From Bacillota bacterium (GTDB lineage Bacteria; Bacillota; Clostridia; Peptostreptococcales; Anaerovoracaceae): a DNA stretch of 64,000 nt. The position numbers were made by a program, and so were the translations under genes. The notes beneath the pieces were generated by a model. The model ran no database searches and was not told the DNA's origin. It saw only the letters and a program-made list of their open reading frames with translations. Where the stretch lies: the NCBI GenBank assembly GCA_017433375.1, contig JAFRHG010000003.1, forward strand, positions 1-64,000. The letters are read 5' to 3'. Within the stretch, counting starts at the first letter, position 1; the number at the start of each line of letters is the position of its first letter. Of this stretch, positions 1 to 64,000 are shown piece after piece.

Positions 1-198
1 AAAGGGGCTGAGGCCAGTGCCATACTGTACAGCCTTGCGGAAACAGCGAAGGCAAACGGGCTGAAACCATACAATTACTTCAAACATCTTCTGACAGAGA
101 TCCCGAAGCACATGGACGACACAGAGCTTGGATTCCTGGAGGATCTTCTCCCCTGGTCAGACAAACTTCCGGAAGACTGTCGCAAACAGAACGCATAG
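1..198 (+). CDS. tnpC: IS66 transposase TnpC, 3' end only (copy 1)
   Basis: The open frame from the window edge to the TAG at 196-198 encodes the last 65 residues of an IS66-type TnpC transposase. It aligns with the C-terminus of the complete copy ending at 2741: both share GAE-SA, ETAKAN, the block IPKHMDDT and the ending LPWSDK-PE-CRK. The two proteins differ at many positions, so these are related but distinct insertion sequences. The DDE catalytic residues would lie upstream of the window. This copy reads into a terminator and then its right terminal repeat, whose GTTTACCGCTTAC end is at 261-273. Confidence 0.9.
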   Translation, partial: KGAEASAILYSLAETAKANGLKPYNYFKHLLTEIPKHMDDTELGFLEDLLPWSDKLPEDCRKQNA

Positions 199-203
199 GA
201 TCG

Positions 204-237
204 ATCAAACCCCGAGTCAGAATGACCCGGGGTTTTT
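204..237 (+). terminator. Terminator after tnpC copy 1
   Basis: The hairpin pairs AAACCCCG with CGGGGTTT and is followed by a T-run. It sits a few bases after the tnpC stop, inside the insertion sequence's right end. Confidence 0.7.
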
Positions 238-329
238 AATGTCCTGTCAAGACACGGATGGTTTACCGCTTACGAATTGTCTAAAGAAGTGTAACGCCTT
301 TTTTAGACATTTTTCATCATGGAGGGAAA

Positions 330-680
330 ATGCAGGAATTGACGAGACAGATGCGGCTGCAGGAATGGGCAAGACAGATCGATGACTGGCAGGCGAGCGG
401 GATGACACAGAAGAACTGGTGCCGGATCCACAACATAGGATATGACGCATTCAAATATCGGAAAGCAAAAGTCGAGAAATATGCATCTGATCTTCTTCAG
501 AACGAGGATCATCGGATCGTAGCCGTAAACACTGATCTGATGAATCCGGAGCAGGCGGATATACAGCCGGCATCCGGGCAGACGATGGAGATCCATCTGG
601 AGAAGGCAACGGTGCGCGTATCGAACAACGTGGATATCCTCCTGCTGAAGAACGCTTTGGAGGTCCTTGCAAATGCTTAA
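330..680 (+). CDS. tnpA: IS66 accessory protein TnpA
   Basis: This 116-residue protein matches the IS66 TnpA (orf1) pattern: an N-terminal helix-turn-helix-like segment (roughly residues 8-45, with W-ARQI-W--SGMTQ--WC) followed by a short variable tail. It probably helps position the transposase at the IS ends, but its precise role is not settled in the family. The start has a good AGGGAA-type ribosome binding site. The stop codon overlaps the tnpB start (ATGCTTAA), which couples translation of the two genes. No disruption is seen. Confidence 0.85.
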   Translation: MQELTRQMRLQEWARQIDDWQASGMTQKNWCRIHNIGYDAFKYRKAKVEKYASDLLQNEDHRIVAVNTDLMNPEQADIQPASGQTMEIHLEKATVRVSNNVDILLLKNALEVLANA

Positions 681-1038
681 GGATCTGGATGCCAGTGGGT
701 TCAAAGCCGTATATATCGTCTGCGGATATACGGATCTGCGAAGAGGGATCGACGGTCTTGCCGGGATCGTGCAGAACGAGCTCAGGCTGAACCCCTTCGA
801 CAGCGGCGAGCTGTTTTTGTTCTGCGGAAGAAGAGCTGACCGGATCAAAGGGCTGCTGTGGGAAGGCGACGGCTTTCTGCTCCTGTACAAACGACTGGAG
901 GACGGAAAGTACAAATGGCCGCGGAACAGCCAGGAGGTTCTGGCGATGTCCCCGCAACAGTACAGGTGGCTGATGGAGGGCCTGTCGATCCATCAGAGGC
1001 AGTATGTCAAAGAGGTACAGGCAAGACGGACGGTCTAG
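673..1038 (+). CDS. tnpB: IS66 accessory protein TnpB
   Basis: The 121-residue product has the hallmarks of IS66 Orf2/TnpB: GYTDLRRGIDGLA near residues 18-30, then LFLFCGRRADRIKGLLWEGDGF at about 54-75 and LYKRLEDGKYKWP. The family is required together with TnpC for transposition of IS66 elements. I chose the ATG at 673, which overlaps the tnpA stop by eight bases; an upstream TTG in the same frame is less likely. Intact and collinear with tnpA and tnpC. Confidence 0.9.
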   Translation: MLKDLDASGFKAVYIVCGYTDLRRGIDGLAGIVQNELRLNPFDSGELFLFCGRRADRIKGLLWEGDGFLLLYKRLEDGKYKWPRNSQEVLAMSPQQYRWLMEGLSIHQRQYVKEVQARRTV

Positions 1039-1136
1039 GTTTTTGGGAAGAGCAGAGATGCCTGAACCATTGAAAAATGTGGATTTTTCGGTGGAAAAGG
1101 CTTTTTTTGCTGCCCGAAAAATGGTATACTTAAAAC

Positions 1137-2741
1137 ATGAAAAAGACAGATCTGACAAAGGAACAACTGATGCGGATGAGCCGCGAAGAACTGGTCAGTG
1201 CATACTTGGAAAGTCTTGAGGAAAGCCAGCGCCAGCAGGAACAGATCGACCGTCTCACAGAGGACTTTAACCAGATGAAAGCCATGCTTTTCAGTTCAAA
1301 GAGCGAAAAGAAAAAGGCTGATGAGGTCGATGGGCAGATCAGCATGGAGTTCAACGAAGCTGAGGCCGCTGCCCCGAAAGACGAAGTTGAGGAGCAGATC
1401 ACGATCAAAGAGCACACCCGCTCTGTGAAGAAGGCCGGCAAGAAGGAGGCGGATCTTTCAAAGCTTCCCAGAGAGGTCGTGACTCACAGCATCCCAGAAG
1501 AAAAACTAAAAGAGATTTTCCCTAATGGCTGGAAACAGCTACCCGATGAGATCTACACGAATGTAGAATACATTCCGGCAAAATTCATAGCAAAGGAACA
1601 TCACATAGAAGTATACTGCTCAAAAAACGATGACAGGATAGTCCGCGCGGATCATCCAAAGGAGCTTCTTGATGGCAGCATCGTTACCCCGTCACTTCTT
1701 GCGGGGATCATGAACAACAAATATGTGAATGCCCTGCCTCTTTACAGGATGGAGCAGGAATTCGAAAGAAACGACATACCAATAACCAGACAGAACATGG
1801 CCGGGTGGATCATCAAATGCACAGAGCGGTATTTGTCACTTCTTTATGACCGGATGAAGGTCGAACTTCTTGGCCACAGCGTGGTTCACGCAGATGAAAC
1901 ACCGCTTCTCGTATCTAAGGACGGCAGATCCGCAGGATCGAAAAGCTACATGTGGGTTTACAGGAGCAATGTGCTGGATGACAGGCCGATTGTGGTATAC
2001 GAATATCAAAAGACAAGGAAGACAGATCATCCGAAGGAGTTCCTGAAAGGATTTGAAGGCTTTCTGGTGACCGACGGATATGAGGTATATCACAAACTAG
2101 CAAGAGAGCGATCCGGTGAGATCAAGGTTGCCGGATGCTGGGTACATCTGAAGAGAAAATATACCGATGCGATCAAAGCCATGGGCAAGGCCGGATCTGA
2201 CACAGTTGCCGGGACCCTGTCCGGCCAGGCTATCGAAAAGATCCAGAAGATATTCCACAAAGACAACGAACTGAACATATTAGACAGCGAATCCAGGTTG
2301 AAACGGCGAAAAGAAGAAATCAAGCCTCTTGTCGACGCATTCTTTAAGTGGGTAAAAGAACATCGAGGCGATGTCACCCGCAAGTCTGCATGTGGAAGAG
2401 CCTTTACATACACTGTGGAACAGGAGCACTATCTCAGAGCGTTTCTTGAGGACGGTGATGTCCCAATGGATAACAATGCTGCAGAGAGAGCCATCCGGCC
2501 ATTCTGTATTGGCAAGAAAAACTGGGTCATGAGCGATACCGTTCACGGTGCTGAAAGCAGTGCCGTCGTCTACAGCATCACGGAGACAGCCAAGGCGAAT
2601 GATCTCAAACCACTTGAATATCTGAATCACCTTCTAAGCGAGATCCCGAAGCATATGGACGATACTGATTCATCCTTCATAGGCGACCTGCTCCCTTGGT
2701 CGGACAAGATACCAGAGGAATGCAGAAAACTGAAAACATGA
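1137..2741 (+). CDS. tnpC: IS66 family transposase TnpC
   Basis: A 534-residue DDE transposase, normal length for the family. An N-terminal coiled coil (about residues 1-60, rich in E, Q, R) is followed by an IS66 zinc/helix-turn-helix region and the catalytic core: first Asp in VVHADETPLLV (about 250), second in FLVTDGYEVYH (about 312), and the Glu in MDNNAAERAIR (about 455). All three acidic residues are present, so the enzyme looks active. A weak extended -10 (TGGTATACT, 1123-1130) lies just upstream, giving tnpC a possible promoter of its own. The stop is followed by a hairpin terminator. Confidence 0.95.
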   Translation: MKKTDLTKEQLMRMSREELVSAYLESLEESQRQQEQIDRLTEDFNQMKAMLFSSKSEKKKADEVDGQISMEFNEAEAAAPKDEVEEQITIKEHTRSVKKAGKKEADLSKLPREVVTHSIPEEKLKEIFPNGWKQLPDEIYTNVEYIPAKFIAKEHHIEVYCSKNDDRIVRADHPKELLDGSIVTPSLLAGIMNNKYVNALPLYRMEQEFERNDIPITRQNMAGWIIKCTERYLSLLYDRMKVELLGHSVVHADETPLLVSKDGRSAGSKSYMWVYRSNVLDDRPIVVYEYQKTRKTDHPKEFLKGFEGFLVTDGYEVYHKLARERSGEIKVAGCWVHLKRKYTDAIKAMGKAGSDTVAGTLSGQAIEKIQKIFHKDNELNILDSESRLKRRKEEIKPLVDAFFKWVKEHRGDVTRKSACGRAFTYTVEQEHYLRAFLEDGDVPMDNNAAERAIRPFCIGKKNWVMSDTVHGAESSAVVYSITETAKANDLKPLEYLNHLLSEIPKHMDDTDSSFIGDLLPWSDKIPEECRKLKT

Positions 2742-2750
2742 TCCTAAATC

Positions 2751-2777
2751 CAAACCCTGCGCAGCGTAGGGTTTTTA
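2751..2777 (+). terminator. Terminator after tnpC copy 2
   Basis: AAACCCT pairs with AGGGTTT, closely followed by more T residues. It is in the same place, relative to tnpC and the IS right end, as the terminator at 204-237. Confidence 0.65.
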
Positions 2778-2810
2778 CTTGGTCAAGAGTACGGATGTTT
2801 TACCGTTTAC

Positions 2811-2872
2811 GTTTGATCGATCCTATGCGTTCTGTTTGCGACAGTCTTCCGGAAGTTTGTCTGACCAGGGGA
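2811..2872 (-). repeat. 62-bp exact inverted copy of the tnpC copy 1 terminus
   Basis: This stretch is the perfect reverse complement of 149-210, that is, the last 50 coding bases of the first tnpC plus twelve bases after its stop. It begins at the base right after the inferred right end of IS copy 2. Outside these 62 bases the two regions diverge at once. Confidence 0.95.
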
Positions 2873-3067
2873 AGAGAAAGAAGTAAGACAGACCAAAGCT
2901 CCTCACTACCAATCACAGTGGTGGGGAGCTCTTTAAGTCGGAGCGAAGCTCCTGGCGCACTTGCGCGTCATGGACGAAGTGAACGGCTGCATCGGGAACC
3001 GATATTGTGTTTCGATGTCGATTGTGATTCGGGACCTGAATTCGACGGTGAAATGATCATTGAAAAG
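2873..3067. other. Gene-free stretch with one strong hairpin
   Basis: No convincing gene is present. A hairpin at 2897-2930 pairs AGCTCCTCACTAC with GTGGTGGGGAGCT around an 8-base loop; it resembles a terminator but has only a short T-run (CTTTAAG). A short in-frame remnant (MDEVNGCIGN..., about 2971-3054) shows no recognisable family. The stretch is likely debris left by the IS elements. Confidence 0.4.
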
Positions 3068-3158
3068 CGACTAAAATAAAATTAAAGATTAGATTAGTCG
3101 AAATTTGTTGACTACGCTATAGAAACGACTATAATAAAATTGTAGTTTAGATTAGTCG
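3068..3158 (+). promoter_or_regulatory. Promoter with two copies of a 33-bp palindrome-ended repeat
   Basis: Two copies (3068-3100 and 3126-3158) of an AT-rich 33-bp sequence start CGACT and end AGTCG, with inverted arms of 6-7 bp. TTGACT (3108-3113), a 16-bp gap and TATAAT (3130-3135) form a good sigma-A promoter whose -10 lies inside the second copy. This arrangement is what an operator for a dyad-binding regulator would look like. A third copy precedes the lipoprotein gene at 6479. Confidence 0.65.
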
Positions 3159-3174
3159 AAATGGAGGACCTCGT

Positions 3175-4407
3175 ATGTCTTATATAGAGCGTGCAATTAC
3201 GAATGTATTAATAGACCGGGTATCTTCGAGCAAATGTCTGCTTTTAACAGGAGCAAGACAGGTAGGGAAGTCAACAATAATAAAGCATGTGTTTCCGGAT
3301 TATAATATCGCCAACTTTGACGACCGGCTGACTAGGCTTCAGGCAAGAGAAGAACCAAGGCTTTTCCTTTTGAACAATCCCAGACCTCTGTTTATCGATG
3401 AAGTTCAGAAAGAAAGCAGTATTCTTGAGGAAATAAAACTGATCGTTGACGGTTCTGACACAAGAGGAGATTTCATCTTATCGGGGTCACAAAAACTGGA
3501 GCTGATGAAAGGAATGAGTGAATCTCTTGCTGGAAGGATTTCTATTGTGGAACTCACAGGTCTGTCACTGCGAGAAATAAACGAGGTTCCATTTTATAGC
3601 CACTTTGTACCGACGGAAGAGTATATTCGGGAAAGAGAAAAGGCTATCGTCGGGTACTCTGATATCTGGGAGTTCATTCATAGAGGATCTTATCCTGAAC
3701 TGTATGATATCGATAGGGATTGGCAGGATTTTTATTCCTCATATGTTTCCACTTATCTCGAGAGGGATATCAATGAACTGATTGCGGCGGACAGTCTGAC
3801 TTTTACAAAGTTTATGACTTCTGTAGCCGCCAGAACAGGTGAAATGCTTAATTATGCAAGTATAGCAAGCGAAGTCGGAGTAAGTGAGCCAACGATCAAA
3901 ACTTGGATATCTATTCTTGAACGCACCGGAATCGTATATATCCTTCAGCCATATAGTTCCAGTGCTCTTAACAGGGTTATTAGAACTCCTAAGATTTATT
4001 TCAGAGACACCGGGCTTGCCTGTTACCTGACTAGGTGGCTCACTGCAGAAGCCTTAAAGAATTCTGCAGTAGCGGGGAATATGTTTGAGACCTTTGTGGT
4101 TTCAGAAATATTGAAAACCTATAGTAATGAGGGAAGGGACTACAGATTCAATATTTTCTATTACAGAGGCAAAGATAAAAGGGCATCCGGAGAAAACGAA
4201 ATCGATCTGGTCATTGAGGAAAACGGCATGTTGTATCCTGTCGAGATCAAAATGACGGGCAATCCAAAATCAAATATGGCATCTGCTAATCAGATTCTTG
4301 ACAAGATACCTGACAAGAAACGCGGAATGGGAGTTATTCTGTGTATGATAGACAGAAAAACATATCTTAGAGATAATCTGGTAGCCTTGCCAATAGAATA
4401 TATTTAG
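3175..4407 (+). CDS. AAA ATPase with DUF4143 domain
   Basis: The 410-residue protein has an N-terminal AAA_14 domain with Walker A GARQVGKST (residues 27-35) and a Walker B-like PLFIDEVQ (about 76-83), then a sensor-type LSGSQKLEL (about 101). The second half, with a helix-turn-helix-like region (VGVSEPTIKTWI) and a C-terminal EIDLVIEENG...YPVEIK motif typical of restriction-like nuclease folds, is DUF4143. Function in the family is unknown; such genes are frequent, mobile and multi-copy in gut anaerobes. Start supported by GGAGG at 3163-3167. Lower GC than the downstream core genes. It stands alone under the repeat-bearing promoter. Confidence 0.9.
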   Translation: MSYIERAITNVLIDRVSSSKCLLLTGARQVGKSTIIKHVFPDYNIANFDDRLTRLQAREEPRLFLLNNPRPLFIDEVQKESSILEEIKLIVDGSDTRGDFILSGSQKLELMKGMSESLAGRISIVELTGLSLREINEVPFYSHFVPTEEYIREREKAIVGYSDIWEFIHRGSYPELYDIDRDWQDFYSSYVSTYLERDINELIAADSLTFTKFMTSVAARTGEMLNYASIASEVGVSEPTIKTWISILERTGIVYILQPYSSSALNRVIRTPKIYFRDTGLACYLTRWLTAEALKNSAVAGNMFETFVVSEILKTYSNEGRDYRFNIFYYRGKDKRASGENEIDLVIEENGMLYPVEIKMTGNPKSNMASANQILDKIPDKKRGMGVILCMIDRKTYLRDNLVALPIEYI

Positions 4408-4524
4408 AGCAGTTCTGGACATGTTCCCGATGACTAACAGGTAGTTGTGACATCAAGATGGACGTATCGAGTCATGTGGAGAGTGTTTGCCTTCTGTCAA
4501 GGGAGAGGCAGAGGTAACATACAC

Positions 4525-4860
4525 ATGAAAAGCAAAAAAAACAGTGTATATATTCTGATCCTGCTGTTGGCGACGATCACGCTATGACGGCATGACGCAA
4601 AATGAGCTTGATTACAAAATGCAGAAGACCGGCGCGACATTGGATGAATACAAGACATTTGCCGGGGAACAGGTGCTCGATTTTACTGACGAGCAGAAAG
4701 CAATCATAGACGAGCATATGGAACGGATCAGCAGCGTATACTCACGGTACGCAGATATATATCAACGGAGATTTCATGACACAACGTGAGCGCGATGAAG
4801 ATGGAGGAAGATTTCTTGACTACGTTTTTGCTCACGAATTATTTCACTGTATTACACGAT
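4525..4860 (+). pseudogene. Remnant of a secreted metallopeptidase-like protein
   Basis: Pieces of one gene lie in different frames. At 4525 a signal-peptide-like segment (MKSKKNSVYILILLLATITL) runs into a stop. From 4592 a second frame gives 65 residues (DFTDEQKAIIDEHMERISSVY...). From about 4810 a third frame encodes DYVFAHELFHCITR, containing HELFH, which fits the HExxH zinc-binding motif of metallopeptidases. The spacing is too short for an intact enzyme, so the centre has been deleted and the frame lost at least twice. I cannot name the peptidase family. Confidence 0.6.
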
Positions 4861-4913
4861 GCAACAGTGCAGCATTTGTTACTACCAGGCATTATGAGAA
4901 GAAAGGTGACAAT

Positions 4914-5873
4914 ATGAAACCATTCAAAGGAACACCAACGGACTATTCCCTTAAGAGGAACTGGCTGTCGAAGCCGGACGATCCGGTCAAGCCGGTGGAT
5001 CTGGTATACCTGTATCCGTCAAGCTGCATGGATCCATTCGCTGACGTAATATGCCTGGTTGACAACAAAAGCATGCGTTCAAGCGCGAAGCGCAACTGTA
5101 CCCAGCAGGCTGCGGCTTTCGAAGAGATCGCCAACATATATGCTCCCTTCTGGCGGCAGGTAAGCGCTCTCAAGCTCCAAACGCTGAGTTTTGAAGAAGT
5201 CGACGAAGCGGAGTGGGCAGAACCGAGAACAGACGTATATGCCGCGTTGGATTACTATTTTGAACACCTGAATCAGGGACGGCCGTATTTTCTTGCCGGC
5301 CACTCACAGGGGTCCAGGCTAAGTTATATGGTGTTATCCGAGTATATGAGGGAGCATCCTGAACGCTACAGGAATATGATCGCCGCTTACTGCCTTGGCG
5401 ATTCCCTGACGAAGCAGTATCTGGAAGAGAATCCCCATGTGAAGGCGGCACAGGCAGCCGATGATACCGGCGTTGTGATCTCATGGAATACCGAGGGGCC
5501 GGAAAACAAAGGACACGAATCACTGGTGATCGCACCGGGTGCCATATCGATCAATCCACTGAACTGGAAGACAGACGACACCCCGGCCTCCTCAGAGGAG
5601 AATCTGGGTACCTTTATGCCCCATCTGCTGAGATCCGGCCTGAAAAAGCTTCCCGTTAAAGCTGACGCCGTATTGGATCTTGAACGGGGCACCGTAGTGG
5701 TCACCGAGCCAAGGCTGTCGAAATGTGCCATTTCGAAGATCCCCGGGTTCCAACAGGCCGCAGCAGTATTTGGTCCGGCAAGCTACCACGGATGTGATTA
5801 TTCATTCTTCTTCCTGAACATCCGGGAAAACGCCCGCATGCGATGGGAAACCTGGTGTAAGGAGATGGCATGA
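4914..5873 (+). CDS. DUF3089 family alpha/beta hydrolase-like protein
   Basis: The 320-residue protein matches DUF3089 proteins: an N-terminal DYSLKRNWLSKP, then VDLVYLYPSS, and a serine-hydrolase nucleophile elbow FLAGHSQGS with Ser at about residue 131. A late His in MPHLLRS or YHGCDYSFF could complete a triad. No signal peptide is seen from this start, so it is probably cytoplasmic; substrate unknown. The longer open frame to 4776 includes the HELFH fragment of the broken peptidase, which is not part of this gene. The ATG at 4914 has GAAAGGTGA upstream. Two terminators follow. Confidence 0.75.
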   Translation: MKPFKGTPTDYSLKRNWLSKPDDPVKPVDLVYLYPSSCMDPFADVICLVDNKSMRSSAKRNCTQQAAAFEEIANIYAPFWRQVSALKLQTLSFEEVDEAEWAEPRTDVYAALDYYFEHLNQGRPYFLAGHSQGSRLSYMVLSEYMREHPERYRNMIAAYCLGDSLTKQYLEENPHVKAAQAADDTGVVISWNTEGPENKGHESLVIAPGAISINPLNWKTDDTPASSEENLGTFMPHLLRSGLKKLPVKADAVLDLERGTVVVTEPRLSKCAISKIPGFQQAAAVFGPASYHGCDYSFFFLNIRENARMRWETWCKEMA

Positions 5874-5889
5874 TTGTCCTTTCTGGAGA

Positions 5890-5922
5890 AGCGGCGCATC
5901 AGAGATGATGTGCCGCTCTTTT
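5890..5922 (+). terminator. Terminator after the DUF3089 gene
   Basis: AGCGGCGCATCA pairs (with small mismatches) with TGATGTGCCGCT, followed by CTTTTTC. Confidence 0.75.
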
Positions 5923-5923
5923 T

Positions 5924-5958
5924 CCTCACCACCTGTCATGGCGGTGAGGAGCTTTTTT
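5924..5958 (+). terminator. Second terminator-like hairpin
   Basis: CCTCACC pairs with GGTGAGG around a 12-base loop and is followed by AGCTTTTTT. It abuts the first terminator. Confidence 0.65.
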
Positions 5959-5959
5959 A

Positions 5960-6409
5960 TGGGGTGTTCAAAGTTAATTGAGGTCTGGAGTTGGGGGATT
6001 TTGCCGTTTCACAATAAAACGCGGGTTTCGGCATAATGCCGATGTATGTGGGATGAATGAAATTGTGAGTATGCAGAGGTGCAGTGTATAGTTACAGAAA
6101 AATACAGAAATGATGAGGCGTTCGACTGTCTCAGTATGTCAAAAGCCCCGTTTTCTACCGATTCGGCATACGGGCAAGTAATGTTCACTATGCTGATTCG
6201 TTGTCTGATGGCCAATTCGGCAAACTTTTTGATTCTCTATGCAGGTGGGCCGTCAGCGGCCCCGCGGTTTATGTCCTGTCGAGACACGGATGATTCAGAA
6301 TGAACCCTTGAAATTATCCAGAAATCATAAGGGAACGGGTTGGCGGAGGCCGGCGTTGCCTTTGCACGGCCGGTCAAGCAAAGGCAATCCTCATTGCCGC
6401 AGAAATCTG
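5960..6409. other. Gene-free stretch with IS66 right-end remnant and decamer inverted repeat
   Basis: No supported gene. At 6271-6292 the sequence ATGTCCTGTCGAGACACGGA plus TG repeats, with one mismatch, the right-end region of IS66 copy 1 (240-261), so an IS copy once ended here. At 6356-6365 and 6378-6387 two copies of the window-wide decamer face each other (TTGCCTTTGC, 12-base gap, GCAAAGGCAA). TCGGCAT-A-ATGCCGA near 6029 is a small palindrome. Confidence 0.5.
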
Positions 6410-6469
6410 TTGACGGAAGCGAAAAAAACGACTGTAATAGTATTGGGATTTAGATTAGTCGAATGGAGG
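6410..6469 (+). promoter_or_regulatory. Promoter with third 33-bp repeat copy
   Basis: TTGACG (6410-6415), a 17-bp gap and TGTAAT (6433-6438) form a likely promoter. The -10 lies inside 6429-6461, a 33-bp sequence starting CGACT and ending TTAGTCG that matches the two copies upstream of the DUF4143 gene. The match continues into the ribosome binding site (GAATGGAGG). Confidence 0.65.
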
Positions 6470-6478
6470 CTCTATTTG

Positions 6479-7378
6479 ATGAACCGGACAATAAGCATTT
6501 TAATTAGTATATGTTTCCTTCTGATCCTGTGCAGCTGCAGCGCAGAAGAACCGGGCGACAGGGATGCTGAAGAAGCAAATGTGTATAAGCTCGAAACGGT
6601 GCATGAGGTCAACGGCAGGCAGGGCGTCTGCGCAGAAGGGGACAGTTACTGGGTCAGCGGTTCTACGACGCTGACAAAATATGACCGGAAATGGAATGTG
6701 GTTGCGGAAAACAAAGATCCCTTCGAGGGATATGAGCTGGAAGTCAATCACATTGGTGATATTGACGTTTATCAGAACGAGCTTTATCTCGGCGTAGAGT
6801 ACTTTATGGACGGCGAAGGAAAAAACATCCAGGTCGCGGTCTATGACGGTGACACCCTGGAATTGAAAAGGGTCTTTCCTTTCCGTCCGGATACGGGACA
6901 GCTGGAATGCAGCGGAATAGCCGTGGACCCGGATTCCCGCACGGTCTACCTGTCATCCTGGATCGCTGATGAGTCCAGCAGTTATCTCTATATGTACGAT
7001 CTTGACACCGGCGAGTACAAGGGGAAACTGAAGATGGAACCTCAGCCGGAGTGGATCCAGGGAGTCGCCTGCTATAACGGGGATCTGTATATAACATGTG
7101 ACGACGGGGATGCGGATGACGATGAGCCGGATCACATGTATCGAATCGAGGTCGGCGATGACAAGGAAACAGGCGCGGTCTTTCTGGAAAAGATCTTTGA
7201 CGACGTGAAACGGCAGGGTGAGGTCGAGGGACTGACCTTTGACAAACAGCAGAAAACCTTTCTGCTGCTGTACAATCGGGGCGCAAAGATCGTGGCGGGC
7301 ATGCCGACGGGCTTCTATAGCGGATACGATCACGAGATCCATGAGGTCTTTGTATATCGGATAAAAAGCTGGGAATGA
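6479..7378 (+). CDS. Lipoprotein with probable beta-propeller fold
   Basis: From the ATG at 6479, GGAGG nine bases upstream, the 299-residue product has a lipoprotein signal (ISILISICFLLILCSCS; lipidated Cys near residue 19). The mature part repeats blade-like strands: YDGDTLELKRVFPF, SGIAVDPDSRTVYLSSW, YMYDLDTGEYKGKL, QGVACYNGDLYITCDDG and VEGLTFDKQQKTFLLLYN. Such patterns occur in SMP-30/SdiA-regulated-like beta-propellers. An Asp-rich stretch (DDGDADDDEPD) could bind Ca2+. Anchored outside the membrane; ligand unknown. The open frame extends upstream to 6239, but that part covers the promoter and is not coding. Confidence 0.7.
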   Translation: MNRTISILISICFLLILCSCSAEEPGDRDAEEANVYKLETVHEVNGRQGVCAEGDSYWVSGSTTLTKYDRKWNVVAENKDPFEGYELEVNHIGDIDVYQNELYLGVEYFMDGEGKNIQVAVYDGDTLELKRVFPFRPDTGQLECSGIAVDPDSRTVYLSSWIADESSSYLYMYDLDTGEYKGKLKMEPQPEWIQGVACYNGDLYITCDDGDADDDEPDHMYRIEVGDDKETGAVFLEKIFDDVKRQGEVEGLTFDKQQKTFLLLYNRGAKIVAGMPTGFYSGYDHEIHEVFVYRIKSWE

Positions 7379-7384
7379 GCGGTG

Positions 7385-7393
7385 TGGTATAAT
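7385..7393 (+). promoter_or_regulatory. Extended -10 promoter for the CARF-HEPN gene
   Basis: TGTGGTATAAT carries a consensus TATAAT (7388-7393) with the TG extension, just after the lipoprotein stop. No good -35 is visible, as is common for extended -10 promoters. It lies about 60 bp ahead of the CARF-HEPN start. Confidence 0.6.
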
Positions 7394-7454
7394 AGTCCGA
7401 CAGGATGTGAATAAAAAGGCAACGAATTATGGAGAACTCAGGAGGAACAAGACG

Positions 7455-9305
7455 ATGGCTCACAAGATTCTTTTGACATCATTAAGCGCAATGGAAACGG
7501 ATCTGCCTGTGCGGTATTTTTCCGTTCGGAATGAAAGCGGATCCGACTACTTTGATGTGCTTCTGGACGCGGAGGCCGGTATCAAAACCGTGCTGTCCCG
7601 GCATGACATTGATGAGATCATTGTCATCGGCGCCGCCGGCAGCCATGACGAGGGGGACGATCTGGGACCCGTCTCCATCAAAAACGGAAGCGCCGCCAGT
7701 TCTTCGGACAAACCCCTTTCCACCTATGGCCTGCTTCTGCAGCGGATCGCCCGGTTTGCCGGCGGGCAGGCGGAGAACGGGATGGAAAAAGAGGAAAGCC
7801 TGCCCGGGGAAGCGCAGGAGAAGCTGGTCCGCTTTATCCAGGACTTCCGGGAGAGCAATCCGGAACTGAAGACCATAGAACCCAATCGGCTGTTTGACGC
7901 GCTGGCCCGGAACGACCAGATCTGTGACAGCTTTTGGAAGGCAGTCTTTGAGGCCTGCCCGGAACTCAGCGATGATCCGGCAGCCAGTAAGCAATGGGTA
8001 AGGAAATACCTGTATACAGAGCTTGAGCCTTCCCTGAAGCCCGGAATCCTGCAGGAAAACGGGGAAGTCAGCCTCAGTTTCGTACCGGAAGCCGAGATCG
8101 ATGACAGCGGCAAGTGGGTCGATAACATGATGGAGATGAATAAGTCCGTCGTGAAAGACGAAGAGGAGACCGACCTGTACATTACGCTGAACAGCGATGA
8201 TGCCGCGGACACATTCATCCTCCTGAACATGCTGGACATCCTGGTCTCCATGCCGGAAAGCGGCGTTCACCTGAAGAAAATCTACACGATACGCAATATG
8301 CAGAGGCATATGGCCGGGATCATACGGGATGATACGGAAGGCTTCGGCCTCACGGAACTGTTCCACGCGATCCGCGCATTTCTGAATTACGGCAGGGCGG
8401 ATATGATCGTGGACATCTGGAAAAGGAGCGGAGAAAGCAACGAGAGCGTGGCGGCCATGATCGAAGCCATGCGCAAAGTTGACGTCGGCCTTTCCATGTG
8501 CAATCCGCCGGAGGTGGAGGAGGGCATCCTCCGTCTGCGGGATCTTTTCGGGAGCGAAAAATTCTGGCGGGAATCCGGCTACTATGGCATGCTGTTCACC
8601 CTGATCGCGGAAAGCATCCGGGAAGATTACGGCGTGCTCCTGGAGGGTGACGGCGATATCAACTTTATCGAACTGGTCAAATGGGCCTATCGCCATCAGT
8701 TCTATCAGCAGACCCTGACCGTGATCGAGTCTGACACCCCGGATAATCTGGTGAGATCCGGGATATTCTATTACTGCGATGATGAGAATAAAGTGGAACA
8801 GATCACGCGCCTGTTTGCAGAGCAGCGGTTGGGACTGAAGCCCTATGAATTCTATAAGATGGATCAGATCGAGTATTATTTCATAAAGAACTATGACCGC
8901 GGGAGAACCAGAGGCAGGGGCTCCAGGGGCGAGGATCCGCAGCAGGTGTACGCCGCCCTGAGGACCCAGTCCGTCGAGAACACGGATCCCTCTCTGATCA
9001 CGGGCTATACCGCATGCGACAGCCTGGAAACCCTGCAGAACATCCTTTACGCCTATTACCGCGTCGGATATGTAAGAAATAAGATCAGCCACGCTGACGC
9101 CCATGTCATGGCCAAAAAGAACCAGGCGGCATCCGACAGCGATGAAAGCCCCGCCCTGGTCTGGATGAAGGACAGTATCGAAGCCTTTATCGACGGCTAT
9201 GAAAAAGCCATGGCGGAAGTGGAGGATAAGGAACCCAACGTTGTGATCATTTCCGGCAATGATGTCCGGAAAATCGCAGAGAGCATGAGACATTCTCGTC
9301 GCTGA
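7455..9305 (+). CDS. Stand-alone CARF-HEPN protein, Csx1/TM1812-like putative RNase
   Basis: The 616-residue protein looks like type III CRISPR ancillary ribonucleases of the Csx1/TM1812 group. The N-terminus (HKILLTSLSAMETDLPVRYF, then YFDVLLDAEAGIKTVL and IDEIIVIGAAGS) fits the CARF Rossmann core that senses cyclic oligoadenylate. About residues 235-325 carry the second half of that family pattern (IRDDTEGFGLTELFHAIRAF-NYG). The C-terminal helical region has VRNKISHA at about 540-547, a canonical HEPN RNxxxH catalytic motif. The usual DxTHG motif is degenerate (YITLNSDD). ATG at 7455 has AGGAGG at 7440-7445; the upstream ATG at 7407 lacks a site. No cas gene, cyclase or CRISPR array is in the window. 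Family placement is by pattern only. Confidence 0.65.
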   Translation: MAHKILLTSLSAMETDLPVRYFSVRNESGSDYFDVLLDAEAGIKTVLSRHDIDEIIVIGAAGSHDEGDDLGPVSIKNGSAASSSDKPLSTYGLLLQRIARFAGGQAENGMEKEESLPGEAQEKLVRFIQDFRESNPELKTIEPNRLFDALARNDQICDSFWKAVFEACPELSDDPAASKQWVRKYLYTELEPSLKPGILQENGEVSLSFVPEAEIDDSGKWVDNMMEMNKSVVKDEEETDLYITLNSDDAADTFILLNMLDILVSMPESGVHLKKIYTIRNMQRHMAGIIRDDTEGFGLTELFHAIRAFLNYGRADMIVDIWKRSGESNESVAAMIEAMRKVDVGLSMCNPPEVEEGILRLRDLFGSEKFWRESGYYGMLFTLIAESIREDYGVLLEGDGDINFIELVKWAYRHQFYQQTLTVIESDTPDNLVRSGIFYYCDDENKVEQITRLFAEQRLGLKPYEFYKMDQIEYYFIKNYDRGRTRGRGSRGEDPQQVYAALRTQSVENTDPSLITGYTACDSLETLQNILYAYYRVGYVRNKISHADAHVMAKKNQAASDSDESPALVWMKDSIEAFIDGYEKAMAEVEDKEPNVVIISGNDVRKIAESMRHSRR

Positions 9306-9317
9306 AGGAGAAATGAC

Positions 9318-10329
9318 ATGAAAAAGAGAATGATAAGGATTATGATCGTTGCGGTGATGGCCGCATTGGTGCCGACAGCTTACGCCTTTGCTGTGCCCCA
9401 GTATTATCCCGATGTGAACACCCTCACCCGGTTTTGCCTTTGTCGGTATTGCCGGATCATTCGAAGCTGTATCAAAAGATGCAATCGTGAACAGAGTGAA
9501 CGCGATCCGAAGGGAAGCCGCACAGGAAGGTATTATCAGTCGGTATCAGCCGGTCAAATGGTCGAGAGGGCTCGAAAGAATCGCACAGATCAGAGCGGCA
9601 GAGGCCATGGTCCTCCAGGATCATGAGAGACCGAACGGGAAAGACTCAACGGATATGGTCGTTGACGGCGTCAGGGGCGGTGCGGAGAACCTTGCCTGGG
9701 GAGTTGGCTCAGCACTTGGCGGCGTAAACGCATGGTACTATTTAGAAAAGGATGAATATATAAATAGGACAGGATGGGGCGGCCACTACAGGACATTGGT
9801 AAGTCCAAACCAGGCTTACATTGGAATCGGTTCATTCACAAGAGGCGATGAAACCTGTGTTGCGGCTGTATTCTGCACTCCTGGCGCAGTAACGCAGGAA
9901 CTGGATGCACAGACAGGATTATACGGAAAATGCATCCAGCTGATCGAAGTGCCCGCCAGTAAGGCATCCGCCTACGCGAAGTACAGCAAGTTTATTGGAA
10001 GCGGCGGGACCTATTTTGCCGGGGAGGATCTTCCGAAGGTGAAAATCAAGAAGCCGGCAGGGGCCAAGAAGGCAGTGAAGGTCAAGTGGAAAAAGGTTTC
10101 CAAAAAGAACCTCAGGAAAATCAAGAAAGTTCAGATCCAGATCAGCCAGGATCCGACCTTCGGCTCAGGTGTCAGAAGCAAAACCGTATCCGCAAAGAAA
10201 ACCTCTGTCAAAATCAAGAAGCTCAAGCCGAAGAAGGTATACTACGTCAGAGTGCGCGGATATACAAAGAAAGGCAGCGCCATACATGTCTCCCCGTGGT
10301 CAGATATCAAGGCAGTCAAGGCCAAATAA
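9318..10329 (+). pseudogene. Secreted CAP/SCP-domain protein with Fn3 tail, frameshifted
   Basis: A signal peptide (MKKRMIRIMIVAVMAALVPT, cleavage after AYA) starts at 9318, but the frame is lost near 9430. The next frame gives FAFVGIAGSFEAVSKDAIVN and then a CAP-like domain (RIAQIRAAEAMVLQDHERP, ENLAWG, GGHYRTLVSPN, YIGIGSF) followed by a Lys-rich fibronectin type III domain (VKVKWKKVSKK to WSDIKAVKA). One inserted base in ACCCGGTTTTGCC explains the break. Either a recent pseudogene or a sequencing error; everything else is intact. It follows the CARF-HEPN stop by 12 bp with its own GGAG site. Confidence 0.75.
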
Positions 10330-10360
10330 GCAAAGAACGGGGAATGGTTAGGCAACGGTT

Positions 10361-11482
10361 ATGGGGGAGTCATTCAACATTCAGGAATACATGACGAAAG
10401 TCGTTGAGCGCGTGATGGCGGACGCCCTGAAGGCGACGTGGAGCAATCCGAAGGAGCAGGCCTTTCTGCTGAAGTTCGCCGCCTCGAGCAGGGCGGGTTC
10501 CCGTGCGCGCGCAAAGGCCGCGCAGGCAGGGGAGCATGTGCCGCCTCTGCTGATCGCCAGTATCACGAGCAGCTGCAATCTCCACTGTGCAGGCTGTTAT
10601 GCCAGGGGTATCGAATCCACCAGCGACGGGAACCCCTATGAGCAGCTGACGAGCGGGGAATGGGGAGCGGTATTTGACGAAGCGGAGGAATTGGGAATCC
10701 GCTTCGTTATGCTGGTTGGAGGGGAACCGCTCCTGAGAAAGGATGTGGTCAGGGCAGCTGCGCGAAGGCCGAAGATCCTGTTCCCCATATTCACCAACGG
10801 AACATATATCGACGATGAATACTTCGACCTCTTTGACCGGCACAGGAACCTGGTGCCGGTCATCAGCATGGAGGGCGGTCAAAAGGCAACGGATGACAGA
10901 AGAGGTGAAGGGATCTACGATCTGCTCCTGTCGAATATGGAGAAGTTTCGGGACAGACACATGGTGTTTGGCGCTTCCATCACCGTAACGACGGAGAACG
11001 TCAGGGAAGTCTCTTCGGATGAATTCCTCGGGGAACTGGCGGATCTTGGCTGCCGGCTCGTGGTGTACATCGAGTATGTACCCACGAGGGAAGAAGAGGA
11101 ACATCTGGCGCCGGCGGATCCGGAGCGGGAATACCTGGCCGGTGAGATCGCCAGACTGCGGCAGGAACGTCCCCAGATGGTCTATGTTTCCTTCCCGGGA
11201 GACGAAAAGGCTTCCGGAGGATGCATAGCCGCGGGCAGGGGGCTCTTTCACATCAACTCCCACGGGGGAGCGGAGGCCTGTCCCTTTTCGCCTTATTCGG
11301 ATATCAATGTCAGGGATACCTCCGTTAAGGAGGCATTGGGTTCCGGCCTGTTTCAGGCTATTCGCGACGGGAACCTCCTGACGGACGATCATTCGGGGGG
11401 ATGTGTGCTTTATGAAAAACGGTCGCAGGTGGAAAAGCTTGCGGCGGAGCTGGCCGGCAAAAGAGAAGGCGGCGGGGAGTGA
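10361..11482 (+). CDS. Radical SAM protein
   Basis: The 373-residue protein has a radical SAM core: SCNLHCAGCYA at about residues 70-80 gives a CxxxCxxC cluster for the 4Fe-4S that cleaves S-adenosylmethionine; VGGEPLLRKD (about 119) matches the GGEP motif. C-terminal cysteines (GGCIAAGRG, EACPFSPYSD, GGCVLYEK) may ligate another cluster, as in SPASM/Twitch proteins. A basic Ala-rich N-terminus precedes the core. The substrate cannot be told from sequence. No peptide precursor gene is evident next to it. The Shine-Dalgarno for this start is weak (GGGGAA about 18 bases upstream). Confidence 0.8.
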   Translation: MGESFNIQEYMTKVVERVMADALKATWSNPKEQAFLLKFAASSRAGSRARAKAAQAGEHVPPLLIASITSSCNLHCAGCYARGIESTSDGNPYEQLTSGEWGAVFDEAEELGIRFVMLVGGEPLLRKDVVRAAARRPKILFPIFTNGTYIDDEYFDLFDRHRNLVPVISMEGGQKATDDRRGEGIYDLLLSNMEKFRDRHMVFGASITVTTENVREVSSDEFLGELADLGCRLVVYIEYVPTREEEEHLAPADPEREYLAGEIARLRQERPQMVYVSFPGDEKASGGCIAAGRGLFHINSHGGAEACPFSPYSDINVRDTSVKEALGSGLFQAIRDGNLLTDDHSGGCVLYEKRSQVEKLAAELAGKREGGGE

Positions 11483-11986
11483 TTGATGAAGACCTGTGAC
11501 ATGATAATCGACATGGCGGATCAGATTATCGACGGACAGGGAATGGTGGCGCTCCCGGGTTTTGTGGACACGCACGTCCATTGTCTCCAGTCGCTGCTTA
11601 AGGGACTGGGTGCGGACCTTCCTCTCATTCAATGGCTCAACAGTTCCGTCCAGCCCTTTGGAATCCGGCTGACACATCGGGAGCAGGAGCTGGCGACGCT
11701 CATCGCGTGCCTTGAAGCCTTAAAGGGCGGCTGTACGACCATGTGTGAATTCTTCTATACAAACCAGACCCCGGAGCTCGCCGATACATGCATCGAGGCC
11801 ATGGAAACGGTCATGATGGTGACCGCGGGTCTGATGGCCCTAGGCGGCATTCTGACCCTGCTTCTGAAAGACAAGAAGAAGGCCCGGAAATTACAGCAGG
11901 AGGGATGCTTCAATCCGGCCGGAAATATGGTATACTGTCAAGGTAAAGATTTGAAGGGGTTTCTACAAGGAGGGATACGAGTATGA
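11483..11986 (+). pseudogene. Amidohydrolase fragment fused in frame to unrelated sequence
   Basis: Residues up to about 108 match the N-terminal third of a deaminase-type amidohydrolase: VALPGFVDTHVHCLQSL, with the metal-binding HxH, then LKGGCTTMCEFFY. The catalytic remainder is missing. At about residue 109 the frame switches to MVTAGLMALGGILTLLLKDKKKARK, a membrane segment with a basic tail from another protein. It starts with TTG/ATG right after the radical SAM stop. I read it as a deletion junction between two genes; an expressed product cannot be excluded but would not be an enzyme. Confidence 0.7.
11928..11936 (+). promoter_or_regulatory. Extended -10 element
   Basis: TATGGTATACT provides an extended -10 (TATACT at 11931-11936) about 50 bp before the small membrane protein remnant. 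No clear -35. Confidence 0.45.
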
Positions 11987-12208
11987 TGAGCGGCTCACAG
12001 AAATTTGTAATGGTTATCAGTATCCTCAATCTGATCGGGGGCATTCTACTTTATCTCCCTCGTCTCATTTCTGTTCGCTATTCTGGGAATCATCGCGTCT
12101 ATTCCTGCCGGTGGATTCCATCTGGCCACCCTCGGCTCGATCATTCTGCCTGCACTGATGTTCTACTGCGCCCGTAATATCAGAAAGCAGGGACGCGGGG
12201 AACGGTAG
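11983..12208 (+). pseudogene. Small membrane protein, frameshifted
   Basis: After AAGGAGGG the frame starts MMSGSQKFVMVISILNLIGG. At a run of five G (about 12038-12042) the sensible reading moves by one base and continues FYFISLVSFLFAILGIIASI and LGSIILPALMFYCARNIRK, ending at the TAG at 12206-12208. The repaired product would be a roughly 74-residue protein with two to three membrane segments. Family not recognised. Homopolymer slippage or sequencing error are equal possibilities. Confidence 0.55.
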
Positions 12209-12246
12209 CGGATACTCGCCTGAGTTCCCGCCCTTCAACAGGATAA

Positions 12247-13026
12247 ATGAGAGAAAAAATCTACAACATAATTGAACCGAAGGCAAGGGAATACGATAAC
12301 GCGAACGGATATGACACCTTCATGATGATTGTGATCCTTTGCAGTTTCGTGCCGCTGATGTTCAAGGAAGAAACGCCGGTTCTGGCATGGCTGGAAATAT
12401 CCACGGCATCCATATTTGCCCTGGACTATGTCCTCCGGTGGATGACGGCGGACTTTAAGCTGGGGAAGCGGGGGATCCAATCCTTCCTGCGGTACCCCTT
12501 TACGCCGATGGCGATCATCGACCTGCTATCGATCCTGCCCATCGTCCTGGCGATCAGCCCCGCCTTCAAATTGTTCCGGTTCACGAGACTGATCCTGATC
12601 ATACGGTTTTTCAGGCTGTTCCGCCTCGTCCGCTATTCCAAAAACCTCAGGATCATCATGAACGTTTTCCAAAAGCAAAAGTACGCCTTTCTGATGATTC
12701 TGATCCTTACGCTGGGATACATCTTTGTCACCGCGGCCATCCTGTTTCAGATCGAACCGGACACCTTTGACAATTTCTTCGACGCCATCTACTGGTCCGT
12801 GATGCTGCTGACGACCGTTGGATACGGTGATATTACGGCGACGACCATGATGGGTAAACTGATCACGGTCCTCTCCGCGCTGGTGGGGATCGCTGTCGTT
12901 GCGCTTCCTGCCGGACTGATCGTCGCCGGCTATCTCAATGAAGTGCAGGGAATAAAGGGAGTGTTCAGAACGGAAAGAACCGGGGAAGATGAGGAGACCG
13001 ACGAAGATAAGGAAGGAGGGAACTGA
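12247..13026 (+). CDS. Voltage-gated-like potassium channel
   Basis: The 259-residue protein has the six-helix layout of Kv-type channels. S1-S3 span about residues 22-110; S4 is FRFTRLILIIRFFRLFRLVR (about 111-130), with arginines every third or fourth residue; S5 and S6 flank a pore loop carrying the K+ selectivity filter TTVGYGD at about 188-194. A short acidic tail (GEDEETDEDKEGG) closes it. It lets K+ cross the membrane and probably senses voltage. Intact. The stop lies just before the GTG of the next gene, whose ribosome binding site is within the channel gene's end. Confidence 0.9.
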   Translation: MREKIYNIIEPKAREYDNANGYDTFMMIVILCSFVPLMFKEETPVLAWLEISTASIFALDYVLRWMTADFKLGKRGIQSFLRYPFTPMAIIDLLSILPIVLAISPAFKLFRFTRLILIIRFFRLFRLVRYSKNLRIIMNVFQKQKYAFLMILILTLGYIFVTAAILFQIEPDTFDNFFDAIYWSVMLLTTVGYGDITATTMMGKLITVLSALVGIAVVALPAGLIVAGYLNEVQGIKGVFRTERTGEDEETDEDKEGGN

Positions 13027-13030
13027 TCCT

Positions 13031-13591
13031 GTGGTACTGTTTGTAAACGCCTGTGTCCGGAAGGATTCCCGGACAAAGCGGGTGGCTGACCGCCTCCTGA
13101 ACACATTGAATCAGCCGGTCACGGAACTGCGCCTTGCGGATTGCCTTTTCCCGGCGGTCGACGAAGCCTTTCTCAATAAGAGGGACCTGCTCATCGAGGA
13201 AGAGGACTTTGGCGACCCCATGTTTGCCCTTGCCCGGCAGTTTGCCCAGGCGGATGATATCGTGGTGGCAGCCCCTTACTGGGACCTGTCCTTTCCCGCC
13301 GTCCTCAAGCAGTACATCGAGCAGATCAATGTTTCCGGCGTAACCTTCCGGTACTCGGAAGAGGGGATACCGGAAGGCCTTTGTAAAGCCAACAGATTGT
13401 TTTATATCACAACAGCCGGCGGGGATTTCGTGCCGGATGATTACGGGTACGGGTACATCAAGGCCCTGGCGGAGAATTTCTACGGCATCAAAACCGTGGA
13501 ACTGATCAAGGCGGCAGGGCTGGATATCGTAGGGGCGGATGTGGAACAGATCCTCTCTTCCTGCGAGGAAGAGAGCGCCCGCCGAAGATGA
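13031..13591 (+). CDS. Flavodoxin-fold NAD(P)H oxidoreductase (azoreductase-like)
   Basis: This 186-residue protein has the flavodoxin-like fold of FMN-dependent NAD(P)H reductases: VVLFVNACVRKDSRTKRVA (phosphate-binding loop of the FMN site), AAPYWDLSFPAVLKQYIEQ (the AxPxWNxxxPxxLK signature of the azoreductase/quinone reductase group), and YITTAGGDF. It likely reduces quinones or similar acceptors in the cytoplasm. I chose the GTG at 13031, which follows AAGGAGGG by eleven bases; a start inside the channel gene at 12989 is possible but poorly supported. Probably co-transcribed with the channel. Confidence 0.8.
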   Translation: MVLFVNACVRKDSRTKRVADRLLNTLNQPVTELRLADCLFPAVDEAFLNKRDLLIEEEDFGDPMFALARQFAQADDIVVAAPYWDLSFPAVLKQYIEQINVSGVTFRYSEEGIPEGLCKANRLFYITTAGGDFVPDDYGYGYIKALAENFYGIKTVELIKAAGLDIVGADVEQILSSCEEESARRR

Positions 13592-13607
13592 AAGGCAGGA
13601 AAACGAC

Positions 13608-14131
13608 ATGAAGATGATAATTCTCGTTCTATTGACATTACTGCTGGTCCCCCCTGTGGATGACGGCCTGCTCCTCAGGGAATGACCAGAAGGATGGGGA
13701 GGAGAATCCTGCGGCGGAGGAATCCCAGGACATGAAGGATTACGCCAACGGAACGCCCTGGAATTCAAGAAACGGAACGCGAAGCTGGCGGAGTACTTCA
13801 ACGGGATCCACCCCTGGCAGGGACTGGACCTGAAGGGCGGGACCATGACCGGCGAAGCCTGCGCGGATATGGCGGGAATGAAGGTCTGCCTCCGGATCGC
13901 AAAGGAGACGAGAACTTTGACTATGACAAGTTCTACCGGGCCTTTGCCGATCTGTGGATGATCAAGGAGAACCTGATGGTTGCCCAGAGCCTGGTCGAGG
14001 ATGTACACCCGATGAACTATCTGCGCATCAACTGCACACTCCAGCAGTACGATGAATTCCTGGATCAATACGGCATCAAAGAAGGGGACACCATGTACCT
14101 GGCTCCCGAGGACCGGGTCAACATCTGGTAA
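13608..14131 (+). pseudogene. M13-type metallopeptidase lipoprotein, broken
   Basis: A lipoprotein start (MKMIILVLLTLLLV) loses frame at a C-run near 13650, beyond which another frame shows the lipobox MTACSSGN. Later pieces match the end of M13 (neprilysin/PepO-like) peptidases: LAEYFNGIHPWQGLDLKGG, GEACADMAGMKVCL (equivalent to the GENIAD-GG zinc-ligand region), FYRAFADLW, and the closing YGIKEGDTM...PEDRVNIW. The HExxH domain is absent, so the middle is deleted, and there are at least two frameshifts. Clearly non-functional. Confidence 0.8.
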
Positions 14132-14228
14132 GTGAAAAACCATATACCGGTGTCTGCCATAAGAGTATATGAGTTCAGAGTTTGTTTTTTGACAAGGGAA
14201 GAGTTCGGAAAGGAACGGGGGAGAATCG

Positions 14229-14375
14229 ATGAAGCGTGAGTTTCCGCTGAAGGTGACAATAGCCCTCATCCCGGTGGCGATAGCGTGTATGGTGTTCGGC
14301 ATCTATCGCGGGGAGGTGGCCACTGTCCTGTCAAAAGCCATCAATATCTGCATGGAGTGCATCGGTCTTGGCTAA
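14229..14375 (+). CDS. CD1871A-type small CXXC membrane peptide
   Basis: A 48-residue peptide: a basic N-terminus, one membrane helix (VTIALIPVAIACMVFGIYRG), then EVATVLSKAINICMECIGLG with a C-terminal CxxC. The pattern fits the small CD1871A family CXXC proteins of Clostridia. The paired cysteines suggest thiol redox or metal handling. Its stop overlaps the TTG start of the next gene, so translation is coupled. Together with the 4Fe-4S membrane protein and the TlpA-like lipoprotein it forms a redox operon. Start has GGGGGAGAA upstream. Confidence 0.75.
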   Translation: MKREFPLKVTIALIPVAIACMVFGIYRGEVATVLSKAINICMECIGLG

Positions 14376-15282
14376 CCATCCAAACGCTCTGCGCAAATGT
14401 GTCCAGGCGGGATGGGGAATCCTGACGAACGCCTATATTAAAGGATTTCTGCCCGGTTTGCCGCCCATCTATCAGGGAAATCTGAAACAGGTCTGTGTGC
14501 CTGGCATGAACTGCTATTCCTGCCCCGGCGCCCTGGGGTCCTGTCCCATCGGCGCCATGCAGGCGGTCTTTGACGGAAGACACAGGCAGTTTGCCTTTTA
14601 CGTGGTCGGCTATGCAGCCCTCATCGGACTGGTGGTGGGGCGGTTCGTCTGCGGCTGGCTCTGCCTCTTCGGGCTGATTCAGGAACTGCTGTATAAGATC
14701 CCGACGCCGAAACTGACGATCCCGGCGCCGGCGGATAAGCCGCTGCGGTATCTGAAATATCTGATCCTGCTCGTTATGGTGTTCCTTCTGCCCTTCATCG
14801 TACGGTCACAGTACGGGGTAGGAGAACCCTTTTTCTGCAAGTACGTCTGTCCCGTGGGGACGCTGGAGGGCGGCATACCCCTCGTCCTGCTGAACGAGGC
14901 GCTGCGCGCCACGCTGGGATGGCTGTTCAGGTGGAAGTTCTTCCTGCTCATCATGTGTGTGGTGGCATCGGTCTTCATCTACCGGCCCTTCTGCAAATAT
15001 CTCTGTCCCCTCGGTGCCTTCTACGGGTTGTTCCAGAAGGTCAGCCTGGTGAGGATGCGCGTGGACGAGCACGTCTGTGTGGATTGCGGCAAGTGCGCCC
15101 GGGCATGCAAGATGAACGTAGACCCCCACAAGACACCCAACAGCAATGAATGTATCCGGTGCAGGGAGTGTGTGAACGCCTGCCCGATGCACGCGCTGTC
15201 CATGGGGATCGGAGCGTTGAAACCCTCCGCCGGAGAAGAAGCAGGGGAGGATGCTCCCGCTCCATCGGCGGAGGCACAATAG
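14368..15282 (+). CDS. Membrane 4Fe-4S protein (NapH/CcoG-like)
   Basis: The 304-residue protein has several membrane helices and multiple Cys motifs: CYSCPGALGSCPIGA, CGWLCLFG, KYVCPVGT, KYLCPLGA, and two ferredoxin-type clusters near the C-terminus (CVDCGKCARACKM and CIRCRECVNACPM). This matches the NapH/CcoG/YccM-like electron-transfer proteins, which move electrons across or along the membrane. It begins at a TTG overlapping the preceding stop. The tail is Ala/Glu/Pro-rich. With the neighbouring TlpA-like lipoprotein, it may pass electrons to an extracytoplasmic disulfide. Confidence 0.85.
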   Translation: MANHPNALRKCVQAGWGILTNAYIKGFLPGLPPIYQGNLKQVCVPGMNCYSCPGALGSCPIGAMQAVFDGRHRQFAFYVVGYAALIGLVVGRFVCGWLCLFGLIQELLYKIPTPKLTIPAPADKPLRYLKYLILLVMVFLLPFIVRSQYGVGEPFFCKYVCPVGTLEGGIPLVLLNEALRATLGWLFRWKFFLLIMCVVASVFIYRPFCKYLCPLGAFYGLFQKVSLVRMRVDEHVCVDCGKCARACKMNVDPHKTPNSNECIRCRECVNACPMHALSMGIGALKPSAGEEAGEDAPAPSAEAQ

Positions 15283-15324
15283 ATTTCAGAGCATAATGGA
15301 GTTCGAAGAATAAGGAGGATGATC

Positions 15325-16422
15325 ATGAAAAAAAGAACGGCTATCATCACTGCATTGCTGGCACTGTGCATGATTTTTGCCTTTGCGGGATGCGGCGAAA
15401 GCGGAAGCAGCAGCGGCAGCGGCGACACCGCCGAGACCACGGCTCCGGAAAAGAAGGCGGAGGACAGTGTCTGCACCTACGAATGTCCGGGAGCGGGATT
15501 TGGCTTTGACCTGCCCGAAGGCGTGGAGATCACCAAGGGATGGGTACATATGTACGATATGGGTGACGCAGACTACAACAGCGGCGTCATGATGGGCTGG
15601 CCGGTTTACTACGATATGACCGAAGAAGAAGTGAACAAGCTGACCAATGAAAACTTTAATCAGGTCAATGCCGGCTTCTCTTTCCACATCGTCTGCGTGA
15701 AGGATGTGAAGGACGCGGATGAAGCGAGGGAAAAGGTCATCTCTGTCATGAAGAAAGTGGAAGGGGATGACTATTCCGAGAAAGAAGGGGACCTGTACAG
15801 GGCCCTGAAAGAGATCCATAAGCAGGACGGCTACATGTGGTTAGCGGATATTCCGACGAAAAAATCGGAAGGAATCCGCGAAGAATGCCAGGCGGAATAC
15901 GATGCTTTCTATGACGCTACGGATGAGATCCTCAAGAGCTGCATGGAATACTATGAGCCCCAGGTCTGGCAGGGCGGTGAGGACGGTGCCGAGGTTTCCT
16001 TTGAAACCACAGATCTGGAAGGCAACCCGGTGAAGTCCGCTGACCTCTTCGCCCAGAACAAGGTGACCATGATCAACATCTGGGGCACCACCTGCGGTCC
16101 CTGTATCGAGGAAATGCCGGAACTGGATAAGATGAATAAGGAATTCAGCGAGAAGGGAGGTGCCATTGTCGGCCTGGTGAGCGACGTACCCCTGGACAAC
16201 AGCAAGTATCTGCAGGAGGCCAAGGAAATCGTCAAGGATACAGGGGCAACCTATCTCAACCTTCGCGCCTGGGACGGATGGGACGATGTGATGAGTGCAG
16301 TAGGAACCCCCACGACCTACTTCGTGGACAGCAATGGCAAGCTCATCGGTGACCCGATCCTCGGCGCACAAACCAAAGAGTACAAAGAGAGGATGGAGGA
16401 ATACCTCTCCAAGGCCAAATAG
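15325..16422 (+). CDS. TlpA-like thioredoxin-fold lipoprotein
   Basis: From the ATG at 15325 (AGGAGG at 15313-15318) the 365-residue protein has a lipoprotein signal ending FAFAGC. A unique N-terminal domain of about 190 residues precedes a redoxin/TlpA domain (from about 215) with the active site WGTTCGPCIEEMP and the cis-proline region VGTPTTYFVD. It sits outside the membrane and should reduce or form disulfides, with electrons likely from the 4Fe-4S protein upstream. The first domain has no recognised family. A strong terminator follows. Confidence 0.85.
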   Translation: MKKRTAIITALLALCMIFAFAGCGESGSSSGSGDTAETTAPEKKAEDSVCTYECPGAGFGFDLPEGVEITKGWVHMYDMGDADYNSGVMMGWPVYYDMTEEEVNKLTNENFNQVNAGFSFHIVCVKDVKDADEAREKVISVMKKVEGDDYSEKEGDLYRALKEIHKQDGYMWLADIPTKKSEGIREECQAEYDAFYDATDEILKSCMEYYEPQVWQGGEDGAEVSFETTDLEGNPVKSADLFAQNKVTMINIWGTTCGPCIEEMPELDKMNKEFSEKGGAIVGLVSDVPLDNSKYLQEAKEIVKDTGATYLNLRAWDGWDDVMSAVGTPTTYFVDSNGKLIGDPILGAQTKEYKERMEEYLSKAK

Positions 16423-16456
16423 GCTGGTACAGAACATAGTACGTACAGATAACACA

Positions 16457-16487
16457 GGAGCGGCAGATCAGTCTGCCGCTCCTATTT
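16457..16487 (+). terminator. Terminator after the TlpA-like gene
   Basis: A perfect 11-bp stem, GGAGCGGCAGA with TCTGCCGCTCC, around TCAG; the T-run is weak (TATTTGTG). Confidence 0.75.
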
Positions 16488-16588
16488 GTGTTGATATCAA
16501 GCTGCCGGCATGGAACTGTACAGATACCATGTCAAATATTGGCCCGGCCGGCCGTCAGGACGTGCACGACTTACCAACCGGCCAATTT

Positions 16589-16727
16589 GTTGTAAATAAT
16601 CTGTTTACTATCGGTTTCAGTTCGGTTTTCCTCTCTCATTGGCCGGCTCAACCTCTGAAACTCAACTGCTTTCCCTCGTTACGCGAATATTTACAACAGA
16701 TTTGAACAAAAGTGTTGTAAATCATCT
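16589..16727. repeat. Three copies of a GTTGTAAAT motif
   Basis: GTTGTAAATAATCT (16589-16602) recurs as GTTGTAAATCATCT (16714-16727), and its core appears inverted at 16687-16697 (TATTTACAAC). The spacer between the two convergent genes therefore carries a small dispersed repeat; nothing coding is seen. Confidence 0.6.
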
Positions 16728-16767
16728 CTTAGTTCCGAATAGCAGTTTGATTTGACCCTGCCGGCAA

Positions 16768-16811
16768 ACAAAAAGAGCGGCAAATCAAACTGCCGCTCCC
16801 GTTTTTGTTTG
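16768..16811. terminator. Bidirectional terminator between convergent genes
   Basis: GAGCGGCA pairs with TGCCGCTC; an A-run lies to the left (AAACAAAAA) and T-rich sequence to the right, so it can end both the redox operon and the minus-strand diguanylate cyclase gene. Confidence 0.75.
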
Positions 16812-16850
16812 AATAGTGTCCGGCCGGATCGGTCGGAGCTTGTATGTCGT

Positions 16851-16902
16851 TGAAAACCAGCCGGAGCCTGTCTGACTCTGAAAACCAGCCGGAGCCTGTC
16901 TG
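16851..16902. repeat. 24-bp direct repeat, two copies
   Basis: A 24-bp sequence starting TGAAAACCAGCCGG occurs at 16851-16874 and 16879-16902, four bases apart, just after the end of the diguanylate cyclase gene. Confidence 0.85.
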
Positions 16903-16921
16903 TCACCGGATCAGGCCGGGG

Positions 16922-18385
16922 CTAGTCCCGGCCGGCCTTCATCTCCTGCTTGCGCATATACATGGCACGGTCGGCCCGGCGGAAGGTTCCATCCGGTGTG
17001 CCGTCCCGGTCGGCATCGAAGACAGCATAGCCGACGGAGGCGGATACACGTTCCCATGGCTCCAGGTCGGCGTTCTGGCTGACAGTAACCATAGCGCAGT
17101 TGAAGCGAGTGATCAGATCGTCGATGTTTTCCAAATCCCGTCCCTTCAGGATGACGGTGAATTCATCTCCGCCGATCCGGTAGACCGGGGAGTGGGTAAA
17201 GGTGGTGCAGACGATCCGGCACAGTTCTTTGATGGCGATGTCGCCTTTTTCGTGGCCGTAAGTGTCGTTGATCTTCTTCAGTTCGTTAAGGTCGATGACC
17301 GCCAGTCCGAAATTCGGGTCTTCGTCGACGGACTCGGCCAGGGCCTTCATGGCGTCGTCATAGGAGTACTTGTTCTGAACGCCGGTCAGGGCATCCCTCG
17401 TGGCGATCTCACTCATCTTGGTCACTTCTTGGCGGGATTCGGCGAGTTCGTTTGTGGTCTTAAGCAGGTTAGTGATCTTGTCATTCAGATCCCACTCCAT
17501 CCTCTTCATGGATGTGGCCAGGTTCTCGATCTCGTCGTGGGTATGGATCTCCAGCTTTTCGAAATGGTTATGGTTGCTGACATCGTCATCACTGCGGTAG
17601 TTCGTGGCCGCCTGGGACAGCTGGTTGATGGGCCGTACCAGAGCCCGGTTCACCAGGATGACGGAGAAGAGGATAACGATGGCGGTAAGGAGAATCTGCA
17701 GCCCGATCAGGATGGCCAGCACCCGGTGGCGCCAGGAAGCGATGTCCGTCATGGAAACGTCGACCATGGCGTATCCGACAACTTCACCCTCTGAACTGTA
17801 GACCGGGGTTCCGGAGGTGGCCAGATGTCCGTATTCCTCCGTGTTCGTCGTGTAGGTCGGGAATCCGATGGTGGGATCCTCCAGAAGACGCTGGTTCTGC
17901 TCGTACAGGGGATCGAAGCATCCGATGGGACAGGGGTCCTCCTCGGCCGCGTCTACCAGGTAGACGAACTTGGCCGAATCCTTTTCCACGAAAGAAGTGT
18001 AGACGCAGTCTACATCGTTGGTGTCCTGGATCGTCCGAAGCTGTCGGAGGACTTTCTTGTAATCCGGCGTCTGGGACAGAGCCTCAAAGTTGGACAGGTA
18101 CTCGTAGAATTCATCCGAACCCCAGTCATCGCTGGAGACACGCTCCGCAGAAGGGAGCGCATCGTAGATCTTTTCTGTTTCGGCCTGGAGCCGGGCAAGG
18201 GCTTTCGCGTCCACAACGGCCGCCGCCGTGCGGGAGACATTCGTCGCCTCGGTTTTGTAATTGTTCTCGATGATGTTCGAGACAGATCTGACGCTGACGA
18301 TAATGGTCACCACGTTCAGCACTAGGGCGATAACAATGATCATCAGCACAACTTTGGTTCTTAATGAATGGATCATAATATTCAC
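16922..18385 (-). CDS. Membrane diguanylate cyclase (GGDEF)
   Basis: The 487-residue protein starts with a membrane helix (about 10-30), then an extracytoplasmic sensor region (about 35-225) and a second helix (about 225-250). A HAMP-like linker follows, and a GGDEF domain from about 330 with the intact signature RIGGDEF, so c-di-GMP synthesis is expected. No EAL domain and no RxxD inhibition site are obvious. The start is a GTG at 18385, with an ATG nine bases on; neither has a strong ribosome binding site. It faces the SpoIIE-like gene, with a shared 100-bp upstream region. Confidence 0.9.
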   Translation of the reverse strand: MNIMIHSLRTKVVLMIIVIALVLNVVTIIVSVRSVSNIIENNYKTEATNVSRTAAAVVDAKALARLQAETEKIYDALPSAERVSSDDWGSDEFYEYLSNFEALSQTPDYKKVLRQLRTIQDTNDVDCVYTSFVEKDSAKFVYLVDAAEEDPCPIGCFDPLYEQNQRLLEDPTIGFPTYTTNTEEYGHLATSGTPVYSSEGEVVGYAMVDVSMTDIASWRHRVLAILIGLQILLTAIVILFSVILVNRALVRPINQLSQAATNYRSDDDVSNHNHFEKLEIHTHDEIENLATSMKRMEWDLNDKITNLLKTTNELAESRQEVTKMSEIATRDALTGVQNKYSYDDAMKALAESVDEDPNFGLAVIDLNELKKINDTYGHEKGDIAIKELCRIVCTTFTHSPVYRIGGDEFTVILKGRDLENIDDLITRFNCAMVTVSQNADLEPWERVSASVGYAVFDADRDGTPDGTFRRADRAMYMRKQEMKAGRD

Positions 18386-18524
18386 ACTATTCTTAAACGC
18401 AACAGACTGTCTTTCAATATTGAACTATCAAAATTGTAGGACAGCAATAAAGAAGTGTCAACAAAAAAACCTATGATTAAACAGTCAAAACGTGGTAACA
18501 TACTCGGGTAAGGAGGCTTATCTG

Positions 18525-20714
18525 ATGAAAGCTAAGCTCAAGGAAATAACAGAGAAACTGACGGGCGGCGGAATCCGGGGCAAAGTGCTCCAGCTGATCA
18601 TCCTTTCGCTGCTTATTCTCAGTGTTGCCTTTATTTTAATGTCTGTGGTGCACAGCCACATGCTGTCCAATCTGGTGGCGAATTCCAGTGAGAAGCAGGA
18701 AAAGGCCATATCCGAGACGGCGGACGGGATTATGGATGAGGTGGTGACCCAGAATCTGGATCGCTCCAATATGCTGGAGGTCCGGATCGCCGACGAGATG
18801 TTCGACTCCACGAGAGACAGCCTCATCTACCTCAAGGATGAGACGGAGGAGATGTTTGCCCATCCGGGGAATTACGGATACAAGTCCTATTCGCCCCCCG
18901 ATCCCGCCGATGACGGCAAGTGGACGGCAAAGGTGATCTACGCCGACGGCACGGATCCGGGAAACGGAGCGGTGAGGGCGAAACTGGGCCTGCTGGCCAA
19001 CATGTCGGACGAGATGATCGATCTCTGCACTTCTTACGGCCTGGCGAATGTGTATGTCGGCCTGCCGGAGGGAGCCCACTTTTCCATCAGCGATTCCTCC
19101 TCGTCCTGGTATGAGGACGGCAAAATCAAGAGTTATGATCCCCGTACCCGGGGCTGGTACCAGAAGGCCGAAGAGGAAGGCAAGCTGGTCTTTACCGACG
19201 GGGAGTGGGACGCGAACACCGGGGCGTACTGTATCGAGTGCGCCGTGCCCGTGTATGATCAGAATCATAAGCTGCAGGCGGTCATCGGTGCGGATATGTA
19301 TCTGGATGACATGCAGAAGACCATGCGCCAGGCTGCTGTGGAAGGGGAGTATTATCTGATCCTCAACCGCAGCGGAGCAGCTGTGCTGGCTCCCCAGGAA
19401 GATACCTTCCCCCTGTCCAAGAAGGACAGAGGCGGGGATATCCGTAAATCAAAGAACAAGAAACTGGCGAAGATCGCCGCGGAAGCCCTTAAGGGAAGGA
19501 ATGTCAATATTCAGCTTGCCGAGCTGGAAGGCGACATGTATTACGTTACGGCCAGTCCCATCGAGACTACGGGATGGGTGCTGATTTCCGCCTACAGCCA
19601 GGAGACCATGGGGCAGGCATCCGTCCTGCTGCAGAAAAAACTTGAGGATATCCAGAAGGAAAGCTCCCGGATCTATCAGAATGAGATTGCCGTATACCGG
19701 GTTTCTTCTCTCCTCGTTATCCTGCTGATCATGGCGCTGATTCTGTGGACCGCTTCGATTCGGGGAAAGCGCATCGTTGATCCGCTGAATTCCATCACCG
19801 AGAGGGTCTCCCAGCTTGAGGAGTCCAACCCCGAGTTTACCATGGAGGACGAGTACCGTACGGGAGACGAGGTGGAGGAACTGGCGGAGTCCTTCGCGTC
19901 ACTGTCCCACAAGACCATGGAATACATGGACCAGGTGGTCAGGGTCACAGCGGAAAAGGAGCGGATCGGCGCGGAACTGTCCCTGGCCAATGACATCCAG
20001 TCCGCCATGCTTCCTCATATTTTCCCCGCCTTCCCCCATCGTTCCGATTTCGATATCTATGCCAGCATGGATCCGGCGAAAGAGGTGGGCGGCGACTTCT
20101 ACGATTACTTCTTCATCGATGACGAGCATTTGGGCGTCCTCATCGCGGATGTGTCGGGCAAAGGTGTTCCCGCGGCCCTCTTCATGATGGCATCCAAGAT
20201 CATCCTCCAGAGCGTTGCCTCCATGGGATATTCCCCGAAGGAGATTCTGGAAAAGACCAACGACTCCCTCTGTATGAACAACGAGGCGGAGATGTTCGTT
20301 ACCGTATGGATGGGCATTCTGAACACGACGACGGGAAAGATGACGGCGTCCAACGCCGGGCATGAATACCCCGTCATCAAGAAGCCGGGCGGACAGTTCG
20401 AGCTGGTTCAGGACGAGCACAGCTTCGTTCTTGGCGGCATGGAAGGCCTGAAGTACAAGGAATATGAGATGCAGATGGACAAGGGCACGAAACTCTTCCT
20501 CTACACCGACGGTGTTCCCGAGGCCACCAATGCGGATAAAGAACTCTTTGGAACGAAGCGGATGGTGGAAGCCCTCAATCGGCATGCGGATGGCTCGCCC
20601 TATGAGCTGCTGACCAGCGTTCGCGCGGCCGTGGACGACTTCGTTCAGGATGCGGAACAGTTCGACGACCTGACTATGCTCTGCCTGGAATACTTCGGAT
20701 CGGACGATGAATAA
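18525..20714 (+). CDS. Sensor with HAMP and SpoIIE-type PP2C phosphatase
   Basis: From the ATG at 18525 (AGGAGG at 18511-18516) the protein has 729 residues. After a membrane helix (about 22-42) comes a long extracytoplasmic dCache-like sensor (about 60-375: WYEDGKIKSYDPRTRGWYQ, YCIECAVPVYD, VIGADMYLDDMQ), a second helix (about 395-415), HAMP (to about 465), a coiled coil, and a PP2C/SpoIIE domain with VGGDFYDYF, VLIADVSGKG and the closing DDLTMLCLEY. It should dephosphorylate a protein partner, probably an anti-anti-sigma-type factor, in response to an outside signal. The partner is not adjacent. Only three bases separate it from the antiporter. Confidence 0.9.
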   Translation: MKAKLKEITEKLTGGGIRGKVLQLIILSLLILSVAFILMSVVHSHMLSNLVANSSEKQEKAISETADGIMDEVVTQNLDRSNMLEVRIADEMFDSTRDSLIYLKDETEEMFAHPGNYGYKSYSPPDPADDGKWTAKVIYADGTDPGNGAVRAKLGLLANMSDEMIDLCTSYGLANVYVGLPEGAHFSISDSSSSWYEDGKIKSYDPRTRGWYQKAEEEGKLVFTDGEWDANTGAYCIECAVPVYDQNHKLQAVIGADMYLDDMQKTMRQAAVEGEYYLILNRSGAAVLAPQEDTFPLSKKDRGGDIRKSKNKKLAKIAAEALKGRNVNIQLAELEGDMYYVTASPIETTGWVLISAYSQETMGQASVLLQKKLEDIQKESSRIYQNEIAVYRVSSLLVILLIMALILWTASIRGKRIVDPLNSITERVSQLEESNPEFTMEDEYRTGDEVEELAESFASLSHKTMEYMDQVVRVTAEKERIGAELSLANDIQSAMLPHIFPAFPHRSDFDIYASMDPAKEVGGDFYDYFFIDDEHLGVLIADVSGKGVPAALFMMASKIILQSVASMGYSPKEILEKTNDSLCMNNEAEMFVTVWMGILNTTTGKMTASNAGHEYPVIKKPGGQFELVQDEHSFVLGGMEGLKYKEYEMQMDKGTKLFLYTDGVPEATNADKELFGTKRMVEALNRHADGSPYELLTSVRAAVDDFVQDAEQFDDLTMLCLEYFGSDDE

Positions 20715-20717
20715 AGG

Positions 20718-22847
20718 ATGGAACTCTTTGAACTTATACTGATACTGCTGGCATGTGTGATGGCCTCCGCCATCATCGACCAGTTCATCCCACATTTTTC
20801 ACTGCCTCTGCTGCAGATCGCCGTAGGACTTGTCATCGCGCTGATCATGCCGGCCCTGGCCCAGGTCCATATCGACTCGGAGCTGTTTCTCATGCTGTTC
20901 ATCGCGCCTCTGCTTTACCGGGATTCCCGGGAGGTGAGCCGAAAGATGCTGTGGGACAACCGCTGGTCGATCCTGTCCATGGCCATCGCCCTGGTGGTCG
21001 CCTGCGTCCTGGCTGCCGGGTTCATCCTTCATCAGGTCGTGCCCGCCATTTCCCTGGCGGCGGCCTTTGCCTGCGCGGCTGCTCTGGGACCGACGGACGC
21101 GGCGGCGGTGGCAGCCATGAGTTCCACCGTCAATCTGACGAAAAGGCAATCCATCCTCCTTTCGGGAGAAGCACTGATCAATGACGCCTCCGGCGTCGTC
21201 TCCTTTCAGTTCGCCATCGCGGCGGCGCTGACCGGAGCATTCTCCGCGGGCAAGGCGGTAGGGACCTTCACCATTCTCTTCTTCGGCGGGATCATTCTTG
21301 GCGCCCTCTGCGGGCTTCTGCTTAAATACGGCGGAAAGATGCTTCGCCGCAAGGGGTATATGAGCGTGACTACCCACGTGATCTTTGAGGTGTTTACACC
21401 ATTTGTCATCTTCCTGCTGGCGGAAACCATAGAGGTCAGCGGGATCCTGGCCGTGGTTGCGGCGGGACTGGTGATGCAGGAACCAAAGGTCAATATCAAA
21501 TCACCGGAACTGGCCCGCCAGGAAATGGTCACCGACAGTTTCTGGGAGGTCATCATCTTCCTGATCAACGGCATCCTCTTCGTCATGCTTGGCATGCAGC
21601 TGCCGAAGGTGATGGAGGCGGATCACGTGGAGGGTCTTTCCCCGATCATCGTTATCCTGGCCGTTTTAGCGGTCACCTTCGCGATCATGTCCATCCGGTT
21701 CCTTTGGGTCAGCGGCCTGGAACTGATTCACCGTGATCCGGAGACGGGAGAGCGGGGCACGGCCCATTTCGGGAGGACGATACTTCAGGCCCTGGTCACC
21801 ACAATAGCGGGGCCGAAGGGAGCGGTCACCCTGTCCATCATCATGACCCTTCCCCTGGCAATGAGGGACGGAACGCCCTTTGCTCAGCGGGATGTGATCA
21901 TCTTCATCACTTCCGGTGTGATCCTGTGTACACTGCTTCTGGCCAACTTCGTGTTGCCTTTGCTCGCTCCCATCGAGCACGACGCGGATGCGGAGGAAGA
22001 TATGTGCCATGCCCGCGTACGGGTGCTGGAGAAGACCGTGCGTGAGATGCGCCGCGTGCTTCAGGAACACGAGGAGGAGGATTTCGCCCCGGCCCTTCGG
22101 GTCACCCTCATGCGGTACCGCGTCCGGCTGATGCGGGAGAGGCTGTCCATGGAATCCTGCGGCGCCATGCTGAGCCAGATGATCCAGGAGGTGCTGGACG
22201 TGCAGCAGGCCCGCTCCGATGAGCTGGAGAAGACCGCCGATCACATTTCGGAAACCGAGCGCCTGGCTTACGATTCCATTCTCCCCATGATCCGCGAGTC
22301 CATCGGTTACTTCGGCGGCGCGGAAAGGGTGGGCTCCAGGCCCGGCCTGAAAAGAGACAAGACCTACCGGAATCTGACCAGACTCTATAAGAAGACGGAC
22401 GCCTTCGACGATGATGAGAAGGCCCGGCTCTATTACGGCGCCGTGGTGTTCGCCATGGATCTGGAACACGAGGCAGTCCACTATCTGCAGGAAATCTGCG
22501 GAGAAGGGGATAGGGAGCGCGCCCAGGTGGCGGAGGTGCTTCTGGAGGAGCACGAGGCCGCCCTCCAGTCCCTGTGGGGCCGGATCAATTACGGTCAGGA
22601 TACGAAGTTTGAAGAGATCGATGCCTTCATCCACTCGTCCCACGATCAGTTGCCGGTGGGAATGAAGAACAACTCAATGGACGAGGTGCGCAAGGCTACC
22701 CACTATCACGATGAGGCGGATGCCAATGCCCTGCAGATCGAGCTGGAGATGATCCGGGAATGCCGGCTGGAAGGCACCATAACGGGAGATCAGGCAAAGG
22801 CAATGCGGGAGGAGGTCTACCTCATGCAGACGGCCCTGTTGGAATAA
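20718..22847 (+). CDS. CPA1-type Na+/H+ antiporter with long cytoplasmic tail
   Basis: The 709-residue protein has about twelve membrane helices in its first 420 residues, with CPA1/NhaP hallmarks: ALGPTDAAAVAAM, SGEALINDASGVV (the ion-binding ND pair), and AGPKGAVTLSIIMTLP. The last roughly 280 residues are soluble, helical and charged (ERLSMESCGAMLSQMIQEV and so on), a regulatory tail. It exchanges Na+ (or K+) for protons. The start codon follows the phosphatase stop by three bases, strongly implying one transcript and perhaps joint stress signalling. Confidence 0.9.
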   Translation: MELFELILILLACVMASAIIDQFIPHFSLPLLQIAVGLVIALIMPALAQVHIDSELFLMLFIAPLLYRDSREVSRKMLWDNRWSILSMAIALVVACVLAAGFILHQVVPAISLAAAFACAAALGPTDAAAVAAMSSTVNLTKRQSILLSGEALINDASGVVSFQFAIAAALTGAFSAGKAVGTFTILFFGGIILGALCGLLLKYGGKMLRRKGYMSVTTHVIFEVFTPFVIFLLAETIEVSGILAVVAAGLVMQEPKVNIKSPELARQEMVTDSFWEVIIFLINGILFVMLGMQLPKVMEADHVEGLSPIIVILAVLAVTFAIMSIRFLWVSGLELIHRDPETGERGTAHFGRTILQALVTTIAGPKGAVTLSIIMTLPLAMRDGTPFAQRDVIIFITSGVILCTLLLANFVLPLLAPIEHDADAEEDMCHARVRVLEKTVREMRRVLQEHEEEDFAPALRVTLMRYRVRLMRERLSMESCGAMLSQMIQEVLDVQQARSDELEKTADHISETERLAYDSILPMIRESIGYFGGAERVGSRPGLKRDKTYRNLTRLYKKTDAFDDDEKARLYYGAVVFAMDLEHEAVHYLQEICGEGDRERAQVAEVLLEEHEAALQSLWGRINYGQDTKFEEIDAFIHSSHDQLPVGMKNNSMDEVRKATHYHDEADANALQIELEMIRECRLEGTITGDQAKAMREEVYLMQTALLE

Positions 22848-23111
22848 TATTGGTATTCCGGAACCGAACCCGCGGCCGACAGCCCCTACATCGGCACATG
22901 GAAGGCGACCAAGGCGGAGTTCAAGGGAGAAGAGGTGTCTGTGGAAGAAGCTACTGACGGTGAAGAGTACATCCTCGATCTCCAGGAGGGCGGCACGGCA
23001 GTCGTCACTTCTGAGGGTGAGAGCACAGGAACCTGGACGGAAACGGGCCACGGCGTACACGTTACCGCTGGGGATACGAACGCGGACTTCGATGATCTGG
23101 ATGGCAATTAG
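22848..23111 (+). pseudogene. 3' fragment of a small secreted protein gene
   Basis: Directly after the antiporter stop, and in the same frame, an open stretch without a start codon reads SPYIGTWKATKAEFKGEEVS, then YILDLQEGGTAVVTSEGEST and GTWTETGHGVHVT to a TAG at 23109-23111. The G-T-W...L-L--GG-A pattern resembles lipocalin-like small lipoproteins common in these bacteria. The promoter, start and signal sequence are missing, so it is a truncated remnant. Confidence 0.6.
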
Positions 23112-23122
23112 CAAGGGAAAGG

Positions 23123-26100
23123 TCAAGGGGCCTTTCTCTGCCGGAAGACGATCCGGTCCAGGCAGTCCAGAATGCCCGGCAGGATGAAGATGACCAGCAC
23201 CGTGGCGATGAGGGAGCCGACGGAAAGGATGCGGCAGATCTCCCGCACGGAGGGGTCGGCGAAGGCGAAGCTGAGCACGCCAACGGCCGCGATGAGGATG
23301 GTGGCCGAGGTCAGGATGGTCTGCAGAGACCCTTTGAAGGCGGCACGGATGGCCTCCTTCGGGTCCAGATGGGCCCGGTTCTCCAGATAATAGGTGGTAT
23401 AGATGATAGCGTAATCGATGGTGGCGCCCATCATAATGCTCTGGACGATGAGGAGGGCCAGGTACTGCATATCCACGTGGAGGCAGTTGAGCAGAGCCAT
23501 GGTCAGGAATACGGCGCACTGGATGATCAGGACCAGGATCACCGGAGCGGCGAGACGGCGGAAGGTGAGCAGCACGATGAGCAGGATGAAGAGGGCCGTG
23601 ATCAGGGTGATCTTGTTCAGCTCCCGCCGGAAGGTCCTGGACATCTCATAGGCCATGGGGGTGTTGCCGATGAAATAGGTGTCCCCCTGGAAGCTGCTGT
23701 CCGTCCTGGCGGTCAGATCGTCCATGAATGCCCGGGTCTCATCGGAATCCTCCTCCATGAGGGCCCTGATCACCATACGGCCGTAGTGGTCGGTTTTGAG
23801 CAGATCCTCGGCTTCATCCATATCCGCACGCGTATCGTGGATTTTCTCCATATCCTCTTCGTCCATGGAGTCAGCGAAGGCGGGCCGGGTGAGCATATCC
23901 TCGTCCAGATGGGTCACCATCTGCACCAGGTTCATGGTCCAGGCCTCATCGTATTCCTTCCGTGAGCCGTAGAGAGTGTAGAGCAGGGAGATCTTTCCAG
24001 GGTCCATGCCGTCGCTGCCCTCGGCGAGGAAATCCGCCAGCTGGCCGCAGGTGAACTGGCGGCCGGAGACCACGCTGTTGATCAGCCTTTTGGCGAATTT
24101 CAGATCCGATGCCTTACCGCCGATCCGGGACTTCATGGAACTGTCCGTCAGGACCTGATCCACCAGGAAGTTGATGAACTGCTGGGGGGTCAGCTTCCAG
24201 GAGCCGGTCCGGCCCTTCTTATACTGGTGCAGCAGATAAATCCTGTTCACGTCGGAGGACTTCATTCCCAGGATGGACCCCATTTTTTTGGCGGACAGCT
24301 TCTTGCCGGAGGCGGAAGCGTCCATGTTCTTCTTCAGCCTGGCCAGCTGTTTTTTCTGGTCCGCGGGAATGGAGGCGCTGATGGTGTCGTCCTCCAGCAT
24401 ATAGGTGACCAGTTTCCGCAGAGAGATCGTGTGCAGGGAGGGATCGGCGGTCAGATCGCTGTAGGCGTAGATCAGGGACAGGGTGCCCGCATCCAGGGGC
24501 ATGCCGCAGGTGTCCAGGGTCTGGACCATGGACGGGATGTCATAGGGTGCCGGATCCGACTGCCCGATCTGATTCAGTCCGTCGATGAGCTGTGCCGTCT
24601 CCTCGCCGCCAAACTGGGCGGACAGCACGGGATCGGCTGCCATGGCCTGAAGGGTCTCGGCGGTCTGGGTGATGGTTTTGACAGAGGTAACGCCTTCCCC
24701 GGCGTAGTGCATGCAGTAGATGAATCGCGTCTGGGCCTCGTCCATGCCAAGAAGCCCTGCAGCGTCGGCGTAGGGCAGAGGCGAGGTGATGGTCTGTTTG
24801 TCGGTATAGACCTGCATGTCCTGGAGCTTTTTCCTCTGGGACTTGCTGATCATTTTACCGTACTCTGGGTCCGCCGCCACATCGTTGATGAGAAAATCCA
24901 CGAATCCGGGCAGGGTCATCCGATCTCCCCGCCTATTATTTTTGATCTGGTAGTAGAGAAGAAGCTGCTCCGCCTGGGAGGTCTTCATGCCGAAGAAATC
25001 GGCAAGGCCGCGGGCTGTTCTTTTTGTGGTGAGGGCGGCCCGGTCGGTGAACTTCTCCATGTCGTCGATCTCATCCCTCGTCTCCTGGTCGATGGAATCC
25101 TCGAAGTCAGGATCGGTCATCACCTCATCCTGGAGAAAGGAGACGAAGGCGGGAATGGTCAGGGTGAAGGTGGGTTCGCCGGCGTGGTAATCGTAGTAGA
25201 TGAGTTTGATCATGGAGGCGCTCAGGTCCATGTCACTGCCGTCCTCCTGATCATCCCGGTCATCGGCACCGAAGGCGTCCTCCTCCTGCATGTCGCCGAT
25301 GAAATCCTTCATGTCAGCTGCGATGCGCCGTTTGCCCAGGGTCCCCTCGTAGCAGACGGCGCTGCGGATATCCGCCTCATCCTCCAGGGAATCCGCCAGC
25401 TGGCCGGCCGCTTCCCCGTCCTGTTCATCGTAGATCATGACGATGGTGTTGGTGTGTCCGAAGACGTGGTCGATCTGGGTGATCCAGCTCTGGGAATAGG
25501 AGAAGTCCACCCCATTGCGGAGCACGAAGGAGCCGATGAGCATCACCGCGAAGAGCAGGGTAATGGGCAGGCGCAGTTTGTGCTGCAGGGCGGAAAAACG
25601 GGGAAGGTCAAAGGGCGGCGTTGCCTTTGCCGTCCGAAGCATGAGGGAGTCAAAACCCAGAACCAGGGCGGGCAGCACCGTGAAGATGCAGATCATGCTG
25701 ATGAGGACGCCCTTGGCCAGGGCCAGGCCGATGTCCGCGCCCATGGTGAAACTCATGAACACCAGGGCCAGAAGCCCCGCGAAGGTGGTCAGGGAGCTTC
25801 CGGTGATGGCGCTGAAGGAGAGGGAAAGGGCCTTCTCCATAGTTTCGTTTTTGTCGGCGCAGATCCGCCGCTGCTGGCGGTAACGGTTCAGCAGCATGAT
25901 GGAATAGTCCATGCTGAGGGCCAGCTGCAGGATGCCCACGATGCCGAAGGTGGTGTTGGAGATGCTCGGGAAAAAGACATAGGTCCCCATGTTGATGAGC
26001 ACCGCGATGCCGATGGTGAGGAGGAAGGTGGCCGGCTCCACCCAGGAACTGGCCATGATGAGCAGGATCAGGGCGATCAGCGCCACAGCCAGGGCGATGA

Positions 26101-26608
26101 TCCAAAGGGGCAGGCCCTTCTCGTTGACCGAGTGGATGGTGCCGCCCAGCACCACGTTCCGGTCCTCCTGGTCTTCGACAAAGGCTTCTCTGACCGCCGA
26201 CCAGAGGGCCGCCGCCTCTTCGGAGTACTGGTCCTGTTCGCAGTTGATGATGTAACGGGTGTACTTGCCTTTGTTGTAGAAGTGGTCCTCGTCTTCGCTC
26301 TCCGCCTCGTAGTCCACCGACTCCGCGTTGGGCATGGCCTCCAGCTGATGAAGGACGGCGTCCTTCTGTTCCTGCGTCTTCAGGTCGTCGAACATGATCT
26401 CCAGGGTGCTGGAGGTCTCATCACCGAATTCCGCCTTCATCAGATCAAGCCCGTGGCGCATGGCGGAATCCTTCGGCAGGTATTTGGTCATATCCTTATT
26501 GATATTGACAAAAGGAATCAGCGCCCCGCATCCCAGGGCGAGCACGATAAAGGCGATTAAGATGAGTCTGCTGTGCGCGACGATAAAGCGCGCGAGACGG
26601 TCTTTCAT
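23123..26608 (-). CDS. MMPL/RND-family transporter with large repeat insert
   Basis: The 1161-residue protein has the two-fold MMPL layout: helix 1 at about 12-33, a periplasm-side domain, helices 2-6 at about 168-325 (SMDYSIMLLNRYRQ, TFAGLLALVFMSF), helix 7 at about 348-364, a second outside domain, and helices 8-12 from about 999 (MMGATIDYAIIYTTYYLENR, SATILIAAVGVLSF). Members export lipids or other hydrophobic substrates using the proton gradient. The second outside domain is about 630 residues, far longer than usual, and holds six degenerate 81-residue repeats (listed separately). Divergent from the PLP lipoprotein gene. Confidence 0.9.
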   Translation of the reverse strand: MKDRLARFIVAHSRLILIAFIVLALGCGALIPFVNINKDMTKYLPKDSAMRHGLDLMKAEFGDETSSTLEIMFDDLKTQEQKDAVLHQLEAMPNAESVDYEAESEDEDHFYNKGKYTRYIINCEQDQYSEEAAALWSAVREAFVEDQEDRNVVLGGTIHSVNEKGLPLWIIALAVALIALILLIMASSWVEPATFLLTIGIAVLINMGTYVFFPSISNTTFGIVGILQLALSMDYSIMLLNRYRQQRRICADKNETMEKALSLSFSAITGSSLTTFAGLLALVFMSFTMGADIGLALAKGVLISMICIFTVLPALVLGFDSLMLRTAKATPPFDLPRFSALQHKLRLPITLLFAVMLIGSFVLRNGVDFSYSQSWITQIDHVFGHTNTIVMIYDEQDGEAAGQLADSLEDEADIRSAVCYEGTLGKRRIAADMKDFIGDMQEEDAFGADDRDDQEDGSDMDLSASMIKLIYYDYHAGEPTFTLTIPAFVSFLQDEVMTDPDFEDSIDQETRDEIDDMEKFTDRAALTTKRTARGLADFFGMKTSQAEQLLLYYQIKNNRRGDRMTLPGFVDFLINDVAADPEYGKMISKSQRKKLQDMQVYTDKQTITSPLPYADAAGLLGMDEAQTRFIYCMHYAGEGVTSVKTITQTAETLQAMAADPVLSAQFGGEETAQLIDGLNQIGQSDPAPYDIPSMVQTLDTCGMPLDAGTLSLIYAYSDLTADPSLHTISLRKLVTYMLEDDTISASIPADQKKQLARLKKNMDASASGKKLSAKKMGSILGMKSSDVNRIYLLHQYKKGRTGSWKLTPQQFINFLVDQVLTDSSMKSRIGGKASDLKFAKRLINSVVSGRQFTCGQLADFLAEGSDGMDPGKISLLYTLYGSRKEYDEAWTMNLVQMVTHLDEDMLTRPAFADSMDEEDMEKIHDTRADMDEAEDLLKTDHYGRMVIRALMEEDSDETRAFMDDLTARTDSSFQGDTYFIGNTPMAYEMSRTFRRELNKITLITALFILLIVLLTFRRLAAPVILVLIIQCAVFLTMALLNCLHVDMQYLALLIVQSIMMGATIDYAIIYTTYYLENRAHLDPKEAIRAAFKGSLQTILTSATILIAAVGVLSFAFADPSVREICRILSVGSLIATVLVIFILPGILDCLDRIVFRQRKAP
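23789..25219 (-). repeat. Six 81-residue repeats in the MMPL extracytoplasmic insert
   Basis: Residues about 464-940 of the MMPL protein divide into six helical units. Each begins with a tyrosine-rich helix (LIYYDYHAGE, LLLYYQIKNN, FIYCMHYAGE, SLIYAYSDL, IYLLHQYKKG, LLYTLYGSRK; at 469, 549, 629, 711, 790, 875), then F--FL-D-V--DP-F (488, 569, 650, 733, 811, 897), and five boundaries end in LGM/GM (541, 622, 703, 782, 868). Spacing stays near 81. DNA identity between units is low, so the duplication is old and maintained at protein level. Confidence 0.75.
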
Positions 26609-26784
26609 GTATCTTTGTCGCGGACATTCCGCGGTGTTCCTGTGATGACGGCTTGTGTTGAATGCCGGCCCTAATCTCTGGAATAGTCTGACTGTATTAT
26701 ACTCGGTCTGTCCCCGGGGTCAACTGTCCATCCCGGCTTTTCGGGGCGGGTGCAAAGGCAACGGAGAGGGGATGGGTCACTTTG

Positions 26785-26817
26785 CCGGATGTCCCGAAAA
26801 GGTTTCGTGACATCCGG
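26785..26817. promoter_or_regulatory. 33-base near-perfect palindrome upstream of the PLP lipoprotein
   Basis: CCGGATGTC (26785-26793) pairs with GACATCCGG (26809-26817), and inside it CGAAA pairs with TTTCG around AGG. It lies between the divergent genes, ten bases ahead of a TATAAT, covering the -35 region. No T-run follows on either strand, so an operator is more likely than a terminator. Confidence 0.6.
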
Positions 26818-26824
26818 CAGATAT

Positions 26825-26832
26825 GGTATAAT
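26825..26832 (+). promoter_or_regulatory. Extended -10 promoter for the PLP lipoprotein gene
   Basis: TGGTATAAT gives a consensus -10 with TG extension (TATAAT at 26827-26832), about 60 bp before the ATG. The palindrome occupies the -35 region. Confidence 0.6.
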
Positions 26833-26892
26833 AAGCGACGTCTGAAGGTCTGATTTTGAATCAATTACTCTTTGGGATAAACGGATAAAATC

Positions 26893-28563
26893 ATGAGAAA
26901 TATGTTCGGAAAAAAGAGCCGGATCATCAGCATCCTCCTGTGCGCATTCATGCTCACCTGGACCCTCTTCGGCTGCGGCGCGGAGAAGGACAGTGATGCG
27001 GAGGATGAGCTGTCCGATGAGATGAGCGCCTTCGAGGTTGCGGCGGACCAGAGGGAAATGGCCAGCGAGAACAAGGCGGACTATTCCGTCCTTGATGCCG
27101 GGCGCGGCAATCCAAACTGGATCAACACCCAGGCCAGATACGCCTTCTCCCGCTTTATGGAGTACGCCCTCGGGGAATGCGAGGGTGCCATGCCGGAGGA
27201 TGGCATGGGCGGCGAAGCCGTCCAAAAGGGTATCGGCGAACGGTTTACTGCGGCTATGGATCCGAACAATGAGACCGACGCCTTTCTGATCGACGCGGTG
27301 GACTACTGCGTGGAACGGCTGGGCATGGATAGGGATGAACTGGTGAAGGAACTGGTGGACGGGATCATCGGCGACTACTATCCGTCACCCTCCCGGTGCC
27401 TGACCAATACGGAGGTCATCCTGAACGAATACCTCCAGTCCACTCTGTACAAGGGGGTTGATCTGGCCGATGAAACCGACGTGTTCCCCACAGAGGGCGG
27501 CAGTGCGGCCATGACCTATATCTTCGACTCCCTGACCCACAACCGCCTGCTCAACCCTGGAGACAGGATCGCCATCGGCACGCCTATATTCACGCCCTAC
27601 CTGGAGATCCCTTCGGTCAAGGATTACGACCTGGTTACCGTGGATGTTGCCAATACGGAGGAAAACGGCTGGGACTACACGAAGGAGGAAATGGATAAGC
27701 TGAAGGATCCCTCCATCAAGGCTTTCTTCCTGGTCAATCCGTCCAATCCCGCATCACACGCCCTGTCGGAAAAAACCCTGAAGTACCTGAAACAGGTGGT
27801 GAAAGAAAACCCGGATCTGATCATCCTCACCGATGATGTCTACGGAACCTTCGTGGAGGACTTCCAGACCGTGTACAGCGTGCTGCCCTACAATACGATC
27901 CTTGTCTACTCCTACTCCAAGCTCTACGGCGCCACCGGATGGCGGGTGGGCATGATCGCCATGAATAAGAACAACGTCTGCGACCGCCTGCTCCGCGGGC
28001 TGTCCGATGAGGATAAGGAGTACCTGAAGGATGAATACGATATCGTGACCGATGAACCGGAAAAGTTTCCCTTCATTGAGCGGGTTGTCGCTGACAGCCG
28101 GTCCATCGGACTGTACCATACCAGCGGCCTGTCCACCCCAAGCCAGGTGTTCATGGATTTCCTGGCCCTGAGCCATCTGATCTACGGGGAAGAGGACCCC
28201 TATATCCAGCGGGCGAACAAGGTGGTCAACGAGCGGTATGAGACCCTGATGAAGGCCCTGGGGCTTGAGCCGGACGAATCGGTTTCCAATGCCAAATACT
28301 ACGTGATCGTGGATATTGACGACCTGGCAAAGGAAAACTACGGCAAGGAGTTCGCCGACTGGCTGCACGAGGAAAAACCGGAGAAGGAATTCCTCGACGA
28401 CCTGGCCGAACGGAAGGGCGTGGTCCTGATGTACGGCCCGGGCTTCAAGGCTCCGGAAGGCACGGTACGGATCTCTATGGCCAATCTGGAGAAGGACGAC
28501 TATAAGGAGCTGGCCAGGAGGATGTTCGAATTGCTTGACGAATACGAAAAAGAGATGAAATAG
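26893..28563 (+). CDS. Aspartate 4-decarboxylase/aminotransferase-like PLP enzyme with lipoprotein signal
   Basis: The 556-residue protein has a fold-type I PLP core like bifunctional aspartate transaminase/4-decarboxylase (AspD): NPNWINTQARYAF, YYPSPSRCL, FPTEGGSAAMTYIF, IAIGTPIFTPYLEIP, VNPSNPASH (Asn of the PLP site), LTDDVYGTF (Asp and Tyr for the cofactor), YSYSKLYGATGWRVG (Schiff-base Lys) and GTVRISMAN (substrate Arg). AspD turns aspartate into alanine and CO2. Unexpectedly the start is a lipoprotein signal: basic MRNMFGKKSR, a hydrophobic run, then TLFGCGAEKDSDAED. All catalytic residues are kept. No better internal start with a ribosome binding site is seen before the core. Confidence 0.8.
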   Translation: MRNMFGKKSRIISILLCAFMLTWTLFGCGAEKDSDAEDELSDEMSAFEVAADQREMASENKADYSVLDAGRGNPNWINTQARYAFSRFMEYALGECEGAMPEDGMGGEAVQKGIGERFTAAMDPNNETDAFLIDAVDYCVERLGMDRDELVKELVDGIIGDYYPSPSRCLTNTEVILNEYLQSTLYKGVDLADETDVFPTEGGSAAMTYIFDSLTHNRLLNPGDRIAIGTPIFTPYLEIPSVKDYDLVTVDVANTEENGWDYTKEEMDKLKDPSIKAFFLVNPSNPASHALSEKTLKYLKQVVKENPDLIILTDDVYGTFVEDFQTVYSVLPYNTILVYSYSKLYGATGWRVGMIAMNKNNVCDRLLRGLSDEDKEYLKDEYDIVTDEPEKFPFIERVVADSRSIGLYHTSGLSTPSQVFMDFLALSHLIYGEEDPYIQRANKVVNERYETLMKALGLEPDESVSNAKYYVIVDIDDLAKENYGKEFADWLHEEKPEKEFLDDLAERKGVVLMYGPGFKAPEGTVRISMANLEKDDYKELARRMFELLDEYEKEMK

Positions 28564-28610
28564 GACTGAACAGCAGAGGAGGAAGAAAGTGAGAACAGGA
28601 GGGGAGAATC

Positions 28611-29540
28611 ATGACGGAGAAAATCGATGTGGTCGTTGCCAATCCGGCGGGAAATACGACCATCCTCGTGCTGACGGATGTACCCGTCAGCCGGTACGGG
28701 AAAATCACCGATAAGCTTCTGGCTATCGATTACAAAAAGGAATACGGAGAGGCCTTTGCCCGGAAGGATGACCGGGGCAGGGGGATCTTCACCGAGGAGA
28801 TCTACGAAAAGGGGATCCGCGGCGAGCAGGTGGGATTCATCCTGCCGGACATGGAGGATCCGGCCACCGGCCGCGTGATCCCCGCCATGAATATGTCGGG
28901 ACTGGAATTCTGCGGCAACGCCATGCGGGCCTTTGCCTTTTACAGGGCGACCCTGTCCGATCCGCAGCTGAAAACGCTGCAGGTGAAGATGAGCGGCTGC
29001 GACGATATCCTCCGCGTGGATGTGGATCCGGAGGGGCGGGACGCTGCGGCCCAGATGCCGCTGCCCCGTTTCGCGGGACGCTTTGCCTTGTACGATATGG
29101 GCGTGAAGGATAAGGCTCCCGACGGGATCCTGGCGGATATGGACGGCATTTCCCATCTGGTCATCCACGATGTGGAACCTTCGCCGGAAACCTTCGCCTC
29201 CATCAAATCCTTTTTCTATTCCCCCGAGCGGGAGGAAGGCGTCCCAGGGGACTTCCCGGCGCTGGGCGTCATGTTCATCGACACGAAGAGGGACCGGATG
29301 ACGCCAGTCGTCTATGTCCACGATGTGGACACCACCTATTTTGAGGGGAGCTGTGCTTCCGGCACGACGGCGGCGGCCTTTGTGGAGGGACTGGACCTTC
29401 CCGACGGCGTTCATCGGATGACCTTCCGGGAGCCTGCGGGAACTCTGTACACGGAAGTTACCAAAGAGGGCGGAAAGACAACAGGAGTCAGGCTGAACGG
29501 CCTGGTGGAGCTGTCCGATGTGATCACGGTGGAAATATAG
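28611..29540 (+). CDS. DapF-fold amino acid racemase/epimerase-like protein
   Basis: The 309-residue protein has the two half-domains of the diaminopimelate epimerase fold, each with its catalytic cysteine: SGLEFCGNAMRAFAFY (about 99-114) and EGSCASGTTAAA (about 247-258). The overall sequence is unlike housekeeping DapF and closer to the group that includes the histidine racemase CntK. It should invert the alpha carbon of an amino acid without a cofactor; substrate unknown. It follows the aspartate decarboxylase-like lipoprotein by 47 bp and is likely in the same operon. Confidence 0.75.
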   Translation: MTEKIDVVVANPAGNTTILVLTDVPVSRYGKITDKLLAIDYKKEYGEAFARKDDRGRGIFTEEIYEKGIRGEQVGFILPDMEDPATGRVIPAMNMSGLEFCGNAMRAFAFYRATLSDPQLKTLQVKMSGCDDILRVDVDPEGRDAAAQMPLPRFAGRFALYDMGVKDKAPDGILADMDGISHLVIHDVEPSPETFASIKSFFYSPEREEGVPGDFPALGVMFIDTKRDRMTPVVYVHDVDTTYFEGSCASGTTAAAFVEGLDLPDGVHRMTFREPAGTLYTEVTKEGGKTTGVRLNGLVELSDVITVEI

Positions 29541-29549
29541 GACGGCTAG

Positions 29550-29579
29550 TTGCCTTTGCACCCCGGTGTGGCGTATACT
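29550..29579 (+). promoter_or_regulatory. Possible promoter overlapping a decamer copy
   Basis: TTGCCT (29550-29555), an 18-bp gap and TATACT (29574-29579) could drive the DUF975 gene. The -35 coincides with a copy of the window-wide decamer (TTGCCTTTGC). Confidence 0.4.
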
Positions 29580-29620
29580 GAACCAGGGAATAATATTCAC
29601 ATTTTTTTGAAAGGATGAGT

Positions 29621-30535
29621 ATGATGTGGGACAGAAAAGAAATTAAAGAGCAGGGGAAAATCGCATTCAAAGCAAACTACTGGAAAAGCGTGCTGACGGC
29701 GCTGATCGTCACCCTCATTGCCGGAGGTTCGGCCGCGGCCAATGGAGCCCGGTCGGCGGGTCAGGATTCGGATGACGAGACGAACCAGGCATTCAATGAT
29801 GCGCAGGAGGCATACAACAGCCTGCCGGAGGATCAGAAAAACACCATCAACCTCATCATCGCCGCCGCAGTTGTTGCAGGCATGTTTTTATTGGGCGTCT
29901 ACATCCTGCTGAAGATCTTCGTCCTGAATCCGCTGCAGGTGGGATGCTACCGGTTCTTCCGGGAGAACGCCGTAACGCCGGATGCGGACCTGAACACGCT
30001 GAAGGTCGGCTTCGACAACTACTGGCGGAGCGTTCTCAGCATGTTCCTGCGGGATCTGTTTACGGGACTGTGGTTCTGCCTGTTCATCATCCCCGGGTGC
30101 ATCAAGATCTATTCCTACCGGATGGTGCCTTTCATTCTTAAGGACCGACCCGAGCTGTCGGCGAGGGAGGCCATCAATGAATCCCGCTATCTGATGAACG
30201 GACACAAGTGGAACGTCTTTGTCTTCGACCTGTCCTATATTGGATGGTATCTCGTGGGCATGGTCACCTTCGGCCTGGTGAATGTATTCTGGACGGAGCC
30301 CTACCGGCAGAACGCCAACGCGAAGCTGTATCTGTCGCTGATCGGCGAGAATCCCGATGAGAACGTGTTTATGCCGGAAGCGGCCTACGCGCCCCAGCCG
30401 GAAGCCCTGGAACATCCGGACCAGCCGGAAGCCCTGGCTGAGCCGGAAGCTCCCGCGGAGCCCCCGGCACCGGAAGAACCGGACGCACCGGTCGAGCCCC
30501 CGGCACCCGATGCCGGAGAGGAATCCGTGGAATAG
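29621..30535 (+). CDS. DUF975 family membrane protein
   Basis: The protein of about 304 residues starts WDRKEIKEQGKIAFKANYWKS, the typical DUF975 opening, followed by four to six membrane helices (about 24-40, 88-110, 145-165, 205-230). A distinctive part is the C-terminal 65 residues, almost only Pro, Glu and Ala (EPEAPAEPPAPEEPDAPVEP), probably a flexible cytoplasmic tail. Function of the family is unknown. Three ATGs lie close together (29615, 29621, 29624); 29621 or 29624 fit the AAAGGA site best. Confidence 0.8.
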   Translation: MMWDRKEIKEQGKIAFKANYWKSVLTALIVTLIAGGSAAANGARSAGQDSDDETNQAFNDAQEAYNSLPEDQKNTINLIIAAAVVAGMFLLGVYILLKIFVLNPLQVGCYRFFRENAVTPDADLNTLKVGFDNYWRSVLSMFLRDLFTGLWFCLFIIPGCIKIYSYRMVPFILKDRPELSAREAINESRYLMNGHKWNVFVFDLSYIGWYLVGMVTFGLVNVFWTEPYRQNANAKLYLSLIGENPDENVFMPEAAYAPQPEALEHPDQPEALAEPEAPAEPPAPEEPDAPVEPPAPDAGEESVE

Positions 30536-30595
30536 GACAGGGCAGCGCGTTATCGGGGAAAAGTAAATAATTCCGGTAGATTATCAGACAAAAAG

Positions 30596-30627
30596 ATGGT
30601 ACAATACTATATCGTACCATTTTTTGG
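30596..30627 (+). terminator. Terminator between DUF975 gene and pyc
   Basis: ATGGTAC pairs with GTACCAT around an 11-base loop and is followed by TTTTTGG. It separates the DUF975 gene from pyruvate carboxylase. Confidence 0.65.
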
Positions 30628-30657
30628 TTGTAATCATATAATCAAAGGAGAGCAGCT

Positions 30658-33600
30658 ATGGGAGAAATCCGAAAGTTCAAGAGAGTACTGGTGGCGAACC
30701 GGGGAGAAATCGCCATTCGAATCTTCAGGGCCTGCAAGGAACTGGGGATCAGAAGCGTAGCCATATATTCCGAAGAGGATAAGAATACACTGTTCCGGAC
30801 CAAGGCGGACTCGTCCTACCAGATCGGCAAGGGCAAGGCCCCGGTAGACGCCTATCTGGCCATCGACGAGATCATCGAGCTGGCCAGGTCCAAGGGCATC
30901 GAAGCCATCCATCCCGGATACGGCTTCCTGGCGGAGAACACCGCCTTCGCCCAGGCCTGCGAGGCAGCCGGGATCGTCTTTATCGGCCCGGACTATCACA
31001 TGATGGACCAGCTTGGCGACAAGGTGAAGTCCAAGATCATCGCCAACTCTGTTGGCGTGCCCACGATCCCGGGGAATACGGAGACCGTGCCCGACGTGGA
31101 GACGGCTCTTGCCTTTGCGGAAGACTGCGGCTACCCGGTCATGCTCAAGGCGGCGGCCGGCGGCGGCGGCCGGGGCATGCGGATCGTCAGGAGCGCCGAG
31201 GAAATGAAGGAACAGTTCGTCAGCGCCAGGAGCGAGGCGGCCAAGGCCTTCGGCATCGACGACATTTTCATCGAGAAGTACCTGGAGCGCCCCAAGCACA
31301 TCGAGGTGCAGGTCCTGGGAGACAGCCAGGGCAATGTCGTTCACCTCTACGAGCGCGACTGCTCCATTCAGCGTCGCCATCAGAAGGTCATCGAGTTCAC
31401 GCCGGCCCTGAACATATCCCAGGAACTGCGGGATAAACTGTGCGCCGACGCGATCAAGATCGCCAAGGCGGTGAATTACCGCAACGCCGGCACGGTGGAG
31501 TTCCTCATCGATAAGGATGAGAACCACTATTTCATTGAAATGAACCCCCGTATTCAGGTGGAACACACGGTCACGGAGATGACCACGGGCATCGACCTGG
31601 TGCAGTCCCAGATCATGATCGCGGAGGGATATCCTTTGGATTCCCCGGAGGTCAACATCCGTCAGGAGGAGATCCGGCCGAGAGGCTTCGCCATCCAGTG
31701 CCGGGTGACCACGGAGGACCCCATGAACAGCTTCGCCCCGGATACGGGTGTCATCACCAAGTACAACAGCCCCGGCGGATTCGGCATCCGGCTGGACGCG
31801 GGCAATGCTTTCGTTGGCGCGGAGATCTCGCCCTACTATGACAGCCTTCTGGTGAAGGTCACCTCCTGGGCCCGTACCTTTGATGACGCGGCCAATAAGG
31901 CGGGCAGGGCCCTGAAGGAAATGAACGTCAAGGGCCTGATGACCAACCGGACATTCCTGCTGAACGTGCTGAACCATCCTGACTTCCGGGCCGGCGGCTG
32001 CGATACCGGCTTCATCGCCGACAATCCGGAACTGCTGAACGTGGAACCCAAGGCGGACAAGGAGCGGAATGTCCTGAACTTCCTGGGCGACAAGTTCGTC
32101 AACGGAAACAAGGGTCAGAAGCCCCAGTTTAACGTACCCGTATTCCCGCGGATAAAGGCGGACGAGATCGCGCCTCTGCGGGGAACGAAGCAGCTGATGG
32201 ACGAGAAGGGACCCGAAGGCGTGGTGAAATGGATCAACGAGCAGGATAAGCTGCTGATGACCGACACCTCCATGCGGGATGCCCAGCAGTCCCTGATGGC
32301 CACCCGTGTACGGACGGTGGACATGGAAAAGATCGCCCCGGCGGTCGCCTTCTACGGCAGAGACCTCTTCTCCCTGGAGATGTGGGGCGGAGCCACCTTT
32401 GACACGGCCTACCGTTTCCTCTATGAATCCCCCTGGGAGCGGCTGGAGACCCTGCGGGCCAAGATCCCCAACATCATGTTCCAGATGCTGATCCGGGGAG
32501 CCAACGCGGTGGGATACAAGAACTATCCGGACAACGTCATCCGCCGCTTCGTCAAGGAAGCCGCCGATTCCGGAATCGATGTATTCCGGATCTTCGACTC
32601 CCTCAACTGGATCCAGGGCATGGAAGTGGCGCTGGATGAAACGCTGAACCAGGGCAAGCTGGCGGAAGCCTGCATCTGCTACACCGGCGATATTCTGGAC
32701 GAGACCAGAGACAAATACAGTCTGAAATACTACGTGGACATGGCCAAAGAGCTGGAGAAGCGGGGAACCCACATCCTTGGCATCAAGGATATGTCCGGCC
32801 TGATCAAGCCCATGGCGGCCAAGAAACTCATTGAGGCGCTGAAGAACGAGATCGGCATCCCCATCCATCTCCACACCCACGACACCAGCGGCAACGGCGT
32901 CGCCACCCTGATGATGGCGGCCAACGCCGGCGTGGATATCGTGGACGCCGCCTTCAACAGCATGTCCGGTCTGACTTCTCAGCCGGCGCTGAACTCCATC
33001 GCGGCGGCCCTGGTGGACGATAAGCGTGACCCGGGGCTGGATCTGGACGGCATCCAGAAGATCTCCGACTACTGGGCGGACGTCCGTCCGGTATATCGGG
33101 AGTTCGAGTCCGACATGCAGACCGGTTCCGCTGAGATCTACAAGTACGAGATGCCGGGAGGACAGTATTCCAACCTGAAATCCCAGGTGGAGAGCTTCGG
33201 CCTGGGCCACAAGTTCCAGGAAGTCAAGGACATGTACAAGACGGTCAACGAGATGCTGGGCGACATCGTCAAGGTCACCCCGTCCTCCAAGGCCGTGGGC
33301 GACATGGCCATCTTCATGGTGCAGAACGACCTGACGCCGGAGAACATCTACGACAAGGCCAAGGATATCGATTTCCCCGATTCCATCGTTTCCTTCTTCG
33401 AGGGCATGATGGGACAGCCGGTGGGCGGATTCCCCGAGCGCCTGCAGAAACTGGTGCTCCACGGCAAGGAGCCCATTACCTGCCGTCCCGGCGAACTGCT
33501 GCCTGATGAGGACTTCGACGGCATCAAGAAGATGCTTCGCGAGAAGCACGGCCTGGAGGGGACGGAGAAGGAGGCCCTGAGTTACGCCCTCTATCCCAAG

Positions 33601-34098
33601 GTCTTCGAGGATTACCTGGATTACCTGAAGAACAAAGGCAACTTCCGCATGATGGGCAGCGACATCTTCTTCCACGGCCTGTCGAAAGGCGAATACTGCG
33701 AGGTCAAGGTCCGGGAGGGCAAGGAACTGGTTATCCGCCTGTCCAACGCCAGAGAGATGGACGAGGACGGCTACCGCAACGTGGTGTTCGAGGTCAACGG
33801 CCTGCGCAGTGCGGTGAAGATCAAGGATGAGGCGGCTGCCATCGTTGAGTCCGGTTCCAAGATCGTCTACGCGGATTCCGAGGATCCGGCGGAGATCGGC
33901 GCCAACATTCCCGGCAGCGTCCTGAAGATCCTGGTGGAAGAAGGGGATGAGGTCGAGGAAAAGCAACCCATCGCCGTGCTGGAAGCCATGAAGATGGAAA
34001 CCAATATCCTGGCGTCCATGAAGGGCACCGTGGATAAGATCTACGTCCGGGAGGGCCAGCAGGTCAAGGCCGGCGAACTGATCGTGAAACTGAAGTAG
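30658..34098 (+). CDS. pyc: Pyruvate carboxylase
   Basis: The 1146-residue protein has the full single-chain layout: biotin carboxylase (about 5-455; KAAAGGGGRGMRIV ATP loop, RDCSIQRRHQKVIE, EMNPRIQVEHTVTE), carboxyltransferase (about 525-800; TDTSMRDAQQSLMATRVRT, HTHDTSGNG, DAAFNSMSGLTSQP), PYC/OadA C-terminal region (to about 1020), and biotinyl carrier with VLEAMKMETN (biotinylated Lys near 1112). It makes oxaloacetate from pyruvate and bicarbonate, feeding aspartate and the TCA branch. AAAGGAGAG precedes the ATG. PPDK in the same window handles PEP/pyruvate interconversion. Confidence 0.97.
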   Translation: MGEIRKFKRVLVANRGEIAIRIFRACKELGIRSVAIYSEEDKNTLFRTKADSSYQIGKGKAPVDAYLAIDEIIELARSKGIEAIHPGYGFLAENTAFAQACEAAGIVFIGPDYHMMDQLGDKVKSKIIANSVGVPTIPGNTETVPDVETALAFAEDCGYPVMLKAAAGGGGRGMRIVRSAEEMKEQFVSARSEAAKAFGIDDIFIEKYLERPKHIEVQVLGDSQGNVVHLYERDCSIQRRHQKVIEFTPALNISQELRDKLCADAIKIAKAVNYRNAGTVEFLIDKDENHYFIEMNPRIQVEHTVTEMTTGIDLVQSQIMIAEGYPLDSPEVNIRQEEIRPRGFAIQCRVTTEDPMNSFAPDTGVITKYNSPGGFGIRLDAGNAFVGAEISPYYDSLLVKVTSWARTFDDAANKAGRALKEMNVKGLMTNRTFLLNVLNHPDFRAGGCDTGFIADNPELLNVEPKADKERNVLNFLGDKFVNGNKGQKPQFNVPVFPRIKADEIAPLRGTKQLMDEKGPEGVVKWINEQDKLLMTDTSMRDAQQSLMATRVRTVDMEKIAPAVAFYGRDLFSLEMWGGATFDTAYRFLYESPWERLETLRAKIPNIMFQMLIRGANAVGYKNYPDNVIRRFVKEAADSGIDVFRIFDSLNWIQGMEVALDETLNQGKLAEACICYTGDILDETRDKYSLKYYVDMAKELEKRGTHILGIKDMSGLIKPMAAKKLIEALKNEIGIPIHLHTHDTSGNGVATLMMAANAGVDIVDAAFNSMSGLTSQPALNSIAAALVDDKRDPGLDLDGIQKISDYWADVRPVYREFESDMQTGSAEIYKYEMPGGQYSNLKSQVESFGLGHKFQEVKDMYKTVNEMLGDIVKVTPSSKAVGDMAIFMVQNDLTPENIYDKAKDIDFPDSIVSFFEGMMGQPVGGFPERLQKLVLHGKEPITCRPGELLPDEDFDGIKKMLREKHGLEGTEKEALSYALYPKVFEDYLDYLKNKGNFRMMGSDIFFHGLSKGEYCEVKVREGKELVIRLSNAREMDEDGYRNVVFEVNGLRSAVKIKDEAAAIVESGSKIVYADSEDPAEIGANIPGSVLKILVEEGDEVEEKQPIAVLEAMKMETNILASMKGTVDKIYVREGQQVKAGELIVKLK

Positions 34099-34112
34099 GG
34101 GGTGAAGAGACC

Positions 34113-34307
34113 ATGTTTGACGGACCTATCGGCAAGATCATACTGTTCTGGGTATTCATGCTCGGTGCCATGTTCTTCGCCCGCGTGCTGGGATTCACCG
34201 GCGACACGAAGACTACGGTCATTTACCTGATCGCCTGCGCCCTGATCTACGTGGTGTGGGTCGTCGCCCGCACCATGGCCAAGCGGAAGAAGGAACGGGA
34301 CGAATAG
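34113..34307 (+). CDS. Small membrane protein downstream of pyc
   Basis: A 64-residue protein with two predicted membrane helices (KIILFWVFMLGAMFFARVLG and TTVIYLIACALIYVVWVVAR) and a basic-acidic tail MAKRKKERDE. It starts 14 bp after pyc with its own GGGGGTGA site and is therefore likely co-transcribed. Not recognised; a membrane partner of pyruvate carboxylase is speculation. Confidence 0.65.
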   Translation: MFDGPIGKIILFWVFMLGAMFFARVLGFTGDTKTTVIYLIACALIYVVWVVARTMAKRKKERDE

Positions 34308-34448
34308 ACGGGAAAACCCGGAGAATTAAGCTAACGTACCAAGGTGGCGCGGCTTCCGGCAGCGGCACCTTGTTGTTCCTGGAGGCAGAAATATACATTT
34401 ATTTCCATTTCGCAGCAGGTTGCATCCCGGTTACGATGTCCGAAGCAC

Positions 34449-34476
34449 GAAAAAAGAGGCCGCTGTGAGGCGGCCC
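34449..34476 (-). terminator. Terminator of the L,D-transpeptidase gene
   Basis: Read on the minus strand, GGCCGC pairs with GCGGCC around a 6-base loop and is followed by TCTTTTTT. It lies about 20 bp past the minus-strand gene's stop. Confidence 0.75.
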
Positions 34477-34493
34477 CTTGGGGATTGCAGTGA

Positions 34494-35891
34494 TCAGTAG
34501 TAGATCAGGACCGGAGTGTGGTATTCGACCATATCGTAGAGGGCCGGAATCTCGGAGGGAGGACAGTTGACGCAGCCGTGGCTGCCGTTACTGATCCAGA
34601 TATCTCCGCCGAAGGAGGAACGCCAGGTGGCGTCATGCATGCCGTAGGAGGAGCCCAGGAAAGCCATCCAGTAGTTGACGAAGCTCTTGTATTTGCTGCC
34701 GTCGGCATTGCGGCCCTTGAGGACCACGTTGGTATCCTTGGCCAAAACGGAGAACAGGCCCGTGGGGGTGGTGGTTCCCGTGTTCCGGCAGCCGGTGACC
34801 ACGTCGAAGGAAATCTGCTCCTGACCGTCCCGGAAATAGGTCAGCCTCTGTTTGCTGATGTCGATGTCCACATAGGTATCGCCCACATCCATGGAGTATT
34901 TGCCCAGGCCCTCGGTGGCCCAGACGGGTTCACGGGAGACATCCTCGTGGCTGTTGATGTCCTCGATCAGCTTGGCGGTCTCGCCCTCCTGATCCACGGA
35001 CCAGCCGTACTGGGCGTTGTCCACAGTGACGGTCTTGCCGGTCAGGGACTGGAATGTCCGCTTCTTGCCTACATTATCGTATTTTTCGGCGATACCCTTG
35101 ACGAAGGACCGGACCGCGCTCTCATTAGCGTTGCCGGAAAGATCGTCGTCCAGCATGGCCAGCAGCTCATCCTGGGAGACCGTGTAGGAATCCTCTCCCA
35201 GATCGTATTTGATCTTCTGCTTCAGGTAATCCCGGCAGAACTTCTGGTAGGCGAGGAGCTCGGGGTCGTCGCTTTTGACCTTGGGCACGGCGGTGTATTC
35301 CTCATCGCTGAAAACGAACTTCGTCTGGCCCATCTCGATGCACTTCAGGATATCCGCGCAGACCCGATCGGCGTCAGGCTGGTTGCCGTAGACTTCGGGA
35401 ATGATGGGGAAGGTGGGATCGTCCAGATCCACATAGGCATCGTGGGTTTCGGAAATGCTGTCCCGTTTCAGGAAATCCAGATTCTCGATCTGCTTTTTGA
35501 AATCATCGCTGCATGACGTGATCTTCATGGGGATCTGGATGGAGACCGGAATGTTGAGGTAGTGGTGCAGGGCGCACAGAACGGGATGCCGCTTCTTGAC
35601 CTGGGCAACCTGTTCCCCGATGTCGTAGGTGCAGTTGATGTCGGACACCACCGCCAGAGGCTCGTCCATCACGCCCACGATGAGGACGTTCTTGGCGTTC
35701 CACTGGGAGGTGATTTTATCGGCGGCCTGCTCCGCGTTCATCTTGTAGCAGCGCACGCCGTTGATGATGTAGCCGGCATCGAAGTTGCTGGATTTATAGT
35801 CGTAAGATTTGGTGTACTGCACCGTCATGATCCCGACAGCGGCAAGGGCGGCCAGAATCAGGGCGGTAATCAGAATGGTTGCTTTTTTCAT
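34494..35891 (-). CDS. L,D-transpeptidase (YkuD) with peptidoglycan-binding region
   Basis: From the ATG at 35891 (GAGGACGG upstream) the 465-residue protein has a signal anchor (ATILITALILAALAAVGIMT), then VanW/PG-binding-4-like domains (about 60-310), and a YkuD catalytic domain (about 345-465). The active site is intact: MHDATWRSS with its His and SNGSHGCVNCP with the SHGCxN cysteine. It forms 3-3 cross-links in peptidoglycan at the cell surface. The open frame runs 22 residues further upstream, but that part lacks a signal sequence start and overlaps the promoter region. It is divergent from dnaE. Confidence 0.9.
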   Translation of the reverse strand: MKKATILITALILAALAAVGIMTVQYTKSYDYKSSNFDAGYIINGVRCYKMNAEQAADKITSQWNAKNVLIVGVMDEPLAVVSDINCTYDIGEQVAQVKKRHPVLCALHHYLNIPVSIQIPMKITSCSDDFKKQIENLDFLKRDSISETHDAYVDLDDPTFPIIPEVYGNQPDADRVCADILKCIEMGQTKFVFSDEEYTAVPKVKSDDPELLAYQKFCRDYLKQKIKYDLGEDSYTVSQDELLAMLDDDLSGNANESAVRSFVKGIAEKYDNVGKKRTFQSLTGKTVTVDNAQYGWSVDQEGETAKLIEDINSHEDVSREPVWATEGLGKYSMDVGDTYVDIDISKQRLTYFRDGQEQISFDVVTGCRNTGTTTPTGLFSVLAKDTNVVLKGRNADGSKYKSFVNYWMAFLGSSYGMHDATWRSSFGGDIWISNGSHGCVNCPPSEIPALYDMVEYHTPVLIYY

Positions 35892-36005
35892 TTTATATCC
35901 GTCCTCAAGGTCATCGGCCCATGTGCTGACCGATGCACCAGATATAGTATATTTCATTCCCGGTGAATTTTAAAGATAAAAATCGCTTGAGGGGAAAGTT
36001 TCCGT

Positions 36006-36035
36006 TGCCATAATCGCCGCAAAGGGTATAGAATA
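36006..36035 (+). promoter_or_regulatory. Putative dnaE promoter
   Basis: TTGCCA (36006-36011), an 18-bp gap and TAGAAT (36030-36035), about 25 bp before the dnaE start. Confidence 0.5.
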
Positions 36036-36059
36036 ACTCCTATAGCGAGAGGAGAGACG

Positions 36060-39000
36060 ATGGCGTTCACGCATCTGCATGTACATACGGAATACAGCCT
36101 TCTGGACGGAGCGTCCAGGATCAGCGATCTCGTCGCCCGGGCCGCGGAGCTGGGAATGGATTCCCTGGCCATCACGGACCACGGCGTCATGTTTGGCGTG
36201 ATCGATTTTTACCGGGAATGCAAAAAGCAGGGGATCCGGCCAGTCATCGGCTGCGAGGTCTATACGGCGGCCAGGACCCGCTTCGACCGGGATGTGGACA
36301 AGGACAAGCACATGGGTCATCTGGTTCTGCTGGCGGAAAACGACCAGGGGTACCGGAACCTGATGAAGATCGTCTCTGAAAGCTACCGCAACGGTTTCTA
36401 CTATAAGCCGAGGGTGGATAAGGACCTGCTGCGCCAGTACGCGGAGGGCATCATCGCCCTGAGCGCCTGCCTGGCGGGCAACGTACAGAACCGCCTGCTG
36501 AACGGGGATTACGCCGGAGCGAAGGCGGAAGCCCTGGAACTGGCGGACATCTTCGGGGAGAACAACGTCTTCCTGGAGCTGCAGGACCAGGGCCTTGAGG
36601 AAGAGGCGCGGATCCTTCCGGACATGATACGGCTTCATGAAGAGACGGGGTTGCCTTTGGTCGCCACCAACGACGTCCATTACGTCCGGCGGGAGGATGC
36701 CCAGGCACAGGACGTGCTCATGTGCATCCAGACCCAGACCACCATCGATGAACCGAACCGGATGCGCTTCACCAACGACCAGTTCTACCTCAAATCGGAA
36801 GAGGAGATGCGGGAGATCTTCGCCGATCATCCCGAAGCCCTGGACAATGCCCACGCTATCGCGGAGCGCTGCAATGTGGAGTTCACCTTCGGCCAGCTCC
36901 ATCTGCCGGATTTCACCGCGCCCGATGGACTGACCAACCAGCAGTACCTGCGCCGGCTCTGTGAACAGGGCCTTAAGGAGCGTTACGGTGAACCCTCCCG
37001 GGAGATCCGCCAGCGCCTGGATACGGAGCTGACCACCATTGAAAACATGGGCTATGTGGAGTATTTCCTGATCGTCTGGGATTTCATCAACTACGCCAGG
37101 AGCAAGGATATCATGGTGGGCCCCGGCAGGGGATCCGCCGCCGGCAGCATCGTGGCCTATACCCTGCGGATCACCGACATCGATCCCATGAAGTACGGCC
37201 TGATCTTCGAGCGGTTCCTCAACCCGGAACGGGTCAGCATGCCGGATATCGACATCGACTTCTGCTACGAGCGGCGGGGCGAGGTCATCGAATACGTCAC
37301 GGAGAAGTACGGGGCGGACAACGTGTCCCAGATCATCACCTTCGGCACCATGAAGGCCAAGCAGGCCGTCCGGGACGTAGGACGTGTGATGAACGTCAGC
37401 TACCAGGAGACGGACGCTATCGCAAAGGCAATCCCCTTTGCGCTGAAGATGACCATTGACCTGGCTCTGGAGATGAGCCCGGACCTGAAAAAGAAATACG
37501 AGGAGGAGGAGACCACCCGGCAGGTCATCGACATGGCCCGTGCCATCGAAGGCATGCCGCGCCACGCGTCGACCCATGCGGCCGGCGTGGTGATCTCCAA
37601 AAAGCGCCTTGACGAATACGTGCCCCTCTACCTGACGGACAAGGGGCTGGCGACCCAGTTCAACATGACCACCATCGAGGAACTGGGCCTGCTGAAGATG
37701 GATTTTCTGGGCCTGCGGAACCTGACCATCATCCGGGACGCCCTGGAGATGATCGAGAAGAATCACGGGGCGAAGATCGATTTTTCCTCCATGGAATACG
37801 ATGATCCGGCGGTCTACGAGCTGATTTCCTCCGGGAATACCATGGGAATATTCCAGCTGGAGAGCGGCGGTATGACGTCCTTCATGAAGAACCTGAAACC
37901 GGACTGTTTCGAGGACATCATCGCGGGCATCGCCCTGTATCGGCCGGGCCCCATGGCGTCCATCCCCACATACATCGACAATAAGCGCAATCCCGGCCAC
38001 GTCACCTATATCCATGAGAGCCTCAGGCCTATCCTGGAGGTGACCTACGGCTGCATGGTCTACCAGGAGCAGGTCATGCAGATCGTCCGGGATCTGGGCG
38101 GATACTCCTACGGCCGTTCGGACCTGGTCCGGCGGGCCATGAGCAAAAAGAAGATGGAAGTCATGCTGGAGGAGAAGGAGATCTTCATCCACGGCAAGAC
38201 CGACGAAGAAGGCAACGTGGAGATTCCAGGCTGCGTGCGCCAGGGCGTTCCCGCCCAGGCAGCGGAGGAGATCTATAACCAGATGATCAGCTTCGCCGAA
38301 TACGCCTTCAACAAGTCCCATGCGGCGGCCTACGCGGTGCTGGCCTATGAGACCGCCTACCTGAAGGCCCACTATCCCGTAGAGTTCATGGCGGCGCTTT
38401 TGACCAGCGTTATGGGGGACGCGTCCTCAACGGCCAACTATATCCACAACTGCCGGGAGATGGGCATCGAAGTGCTGCCTCCGGACATCAACGAAAGCAG
38501 CGAGAAGTTCACCGTGATCTATGACCGGACGGATCAGCAGGAGCCGGCCGGGAAGGGACGGATCCGTTTCGGCCTTCTGGGGGTCAAGAACCTGGGTCGG
38601 GGCGCTATCGACGCCATCATCGAGGCCAGGGAGGAAAAGGGAATTCCCCGGGACATCTTCCAGTTCATCCGCAACCTGGATATACACCGGGTCAACCGCA
38701 AGGGCATCGAAAGCCTGATCCGGGCGGGGGCGCTGGACTGCCTCAATCCCAACCGGGCGGCCCATCTGGTGATCTACGAATCCCTGCTGGAATCGGCCCA
38801 GCACACGGCGAAGAACAACCTGGACGGCCAGATTTCCCTGTTCCAGACCAACGAAGAGGCCATGGAGGAACAGGCTGGGACCGGACGGCTGCCTGAAGTC
38901 AGCAATTTTGACCAGGATTCCCTGATCGCCCAGGAGAAGGATACCCTGGGGGTGTACATCACCGCCCATCCCCTGGAGAACTATGAGGAGATGATCCGGC

Positions 39001-39629
39001 GCATGGCGACGCTGAATTCCCGCCAGCTGGCCGCTGTTCTCGACCGGGAGGAAGAGGGCGCCATGGCTTCTGCCCCGGGCAGCGAGGGAGCGGAGGTGAC
39101 CGACGGGATGACGGCGACTATGGCCGGCATCGTAACCGGGCGGAAGACCCTGGTGACGAAGAACAACAAGATGATGGCTTTTGTGGACCTGGAAGACCTT
39201 CTGGGCACCGTGGAAGTGGTCGTCTTTCCCAACGTATACGAACAGTGCGGCGAACTGGTGGAAGAGGACCGTGTGGTGGCCATCACCGGCACGGTGAACT
39301 TCAAGGAAGGCGAGGTGCCCAAGCTTCTGGCTGACCGGATCGTGGATCTGCGGGAACTGAAGGAGAATACGGAGCCGGCTGGACTGCTGAAGGTCCGCCT
39401 GACGGAGGAGGTCCTGCAGCAGGGAAGGGAACGCGTCCTTGACCGGCTGAGCCGGATCATGGAGGAACATCCCGGCCGCTTCCAGACCATCGTGTACCTG
39501 CCGCCTTCGGCGGATCATCCCAGGGGCAGCTCCTTCCGCACGGATCGGAACCTGTGGGTGGAACCCACGGAGGAGCTCATGGGGCAGCTGGCGGACCTGG
39601 CCGGCAAAGAAAACGTCAAAACAGGGTGA
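36060..39629 (+). CDS. dnaE: DNA polymerase III subunit alpha (DnaE)
   Basis: The 1189-residue protein begins with a PHP domain (THLHVHTEYSLLDGASRI), followed by the polymerase core with GPGRGSAAGSIVAY and the catalytic aspartates in MPDIDIDFCYERR (about 400), the fingers (HAAGVVISKKRLDEYVPL), helix-hairpin-helix (about 850-920) and a C-terminal OB fold (about 1010-1100; MAGIVTGRKTLVTKNNKMMAF). Length is normal for DnaE. It is the replicative (or gap-filling, if a PolC exists elsewhere) polymerase. AGAGGAGAG precedes the ATG. pfkA follows 36 bp on, an arrangement common in Firmicutes. Confidence 0.97.
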   Translation: MAFTHLHVHTEYSLLDGASRISDLVARAAELGMDSLAITDHGVMFGVIDFYRECKKQGIRPVIGCEVYTAARTRFDRDVDKDKHMGHLVLLAENDQGYRNLMKIVSESYRNGFYYKPRVDKDLLRQYAEGIIALSACLAGNVQNRLLNGDYAGAKAEALELADIFGENNVFLELQDQGLEEEARILPDMIRLHEETGLPLVATNDVHYVRREDAQAQDVLMCIQTQTTIDEPNRMRFTNDQFYLKSEEEMREIFADHPEALDNAHAIAERCNVEFTFGQLHLPDFTAPDGLTNQQYLRRLCEQGLKERYGEPSREIRQRLDTELTTIENMGYVEYFLIVWDFINYARSKDIMVGPGRGSAAGSIVAYTLRITDIDPMKYGLIFERFLNPERVSMPDIDIDFCYERRGEVIEYVTEKYGADNVSQIITFGTMKAKQAVRDVGRVMNVSYQETDAIAKAIPFALKMTIDLALEMSPDLKKKYEEEETTRQVIDMARAIEGMPRHASTHAAGVVISKKRLDEYVPLYLTDKGLATQFNMTTIEELGLLKMDFLGLRNLTIIRDALEMIEKNHGAKIDFSSMEYDDPAVYELISSGNTMGIFQLESGGMTSFMKNLKPDCFEDIIAGIALYRPGPMASIPTYIDNKRNPGHVTYIHESLRPILEVTYGCMVYQEQVMQIVRDLGGYSYGRSDLVRRAMSKKKMEVMLEEKEIFIHGKTDEEGNVEIPGCVRQGVPAQAAEEIYNQMISFAEYAFNKSHAAAYAVLAYETAYLKAHYPVEFMAALLTSVMGDASSTANYIHNCREMGIEVLPPDINESSEKFTVIYDRTDQQEPAGKGRIRFGLLGVKNLGRGAIDAIIEAREEKGIPRDIFQFIRNLDIHRVNRKGIESLIRAGALDCLNPNRAAHLVIYESLLESAQHTAKNNLDGQISLFQTNEEAMEEQAGTGRLPEVSNFDQDSLIAQEKDTLGVYITAHPLENYEEMIRRMATLNSRQLAAVLDREEEGAMASAPGSEGAEVTDGMTATMAGIVTGRKTLVTKNNKMMAFVDLEDLLGTVEVVVFPNVYEQCGELVEEDRVVAITGTVNFKEGEVPKLLADRIVDLRELKENTEPAGLLKVRLTEEVLQQGRERVLDRLSRIMEEHPGRFQTIVYLPPSADHPRGSSFRTDRNLWVEPTEELMGQLADLAGKENVKTG

Positions 39630-39665
39630 GTGACTCACCAATACAGATAAAGGAGTAAAACGGAA

Positions 39666-40625
39666 ATGAAGAAAATTGCGGTACTGACCAGCGGCGGCGA
39701 TGCGCCGGGAATGAACGCGGCCTTGCGCTCGGTCGTGAGGACGGGAATCTCCAAAGGCATGGAAGTCTACGGCATCCGCCACGGATTCGAGGGCCTTCTG
39801 GACGGAGAAATCGAGAAGATGGAATGGCATTCGGTGGGGGAAATCATCCACCGGGGCGGCACCATCCTCCGCACGGCGCGGAGCAAGCGGTTCTACGAGG
39901 ATGAATGGCAGATCAAAGGGGTGAATATCCTGAAGATCTTCGGCATCGAAGGACTGGTGATCATCGGCGGGGACGGCTCCTTGCGGGGCGGCCTGGAAAT
40001 GTCCAAACACGGGATGACCGTCATGGGCCTTCCGGGAACCATCGACAACGATCTGGGCTACACGGATTACACCATCGGATTCGATACGGCCGTCAACACG
40101 GTCCTGAACCTGATCTCCAACATCCGGGATACTTCTTCCTCCCATGAGAGGGCCACGGTCATCGAGGTCATGGGGCGGCGCTGCGGCGATATCGCCCTTT
40201 ACGCCGGACTGGCCGGCGGGGCGGACGCCATTCTGATCCCGGAGATCGAACTGGACATGAATCGCCTTTGCACGGAGATGCTGAAGGGGCAGAGCGCGGG
40301 AAAGGGCCACAGCCTGATCCTGAAGGCCGAAGGCGTGGCCATCAATACGGATGAGCTGGTCCGCACCCTGGAGGAGATCACCGGCCGGGAGACCAGAGCG
40401 GTGGTGCTGGGCCATATTCAGCGGGGCGGCAGCCCGACCCAGCAGGACCGTGTGCTGGCTTCCATTACCGCGGCCAAAGCGGTCCAGTTGCTTTACGATG
40501 ACGCGCCAAGCAAGGCGGTGGGCATCTGCCAGGGAGAGGTCGTGGCCTATGACCTGGCGGAGGCGCTGGAGATGAAGAGAGACTACGACAGCCACATGTA
40601 TGAACTTGCCGAGACGCTCTGCTGA
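39666..40625 (+). CDS. pfkA: ATP-dependent 6-phosphofructokinase
   Basis: The 319-residue enzyme has the standard PfkA motifs: LTSGGDAPGMNAALRSV, IIGGDGSLRGG (the GGDGS glycine indicates ATP rather than PPi), PGTIDNDL with the catalytic Asp (about 128), and MGRRCGDIALYAGLAGGAD. It phosphorylates fructose 6-phosphate in glycolysis. AAAGGAG lies upstream. Normal length, intact. Likely transcribed with dnaE. Confidence 0.96.
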   Translation: MKKIAVLTSGGDAPGMNAALRSVVRTGISKGMEVYGIRHGFEGLLDGEIEKMEWHSVGEIIHRGGTILRTARSKRFYEDEWQIKGVNILKIFGIEGLVIIGGDGSLRGGLEMSKHGMTVMGLPGTIDNDLGYTDYTIGFDTAVNTVLNLISNIRDTSSSHERATVIEVMGRRCGDIALYAGLAGGADAILIPEIELDMNRLCTEMLKGQSAGKGHSLILKAEGVAINTDELVRTLEEITGRETRAVVLGHIQRGGSPTQQDRVLASITAAKAVQLLYDDAPSKAVGICQGEVVAYDLAEALEMKRDYDSHMYELAETLC

Positions 40626-40655
40626 TGGTAAACTGTTTCTGGAGGGGGTAAAACG

Positions 40656-40802
40656 ATGATAGGCAAACTGAACAACACCCTGAGAGTGATGATCGCGATC
40701 GCAGCGGGCATATTCGTGCTGATGAAGCTGATCGCCAGCATCGATCTCGAGGAGGACAACAACGACGGATTCCCGACCAGGGAATTCGATGATATCTGGT
40801 AA
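40656..40802 (+). CDS. Small single-helix membrane peptide
   Basis: A 48-residue peptide with a strong GGAGGGGG site at 40641-40648. It has one membrane helix (VMIAIAAGIFVLMKLIASI) and an acidic tail ending FPTREFDDIW. It lies 30 bp after pfkA and 19 bp before the DUF308 gene, in a likely operon. Not recognised; coding nature is inferred from the ribosome binding site and the coherent composition. Confidence 0.55.
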   Translation: MIGKLNNTLRVMIAIAAGIFVLMKLIASIDLEEDNNDGFPTREFDDIW

Positions 40803-40821
40803 ATACAGGAGAACAACTGCA

Positions 40822-41526
40822 ATGAGAGTGCTGACCATTATTAGCGGTATTCTTATGCTGGTGACCGGCGTGTTCTGCTTCATCAATACGGGGCAGACAT
40901 TCCTGACGCTGGCTTTCGTTGTCGGCATCGTCATGGTGCTGAACGGCATTATTCATACACTGGCCTACCTGATCGGCAGGGGACTGCACAATCAGGGAGA
41001 CAACAACGGCTGGATCCTGGTTGACGCGCTGATCACCCTGGTGCTGGGCATTCTGGTCCTGTGCAACCAGCTGGTGGTCGATGTGGCCATCCCCATGGTC
41101 TTCGGCATGTGGGTCCTGGTTTCCGGGATCCTCCGGGTAGAGGCGGCATCCCACATCAACCGGGTGAAAAAGAGACGGAACTTCAAGTCCACTCTGATTA
41201 CCGGCATCCTGACGGTGGCCATCGGCGTGTTCGGCTTCATCGACCCGCTGGTCAACTGGCTTTCGGTGGTGTTCCTGCTGGGCATGTTCCTGTGTATGCA
41301 GGGGGTCAATGTCATCGAGCTGGGCATCAATATGCCTCACGAAAAACGGGATTATGTAAAGATCTATAAGCGCCATCGCTCGGCGGTGAAGATCTCCAGC
41401 GCCGACGAGACGCCGGAGGCGGTCGCCGAACGGCTGGAAGCCCGTGAGGATCAGGAACAGGCGGCGGAAGAGGAGGCCGAGCGTCTGGAAACCATAGGAG
41501 CGGTGATCGATGAGCCAAAGGGTTGA
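40822..41526 (+). CDS. DUF308 (HdeD-like) membrane protein
   Basis: From the ATG at 40822 (AGGAGA at 40807-40812) the 234-residue protein has six short membrane helices in three pairs within the first 160 residues (VLTIISGILMLVTGVFCF, FLTLAFVVGIVMVLNGII, ILVDALITLVLGILVLC and so on), as in DUF308/HdeD proteins. A charged cytoplasmic tail (about 185-234) ends in an E/A coiled-coil-like run. In enterics HdeD is linked to acid stress; the role here is unknown. Its end overlaps the next gene's start by 17 bp. Confidence 0.8.
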   Translation: MRVLTIISGILMLVTGVFCFINTGQTFLTLAFVVGIVMVLNGIIHTLAYLIGRGLHNQGDNNGWILVDALITLVLGILVLCNQLVVDVAIPMVFGMWVLVSGILRVEAASHINRVKKRRNFKSTLITGILTVAIGVFGFIDPLVNWLSVVFLLGMFLCMQGVNVIELGINMPHEKRDYVKIYKRHRSAVKISSADETPEAVAERLEAREDQEQAAEEEAERLETIGAVIDEPKG

Positions 41527-42712
41527 TGTCTGCATCATCGGCGCGGGAGCGGCAGGACTTGCGGCGGCCAACGCCCTGGATCCCCGGCTTCGCGTCTGTC
41601 TGATCGATAAAAATGAAATCCCGGGTCGCAAGATCCTGGCTACCGGCGGCGGGCGGTGCAATCTGACCAACGCGGCCTGCGGCCGGCATCAGGAGACTCT
41701 GGATTTTTTTCGTATGCTGGGATTGGAAACGGCTGCGGATGAGGAGGGCCGGTACTATCCCTATTCCGCTTGCGCCGCCGATGTGAGGGAGGCCCTGGTT
41801 GAGGGGCTCTCCCGCCGGCAGGTCAGCTGGATCATGTCCGCGGAGGTCAGGGAGATCCGGCGCGAGCCTGCAAAGGCAAGGGAGATCCCTCAAGAGCCTG
41901 CAAAGGCAGCGGATGGGCCCGTTTTCCGCGTGATCTGGGAGAGCCGCAGCGGATCCCATGGCCAGTCATCGGGCGAGGTGACCGCCGGCCGGGTGATCCT
42001 GTGTACCGGCGGCAAGGCGGCTCCCGCCTTCGGAACGACAGGGGACGGATACCGCCTGGCCCGCGCCATGGGCCATGAGGTCAGCCGCGTCTATCCCATA
42101 CTGACCGGCATTGACTGCCCTCTGCCTTCGGAGCTTGCGGGCATCCGCGCCCGGGGAAGGGTGCGCCTTCTGGAGGACGGCGTCCCCATTGCCGGGGAGA
42201 CGGGACAGATCCAGTTCACTCTGGAGGGGCTTTCCGGGATCTGCGTCTTCGATCTGACGCCCCATATCCGCCTTAAGGAAGGGGAATCGCCTAAGGATGG
42301 ATTCGCCCGGTACCAGGTGGAAGTGGATCTTGCGCCGGACTTTTCCGCGAAAGAGCTGGCGGGAAGGACCTCTTCCTTCGGTATCGTGACGCGTAAGCTG
42401 GCGGAGGCGGTTCCGCCGGATCAGCTGAAATGCTGGCGGCTGCCCGTGGAGGGCGTCTGGGGCTGGGATAAGGCCCAGTGCACGGCCGGTGGTGTGAAAC
42501 TGGATAGTATCCGCCGGGAAACCATGGAATCGGAAGTCTGCCCGGGACTGTTTTTCGCCGGGGAAGTGCTGGACCTGCAGGGGCCATGCGGCGGTTACAA
42601 CCTGCAGAACGCCTGGGAGACCGGGATCCGGGCCGCCCTGGAGATCAACCGGCAGACGGTTGATTCAGGACAGCAGGCAATGGAACCCGGACGGCGGATA
42701 GCGGAGGACTGA
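41510..42712 (+). CDS. BaiN/HI0933-family flavoprotein
   Basis: The 400-residue protein has an N-terminal FAD-binding Rossmann motif (DVCIIGAGAAGLAAANAL), the family signature GRKILATGGGRCNLTN, ATP/FAD-contact LCTGGKAAPAFGTTGDGY, and the closing GEVLDLQGPCGGYNLQNAW. These are BaiN/HI0933-type NAD(P)H-dependent flavoproteins; some reduce bile-acid or aromatic double bonds, but the substrate here is unknown. An inserted stretch near residues 115-134 is a 30-bp tandem duplication (REPAKAREIPQEPAKA). The family's middle domain otherwise looks short but intact. Confidence 0.85.
   Translation: MSQRVDVCIIGAGAAGLAAANALDPRLRVCLIDKNEIPGRKILATGGGRCNLTNAACGRHQETLDFFRMLGLETAADEEGRYYPYSACAADVREALVEGLSRRQVSWIMSAEVREIRREPAKAREIPQEPAKAADGPVFRVIWESRSGSHGQSSGEVTAGRVILCTGGKAAPAFGTTGDGYRLARAMGHEVSRVYPILTGIDCPLPSELAGIRARGRVRLLEDGVPIAGETGQIQFTLEGLSGICVFDLTPHIRLKEGESPKDGFARYQVEVDLAPDFSAKELAGRTSSFGIVTRKLAEAVPPDQLKCWRLPVEGVWGWDKAQCTAGGVKLDSIRRETMESEVCPGLFFAGEVLDLQGPCGGYNLQNAWETGIRAALEINRQTVDSGQQAMEPGRRIAED
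41851..41910 (+). repeat. 30-bp tandem duplication inside the BaiN-like gene
   Basis: 41851-41880 and 41881-41910 both read GGAGATCC...GAGCCTGCAAAGGCA, differing at a few bases. Each copy includes the decamer core (GCAAAGGCA). It adds ten residues, (E-I-x-x-E-P-A-K-A-x), without breaking frame. Confidence 0.85.
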
Positions 42713-42716
42713 GGGA

Positions 42717-44294
42717 TTGCGGTATCAGATCAGTGAGATCCGGCTGACACCGGAGGAATACGGGGACCGGGAGAGGCGGATGAGCATCCTGGAAGGGAAG
42801 ATCCGCCGGAAGCTGGGGAAGCAGGACTCTTCCCTGGAGATCTCCGACATCCGTATCCTGAAGGAATCCATCGACGCGAGGAAAAAACCCCAGGTCTATG
42901 CCGTATATACTCTGGCCTTTGCCTGTAACCGGGAGCTGCCCCTGCGCAGCTGGGAGGAGGAAGCCTACATTCCGCCCCAGGCGGAGGAAGCGGCCCGAAA
43001 GGTAAGGGATGGGGAAGTGCCTCGTCCGGTCATCGCCGGATTCGGGCCCTGCGGCCTGTTTGCCGCCCTGATCCTGGCTGAGGCCGGATGCCGGCCCATC
43101 GTTTTGGAACGGGGAAAGCCTGTGAATGAGCGTATGGCGGACGTGGAGCGATTCTGGCAGGGCGGCGAACCCGACCCGGAATCCAACGTCCAGTTCGGCG
43201 AAGGAGGAGCGGGAACCTTTTCCGACGGGAAGCTGACTACCGGGATCCGGGACATCCGCATCCGACGGGTGCTCCAGGAGTTCGTCCGGGCGGGTGCAGG
43301 GGAGGAGATCCTCTACCGTCATCGGCCCCATATCGGGACGGACCGGCTGCGGCAGATCATTCCCCGTATCCGGGAGAGGATCATTTCCCTCGGCGGGGAG
43401 ATCCGGTTTCAGACGAAACTGGCCGGCCTGATCGCCGAGGAGGGAAGGCTGACCGGCCTGCGGACGGTTTCCGGCGGCCGGGAGGAGATCCTTCCCGCCC
43501 GGTGGCTGATTCTGGCTGTGGGGCACAGTGCCCGTGACACCTTCCGGATGCTCCGGGAGGAGGGCATCCCCATGGAATCGAAGCCTTTCAGCATCGGCGT
43601 CCGTGTGGAGTACCATCAGAATAAGATCGACCGGGCCCAGTACGGGGATCCGGATCTGGCCCGCGTATTCGGCCCCGCCGAGTACCGGCTTCACTGGCGC
43701 GGGGAAAGCGGCCGGGGAGTTTACACCTTCTGCATGTGTCCGGGAGGCCAGGTGATCAATGCCTCTTCCGGAAGAGAGCAGGCGGTGACCAACGGCATGA
43801 GCAACCAGGCCCGGGATGGAGAGTACGCCAACAGCGGCCTGCTGGTGGACGTCCGGGTGGAGGATTACGCCCGGGACGATGATCCCCTGGCCGGGGTTGC
43901 CTTTCAGCAGAAATATGAAAAACTGGCCTGGGAACAGGCCCGCGGGGCAGGCAAAGAAAGAGGCCTTCCCATCAGCACCTGGGGGCGGTTCCGGGAGAAC
44001 AGCGAGGATCCGGTGCGGTCGTCCCTGCCGCCTTTCGCGGCGGAGGGCATCCGGGAGGCCATGCCCCATCTGGGCCGGAAACTGCAGGGATTTGACGATG
44101 AGGACACCCGGATGACGGCGGTGGAGACCAGAAGCTCGTCCCCGGTGCGCATCCTGCGGGATGAAGAGGGGCAGAGCGCCATTCGCGGCCTTTTGCCCGC
44201 GGGGGAAGGGCCGGGCTATGCCGGCGGGATCATGTCCGCGGCCGTGGAGGGGATCCGGGCGGCGGAACGGGTGATCGAAGGATTGAACAGATAA
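42717..44294 (+). CDS. FAD-dependent dehydrogenase-like protein
   Basis: The 525-residue protein belongs to the uncharacterised FAD-dependent oxidoreductases with an N-terminal alpha-beta domain (about 1-95) and a Rossmann FAD site at VIAGFGPCGLFAALILAEAG (about 103). Signature NVQFGEGGAGTFSDGKLTT (about 158), then LAVGHSARDTFRML and the C-terminal AEGPGYAGGIMSAAVEG-like region. Substrate unknown. It starts at TTG four bases after the preceding stop, so it is co-translated with the BaiN-like protein. Confidence 0.85.
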   Translation: MRYQISEIRLTPEEYGDRERRMSILEGKIRRKLGKQDSSLEISDIRILKESIDARKKPQVYAVYTLAFACNRELPLRSWEEEAYIPPQAEEAARKVRDGEVPRPVIAGFGPCGLFAALILAEAGCRPIVLERGKPVNERMADVERFWQGGEPDPESNVQFGEGGAGTFSDGKLTTGIRDIRIRRVLQEFVRAGAGEEILYRHRPHIGTDRLRQIIPRIRERIISLGGEIRFQTKLAGLIAEEGRLTGLRTVSGGREEILPARWLILAVGHSARDTFRMLREEGIPMESKPFSIGVRVEYHQNKIDRAQYGDPDLARVFGPAEYRLHWRGESGRGVYTFCMCPGGQVINASSGREQAVTNGMSNQARDGEYANSGLLVDVRVEDYARDDDPLAGVAFQQKYEKLAWEQARGAGKERGLPISTWGRFRENSEDPVRSSLPPFAAEGIREAMPHLGRKLQGFDDEDTRMTAVETRSSSPVRILRDEEGQSAIRGLLPAGEGPGYAGGIMSAAVEGIRAAERVIEGLNR

Positions 44295-44321
44295 GGACAT
44301 TACAGAACACAAGGAGGAAGT

Positions 44322-45314
44322 ATGCAGGAACAGCGAAACCACGGAATGCGGGAGGAAGTCTCCCTGACCGTGGATGAATCCGTCGAGCGCAGCGAACTGT
44401 TCGGCAGCATGGACCGGAATCTGCGGGGCATCGAGGAAAAGTGCCACGTCATGATCATCCAGCGGGACAATCAGCTGCTGATCCGCGGGGACCGGGCGAA
44501 AGAGGCGGCGGGCATCATCAAGGAGATGTCCGATGTTCTCCGCCGGGGGGAAAAGCTGGACCAGCAGAAGATCGGATACATTATGGATCTCAACAGAGAA
44601 GGCATATCTTACGGTGAGCAGAACGTGTCCAAAGACATCATCTGCTTCACCCATGAGGGACGGCCCCTGCGGCCAAAAACCGTGGGCCAGCGGAAATACG
44701 TGGAGGCGATCCGGGAAAAGGACATCGTCTTCGGCATAGGTCCGGCGGGAACGGGCAAGACCTACATCGCCGTGGCCATGGCGGTGAACGCCTTCAAAAA
44801 CCGGGAGGTCCAGCGGATCATCCTGGCCCGGCCGGCGGTGGAAGCCGGGGAACGGCTGGGATTTCTGCCCGGGGACCTGCAGGAGAAGGTTGATCCTTAC
44901 CTGCGGCCCCTCTACGACGCCCTTTACGATGTACTGGGACGGGAGACGGCCCTCCGCCTGAAGGAGAAGGAGATCATCGAAGTGGTCCCCCTGGCCTATA
45001 TGCGGGGCCGGACCCTGGATAACTCCTTCATCATCCTGGACGAGGCCCAGAATACTACGCCGGAGCAGATGAAGATGTTCCTGACCAGGATGGGCTTTGA
45101 TTCCAAGGTGGTGGTCACGGGCGACATCACCCAGATCGACCTGCCCCGGGACAAGCGGTCCGGGCTGGTGGAGGCGGAGAAGGTCCTCCGGGACGTGGAG
45201 GAGATCAGTTTCTGCCGGCTGCGGGATGTGGACGTGGTCCGTCACCAGCTGGTCAAGAAGGTGATCAGCGCCTACGAGGCCTGGGAAAAGAAGAACCCGC
45301 CGCAAAAGGACTGA
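44322..45314 (+). CDS. phoH: PhoH family ATPase
   Basis: The 330-residue protein has an N-terminal KH-like region (about 30-80) and a P-loop ATPase core: GPAGTGKTYIAVAMA (Walker A, about 139-153), FIILDEAQNTT (Walker B, about 236), TRMGFDSKVVVTGD (motif with sensor). PhoH-type (PhoH/PhoL) proteins are RNA-linked ATPases usually next to ybeY, as here, and take part in rRNA/ribosome quality control. AAGGAGGAAG lies before the ATG. Confidence 0.93.
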   Translation: MQEQRNHGMREEVSLTVDESVERSELFGSMDRNLRGIEEKCHVMIIQRDNQLLIRGDRAKEAAGIIKEMSDVLRRGEKLDQQKIGYIMDLNREGISYGEQNVSKDIICFTHEGRPLRPKTVGQRKYVEAIREKDIVFGIGPAGTGKTYIAVAMAVNAFKNREVQRIILARPAVEAGERLGFLPGDLQEKVDPYLRPLYDALYDVLGRETALRLKEKEIIEVVPLAYMRGRTLDNSFIILDEAQNTTPEQMKMFLTRMGFDSKVVVTGDITQIDLPRDKRSGLVEAEKVLRDVEEISFCRLRDVDVVRHQLVKKVISAYEAWEKKNPPQKD

Positions 45315-45326
45315 GAGGAGAGGACC

Positions 45327-45836
45327 ATGAACATCTGGCTGGATGAAGACAGCGGCCTGGATGAAGGGGCAAAGGCGATCCTGAGCCGGGCGGCGGACCT
45401 CTGCCTGAAGGCGGAGGATATAGGTGAGCCCGACCGGTTCGCCCTGAGCCTGACCCTGGTGGATGAAGAGGAGATCCGGCAGATCAACCGGGATTTCCGG
45501 GGCATCGACCGAGTGACGGATGTGCTGTCCTTCCCTCAGTTTGAGACTGCCGATGAGGCGCGGGAGGCGGCGGAAAAGGCCGCCCTTTCCGGGGTGGAGA
45601 TCCCGGAGGAGGGGGAGGAGATCCCCCTGGGGGATGTGGTGATCTGCCGTGAGCAGATCCGCCGGCAGGCCGGGGAATACGGCCATTCGGAGAAGCGGGA
45701 GCTGGTGTACCTTTTCGTGCACAGCGTCCTTCATCTTCTGGGATACGACCATATGGAGGAAGAGGACAGGAAGGAAATGCGCGCCAGGGAGGAAGGGACC
45801 ATGGCCTCTCTGGGCATCAGCCGGGAGGAGGAATAG
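45327..45836 (+). CDS. ybeY: Endoribonuclease YbeY
   Basis: The 169-residue protein has the YbeY zinc motif HSVLHLLGYDHMEEEDRKEM (three histidines) and LNRDFRG-like QINRDFRGIDRVTDVLSFP. It matures the 16S rRNA 3' end and helps ribosome quality control. Normal length. Twelve bases after phoH and two bases before cdd, with its own GAGGAGAGG site. Confidence 0.95.
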   Translation: MNIWLDEDSGLDEGAKAILSRAADLCLKAEDIGEPDRFALSLTLVDEEEIRQINRDFRGIDRVTDVLSFPQFETADEAREAAEKAALSGVEIPEEGEEIPLGDVVICREQIRRQAGEYGHSEKRELVYLFVHSVLHLLGYDHMEEEDRKEMRAREEGTMASLGISREEE

Positions 45837-45838
45837 AT

Positions 45839-46231
45839 ATGGATTACCGGGAACTGTACAGGATCGCGGAGGATGCCGCGAAGAACGCCTACACCCCGTA
45901 TTCCCATTTTAATGTGGGAGCGGCCCTGCTGACCGCCGGCGGGAAGGTCTATACCGGGGTCAACGTGGAAAACTCCTCCTACGGCGCGACCATATGCGCC
46001 GAGCGGACGGCCTTCGTCAAGGCCATTTCCGAGGGGGAGCGGGAGTTCACGGCCATCGCTGTGGCCGCGGGAGATACCCCTGCGCTGCCCTGCGGGATCT
46101 GCCGCCAGTTCATGGCGGAATTCGCGCCGGACATCGACGTCATCACCGGGCCCATGAAGGAGGGCGAGGAGGGAGACGGGCTGCAGGTCCGGCCCCTGAC
46201 GAAGCTGCTTCCGGAAGCCTTTGTGCTCTGA
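45839..46231 (+). CDS. cdd: Cytidine deaminase
   Basis: The 130-residue enzyme has the tetrameric CDA zinc site: ATICAERTAFVKA (Cys and catalytic Glu, about 53-55) and PCGICRQ (two Cys, about 86-89), with YSHFNVGAALLT for substrate binding. It deaminates cytidine and deoxycytidine for pyrimidine salvage. Placement between ybeY and era is the usual Firmicutes order. Confidence 0.95.
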   Translation: MDYRELYRIAEDAAKNAYTPYSHFNVGAALLTAGGKVYTGVNVENSSYGATICAERTAFVKAISEGEREFTAIAVAAGDTPALPCGICRQFMAEFAPDIDVITGPMKEGEEGDGLQVRPLTKLLPEAFVL

Positions 46232-46252
46232 GGAAAGAGAGGACTATTCTGC

Positions 46253-47161
46253 ATGAAATCAGGATTTGTGGGAATCGTGGGACGCCCCAACGTGGGGAAA
46301 TCCACCCTGCTCAACAGCATACTGGGCGAGAAGATCGCCATCACCACCGATAAGCCCCAGACGACGCGGAACACCATCCGGGGGATCTACACCCGCATGG
46401 AGGGCGATGACCCGTCGGCCCAGGATGGCGTACAGATGATCTTCATCGATACGCCGGGCATCCACAAGCCGAGAAACCGGCTGGGGGAATATATGACGGA
46501 GGCGGCCATCGGCACCTTCCGCGAGGTGGACGCCATCCTCTTCCTGGTGGACAGTCCCCTGGACAGGGGCCCGGGAGACCGGTACATCCTGGATCTTCTC
46601 CGGGAAGTGGATACACCGAAGATCCTCGTCATCAACAAGGTGGACGAGATGGATCCGGAGGAGTTCAGGAAGATCTACCACGAGTACGAGGAGATGGATT
46701 GCTTTTCCACGGTGCTCGGGGTCTCCGCCCTGAAGGGTACGCACGTTGACGAACTGGTGGAAGCGGCGGCCTCCTTCATGCCGGAAGGGCCCATGTATTT
46801 CCCCGAGGATATGGTGACCGAGGACCCGGTCCGGTTCATCGCCAGCGAGATCATCCGGGAAAAGATCCTGCTCTATATGGAGGACGAGGTGCCCCACGGC
46901 GTGGCCGTGGAGATCGAGGAGTTCGCCGAGGAGGAGAACCTGACCCGGATCAGCGCCGTGATCTACTGCGAGCGCAAATCCCACAAGGGCATGATCATCG
47001 GCAAGGGCGGCCGAAAGCTGAAAGGCATCGGAAAGAGCGCCAGAGCCGAACTGGAGGCGCTGCTGGGCACGAAGGTGTTCCTGCAGACCTGGGTCAAGGT
47101 CCGGGAAAACTGGAGGGACAGCGATATCGCCCTGTCCAATTTCGGTTACCGGCAGGATTGA
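46253..47161 (+). CDS. era: GTPase Era
   Basis: The 302-residue GTPase has G1 GRPNVGKSTLLN, G2/G3 region TTRNTIRGI and DTPGIHKPRNRLGEYM, G4 NKVD, and a C-terminal KH domain with KGMIIGKGGRKLKGIGK. It binds the 16S rRNA 3' end during 30S assembly. Normal length, intact. Confidence 0.97.
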   Translation: MKSGFVGIVGRPNVGKSTLLNSILGEKIAITTDKPQTTRNTIRGIYTRMEGDDPSAQDGVQMIFIDTPGIHKPRNRLGEYMTEAAIGTFREVDAILFLVDSPLDRGPGDRYILDLLREVDTPKILVINKVDEMDPEEFRKIYHEYEEMDCFSTVLGVSALKGTHVDELVEAAASFMPEGPMYFPEDMVTEDPVRFIASEIIREKILLYMEDEVPHGVAVEIEEFAEEENLTRISAVIYCERKSHKGMIIGKGGRKLKGIGKSARAELEALLGTKVFLQTWVKVRENWRDSDIALSNFGYRQD

Positions 47162-47186
47162 GGAAAGAGGCAGGAGACGGGAGAAT

Positions 47187-47933
47187 ATGCTGACCGATTC
47201 CGAGGGCATCGTCCTCAGACAGATCAAAACTTCATACAACCGGAGGATGATCCAGCTCTTCACCAAAAAATACGGCAAGATCAGCGCCGGGACCGGCCTG
47301 GGGGAGAAGGGCCGCAGCAAGGGCGCCCTGGCTCTGCGCCCCTTTACCTGGGGACGCTATGAACTGTTCAAGAACAGGGACAGCTACAACATCAATTCCG
47401 CCGAGGTCATCCGCAGCTTCTACGGCATCGGTGAAGATGTGGAGAAGTACATGCAGGGAGCCTATGTGCTGGAGTTCACCGGCAGGGCCCTCCCGGAGGA
47501 GCTTCCCGTGCCGGCTCTCTTTGATAATCTGGTGGAATTCTTTCAGATCCTGGAGCACCGGGAGAAGGGGATCGGCACCCTGGTGCTGGCCTACCAGACG
47601 AAGCTTCTGCATCTGAGCGGCACCATGCCCCAGCTGGACCGGTGCGTGGTCTGCGGAGAGGAGAAGCCGGCCCACTCCTTCAGCGTGAGGGAGGGAGGGA
47701 TCGTCTGCGCCGGCTGCGCGGGGGGACTCCAAAAATCCGGTGACAGTACGTTGATTTATTGCGAACAATTTGATATAGTTAGTGTGTTAAAATATTTCGT
47801 CAATCATCCGCTGAAAAAGCTGGAGAATATTGCTCTGCATGAAGAGATGGGAAGCCTTCTGCAAAAGCTTATCCGGGAGTACGCGGCTTACCATCTGGAC
47901 ATCACGGACATGAAAAGCGAAAAACTCGTTTAG
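47187..47933 (+). CDS. recO: DNA repair protein RecO
   Basis: The 248-residue protein has an N-terminal OB fold (EGIVLRQIKTSYNRRMIQLF, GLGEKGRSKGALALRPF) and a helical domain with a zinc site CVVCGEEKP...GGIVCAGC (about 152-180). It anneals DNA and loads RecA with RecR in the RecFOR pathway. The last 60 codons are more AT-rich than the rest, with no frame change. GGAGACGGGAG precedes the ATG. Confidence 0.93.
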   Translation: MLTDSEGIVLRQIKTSYNRRMIQLFTKKYGKISAGTGLGEKGRSKGALALRPFTWGRYELFKNRDSYNINSAEVIRSFYGIGEDVEKYMQGAYVLEFTGRALPEELPVPALFDNLVEFFQILEHREKGIGTLVLAYQTKLLHLSGTMPQLDRCVVCGEEKPAHSFSVREGGIVCAGCAGGLQKSGDSTLIYCEQFDIVSVLKYFVNHPLKKLENIALHEEMGSLLQKLIREYAAYHLDITDMKSEKLV

Positions 47934-47951
47934 TTAAAGGAGGAAATGAAG

Positions 47952-48755
47952 ATGGAGATTACTCTGGAAAAAATCGAACTGGTCAAAGACAGAACCGGCG
48001 TAACCTATGCGGAAGCCAAGGAAGCCCTGGAAGAGACCGACGGCAGCGTGGTCGACGCGATCATCGCCATTGAAGAGACCGTCAACGCGGGCAAGAAGGA
48101 GAGAGGCTTCGGTGATAAGGGACAGGCGCTGTTTACCAGCCTGAAGGACCTGATCAAGAAGGGCAACGTGGCCCGGATCCAGGTCAAGAGGGAAGACGAC
48201 ATGATTCTCAACGTGCCCCTGAACGCGGGCATCCTGGGCATCTGCATCGCTCCCCTGGCATCCATCGTCGCCGTGGTTGCGGCTTTCGGATTCAAGTGCA
48301 AGATTGAGGTCATCAAGACCGACGGGACCATCATCGATGTCAGCGACACCGTTTCCGACACGGTCAGCACCGCCTTCGAAAAGGGCAGCGACATCGCGGA
48401 AAAGGCAAAGGAAAAGAGTGCCGAGTTCTATGAAAAGGGCAAGGCAGTCAGCAACGAATACACGGAAAAGCTCAAGGAGAGCGAGTATTACGGCAAGGCG
48501 AAGGACGCCGCTGACGACCTGAAGGAAAAGGCCGATGATCTTATGGATAAGGCGAAGGACGCCGCTGACGACCTGAAGGAAAAGGCCGACGATCTGAAGG
48601 ATAAGGCAAAAGACGCCGCCGACGATCTGATGGATAAGGCGAAGGACAAGGCCGAAGAGGCGGAGGAAGCCGCTGAGGAAGCCGTCGAAGAGGCGGAAGA
48701 AGCCGTGGAAGAAGTCGGCGAATACGTAGAGGAGGAAGTTAAGGACGAAGAATGA
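47952..48755 (+). CDS. DUF4342 protein with amphipathic helical repeats
   Basis: From the ATG at 47952 (AAAGGAGG at 47936-47943) the 267-residue protein begins with a UBA-like helix bundle (KIELVKDRTGVTYAEAKEAL) and a DUF4342 domain with one hydrophobic stretch (GILGICIAPLASIVAVVAAF, about 93-112). The C-terminal half is nearly all Lys, Asp, Glu and Ala in 18-residue units (KAKDAADDLKEKADDLMD), like late-embryogenesis-abundant or apolipoprotein-type amphipathic helices, ending in an EEA-rich tail. It may coat or stabilise membrane under stress; that is inference. Confidence 0.75.
   Translation: MEITLEKIELVKDRTGVTYAEAKEALEETDGSVVDAIIAIEETVNAGKKERGFGDKGQALFTSLKDLIKKGNVARIQVKREDDMILNVPLNAGILGICIAPLASIVAVVAAFGFKCKIEVIKTDGTIIDVSDTVSDTVSTAFEKGSDIAEKAKEKSAEFYEKGKAVSNEYTEKLKESEYYGKAKDAADDLKEKADDLMDKAKDAADDLKEKADDLKDKAKDAADDLMDKAKDKAEEAEEAAEEAVEEAEEAVEEVGEYVEEEVKDEE
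48501..48641 (+). repeat. 54-bp tandem repeats in the DUF4342 gene
   Basis: Two full 54-bp units (48501-48554, 48555-48608) and a partial third (from 48609) start AAGGACGCCGCTGACGA or a close variant. The near-identity of the units indicates recent expansion. Confidence 0.9.
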
Positions 48756-48764
48756 TCCTTCGTC

Positions 48765-50177
48765 ATGACAGGCATGAGTACAGACATCACGATGGAAAAG
48801 ATAACCGCCCTGGCGAAAAACCGGGGCTTCATCTTCCCCGGCTCCGAGATCTACGGCGGCCTGGCCAACACCTGGGATTACGGTCCCCTCGGTGTGGAGA
48901 TGAAAAACAACATCAAGGACGCCTGGCGGAAGAAGTTCGTCCAGGAGTCAAAGTATAACGTAGGGCTGGACGCGGCCATCCTCATGAATCCGGAGACCTG
49001 GGTGGCCTCCGGCCATGTGGGCGGCTTCGCCGATCCCCTGATCGACTGCCGGTCCTGCAAGTCCCGGTTCCGCGCCGACCAGCTCATCGAAGGCTGGCTG
49101 AAGGAGCAGGGCATGGATGACGTGGTCTGCGACGGCTGGTCCAACGAGAAAATGGAGAGCTTCATCGCGGAGAAGCAGATTCCCTGTCCCGACTGCGGCA
49201 AGTCGGATTTCACCGGCATCCGCCAATTCAACCTGATGTTCAAGACCTTCCAGGGCGTCACCGAGGACTCCACCTCGGAGATCTACCTCCGTCCGGAGAC
49301 CGCCCAGGGCATCTTCGTCAACTTCAAGAGCGTGCAGAGAACCTCGAGAAAGAAGATTCCCTTCGGCATCGCCCAGGTGGGCAAGGCTTTCCGAAACGAG
49401 ATCACCCCGGGCAACTTTATTTTCCGGACCCGTGAGTTCGAGCAGATGGAGCTGGAGTTCTTCTGCCGGCCGGGCACGGAGCTGGACTGGTTCGCCTACT
49501 GGAAAGAGTACTGCGTAGGCTTCCTGAAGTCTCTGGGCATCCGGGACGAGAACCTGAAACTGCGTGACCACGATCCGGAGGAACTGTCCCACTACAGCAA
49601 CGCGACCACGGATATCGAATACCGCTTCCCCTTCGGCTGGGGAGAGCTGTGGGGCATCGCCTCCCGGACGGATTTCGACCTGATGGCCCATCAGAACCAT
49701 TCGGGACAGGATATGAGCTATCTGGATCCGGAGACCAATGAGAAGTACGTGCCTTACTGCATTGAGCCGTCGGTGGGTGTGGAGCGTATGCTGCTTGCCT
49801 TCCTGGTGGACGCCTACGACGAGGAGGTCCTGACCGACAGCAAAGGCAAGGAAGACATCCGCAAGGTCCTGCACCTGCATCCGGCCCTGGCGCCTTTCAA
49901 GGCGGCGGTATTGCCTTTGAGCAAGAAGCTGGGTGAGGTGGCGGAGCCCATCTACGACGAGCTGAAAAAGTACTTCCGGGTAGACTACGACGAGGCCGGT
50001 TCCATCGGCAAGCGCTACCGCAGAGAGGATGAGATCGGGACACCCTTCTCCATCTGCGTGGACTTCGATACCCAGGAAGACGGCTGTGTGACGGTCCGCG
50101 ACCGTGACACCATGGAACAGATTCGCATCCCTGTTGATCAGGTGAGAGAATATATTGAGCAACGTTTACAGTTTTAA
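48765..50177 (+). CDS. glyS: Glycyl-tRNA synthetase (single-chain, dimeric type)
   Basis: The 470-residue class II synthetase matches the bacterial/eukaryotic-type single-chain GlyRS: motif 1 region [34 protein letters not shown], a CxxC insertion pair (CRSCKS... CPDCGK), motif 2 [28 protein letters not shown]-like QMELEFFC, motif 3 [14 protein letters not shown], and an anticodon-binding domain (about 355-465). It charges tRNA-Gly. ATGs at 48765 and 48774 are both possible; no strong ribosome binding site is seen, and no T-box leader fits in the short gap. Confidence 0.95.
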
Positions 50178-50191
50178 GAGTGAGGAGCGAA

Positions 50192-52819
<2,628 letters not shown>

Positions 52820-52850
52820 GCGAAGCTTTAATCCGGTTCAATGAAGCATC

Positions 52851-52887
52851 AGGACTGCTGCGTCACAGCTGGCGCAGCAGTCCTTTC
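52851..52887 (+). terminator. Terminator after ppdK
   Basis: AGGACTGCTGCG pairs with CGCAGCAGTCC, followed by TTTCGTCTT. Confidence 0.85.
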
Positions 52888-52929
52888 GTCTTACGGAGAT
52901 ACGGGGTACGGATTCCGGAACTGGCAGAA

Positions 52930-53220
52930 CAGTCATTTCGGCCTTTTGATTTCAAAATATTTCCAGTTCGTGTAAAACTGACTCCGGTTGCCTTTGAATA
53001 TTCACAAAAAGCTCTTTTGAGACGGCAAAAGCGACCGATTTCAGGCCATTCGTGAATTTTCAGAGCCGAAATCTCATTTCATTCACCGATTTTCCCGATT
53101 TCGGTGTATTTAAAAACATTTAGGTCGAAAACATTCACAAAATGGAAATATATGGAATGGATTAGGCCGAAATCCGGACTTCTCGTGAATTTAAGAGACA
53201 CATTCGACGAAATATTCACC
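52930..53220. promoter_or_regulatory. Repeat-structured, AT-rich non-coding region upstream of the YkvI gene
   Basis: No gene is present. Six ATTCAC/GTGAAT hexamers start at 53000, 53052, 53081, 53133, 53185 and 53214; the gaps are 52, 29, 52, 52 and 29, so the first three sites repeat as a set after 133 bp. ATTCACAAAA opens both sets, CGTGAATTT is in the middle of both and ATTCACC closes both. Between them CCGAAATC or its complement recurs (about 53066, 53095, 53168; ATTTCGGCC at 52935). A decamer copy lies at 52988. It ends 25 bp before the transporter start. Confidence 0.65.
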
Positions 53221-53244
53221 AGTTAGCCCGCAGGAGACAGCAGC

Positions 53245-54348
53245 GTGGAGGAAGACAGACAACAAGTGAACAGGGGGAGCGTGATCCGGATCGCCGGGGC
53301 CTATGTGGCCTGGGTGATGGGGTCCGGCTTCGCCACCGGGCAGGAGATCCTGCAGTTTTTCACCAGTTACGGATACTGGAGTTTTGCGCTGCTGGGAATC
53401 AACCTGCTGGGATTCCTGCTGATCGGGCCAATGATCCTGCGCTCCGGCTGGGAGCACCGGGAGGACCCGGACTATAACCACTTTGTCTTCTTCTGCGGGA
53501 AAAAGCTGGGCGTGGCCTATTCCTGGTTCCTTCCCCTAAGCATGTTCGCCGGGATGGTGATCCTGATCTCGGGATCCGGTGCCACGCTACAGGAATACTA
53601 CGGGCTGAACCACTATGTGGGTGCCCTGATGATGGCTGCTCTGGCGCTGACGGCCTATATAATAGGATTTCAGCGGTTCGTGCGGATCGTATCCTTTATC
53701 GGGCCGACGATCATCGCTTTCTCCGTCGTTGTGGGCATCGTGACCGTCTGCCGGGACTTCAGCGGTCTCATGGCTGTGGAGGAGGGCCCCAGCGCAACGC
53801 CCGGACTGTCGGCATCCGATGTCATGGAGGCCAGGCAGCCGGTACCGTTCTGGTGGCTTTCCGGCCTTCTCTATATCTCCTATAACCTCTGCGGGGGCTC
53901 AAAGTACTATTCGGCCCTGGGCATGACCGCACCCACCCGGCGGGAAGCACTTCTCGGCGGGGTGGTGGGGACCATCGCCCTGATGATGTCCATCCTGCTG
54001 ATGAACACGGCCATGCTGACGGATATCGGCCATACCGCCGTACTGGACGTGCCTACCCTCTATCTGGCCCGCAAGATCGCCTGGCCCCTGGGCGCGGTCT
54101 TCAGCATCATTCTCATCATGGGCATCTTTTCCTCCTGTAGCGCCATGCTCTGGACCATCAGCGAGAAATTCGTCGTCCAGGGAACCCGCAGGAGCCATTT
54201 CTTCGCCGCAGCAGTCTGCGTCGCGGCCTTTCTTCTTGGCCTGCTGCCCTTTGCCGGGCTGGTGGGCGTAGTCTATACCATTCTCGGGTATGTAGGCATG
54301 GTTTTCGCCGCCTGTGTAATTGGAAAAAAATGGTTGACACGCAAATAG
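53245..54348 (+). CDS. YkvI-family membrane transporter
   Basis: The 367-residue protein has ten to eleven membrane helices and the LeuT-like opening IAGAYVAWVMGSGFATGQEI, with an unwound helix 1 (GSGFATGQE) as in the APC superfamily. Matches YkvI-type proteins, of unknown substrate. The GTG start has AGGAG at 53232-53236. It follows the repeat-rich non-coding region, which probably controls it. Confidence 0.8.
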   Translation: MEEDRQQVNRGSVIRIAGAYVAWVMGSGFATGQEILQFFTSYGYWSFALLGINLLGFLLIGPMILRSGWEHREDPDYNHFVFFCGKKLGVAYSWFLPLSMFAGMVILISGSGATLQEYYGLNHYVGALMMAALALTAYIIGFQRFVRIVSFIGPTIIAFSVVVGIVTVCRDFSGLMAVEEGPSATPGLSASDVMEARQPVPFWWLSGLLYISYNLCGGSKYYSALGMTAPTRREALLGGVVGTIALMMSILLMNTAMLTDIGHTAVLDVPTLYLARKIAWPLGAVFSIILIMGIFSSCSAMLWTISEKFVVQGTRRSHFFAAAVCVAAFLLGLLPFAGLVGVVYTILGYVGMVFAACVIGKKWLTRK

Positions 54349-54383
54349 GAAGATGATAACATAATTCCCAATAAATGGGAATT
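54334..54383 (+). promoter_or_regulatory. Promoter with operator-like palindrome
   Basis: TTGACA (54334-54339), 17 bp and TAACAT (54357-54362) form a strong promoter within the end of the YkvI gene. AATTCCCA-ATAAA-TGGGAATT (54363-54383), a perfect 8-bp dyad, sits right at the expected transcription start. Confidence 0.7.
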
Positions 54384-54413
54384 GGAGATCATTGACGAAA
54401 GGCGGGAAAAACC

Positions 54414-55070
54414 ATGAAACGAATCACAGGGATTGTGATGACAACAGTCATCCTGTCCACCTGCGTTGCTTTTGCGCAGGAAATTGCCGTGGATGTGGAC
54501 GTGGGCGACCACGGGACGGTCAACGGAAAGGAGGCGGATCACCAGGAAACTACAGACGCTGAAGGCACCTACCGGGCGGTGATTTCACCCGATGAGGGAT
54601 ATGAGATCGGGGAAATCAAGGTGAACGGGGAGCCCCTATCTGAAGTAGACCAAAAAAATATTACGGAAAACAACGGAACGCTTAAACTGGAGGGGGTAAC
54701 GGAAAAAGTCGACGTTTCCGCCACGTTCCAGAAGGAAGGAACGGCCGCTGCGGAAGCCGAAAAGACTGATGAAAGCAAGGCTGCGGCGGATCTGAAGGAA
54801 ATGGCAGAGTCTTCCCGGGAAGAGACGGATGCCGGAACGGACGATGCAAAGGCAACGGCCGACGCAGACGGCAGCACGGAGACGGAAACAGCTGCGGTCA
54901 CCGACAGCAAGAAGGAGAAAGACAAGAAGTCCTCAAAACAAGCTTCTCCGGCCACGGGAGATCCATCCCGGTCGGGAATACCTGCAGCAGCGCTTCTTGC
55001 CGCTCTTGCGGCCGCCGTCATGCTGCTGCTCCGGATAAGACATAGTAAGCGCGCAGGGGTCAGGCGCTGA
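54414..55070 (+). CDS. Cell-wall-anchored-like surface protein
   Basis: The 218-residue protein has a signal peptide (IVMTTVILSTCVAFAQ), a small domain (about 20-105: DVDVGDHGTVNGKEA, YRAVISPDEGYEIGEIKVNG, GVTEKVDVSATF; a repeat-type beta domain), a long Glu/Ala/Thr/Lys linker, and a sorting signal: SPATGD, a hydrophobic helix (AAALLAALAAAVMLLL) and the basic tail RIRHSKRAGVRR. SPATG is an xPxTG variant, so a sortase would attach it to the wall. The ligand is unknown. Confidence 0.75.
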   Translation: MKRITGIVMTTVILSTCVAFAQEIAVDVDVGDHGTVNGKEADHQETTDAEGTYRAVISPDEGYEIGEIKVNGEPLSEVDQKNITENNGTLKLEGVTEKVDVSATFQKEGTAAAEAEKTDESKAAADLKEMAESSREETDAGTDDAKATADADGSTETETAAVTDSKKEKDKKSSKQASPATGDPSRSGIPAAALLAALAAAVMLLLRIRHSKRAGVRR

Positions 55071-55086
55071 AAGGGGGTAAGGGATT

Positions 55087-56310
55087 ATGAGACTGATGAT
55101 ATGGTCAGGGGTTATTTTATTGTCCGCGTTTTTCGTGGGAAACGGCCATGTTTGCGCCGTCACCGTGCCTCAGGTCACCGTGGAGAAGGTGACGGCAACG
55201 GAGGTGGAAGGCACCGTGTCCCACGCCATGGGCCAGACCATCCTTCTGCGTTCGGCGGACCAGGAAGCCCTCTTTGATGAAGTAAAAGTGGGGGATTCCG
55301 GCGGTCCGGAGCCCTTTAAGCTGGAGCTTCCGAAGGAAGAAGAGCCGGCTGCCGACGGGAACGGGAAGGAGGGCGCAGAGACGAGTGGACAGGAGGCCGC
55401 CGAATCAGACTCGGCGGAAACCGTCATCGCTGACGACCAGGAGAAGATAGAACTGATCGTCAAGGCCATGCCGGCGCCGGGCGTGACGGCCTCCCGGGCG
55501 GTTGCGGTCGAGCCGCCGGCGGATCAGCAAACAGCGGGTTTGGGAGAAGCGGAGGACGCTGAAACCCCGGAAGCTGCGGGTGAAACGGACTCTGCAGACC
55601 CGTCCGCCACCGAGGCCTCGTCTTCAACAGAGTCAACCGAAGCCCCGACGGAGCCCGAGCCTACGGAGGCCCCGGCTCCCGCTGAAACCGAGCCGGCACC
55701 CACCGAATCCCCGGCCCCAACGGAGCAGGCCCCGACAGAGGCAACCCAGCCGGCCGCCAAACCAAAGACTGCGGCGGAGGGACGGGCGGCAGCCGTGGCC
55801 TGGGCCAGGCAGATCGCCGCCGATGACCGGTTCACCTACGGCGCCACACCTTACTCCCGGCACAACGGCTGCTATTTCTGCCATACCAACGGAGGCAAGA
55901 AGAAGCGGGCGAAGAAGACCAAGTGGGCCAACGGGTACAATGGCAAGACCTGGTCGAGGACTTATTGCTGCAATCCCTTCGTTCACGCCTGCTATGCCCA
56001 CGGTGCCCAGCATCCGAGGATGCTTAAGGCGTGCAGGAATATGAACGCCATCGACATGGGGAAGTCAAGCTACAAAAAGATGGGTTGTTTCAAGAACCTG
56101 GGCAAGCCGTCATTCAGCAAACTGACCGCCGGCGACATCTTCGTGGGAAGCAATCATGTCTGGCTGTACTGCGGGGGAAATGAACTGGCGGAAGCCACCT
56201 CTCTGGGCGGCAAAGCCAAATCCTGGAGCGCCGATTCCATCCGGGTCACGGGAGGAGCAAAGAAGCGATATAAAAAATGCCGCTTCGTCATGCGTTTTAC
56301 CGGATATTAA
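55087..56310 (+). CDS. Secreted protein with C-terminal NlpC/CHAP-like domain
   Basis: The 407-residue protein has a signal peptide (MIWSGVILLSAFFVGNGHVC), an N-terminal beta region (about 25-80), a Pro/Thr/Glu/Ala linker (about 80-235; EAPTEPEPTEAPAP), and a C-terminal domain (about 240-407) with FTYGATPYSRHNGCYFCHTN, a candidate nucleophile in YCCNPFVHACYAHG and GDIFVGSNHVWLYCG carrying His and a following strand. The order Cys...His fits papain-like NlpC/P60 or CHAP peptidases acting on peptidoglycan, but catalytic roles are inferred. Basic and Cys-rich. Likely one operon with the wall-anchored protein. Confidence 0.7.
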   Translation: MRLMIWSGVILLSAFFVGNGHVCAVTVPQVTVEKVTATEVEGTVSHAMGQTILLRSADQEALFDEVKVGDSGGPEPFKLELPKEEEPAADGNGKEGAETSGQEAAESDSAETVIADDQEKIELIVKAMPAPGVTASRAVAVEPPADQQTAGLGEAEDAETPEAAGETDSADPSATEASSSTESTEAPTEPEPTEAPAPAETEPAPTESPAPTEQAPTEATQPAAKPKTAAEGRAAAVAWARQIAADDRFTYGATPYSRHNGCYFCHTNGGKKKRAKKTKWANGYNGKTWSRTYCCNPFVHACYAHGAQHPRMLKACRNMNAIDMGKSSYKKMGCFKNLGKPSFSKLTAGDIFVGSNHVWLYCGGNELAEATSLGGKAKSWSADSIRVTGGAKKRYKKCRFVMRFTGY

Positions 56311-56317
56311 GTGTCTT

Positions 56318-56401
56318 GCAGGGGGAAAAGTGCTTTTGCTTTCCCCCTGCCTGTGGTATCATGAATCTGTAAGCGGGACAGGCTATGGTTTCTGGCCTGT
56401 C
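56318..56401 (+). promoter_or_regulatory. Purine operon leader: terminator, promoter and attenuator-like hairpin
   Basis: GCAGGGGGAAA pairs with TTTCCCCCTGC (56318-56350), ending the upstream genes. TGTGGTATCAT gives an extended -10 (TATCAT, 56357-56362). Just after the expected start, GACAGGC (56377-56383) pairs with GCCTGTC (56395-56401), followed by TGTTTTGG, a weak U-run that could attenuate transcription. It does not match the purine or ZTP riboswitch consensus that I know. Confidence 0.5.
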
Positions 56402-56430
56402 TGTTTTGGTTCAAGGAGAGGAGAGACCCC

Positions 56431-56913
56431 ATGAAAAAGGTCGGACTGGTGATGGGAAGCGACAGCGATCTGCCCGTCGTACAGAAGGCGGTAGACCAGC
56501 TGAAAGCCCTGGGTGTGCCCTATGAAGCCCACGTTTACTCGGCGCACAGGACGCCGGAAGAAGCGAAAGCCTTCGCCCAGAACGCGGAGGATAACGGATT
56601 CGGTGTAATCATTGCTTTTGCGGGGAAGGCGGCCCATCTGGCAGGCGCCATCGCGGCGAACACGCTGCTGCCGGTCATCGGCGTTCCGGTGAAATCCTCG
56701 ACCCTGGACGGGCTGGACGCGCTCCTGTCCACGGTGCAGATGCCCAGCGGCATTCCCGTGGCTACGGTGGCCATCGACGGAGCGGCCAATGCGGCGATCC
56801 TGGCGGCGCAGATCCTTGCTGCCGGCGATCCGGAACTGGCGGCGAGGCTGCGTGAGCAGAGAGCGGAGGCGGCGGCAAAGGTCCTGGCCAAGGACGGGGC
56901 GCTGGAAATATAA
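56431..56913 (+). CDS. purE: N5-carboxyaminoimidazole ribonucleotide mutase
   Basis: The 160-residue protein has class I PurE motifs: GSDSDLPVVQKA, SAHRTPEEAKAFA with the catalytic His, and IAFAGKAAHLAGAIAA. It converts N5-CAIR to CAIR in purine synthesis. First gene of the operon, as is common. No purK is seen in the window, so the N5-CAIR source must lie elsewhere or the reaction runs directly from AIR at high CO2. Confidence 0.95.
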   Translation: MKKVGLVMGSDSDLPVVQKAVDQLKALGVPYEAHVYSAHRTPEEAKAFAQNAEDNGFGVIIAFAGKAAHLAGAIAANTLLPVIGVPVKSSTLDGLDALLSTVQMPSGIPVATVAIDGAANAAILAAQILAAGDPELAARLREQRAEAAAKVLAKDGALEI

Positions 56914-56946
56914 CATAGAGTCAAACACGGAGAAAGGATAATAAAC

Positions 56947-58371
56947 ATGGGCGGATATTTTGGAGCGGTCTCCACACGCGACGTGGTGATGGACATCTTT
57001 TACGGAACGGACTACCATTCCCATCTGGGCACAAAGCGGGGCGGCATGGCCGTCTATGACGCGGAGATCGGTTTCAAGAGGGAGATCCATAACATCGAAC
57101 ACTCTCCCTTCCGGACCAAATTCGAGGATCTGGTGACTCGGATCACAGGCACGTCGGGCATCGGCTGCATCAGCGACACGGATCCCCAGCCGATGATGAT
57201 CCATTCCAACCACGGCGTCTACGCCATCGTCATCGTCGGCGTCATCAACAACCAATCTGATCTGGTGAAGCAGTATCTGGCCTTCAGCGGCGGTCATTTC
57301 GAAGCCATGAGCGGGGGAAGGGTGAATTCCACCGAGCTGGTGGCGTCGCTGATCGACCAGAAAACCGATTTTGTGGCCGGCCTGCGGTTTGCCCAGGAGT
57401 CCATCGACGGTTCTGCTTCTATTTTGATTCTGCGGGACGACGGCGTGATCCTGGCGGCCCGGGACAAGTTCGGCCGCACGCCGATACTCATCGGCAAGGA
57501 CGCCTACGGCCACGCCGTGTCCTTCGAGCACTTCGCCTATGAGAAACTTGGCTATGAGACCTGCTATGAGATGGGCCCGGGGGAGATCGTCGAAGTCCGG
57601 GCAAAGGCAATCCGGACTCTGTCGGAACCCCTGAAGAGGAAATGCATCTGCGCCTTCCTCTGGTCCTATTACGGCTATCCCAATTCCACCTACGAGGGCA
57701 TCAACGTGGAGACCATGCGAAACCGCAACGGACGGCTCATGGCCCGCTTTGACAAGGAAAACGGCAAGTCCTTTGACATCGACTATGTCTGCGGCGTGCC
57801 GGATTCCGGCATCGCCCACGCGGTAGGCTATTCCAACGAATGCCACGTAGACTACGCCCGGGCATTCGTCAAATACACCCCTACCTGGCCCAGGAGCTTC
57901 ATGCCGGTTAACCAGAAGGAGAGAAACCGGGTGGCTAAGATGAAGCTGGTGCCGGTGAAGGAACTGATCGACGGTAAGAAACTGCTCTTCGTGGACGACA
58001 GCATCGTCCGGGGAACCCAGATGCGGGAAACGGTGGAGTTCCTCTATGAGAACGGCGCCAAGGAAGTGCATATGCGTTCCGCCTGTCCGCCCATCATGTA
58101 CGGATGCAAATACCTGAACTTCTCCCGGTCCACCTCGGACATGGACCTGATCGCCCGGCAGACGATCCTGGAAATGGAGGGGGAAGACGGCGAAAAGCAT
58201 ATCGAGGAGTACAGCGACGGCCGGACGGAGCGGGGAAAGGCCCTGCGGAACGCTATCTGCGAAAAACTCCATCTGAAATCCCTGGAATTCCAGAATATCG
58301 ACCTGATCATCGAGGCCATCGGCCTGGATGAGTCGGAGATCTGCACCTACTGCTGGAACGGCAAGGAATAG
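56947..58371 (+). CDS. purF: Amidophosphoribosyltransferase-like protein without N-terminal Cys
   Basis: The 474-residue protein has the PurF layout: an Ntn-type glutaminase domain (about 1-230: HSHLGTKRGGMAVYD, SGIGCISDTDPQPM, VGVINNQSDLV, SGGRVNSTELVAALI-like, RDKFGRTPILIG) and a phosphoribosyltransferase domain with LLFVDDSIVRGTQ (PRPP loop, about 340-356). The sequence starts MGGYFGAVS, so the catalytic Cys that should follow the initiator Met is Gly. Such MGG-type homologues occur in anaerobes. It should make phosphoribosylamine, but glutamine use is doubtful. GAAAGGA precedes the ATG. Confidence 0.85.
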   Translation: MGGYFGAVSTRDVVMDIFYGTDYHSHLGTKRGGMAVYDAEIGFKREIHNIEHSPFRTKFEDLVTRITGTSGIGCISDTDPQPMMIHSNHGVYAIVIVGVINNQSDLVKQYLAFSGGHFEAMSGGRVNSTELVASLIDQKTDFVAGLRFAQESIDGSASILILRDDGVILAARDKFGRTPILIGKDAYGHAVSFEHFAYEKLGYETCYEMGPGEIVEVRAKAIRTLSEPLKRKCICAFLWSYYGYPNSTYEGINVETMRNRNGRLMARFDKENGKSFDIDYVCGVPDSGIAHAVGYSNECHVDYARAFVKYTPTWPRSFMPVNQKERNRVAKMKLVPVKELIDGKKLLFVDDSIVRGTQMRETVEFLYENGAKEVHMRSACPPIMYGCKYLNFSRSTSDMDLIARQTILEMEGEDGEKHIEEYSDGRTERGKALRNAICEKLHLKSLEFQNIDLIIEAIGLDESEICTYCWNGKE

Positions 58372-58393
58372 GAGAGGGGAAAGGAACCAAGCC

Positions 58394-59437
58394 ATGATCA
58401 AGAATTCAACATCCGATGCCTACGCGGCATCCGGCGTGGACATCACCGCGGGATATAAAGCGGTACAGCTGATGAAGGAGCACGTGGCCAGGACCGCGAC
58501 GCCGGGCGTGCTGTCCGATGTGGGCGGCTTCGGCGGCCTGTTCGCTCCGGACATCACCGGCATGAGTGAGCCCGTTCTGGTCAGCGGAACCGACGGGGTG
58601 GGAACGAAGCTGAAACTGGCCTTCGCGGCGGACCGCCACGACACTATCGGCATCGACTGCGTGGCCATGTGCGTCAACGACATCATCTGTGTCGGCGCGA
58701 AGCCTCTGTTCTTCCTGGATTACATCGCCTGCGGCAAGAACGTACCCGAGCGGATCGCCCAGATCGTCAAGGGCGTTGCCGAGGGCTGCGTCCAGTCCGG
58801 GGCGGCCCTTATCGGCGGGGAGACGGCGGAAATGCCCGGCTTCTACCCCGAGAACGAATACGATCTGGCCGGCTTCGCCGTGGGCGTGGCCGACCGGCCG
58901 AAGCTGCTGGATCCCGCCAGTGTAAAGGAAGGGGACGTGATTATCGCCCTGCCTTCCAGCGGCGTCCACTCCAACGGCTTCTCCCTGGTGCGCAAGGTCT
59001 TCGACGTGGAGAGCGAAGAGAGCAGAAAGCCCCTGGAGGCGCTGGGCGGGAAGTCCCTTCTGGAGACCCTGCTGACGCCGACCAGGATCTACGTGAAGCC
59101 GGTCCTCGGCCTGATGGAGGTCGTCCGGCCCCGGGCCATCGCCCACATTACCGGCGGCGGCTTTTATGAGAACATTCCCCGGAGCCTGCCCGACGGCCTG
59201 TCGGCGAAGATCCACCGCAGTGACGTGCGGGTCCTTCCCATATTCGAAGAGATCGCCCGGGCAGGAGGGATCAGCGAGCATGACATGTTCAACACCTTCA
59301 ATATGGGTGTAGGCATGATCTGCATCGTGGCCAAAGAGGATGAGGAGAATGCGCTGAGCACCCTGGCCGGAATGGGCGAGGAGGCCTACCGGCTGGGTGA
59401 AGTCGTCGCTTCCGATGAGGGGGTGATCCTGTGTTAG
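58394..59437 (+). CDS. purM: Phosphoribosylformylglycinamidine cyclo-ligase
   Basis: The 347-residue AIR synthetase has YAASGVDITAGYKAVQLMK, GTDGVGTKLKLAF, the metal/ATP site GIDCVAMCVNDIICVGAKPLFFLDY and GGETAEMPGFY. I chose the ATG at 58394, downstream of GGGGAAAGGAA; the upstream extension overlaps purF and is not conserved in the family. It closes the imidazole ring of FGAM. Its end overlaps purN by seven bases. Confidence 0.95.
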   Translation: MIKNSTSDAYAASGVDITAGYKAVQLMKEHVARTATPGVLSDVGGFGGLFAPDITGMSEPVLVSGTDGVGTKLKLAFAADRHDTIGIDCVAMCVNDIICVGAKPLFFLDYIACGKNVPERIAQIVKGVAEGCVQSGAALIGGETAEMPGFYPENEYDLAGFAVGVADRPKLLDPASVKEGDVIIALPSSGVHSNGFSLVRKVFDVESEESRKPLEALGGKSLLETLLTPTRIYVKPVLGLMEVVRPRAIAHITGGGFYENIPRSLPDGLSAKIHRSDVRVLPIFEEIARAGGISEHDMFNTFNMGVGMICIVAKEDEENALSTLAGMGEEAYRLGEVVASDEGVILC

Positions 59438-60777
59438 AGACCCGGATCGCCGTACTGATCTCCGGCGGAGGGACCAATCTCCAGGCCCTGATCGATGCCC
59501 AGGAAGCGGGAGTGATCCGCCACGGCAGGATTGCCTTTGTCCTGTCATCCAACCCCGATGCCTACGGGCTGAAACGGGCGGAGAAGGCCGGCATTGAGAC
59601 CGCCGTGGTGAGCCGGAAGGAGGCGGGCGGCCAGGTGGCCTTCGAGGAGGAGATCCTGGAGCAGCTGGAGAAGCACGATATCGACATGATCGTGCTGGCC
59701 GGATTCATGAAGATCCTCAGCGGAAACTTTACGAAGGAATACGACCGGCGGATCATCAATGTGCATCCGTCCCTTATCCCAGCCTTCTGCGGCAAGGGCT
59801 GCTACGGGCTGAAGGTCCACGAGATGGCCCTGGAATACGGGGTGAAGGTGACGGGTGCGACGGTGCATTACGTCAATGAGATACCCGACGGCGGGCAGAT
59901 CATTCTGCAGAAGGCGGTACCGATCCAGCCCGGCGATACACCGGAGATACTGCAGCGGCGCGTTATGGAGGAGGCGGAGTGGAAGATCCTCCCCGAGGCC
60001 GCGGAACTGGTAGCAAGGAGGCTGATGATGGAAAAAGAAGCAAAAGCAACACCTTACCGGATCGATGATCTGGGTGCGCTGCTGGCGGAGAATGCCTATC
60101 CGGGCAGAGGCATCGTCATCGGACAGACGGAGACCACGGGGAAGGCGGTGACGGCCTATTTCATCATGGGCCGGAGCGAGAACAGCCGCAACCGTGTCTT
60201 TGCCCTGAAGAAGGGGGAACTGTTTACGGAGCCCTTTGATCCCTCCAAGGTGGTGGATCCCTCCCTGATCATCTACGCGGCACTGCGTACCGTTGGGGAT
60301 AACCTGATCGTCACCAACGGCGATCAGACGGACACCATCCGGGACTTCCTGCAGGAGGGAAAAACCTTTGAAGAGGCCCTGCGGACCAGGGAGTTCGAGC
60401 CGGACTATCCCAACCTGACTCCGCGGATCAGCGGCATGGTGACCTTTGACGCTGAAGAGGACGCCGGATTCCGGTATAAGATGAGCATCCTGAAGAGCGA
60501 GGATCCCGAGGGCGCCCACTGCGGCCGCTACACCTTTGAATACGAACCGGAGGCCGGACTGGGCCATTTCCTGCACACCTACGCCTGCGACGGCAATCCC
60601 CTGCCCACCTTTGCCGGGGAGCCGGAGAGGGTGGCCGTTTCCGACGATATCGACGCCTTCACCGACATGCTGTGGAGAAACCTGAACGCGGACAACAAGG
60701 TGGCGCTCTACGTCAGGTATACGGACCCGAAGGACGGAAGAGTTGAAGACCGGGTGGAAAACCGGCACTTGAAATAG
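59431..60777 (+). CDS. GAR formyltransferase fused to IMP cyclohydrolase
   Basis: The 448-residue protein joins two purine enzymes. Residues 1-198 are PurN: VLISGGGTNLQALID, the formyl-folate site with NVHPSLIPAFCGKG and catalytic His/Asp (GATVHYVNEIPDGG). Residues about 200-448 are a PurO-like IMP cyclohydrolase: ENAYPGRGIVIGQTE, YFIMGRSENSRNRVF and the C-terminal NLNADNKVALYVRY. No stop separates them, yet an AGGAGG and two ATGs occur at the junction (60016-60030). The enzymes carry out steps 3 and 10 of the pathway. Separate AICAR transformylase follows 13 bp on. Confidence 0.9.
   Translation: MLETRIAVLISGGGTNLQALIDAQEAGVIRHGRIAFVLSSNPDAYGLKRAEKAGIETAVVSRKEAGGQVAFEEEILEQLEKHDIDMIVLAGFMKILSGNFTKEYDRRIINVHPSLIPAFCGKGCYGLKVHEMALEYGVKVTGATVHYVNEIPDGGQIILQKAVPIQPGDTPEILQRRVMEEAEWKILPEAAELVARRLMMEKEAKATPYRIDDLGALLAENAYPGRGIVIGQTETTGKAVTAYFIMGRSENSRNRVFALKKGELFTEPFDPSKVVDPSLIIYAALRTVGDNLIVTNGDQTDTIRDFLQEGKTFEEALRTREFEPDYPNLTPRISGMVTFDAEEDAGFRYKMSILKSEDPEGAHCGRYTFEYEPEAGLGHFLHTYACDGNPLPTFAGEPERVAVSDDIDAFTDMLWRNLNADNKVALYVRYTDPKDGRVEDRVENRHLK
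60016..60030 (+). promoter_or_regulatory. Internal ribosome binding site and start within the purN fusion
   Basis: AGGAGG (60016-60021) is followed by in-frame ATGs at 60025 and 60028, giving MMEKEAKATPYR, the natural beginning of a free IMP cyclohydrolase of about 250 residues. Both the fusion and the free C-terminal enzyme could be made. Confidence 0.6.
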
Positions 60778-60790
60778 GAGGAGAACCACG

Positions 60791-61975
60791 ATGAAGGAAT
60801 TTGAACTGAAGTACGGATGCAATCCCAATCAGAAACCGGCGAAGATCTATATGCGGGAGGGCGGGGAACTTCCCATCACCATCCTGAACGGACGGCCGGG
60901 ATACATCAACTTTCTGGATGCCTTCAATTCCTGGCAGCTGGTCAGGGAACTGAAGGAAGCCACCGGACTGCCGGCGGCCACGTCCTTCAAGCACGTCAGC
61001 CCCACCTCGGCGGCGGTGGGAAAGAAGCTGCCCGAGGAAATGAAGAAGGCCTATTTCGTGGATGACATTGAGGGACTGGATGATTCCCCTTTGGCCTGTG
61101 CCTACGCCAGGGCCAGGGGAACGGACCGGCTCTGTTCCTTCGGCGACTTCATCGCCCTGTCCGACGTCTGCGATGAGACGACGGCCCGGATCATTTCCCG
61201 GGAAGTCTCCGACGGCATCATCGCCCCGGGCTATACGGAGGAGGCACTGAAGATCCTCAGCGCCAAGAAAAAAGGCAACTACAACGTCATCGCCATCGAT
61301 CCGGATTACGAGCCGGAGGAGCAGGAGCGGCGCCAGGTCTTCGGGATCACCTTTGAGCAGGGGCACAACAACGTGAAGATCGATGAGAGCCTTCTGGAGA
61401 ACATCGTCACGGAGAAGAAGGATCTTCCCTCCGAGGCGAAGACGGATCTGATCATCGCTCTGATCACCCTGAAATACACCCAGTCCAATTCGGTCTGCTT
61501 CGCCATGGACGGGCAGTGCATCGGCGTGGGCGCCGGACAGCAGTCCAGAATCCACTGCACCCGTCTGGCGGCGGGCAAGGCGGACACCTGGCATCTGCGG
61601 ATGCATGAGAAGGTGCAGAACCTGCCCTTTAAGGAGGACCTGCCCAGAGCCGTGCGGGACAACGCCATCGACGGCTATGTGAACGAATACGAGGAAGATG
61701 TCTGCGCCGAGGGCAACTGGCAGAAGTACTTCACCAGACAGCCCGAGCCCCTGACCAGGGAGGAAAAGAAAGAATACCTGGCCGGAAAGCAGGGTGCGTC
61801 CCTGGCTTCCGACGCCTTCTTCCCCTTCGGCGACAGCATTCTGCGGGGAAAGATGAGCGGCGTATCCTATGTGGTGCAGCCGGGCGGTTCCATCCGGGAT
61901 GAGGAGGTCATCCGGACCTGCGACGAACTGGGCGTGGTCATGGCGTGCAACGGCGTGCGCCTCTTCCATCACTGA
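60791..61975 (+). CDS. purH: AICAR formyltransferase (stand-alone, PurH-like)
   Basis: The 394-residue protein corresponds to the transformylase part of PurH only: LKYGCNPNQKPAKIYM, the catalytic Lys-His in ATSFKHVSPTSAA, TLKYTQSNSVCFAMDG, GVGAGQQSRIHCTRLA, and ASDAFFPFGDSI. The IMP cyclohydrolase MGS-like domain of bifunctional PurH is absent, which matches the separate PurO-like domain fused to PurN upstream. It formylates AICAR with 10-formyl-tetrahydrofolate. AGGAGGAGAA precedes the start. Confidence 0.92.
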   Translation: MKEFELKYGCNPNQKPAKIYMREGGELPITILNGRPGYINFLDAFNSWQLVRELKEATGLPAATSFKHVSPTSAAVGKKLPEEMKKAYFVDDIEGLDDSPLACAYARARGTDRLCSFGDFIALSDVCDETTARIISREVSDGIIAPGYTEEALKILSAKKKGNYNVIAIDPDYEPEEQERRQVFGITFEQGHNNVKIDESLLENIVTEKKDLPSEAKTDLIIALITLKYTQSNSVCFAMDGQCIGVGAGQQSRIHCTRLAAGKADTWHLRMHEKVQNLPFKEDLPRAVRDNAIDGYVNEYEEDVCAEGNWQKYFTRQPEPLTREEKKEYLAGKQGASLASDAFFPFGDSILRGKMSGVSYVVQPGGSIRDEEVIRTCDELGVVMACNGVRLFHH

Positions 61976-62011
61976 TCGAATGAACTGACCCTGAGATATA
62001 AGGAGAACAAC

Positions 62012-63280
62012 ATGAAGGTAATGGTAGTCGGCGGCGGAGGCCGTGAACATGCGATTATCCGCAAGCTGAAGGAGAACCCCAACATCGAAATCATCTACGC
62101 CCTGCCGGGAAACGGCGGCATCGCGGCGGACGCGGAGTGCGTGCCTATCGGCGCCAAGGATATTGACGCCATCGCCGCTTTCGGCCGGGAGAAGGCCATC
62201 GACTTCGCCGTGGTGGCTCCCGACGATCCCCTGGCCATGGGCTGCGTTGATGCCCTGAACGGGGAAGGTATCCGCTGCTTCGGACCGACGAAGGACGCGG
62301 CCATCATCGAGGCCAGCAAGGTCTTCGCCAAAAACCTGATGAAGAAGTACGGCATCCCTACGGCAGCCTACGAGGTCTTCACCGACATGGAGGAGGCCCT
62401 GGCCTATCTGGAGAAGGCGCCTGTTCCCACGGTGATCAAAGCCGACGGGCTGGCCCTGGGCAAGGGCGTGATCATCGCCCAGACCAGGGAGGAGGCACGC
62501 CAGGCCGTGCGCTCCATGATGGAGGAAAAGAAGTTCGGCGCCAGCGGCGATCAGATCGTCATTGAGGAGTTCCTCACCGGACCGGAAGTCTCCGTGCTTT
62601 CCTTTACCGACGGCAAAACCATCGTGCCCATGGTATCCTCCCAGGACCACAAGCGCGCCCAGGACGGGGACCAGGGACTGAACACCGGCGGCATGGGCGT
62701 GGTGGCGCCCAATCCCTGGTACACGCCCCAGATGGCGGACCGGTGCATGAAGGAGATCTTCCGCCCCACGGTGGAGGCCATGAACGCCGAAGGCAGGACC
62801 TTCCGCGGATGCCTCTATTTCGGCCTTATGATCACGGAAAACGGGCCGAAGGTCATCGAATACAACTGCCGCTTCGGCGATCCGGAAACCCAGGTGGTGT
62901 TGCCTTTGCTCGAGAGCGATCTGCTCACCATCATGGAGGCGACCGCCGACGGGCGTCTGGATGAGGTGGAGGTGAAATTCTCCGACCGGTATTCCTGCTG
63001 TGTGGTCATGGCCTCCGGCGGATACCCGGTCAGTTACGAGAAGGGATTCCCCCTGGATATCGGGCCTATGGATGAGGGCGTGGAGGTCTTCATCGCCGGC
63101 GCGAAGCTGGAGGAGGGGAGACTGGTCACCTCCGGCGGACGGGTCCTGGGCGTGACGGCCATGGCGGACAGCCTGGAGGGCGCTATACAAAAGGCCTACG
63201 CCAATGTGGAAAAGATTCACTTTGAGAAGGCGTTTTACCGGCACGACATCGGCCGGAAGGCGCTGGAGCATATCCGATAA
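62012..63280 (+). CDS. purD: Phosphoribosylamine-glycine ligase
   Basis: The 422-residue ATP-grasp enzyme has MVVGGGGREHAIIRKL, the ATP loop KADGLALGKGVIIAQT, GASGDQIVIEEFLTGPEVS, AQDGDQGLNTGGMGVVAP, and YNCRFGDPETQVVLPLL. It makes GAR from phosphoribosylamine and glycine. Intact; a decamer copy (62900-62909) lies in the coding region. ATAAGGAGAAC precedes the ATG. Confidence 0.96.
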   Translation: MKVMVVGGGGREHAIIRKLKENPNIEIIYALPGNGGIAADAECVPIGAKDIDAIAAFGREKAIDFAVVAPDDPLAMGCVDALNGEGIRCFGPTKDAAIIEASKVFAKNLMKKYGIPTAAYEVFTDMEEALAYLEKAPVPTVIKADGLALGKGVIIAQTREEARQAVRSMMEEKKFGASGDQIVIEEFLTGPEVSVLSFTDGKTIVPMVSSQDHKRAQDGDQGLNTGGMGVVAPNPWYTPQMADRCMKEIFRPTVEAMNAEGRTFRGCLYFGLMITENGPKVIEYNCRFGDPETQVVLPLLESDLLTIMEATADGRLDEVEVKFSDRYSCCVVMASGGYPVSYEKGFPLDIGPMDEGVEVFIAGAKLEEGRLVTSGGRVLGVTAMADSLEGAIQKAYANVEKIHFEKAFYRHDIGRKALEHIR

Positions 63281-63317
63281 TCGCGGCATTAGGGTTGAGC
63301 CGGAAAGGAAAATAGCG

Positions 63318-64000
63318 ATGGTATTCAGAGTTTATGTGGAGAAGAAGGAAGCCGCGGCGGCCGAGGCAAAGGCAATGCTGTCGGAGATCAGAACGTTCCT
63401 GGGCATCGACAGCGTCCGCAATGTGCGGATCCTGAACCGGTACGATGTGGAGGACGTGGATCCCGAACTGTTTGACGCCTGCATCGGAAGCGTGTTTTCC
63501 GAGCCCCAGGTGGATAAGGTCTATGCCAGCCTGGGGGAGGCCGGCGTGGAGGGGCTTTCCCTCTTTGCCGTGGAGGCGCTGCCCGGGCAGTTTGACCAGC
63601 GGGCGGATTCCGCGGCCCAGTGCATCCAGATCATCTCCCAGAAGGAGCGGCCCCTGGTGGCCTACGCCAAGATCTACGCCCTGGAGGGTGAGATCAGCGG
63701 GGAGGAACTGGAGGCGGTCAAGAGCCACGTGATCAATCCTGTGGAGACCCGGGAAGCGGGCCTTGAAGAAGCGGACACCCTGAAGGTGGTCTACGACAGG
63801 CCTGCCGATGTGGCCGTGATCGAAGGCTTCAATACCCTGGAGGAGGACGGTCTCAAGGCTATGATCGACGATCTGGGCCTGGCCATGGACCTGGGGGACA
63901 TCCGTGTCTGTCAGGAATACTTCCGTCAGGAGAACCGTCCGCCCACGCTGACGGAGATCCGCATGATCGACACCTACTGGTCCGACCACTGCCGGCACAC
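63318..64000 (+). CDS. purL: Phosphoribosylformylglycinamidine synthase, N-terminal part
   Basis: The frame is open from the ATG at 63318 (GGAAAGGAAAATAGCG upstream) to the window edge, giving 227 residues. It begins FRVYVEKKEAAAAEAKAMLS and has two PurS-like repeats (about 5-85 and 145-200) as in the long, single-chain PurL; the last residues TEIRMIDTYWSDHCRHT are the conserved family linker. The ATP and glutaminase domains lie beyond the window. It converts FGAR to FGAM, completing the set of early steps here. Confidence 0.93.
   Translation, partial: MVFRVYVEKKEAAAAEAKAMLSEIRTFLGIDSVRNVRILNRYDVEDVDPELFDACIGSVFSEPQVDKVYASLGEAGVEGLSLFAVEALPGQFDQRADSAAQCIQIISQKERPLVAYAKIYALEGEISGEELEAVKSHVINPVETREAGLEEADTLKVVYDRPADVAVIEGFNTLEEDGLKAMIDDLGLAMDLGDIRVCQEYFRQENRPPTLTEIRMIDTYWSDHCRH

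What the first reader, a model, noticed from the sequence alone, without database searches (positions are those of the whole stretch)
7455..9305. Stand-alone CARF-HEPN ribonuclease-like gene without a CRISPR locus
The protein pairs a CARF-like N-terminus with a C-terminal HEPN motif (RNKISH at about residue 541, RNxxxH). Such proteins are normally switched on by cyclic oligoadenylate from Cas10 in type III CRISPR. Here it sits between a lipoprotein and a CAP-domain gene, under its own extended -10 promoter, with no cas gene, array or cyclase within 64 kb. It may answer to a signal from another source, belong to a distant CRISPR locus, or be a new defence or stress RNase. The DxTHG motif is degenerate, which hints at a changed ligand.
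Basis: partly seen in the sequence, partly recalled or inferred. Interest (0 to 1): 0.75.

Follow-up and report, generated by a model that had tools for sequence, protein, structure and literature searches.

The report
CRISPR-free relative of Csx1 RNases
This gene encodes a predicted RNA-cutting enzyme whose kin normally act on orders from a CRISPR system, but its branch of the family is not tied to that system, has lost the usual signal-binding motif, and in many relatives sits next to a drug-pump-type transporter gene, so it probably answers a different signal.

Summary
In detail: 7455-9305 encodes an intact 616-aa protein with RNKISH at 541-546. PADLOC CARF-HEPN profiles match it (2.7e-20) and all 70 aligned homologues. 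The orphan is part of a family: 14 of 296 genomes of its taxonomic family and 80 fetched loci. Of 57 distinct carrier genomes searched, 4 hold a Cas10, none on the gene's contig; mCpol 0 of 57; CD-NTase 3 of 57. Control: of 7 more distant relatives found by the same profile, 6 lie near a Cas10 and carry DITHS or DMTGG. In the family this motif is DMQG-like in the deep branch and lost in the window (LNSDD), while R-N-H is invariant (70 of 70). A MATE transporter gene adjoins 23 of 80 loci, always same strand; one MATE subfamily occurs in 4 of 296 genomes, each time beside this gene. The window copy is in a MATE-less branch. Best reading: a ligand-gated HEPN RNase that left type III CRISPR and changed ligand. 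Fold, ligand and activity are untested.

The parts
7385..7393 (+). extended -10-like TGGTATAAT
   Evidence: sequence; TGGTATAAT in L050 and other TATAAT-like boxes upstream of some, not all, of 15 close relatives; consensus match only
7440..7445 (+). Shine-Dalgarno-like AGGAGG, 9 nt before ATG 7455
   Evidence: sequence
7455..9305 (+). CARF-HEPN protein, 616 aa (P0001)
   Evidence: dN/dS 0.18 against L044
7455..7652 (+). residues 1-66, first half of the CARF-like region (ILLTSL, IDEIIVIG)
   Evidence: alignments only; no structure available
7767..8069 (+). residues about 105-205, insertion present in family members and mostly absent from 6 Cas10-linked relatives
   Evidence: alignment A3; edges approximate
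8175..8210 (+). residues 241-252 LYITLNSDDAAD, at the place of the CARF DxTHG/DxTGG ligand motif
9075..9092 (+). RNKISH, HEPN catalytic motif RNxxxH (residues 541-546)

Best explanation
The gene encodes a ligand-gated HEPN ribonuclease related to type III CRISPR Csx1-type effectors, which now works without Cas10. SHOWN: homology to CARF2-class CARF-HEPN proteins; invariant HEPN motif; purifying selection on both halves; no association with Cas10, mCpol or CD-NTases in the genomes searched; loss of the canonical ligand motif. INFERRED: it acts as a dimer whose two HEPN motifs form one composite active site; a small ligand other than the usual cyclic oligoadenylate, made or taken up by the cell under phage or chemical stress, binds the CARF-like region and switches on RNA cleavage, giving dormancy or abortive infection. 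In relatives a neighbouring MATE exporter probably handles the same stress, for example by pumping out the activating molecule, as a substitute for a ring nuclease; the window's branch does without an adjacent one.
For: CARF-HEPN profiles match 70 of 70 members. RNxxxH invariant in 70 of 70. dN/dS 0.06-0.30 in 11 of 13 pairs tested, window-L044 0.18; of the other two, L107-L108 gave 0.42 on almost no differences and L120-L123 was saturated. Cas10: at a bar of 45 bits 2 of 57 distinct carriers against 11 of 296 family genomes, that is, background; with two divergent ones found on checking, 4 of 57, none on the gene's contig. mCpol 0 of 57; SMODS 5 of 64 rows = 3 of 57 distinct. Positive control: 6 of 7 more distant relatives lie within about 7 kb of a Cas10 (all 7 named CARF-HEPN by PADLOC); CRISPR-like arrays in 4 of the 8 regions fetched and in no family locus held. 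Ligand motif DITHS/DMTGG in 6 of 6 of those, DMQG-like or lost in the family. Family rows group apart from the 6 Cas10-linked rows (SH-aLRT 99, long branches). MATE adjacency 23 of 80; MATE-I 4 of 296, all beside the gene.
Against: No structure could be predicted, so a Rossmann-fold CARF and a HEPN dimer rest on sequence profiles that align mainly from residue 208 on; the first 200 residues are assigned by alignment alone. No ligand, activity or phenotype is known. 4 of 57 carriers do have a Cas10. The own genome is 89% complete and most carriers are metagenome assemblies, so single absences are weak. PF22335 is near its limit for divergent Cas10 (a Cas10 in the control G369 scored only 27-31 bits), so others may be missed. 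The MATE link does not apply to the window's own 28-row branch (0 of 28). A CARF with an altered motif may still bind cyclic oligoadenylate.
Confidence: 0.55

Rival explanations
1. It is still an ordinary type III effector working in trans with a Cas10 missed because the genome is incomplete.
For: Same protein class as Csx1; genome 89% complete; 4 of 57 carriers have a Cas10 elsewhere in the genome.
Against: At an equal bar of 45 bits carriers are at the background rate (2 of 57 against 11 of 296); no family locus held shows an array; 6 of 6 Cas10-linked relatives keep the ligand motif, this family does not; control relatives do sit near Cas10.
Confidence: 0.08
2. A housekeeping stress RNase gated by a general nucleotide messenger such as c-di-GMP or c-di-AMP.
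For: A GGDEF protein lies 7.6 kb away (16925-18385); in L078 a GGDEF-EAL protein is directly upstream (51 bp); GGDEF proteins are frequent in carriers; such messengers would need no dedicated synthase.
Against: I know of this direct link at L078 only (neighbours of the other loci were not all classified); GGDEF genes are common; the family is patchy (14 of 296 genomes), unlike a housekeeping factor.
Confidence: 0.2
3. The CARF-like half no longer senses a ligand; the RNase is held in check by a protein partner, toxin-antitoxin style.
For: Loss of the ligand motif in the window branch; HEPN toxins with protein antitoxins are known (recalled).
Against: The N-terminal half is under purifying selection (dN/dS 0.19 for residues 1-300, window-L044) with invariant residues E40, L47 and R97; beside the window branch I saw no recurrent small partner gene except in the near-identical pair L048/L049.
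Confidence: 0.12
4. The MATE adjacency is accidental and tells nothing of function.
For: MATE genes are numerous (6 ORFs in the own genome); the loci are related and the link clusters on the tree, so the 23 are not independent; the window branch lacks it; CARF and MATE trees agree only weakly.
Against: 23 of 80 loci, all same strand, 19 of the 23 overlapping or within 45 bp; two separate MATE clades, upstream and downstream orders; MATE-I in 4 of 296 genomes, always beside this gene (those 4 are of one genus).
Confidence: 0.1

Closest known systems
Csx1/Csm6 type III CRISPR ancillary RNases (CARF2--CARF_HEPN of PADLOC)
   Same: Sequence homology, CARF-like N-terminus, C-terminal RNxxxH HEPN
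   Different: No Cas10, array or type III locus beside the gene; DxTHG/DxTGG motif lost; about 100-residue insertion
Orphan CARF genes noted in print (PMC4012209 and PMC13148439, passages read)
   Same: CARF genes not linked to CRISPR-Cas are reported in each CARF family, and orphan Csx15 are known
   Different: Here a coherent family with its own motif change and, in part, a dedicated MATE neighbour; searches for CARF with MATE gave no paper or nothing relevant in the 15 listed
CBASS and mCpol-type cyclic-nucleotide defence
   Same: Ligand-gated effector idea (recalled)
   Different: No linked CD-NTase or mCpol

Membership tests
Csx1/Csm6 CARF-HEPN RNase (protein class) | match to CARF-HEPN profiles | tested here: met
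   70 of 70 members; window 2.7e-20
Csx1/Csm6 CARF-HEPN RNase (protein class) | HEPN RNxxxH | tested here: met
   invariant in 70 of 70
Csx1/Csm6 CARF-HEPN RNase (protein class) | CARF ligand motif DxTHG or DxTGG (name recalled) | tested here: not met
   LNSDDAAD in window; DMQG-like in deep members; DITHS/DMTGG in 6 of 6 Cas10-linked relatives
Csx1/Csm6 CARF-HEPN RNase (protein class) | CARF Rossmann fold and HEPN dimer | not testable with these tools
   structure prediction switched off
type III CRISPR ancillary effector | Cas10 in the locus or genome | tested here: not met
   own genome no match; 4 of 57 distinct carriers have a Cas10, none on the gene's contig
type III CRISPR ancillary effector | RNase activated by cyclic oligoadenylate | not testable with these tools
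   biochemistry needed
CBASS | CD-NTase beside the effector | tested here: not met
   SMODS in 5 of 64 rows, 3 of 57 distinct genomes; none in own genome
mCpol system | mCpol gene | tested here: not met
   0 of 57; its control rang in 1 of 14 genomes, below the cut-off

The most novel reading that the evidence does not exclude
A CRISPR-independent two-gene system, MATE exporter plus CARF-HEPN RNase: the CARF-like region senses a small molecule, the RNase imposes dormancy, and the exporter removes the molecule and resets the switch, doing by efflux what ring nucleases do by hydrolysis. The window gene is a derived solo member with a further changed ligand.
Probability: 0.25. Interest if true: 0.85.

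Novelty: new variant of a known kind. Interest (0 to 1): 0.6.

Why it matters
It gives a whole, sampled family in which a CRISPR signalling effector runs without CRISPR, with a concrete motif change and a genetic partner to test. It could show what CARF-type sensors detect outside type III immunity, and whether efflux can serve as an off-switch for a toxic RNase.

Tried and rejected
Pfam, NCBIfam and PDB sequence searches gave no homologue. This raised my first count of carriers with Cas10 from 2 to 4 of 57, and I moved the trans-acting rival from 0.07 to 0.08. Plasmids, phages and viral contigs: no relative found. Congruence of the CARF and MATE trees is weak (Mantel r 0.28, 10 of 2000 permutations as high, 19 pairs) and I do not lean on it. 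My first neighbour count missed the MATE of L089/G280 because of a spurious ORF; one search replaces it. In one search some own-genome MATE ORFs were read in the wrong frame; one search replaces that tree, though own_L148 remains doubtful. Whole proteins L102, L103, L106, L108, L112 and L116, some with C-terminal extensions, have no Pfam match. Carboxylesterase, ABC, YitT and phosphotransacetylase genes recur beside some loci (clusters, one or two representatives of each named) but less often than MATE.

Rows dropped: A2 holds the window and 69 of the 80 loci. Left out: L054, L058, L060, L079, L083, L097, L098, L113, L115 (cut or split) and L067, L069 (an antisense ORF was called instead; not examined further). 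Cas10 was sought in the genomes of 50 of the 80 loci besides the 14 family carriers. Seven genomes occur in both sets, judged by equal contig lengths, hence 57 distinct. PADLOC scanned 57 of the 97 window ORFs of 100 aa or more. The bar of 1e-100 for MATE-I was set after seeing the pairwise scores. Of the flanking sequence, several loci hold little, so 23 of 80 is a lower bound.

Full report
Observation. The ORF at 7455-9305 is intact, begins with ATG nine bases after AGGAGG, and carries RNKISH at residues 541-546. PADLOC CARF2--CARF_HEPN, Csx1 and Csx1/Csm6 profiles match it at 2.7e-20 to 7e-16, over residues 208-591. Pfam, NCBIfam and PDB sequences give no meaningful match. No CRISPR-like array is in the window and no cas family among 57 of 97 ORFs scanned. 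A GGDEF protein at 16925-18385 corrects the claim of no cyclase.

A family, not an orphan. The protein has relatives in 14 of 296 genomes of its taxonomic family, the own genome included, in 6 of 92 genera. A scan of genome contigs found 93 relatives, of which 80 loci were kept; by their titles they are mostly Clostridia-type assemblies, many from animal guts, with some labelled Spirochaetales, Erysipelotrichaceae or Solobacterium, Atopobiaceae and Flexilinea. An alignment of the window and 69 of those loci shows R541, N542 and H546 invariant, along with E40, L47, R97, K478 and others. All 70 match CARF-HEPN profiles. No relative was found in the plasmid, phage or viral collections. Of the 13 pairs tested, dN/dS is 0.06-0.30 in 11, 0.42 for L107-L108 (almost identical) and not computable for L120-L123 (saturated); window against L044 gives 0.18, with 0.19 and 0.17 for the two halves. 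So both halves are kept by selection.

Cas10. In the 296 family genomes the Cas10 palm domain is above 45 bits in 11 genomes and over the curated cut-off in 20; none of the 14 carriers is among either. Among 50 further carrier genomes 7 pass the cut-off and two are above 45 bits, G343 and G345; Pfam shows the first as Csm1 and the second with the Cas10 palm only. I then checked every other match: 4 by Pfam (all GGDEF) and 31 by two profiles built here, of which 28 are GGDEF-like and 3 Cas10-like, in G310, G316 and again G343. Seven genomes are in both sets, so 4 of 57 distinct carriers have a Cas10. In all four its contig differs in length from that of the gene, so none is beside it. mCpol is in 0 of 57 and a SMODS CD-NTase domain in 3 of 57 distinct genomes.

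Positive control. The family profile run over 391 genomes of the class hit 9: the own genome, one more family member (G651) and 7 distant relatives. Six of those 7 lie on the same contig as a Cas10 palm match within about 7 kb, among genes that look like RAMP proteins by eye (no profile was run on them); the Cas10 of one of them, G369, scores only 27-31 bits. The seventh, G533, is on an 8.6-kb contig and its weak match lies on another contig. PADLOC names all 7 as CARF-HEPN or Csx1. CRISPR-like repeats occur in four of the eight regions fetched and in none of the family loci held. The search therefore sees a Cas10 link where one exists.

Changed sensor. In 6 of 6 Cas10-linked proteins aligned, the second CARF strand ends in DITHS or DMTGG. 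In deep family members it reads DMQG or similar (DIQG, DLQG, DMHG, DLRG), and in the window's branch forms such as SLNSDD, with the aspartate, threonine and glycines gone. The family also carries an insertion at about residues 105-205 that those proteins mostly lack. A tree separates the family from the 6 Cas10-linked rows (SH-aLRT 99), with a warning about long branches.

MATE partner. Beside 23 of 80 loci lies a MATE transporter gene within 240 bp on the same strand: 10 best matching one clade (MATE-I, upstream), 10 a second (MATE-II, upstream) and 3 MATE-II downstream; 19 of the 23 overlap or lie within 45 bp; three more MATE-II genes lie 2.4-4.4 kb away, and 6 other MATE genes lie further off. 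Pfam was run on one representative, L076, and gives MatE; the rest are assigned by similarity. On the 70-row tree 22 rows carry the link, none in the window's 28-row branch and 22 of the other 42; 9 changes are needed against at least 13 in 200 shuffles, so the link is clustered but arose or was lost several times. In 296 family genomes a MATE-I query at E<=1e-100 finds 4 genes, all in carriers and all within about 60 bp of CARF-HEPN (up to 5 candidates per genome were scored); 4 of 4 falling among 14 of 296 has probability 3e-6, though all four are of one genus. The own genome has 6 MATE ORFs, none placed in either clade, and the 64-kb window has no match to the MATE queries.

Mechanism. Shown: a conserved, selected HEPN motif on a CARF-class protein, not associated with Cas10, with a lost ligand motif. 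Inferred: dimeric RNase, gated by a non-standard small ligand, causing dormancy; in relatives the transporter handles the same molecule or stress. That CARF proteins outside CRISPR exist is in print (PMC4012209, PMC13148439 and PMC12669027, passages read; the last speaks of the abundance of CARF homologues outside CRISPR-Cas). The main CARF classification of 2020 was not held, so it may already mention such families. Literature searches for CARF with HEPN, MATE and efflux, CARF with MATE family and transporter, orphan Csx1/Csm6 and CARF with HEPN and Lachnospiraceae showed no report of this family in the listings I saw.

Limits. Genomes are mostly incomplete assemblies. The ligand, the RNase activity and any role in defence are untested.

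Noticed in passing
window 6239-7378; L186 about 5772-6563; L056 about 14287-15084: The lipoprotein-like gene upstream of the window CARF-HEPN has close homologues (65-72% identity) near CARF-HEPN genes in two other loci, one of them from a distant branch.
   Followed up: partly
window 3175-4407: AAA_14/DUF4143 ATPase 3 kb upstream; one window protein matches PADLOC candidate defence family PDC-S01 at 1e-98, probably this one (not checked).
   Followed up: no
window 1137-2741: IS66-family transposase near the locus.
   Followed up: no
L061, L064, L065, L060, L098: A gene cluster whose representative L065 is a carboxylesterase adjoins CARF-HEPN in five loci of the window's wider branch (L060 and L098 are not in the tree).
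   Followed up: partly
L102, L107, L108, L074: ABC exporter-like genes directly upstream of CARF-HEPN, in place of MATE (cluster; L108 and L074 named by Pfam).
   Followed up: partly
L181, L182, L184, L185: Cas10-linked relatives are Csx1 fused to a Csx20 domain (PADLOC CARF_HEPN_CSX20).
   Followed up: no
L058, L079, L097, L098, L115: Several family copies are split or reduced; whether decay or assembly error was not examined.
   Followed up: no
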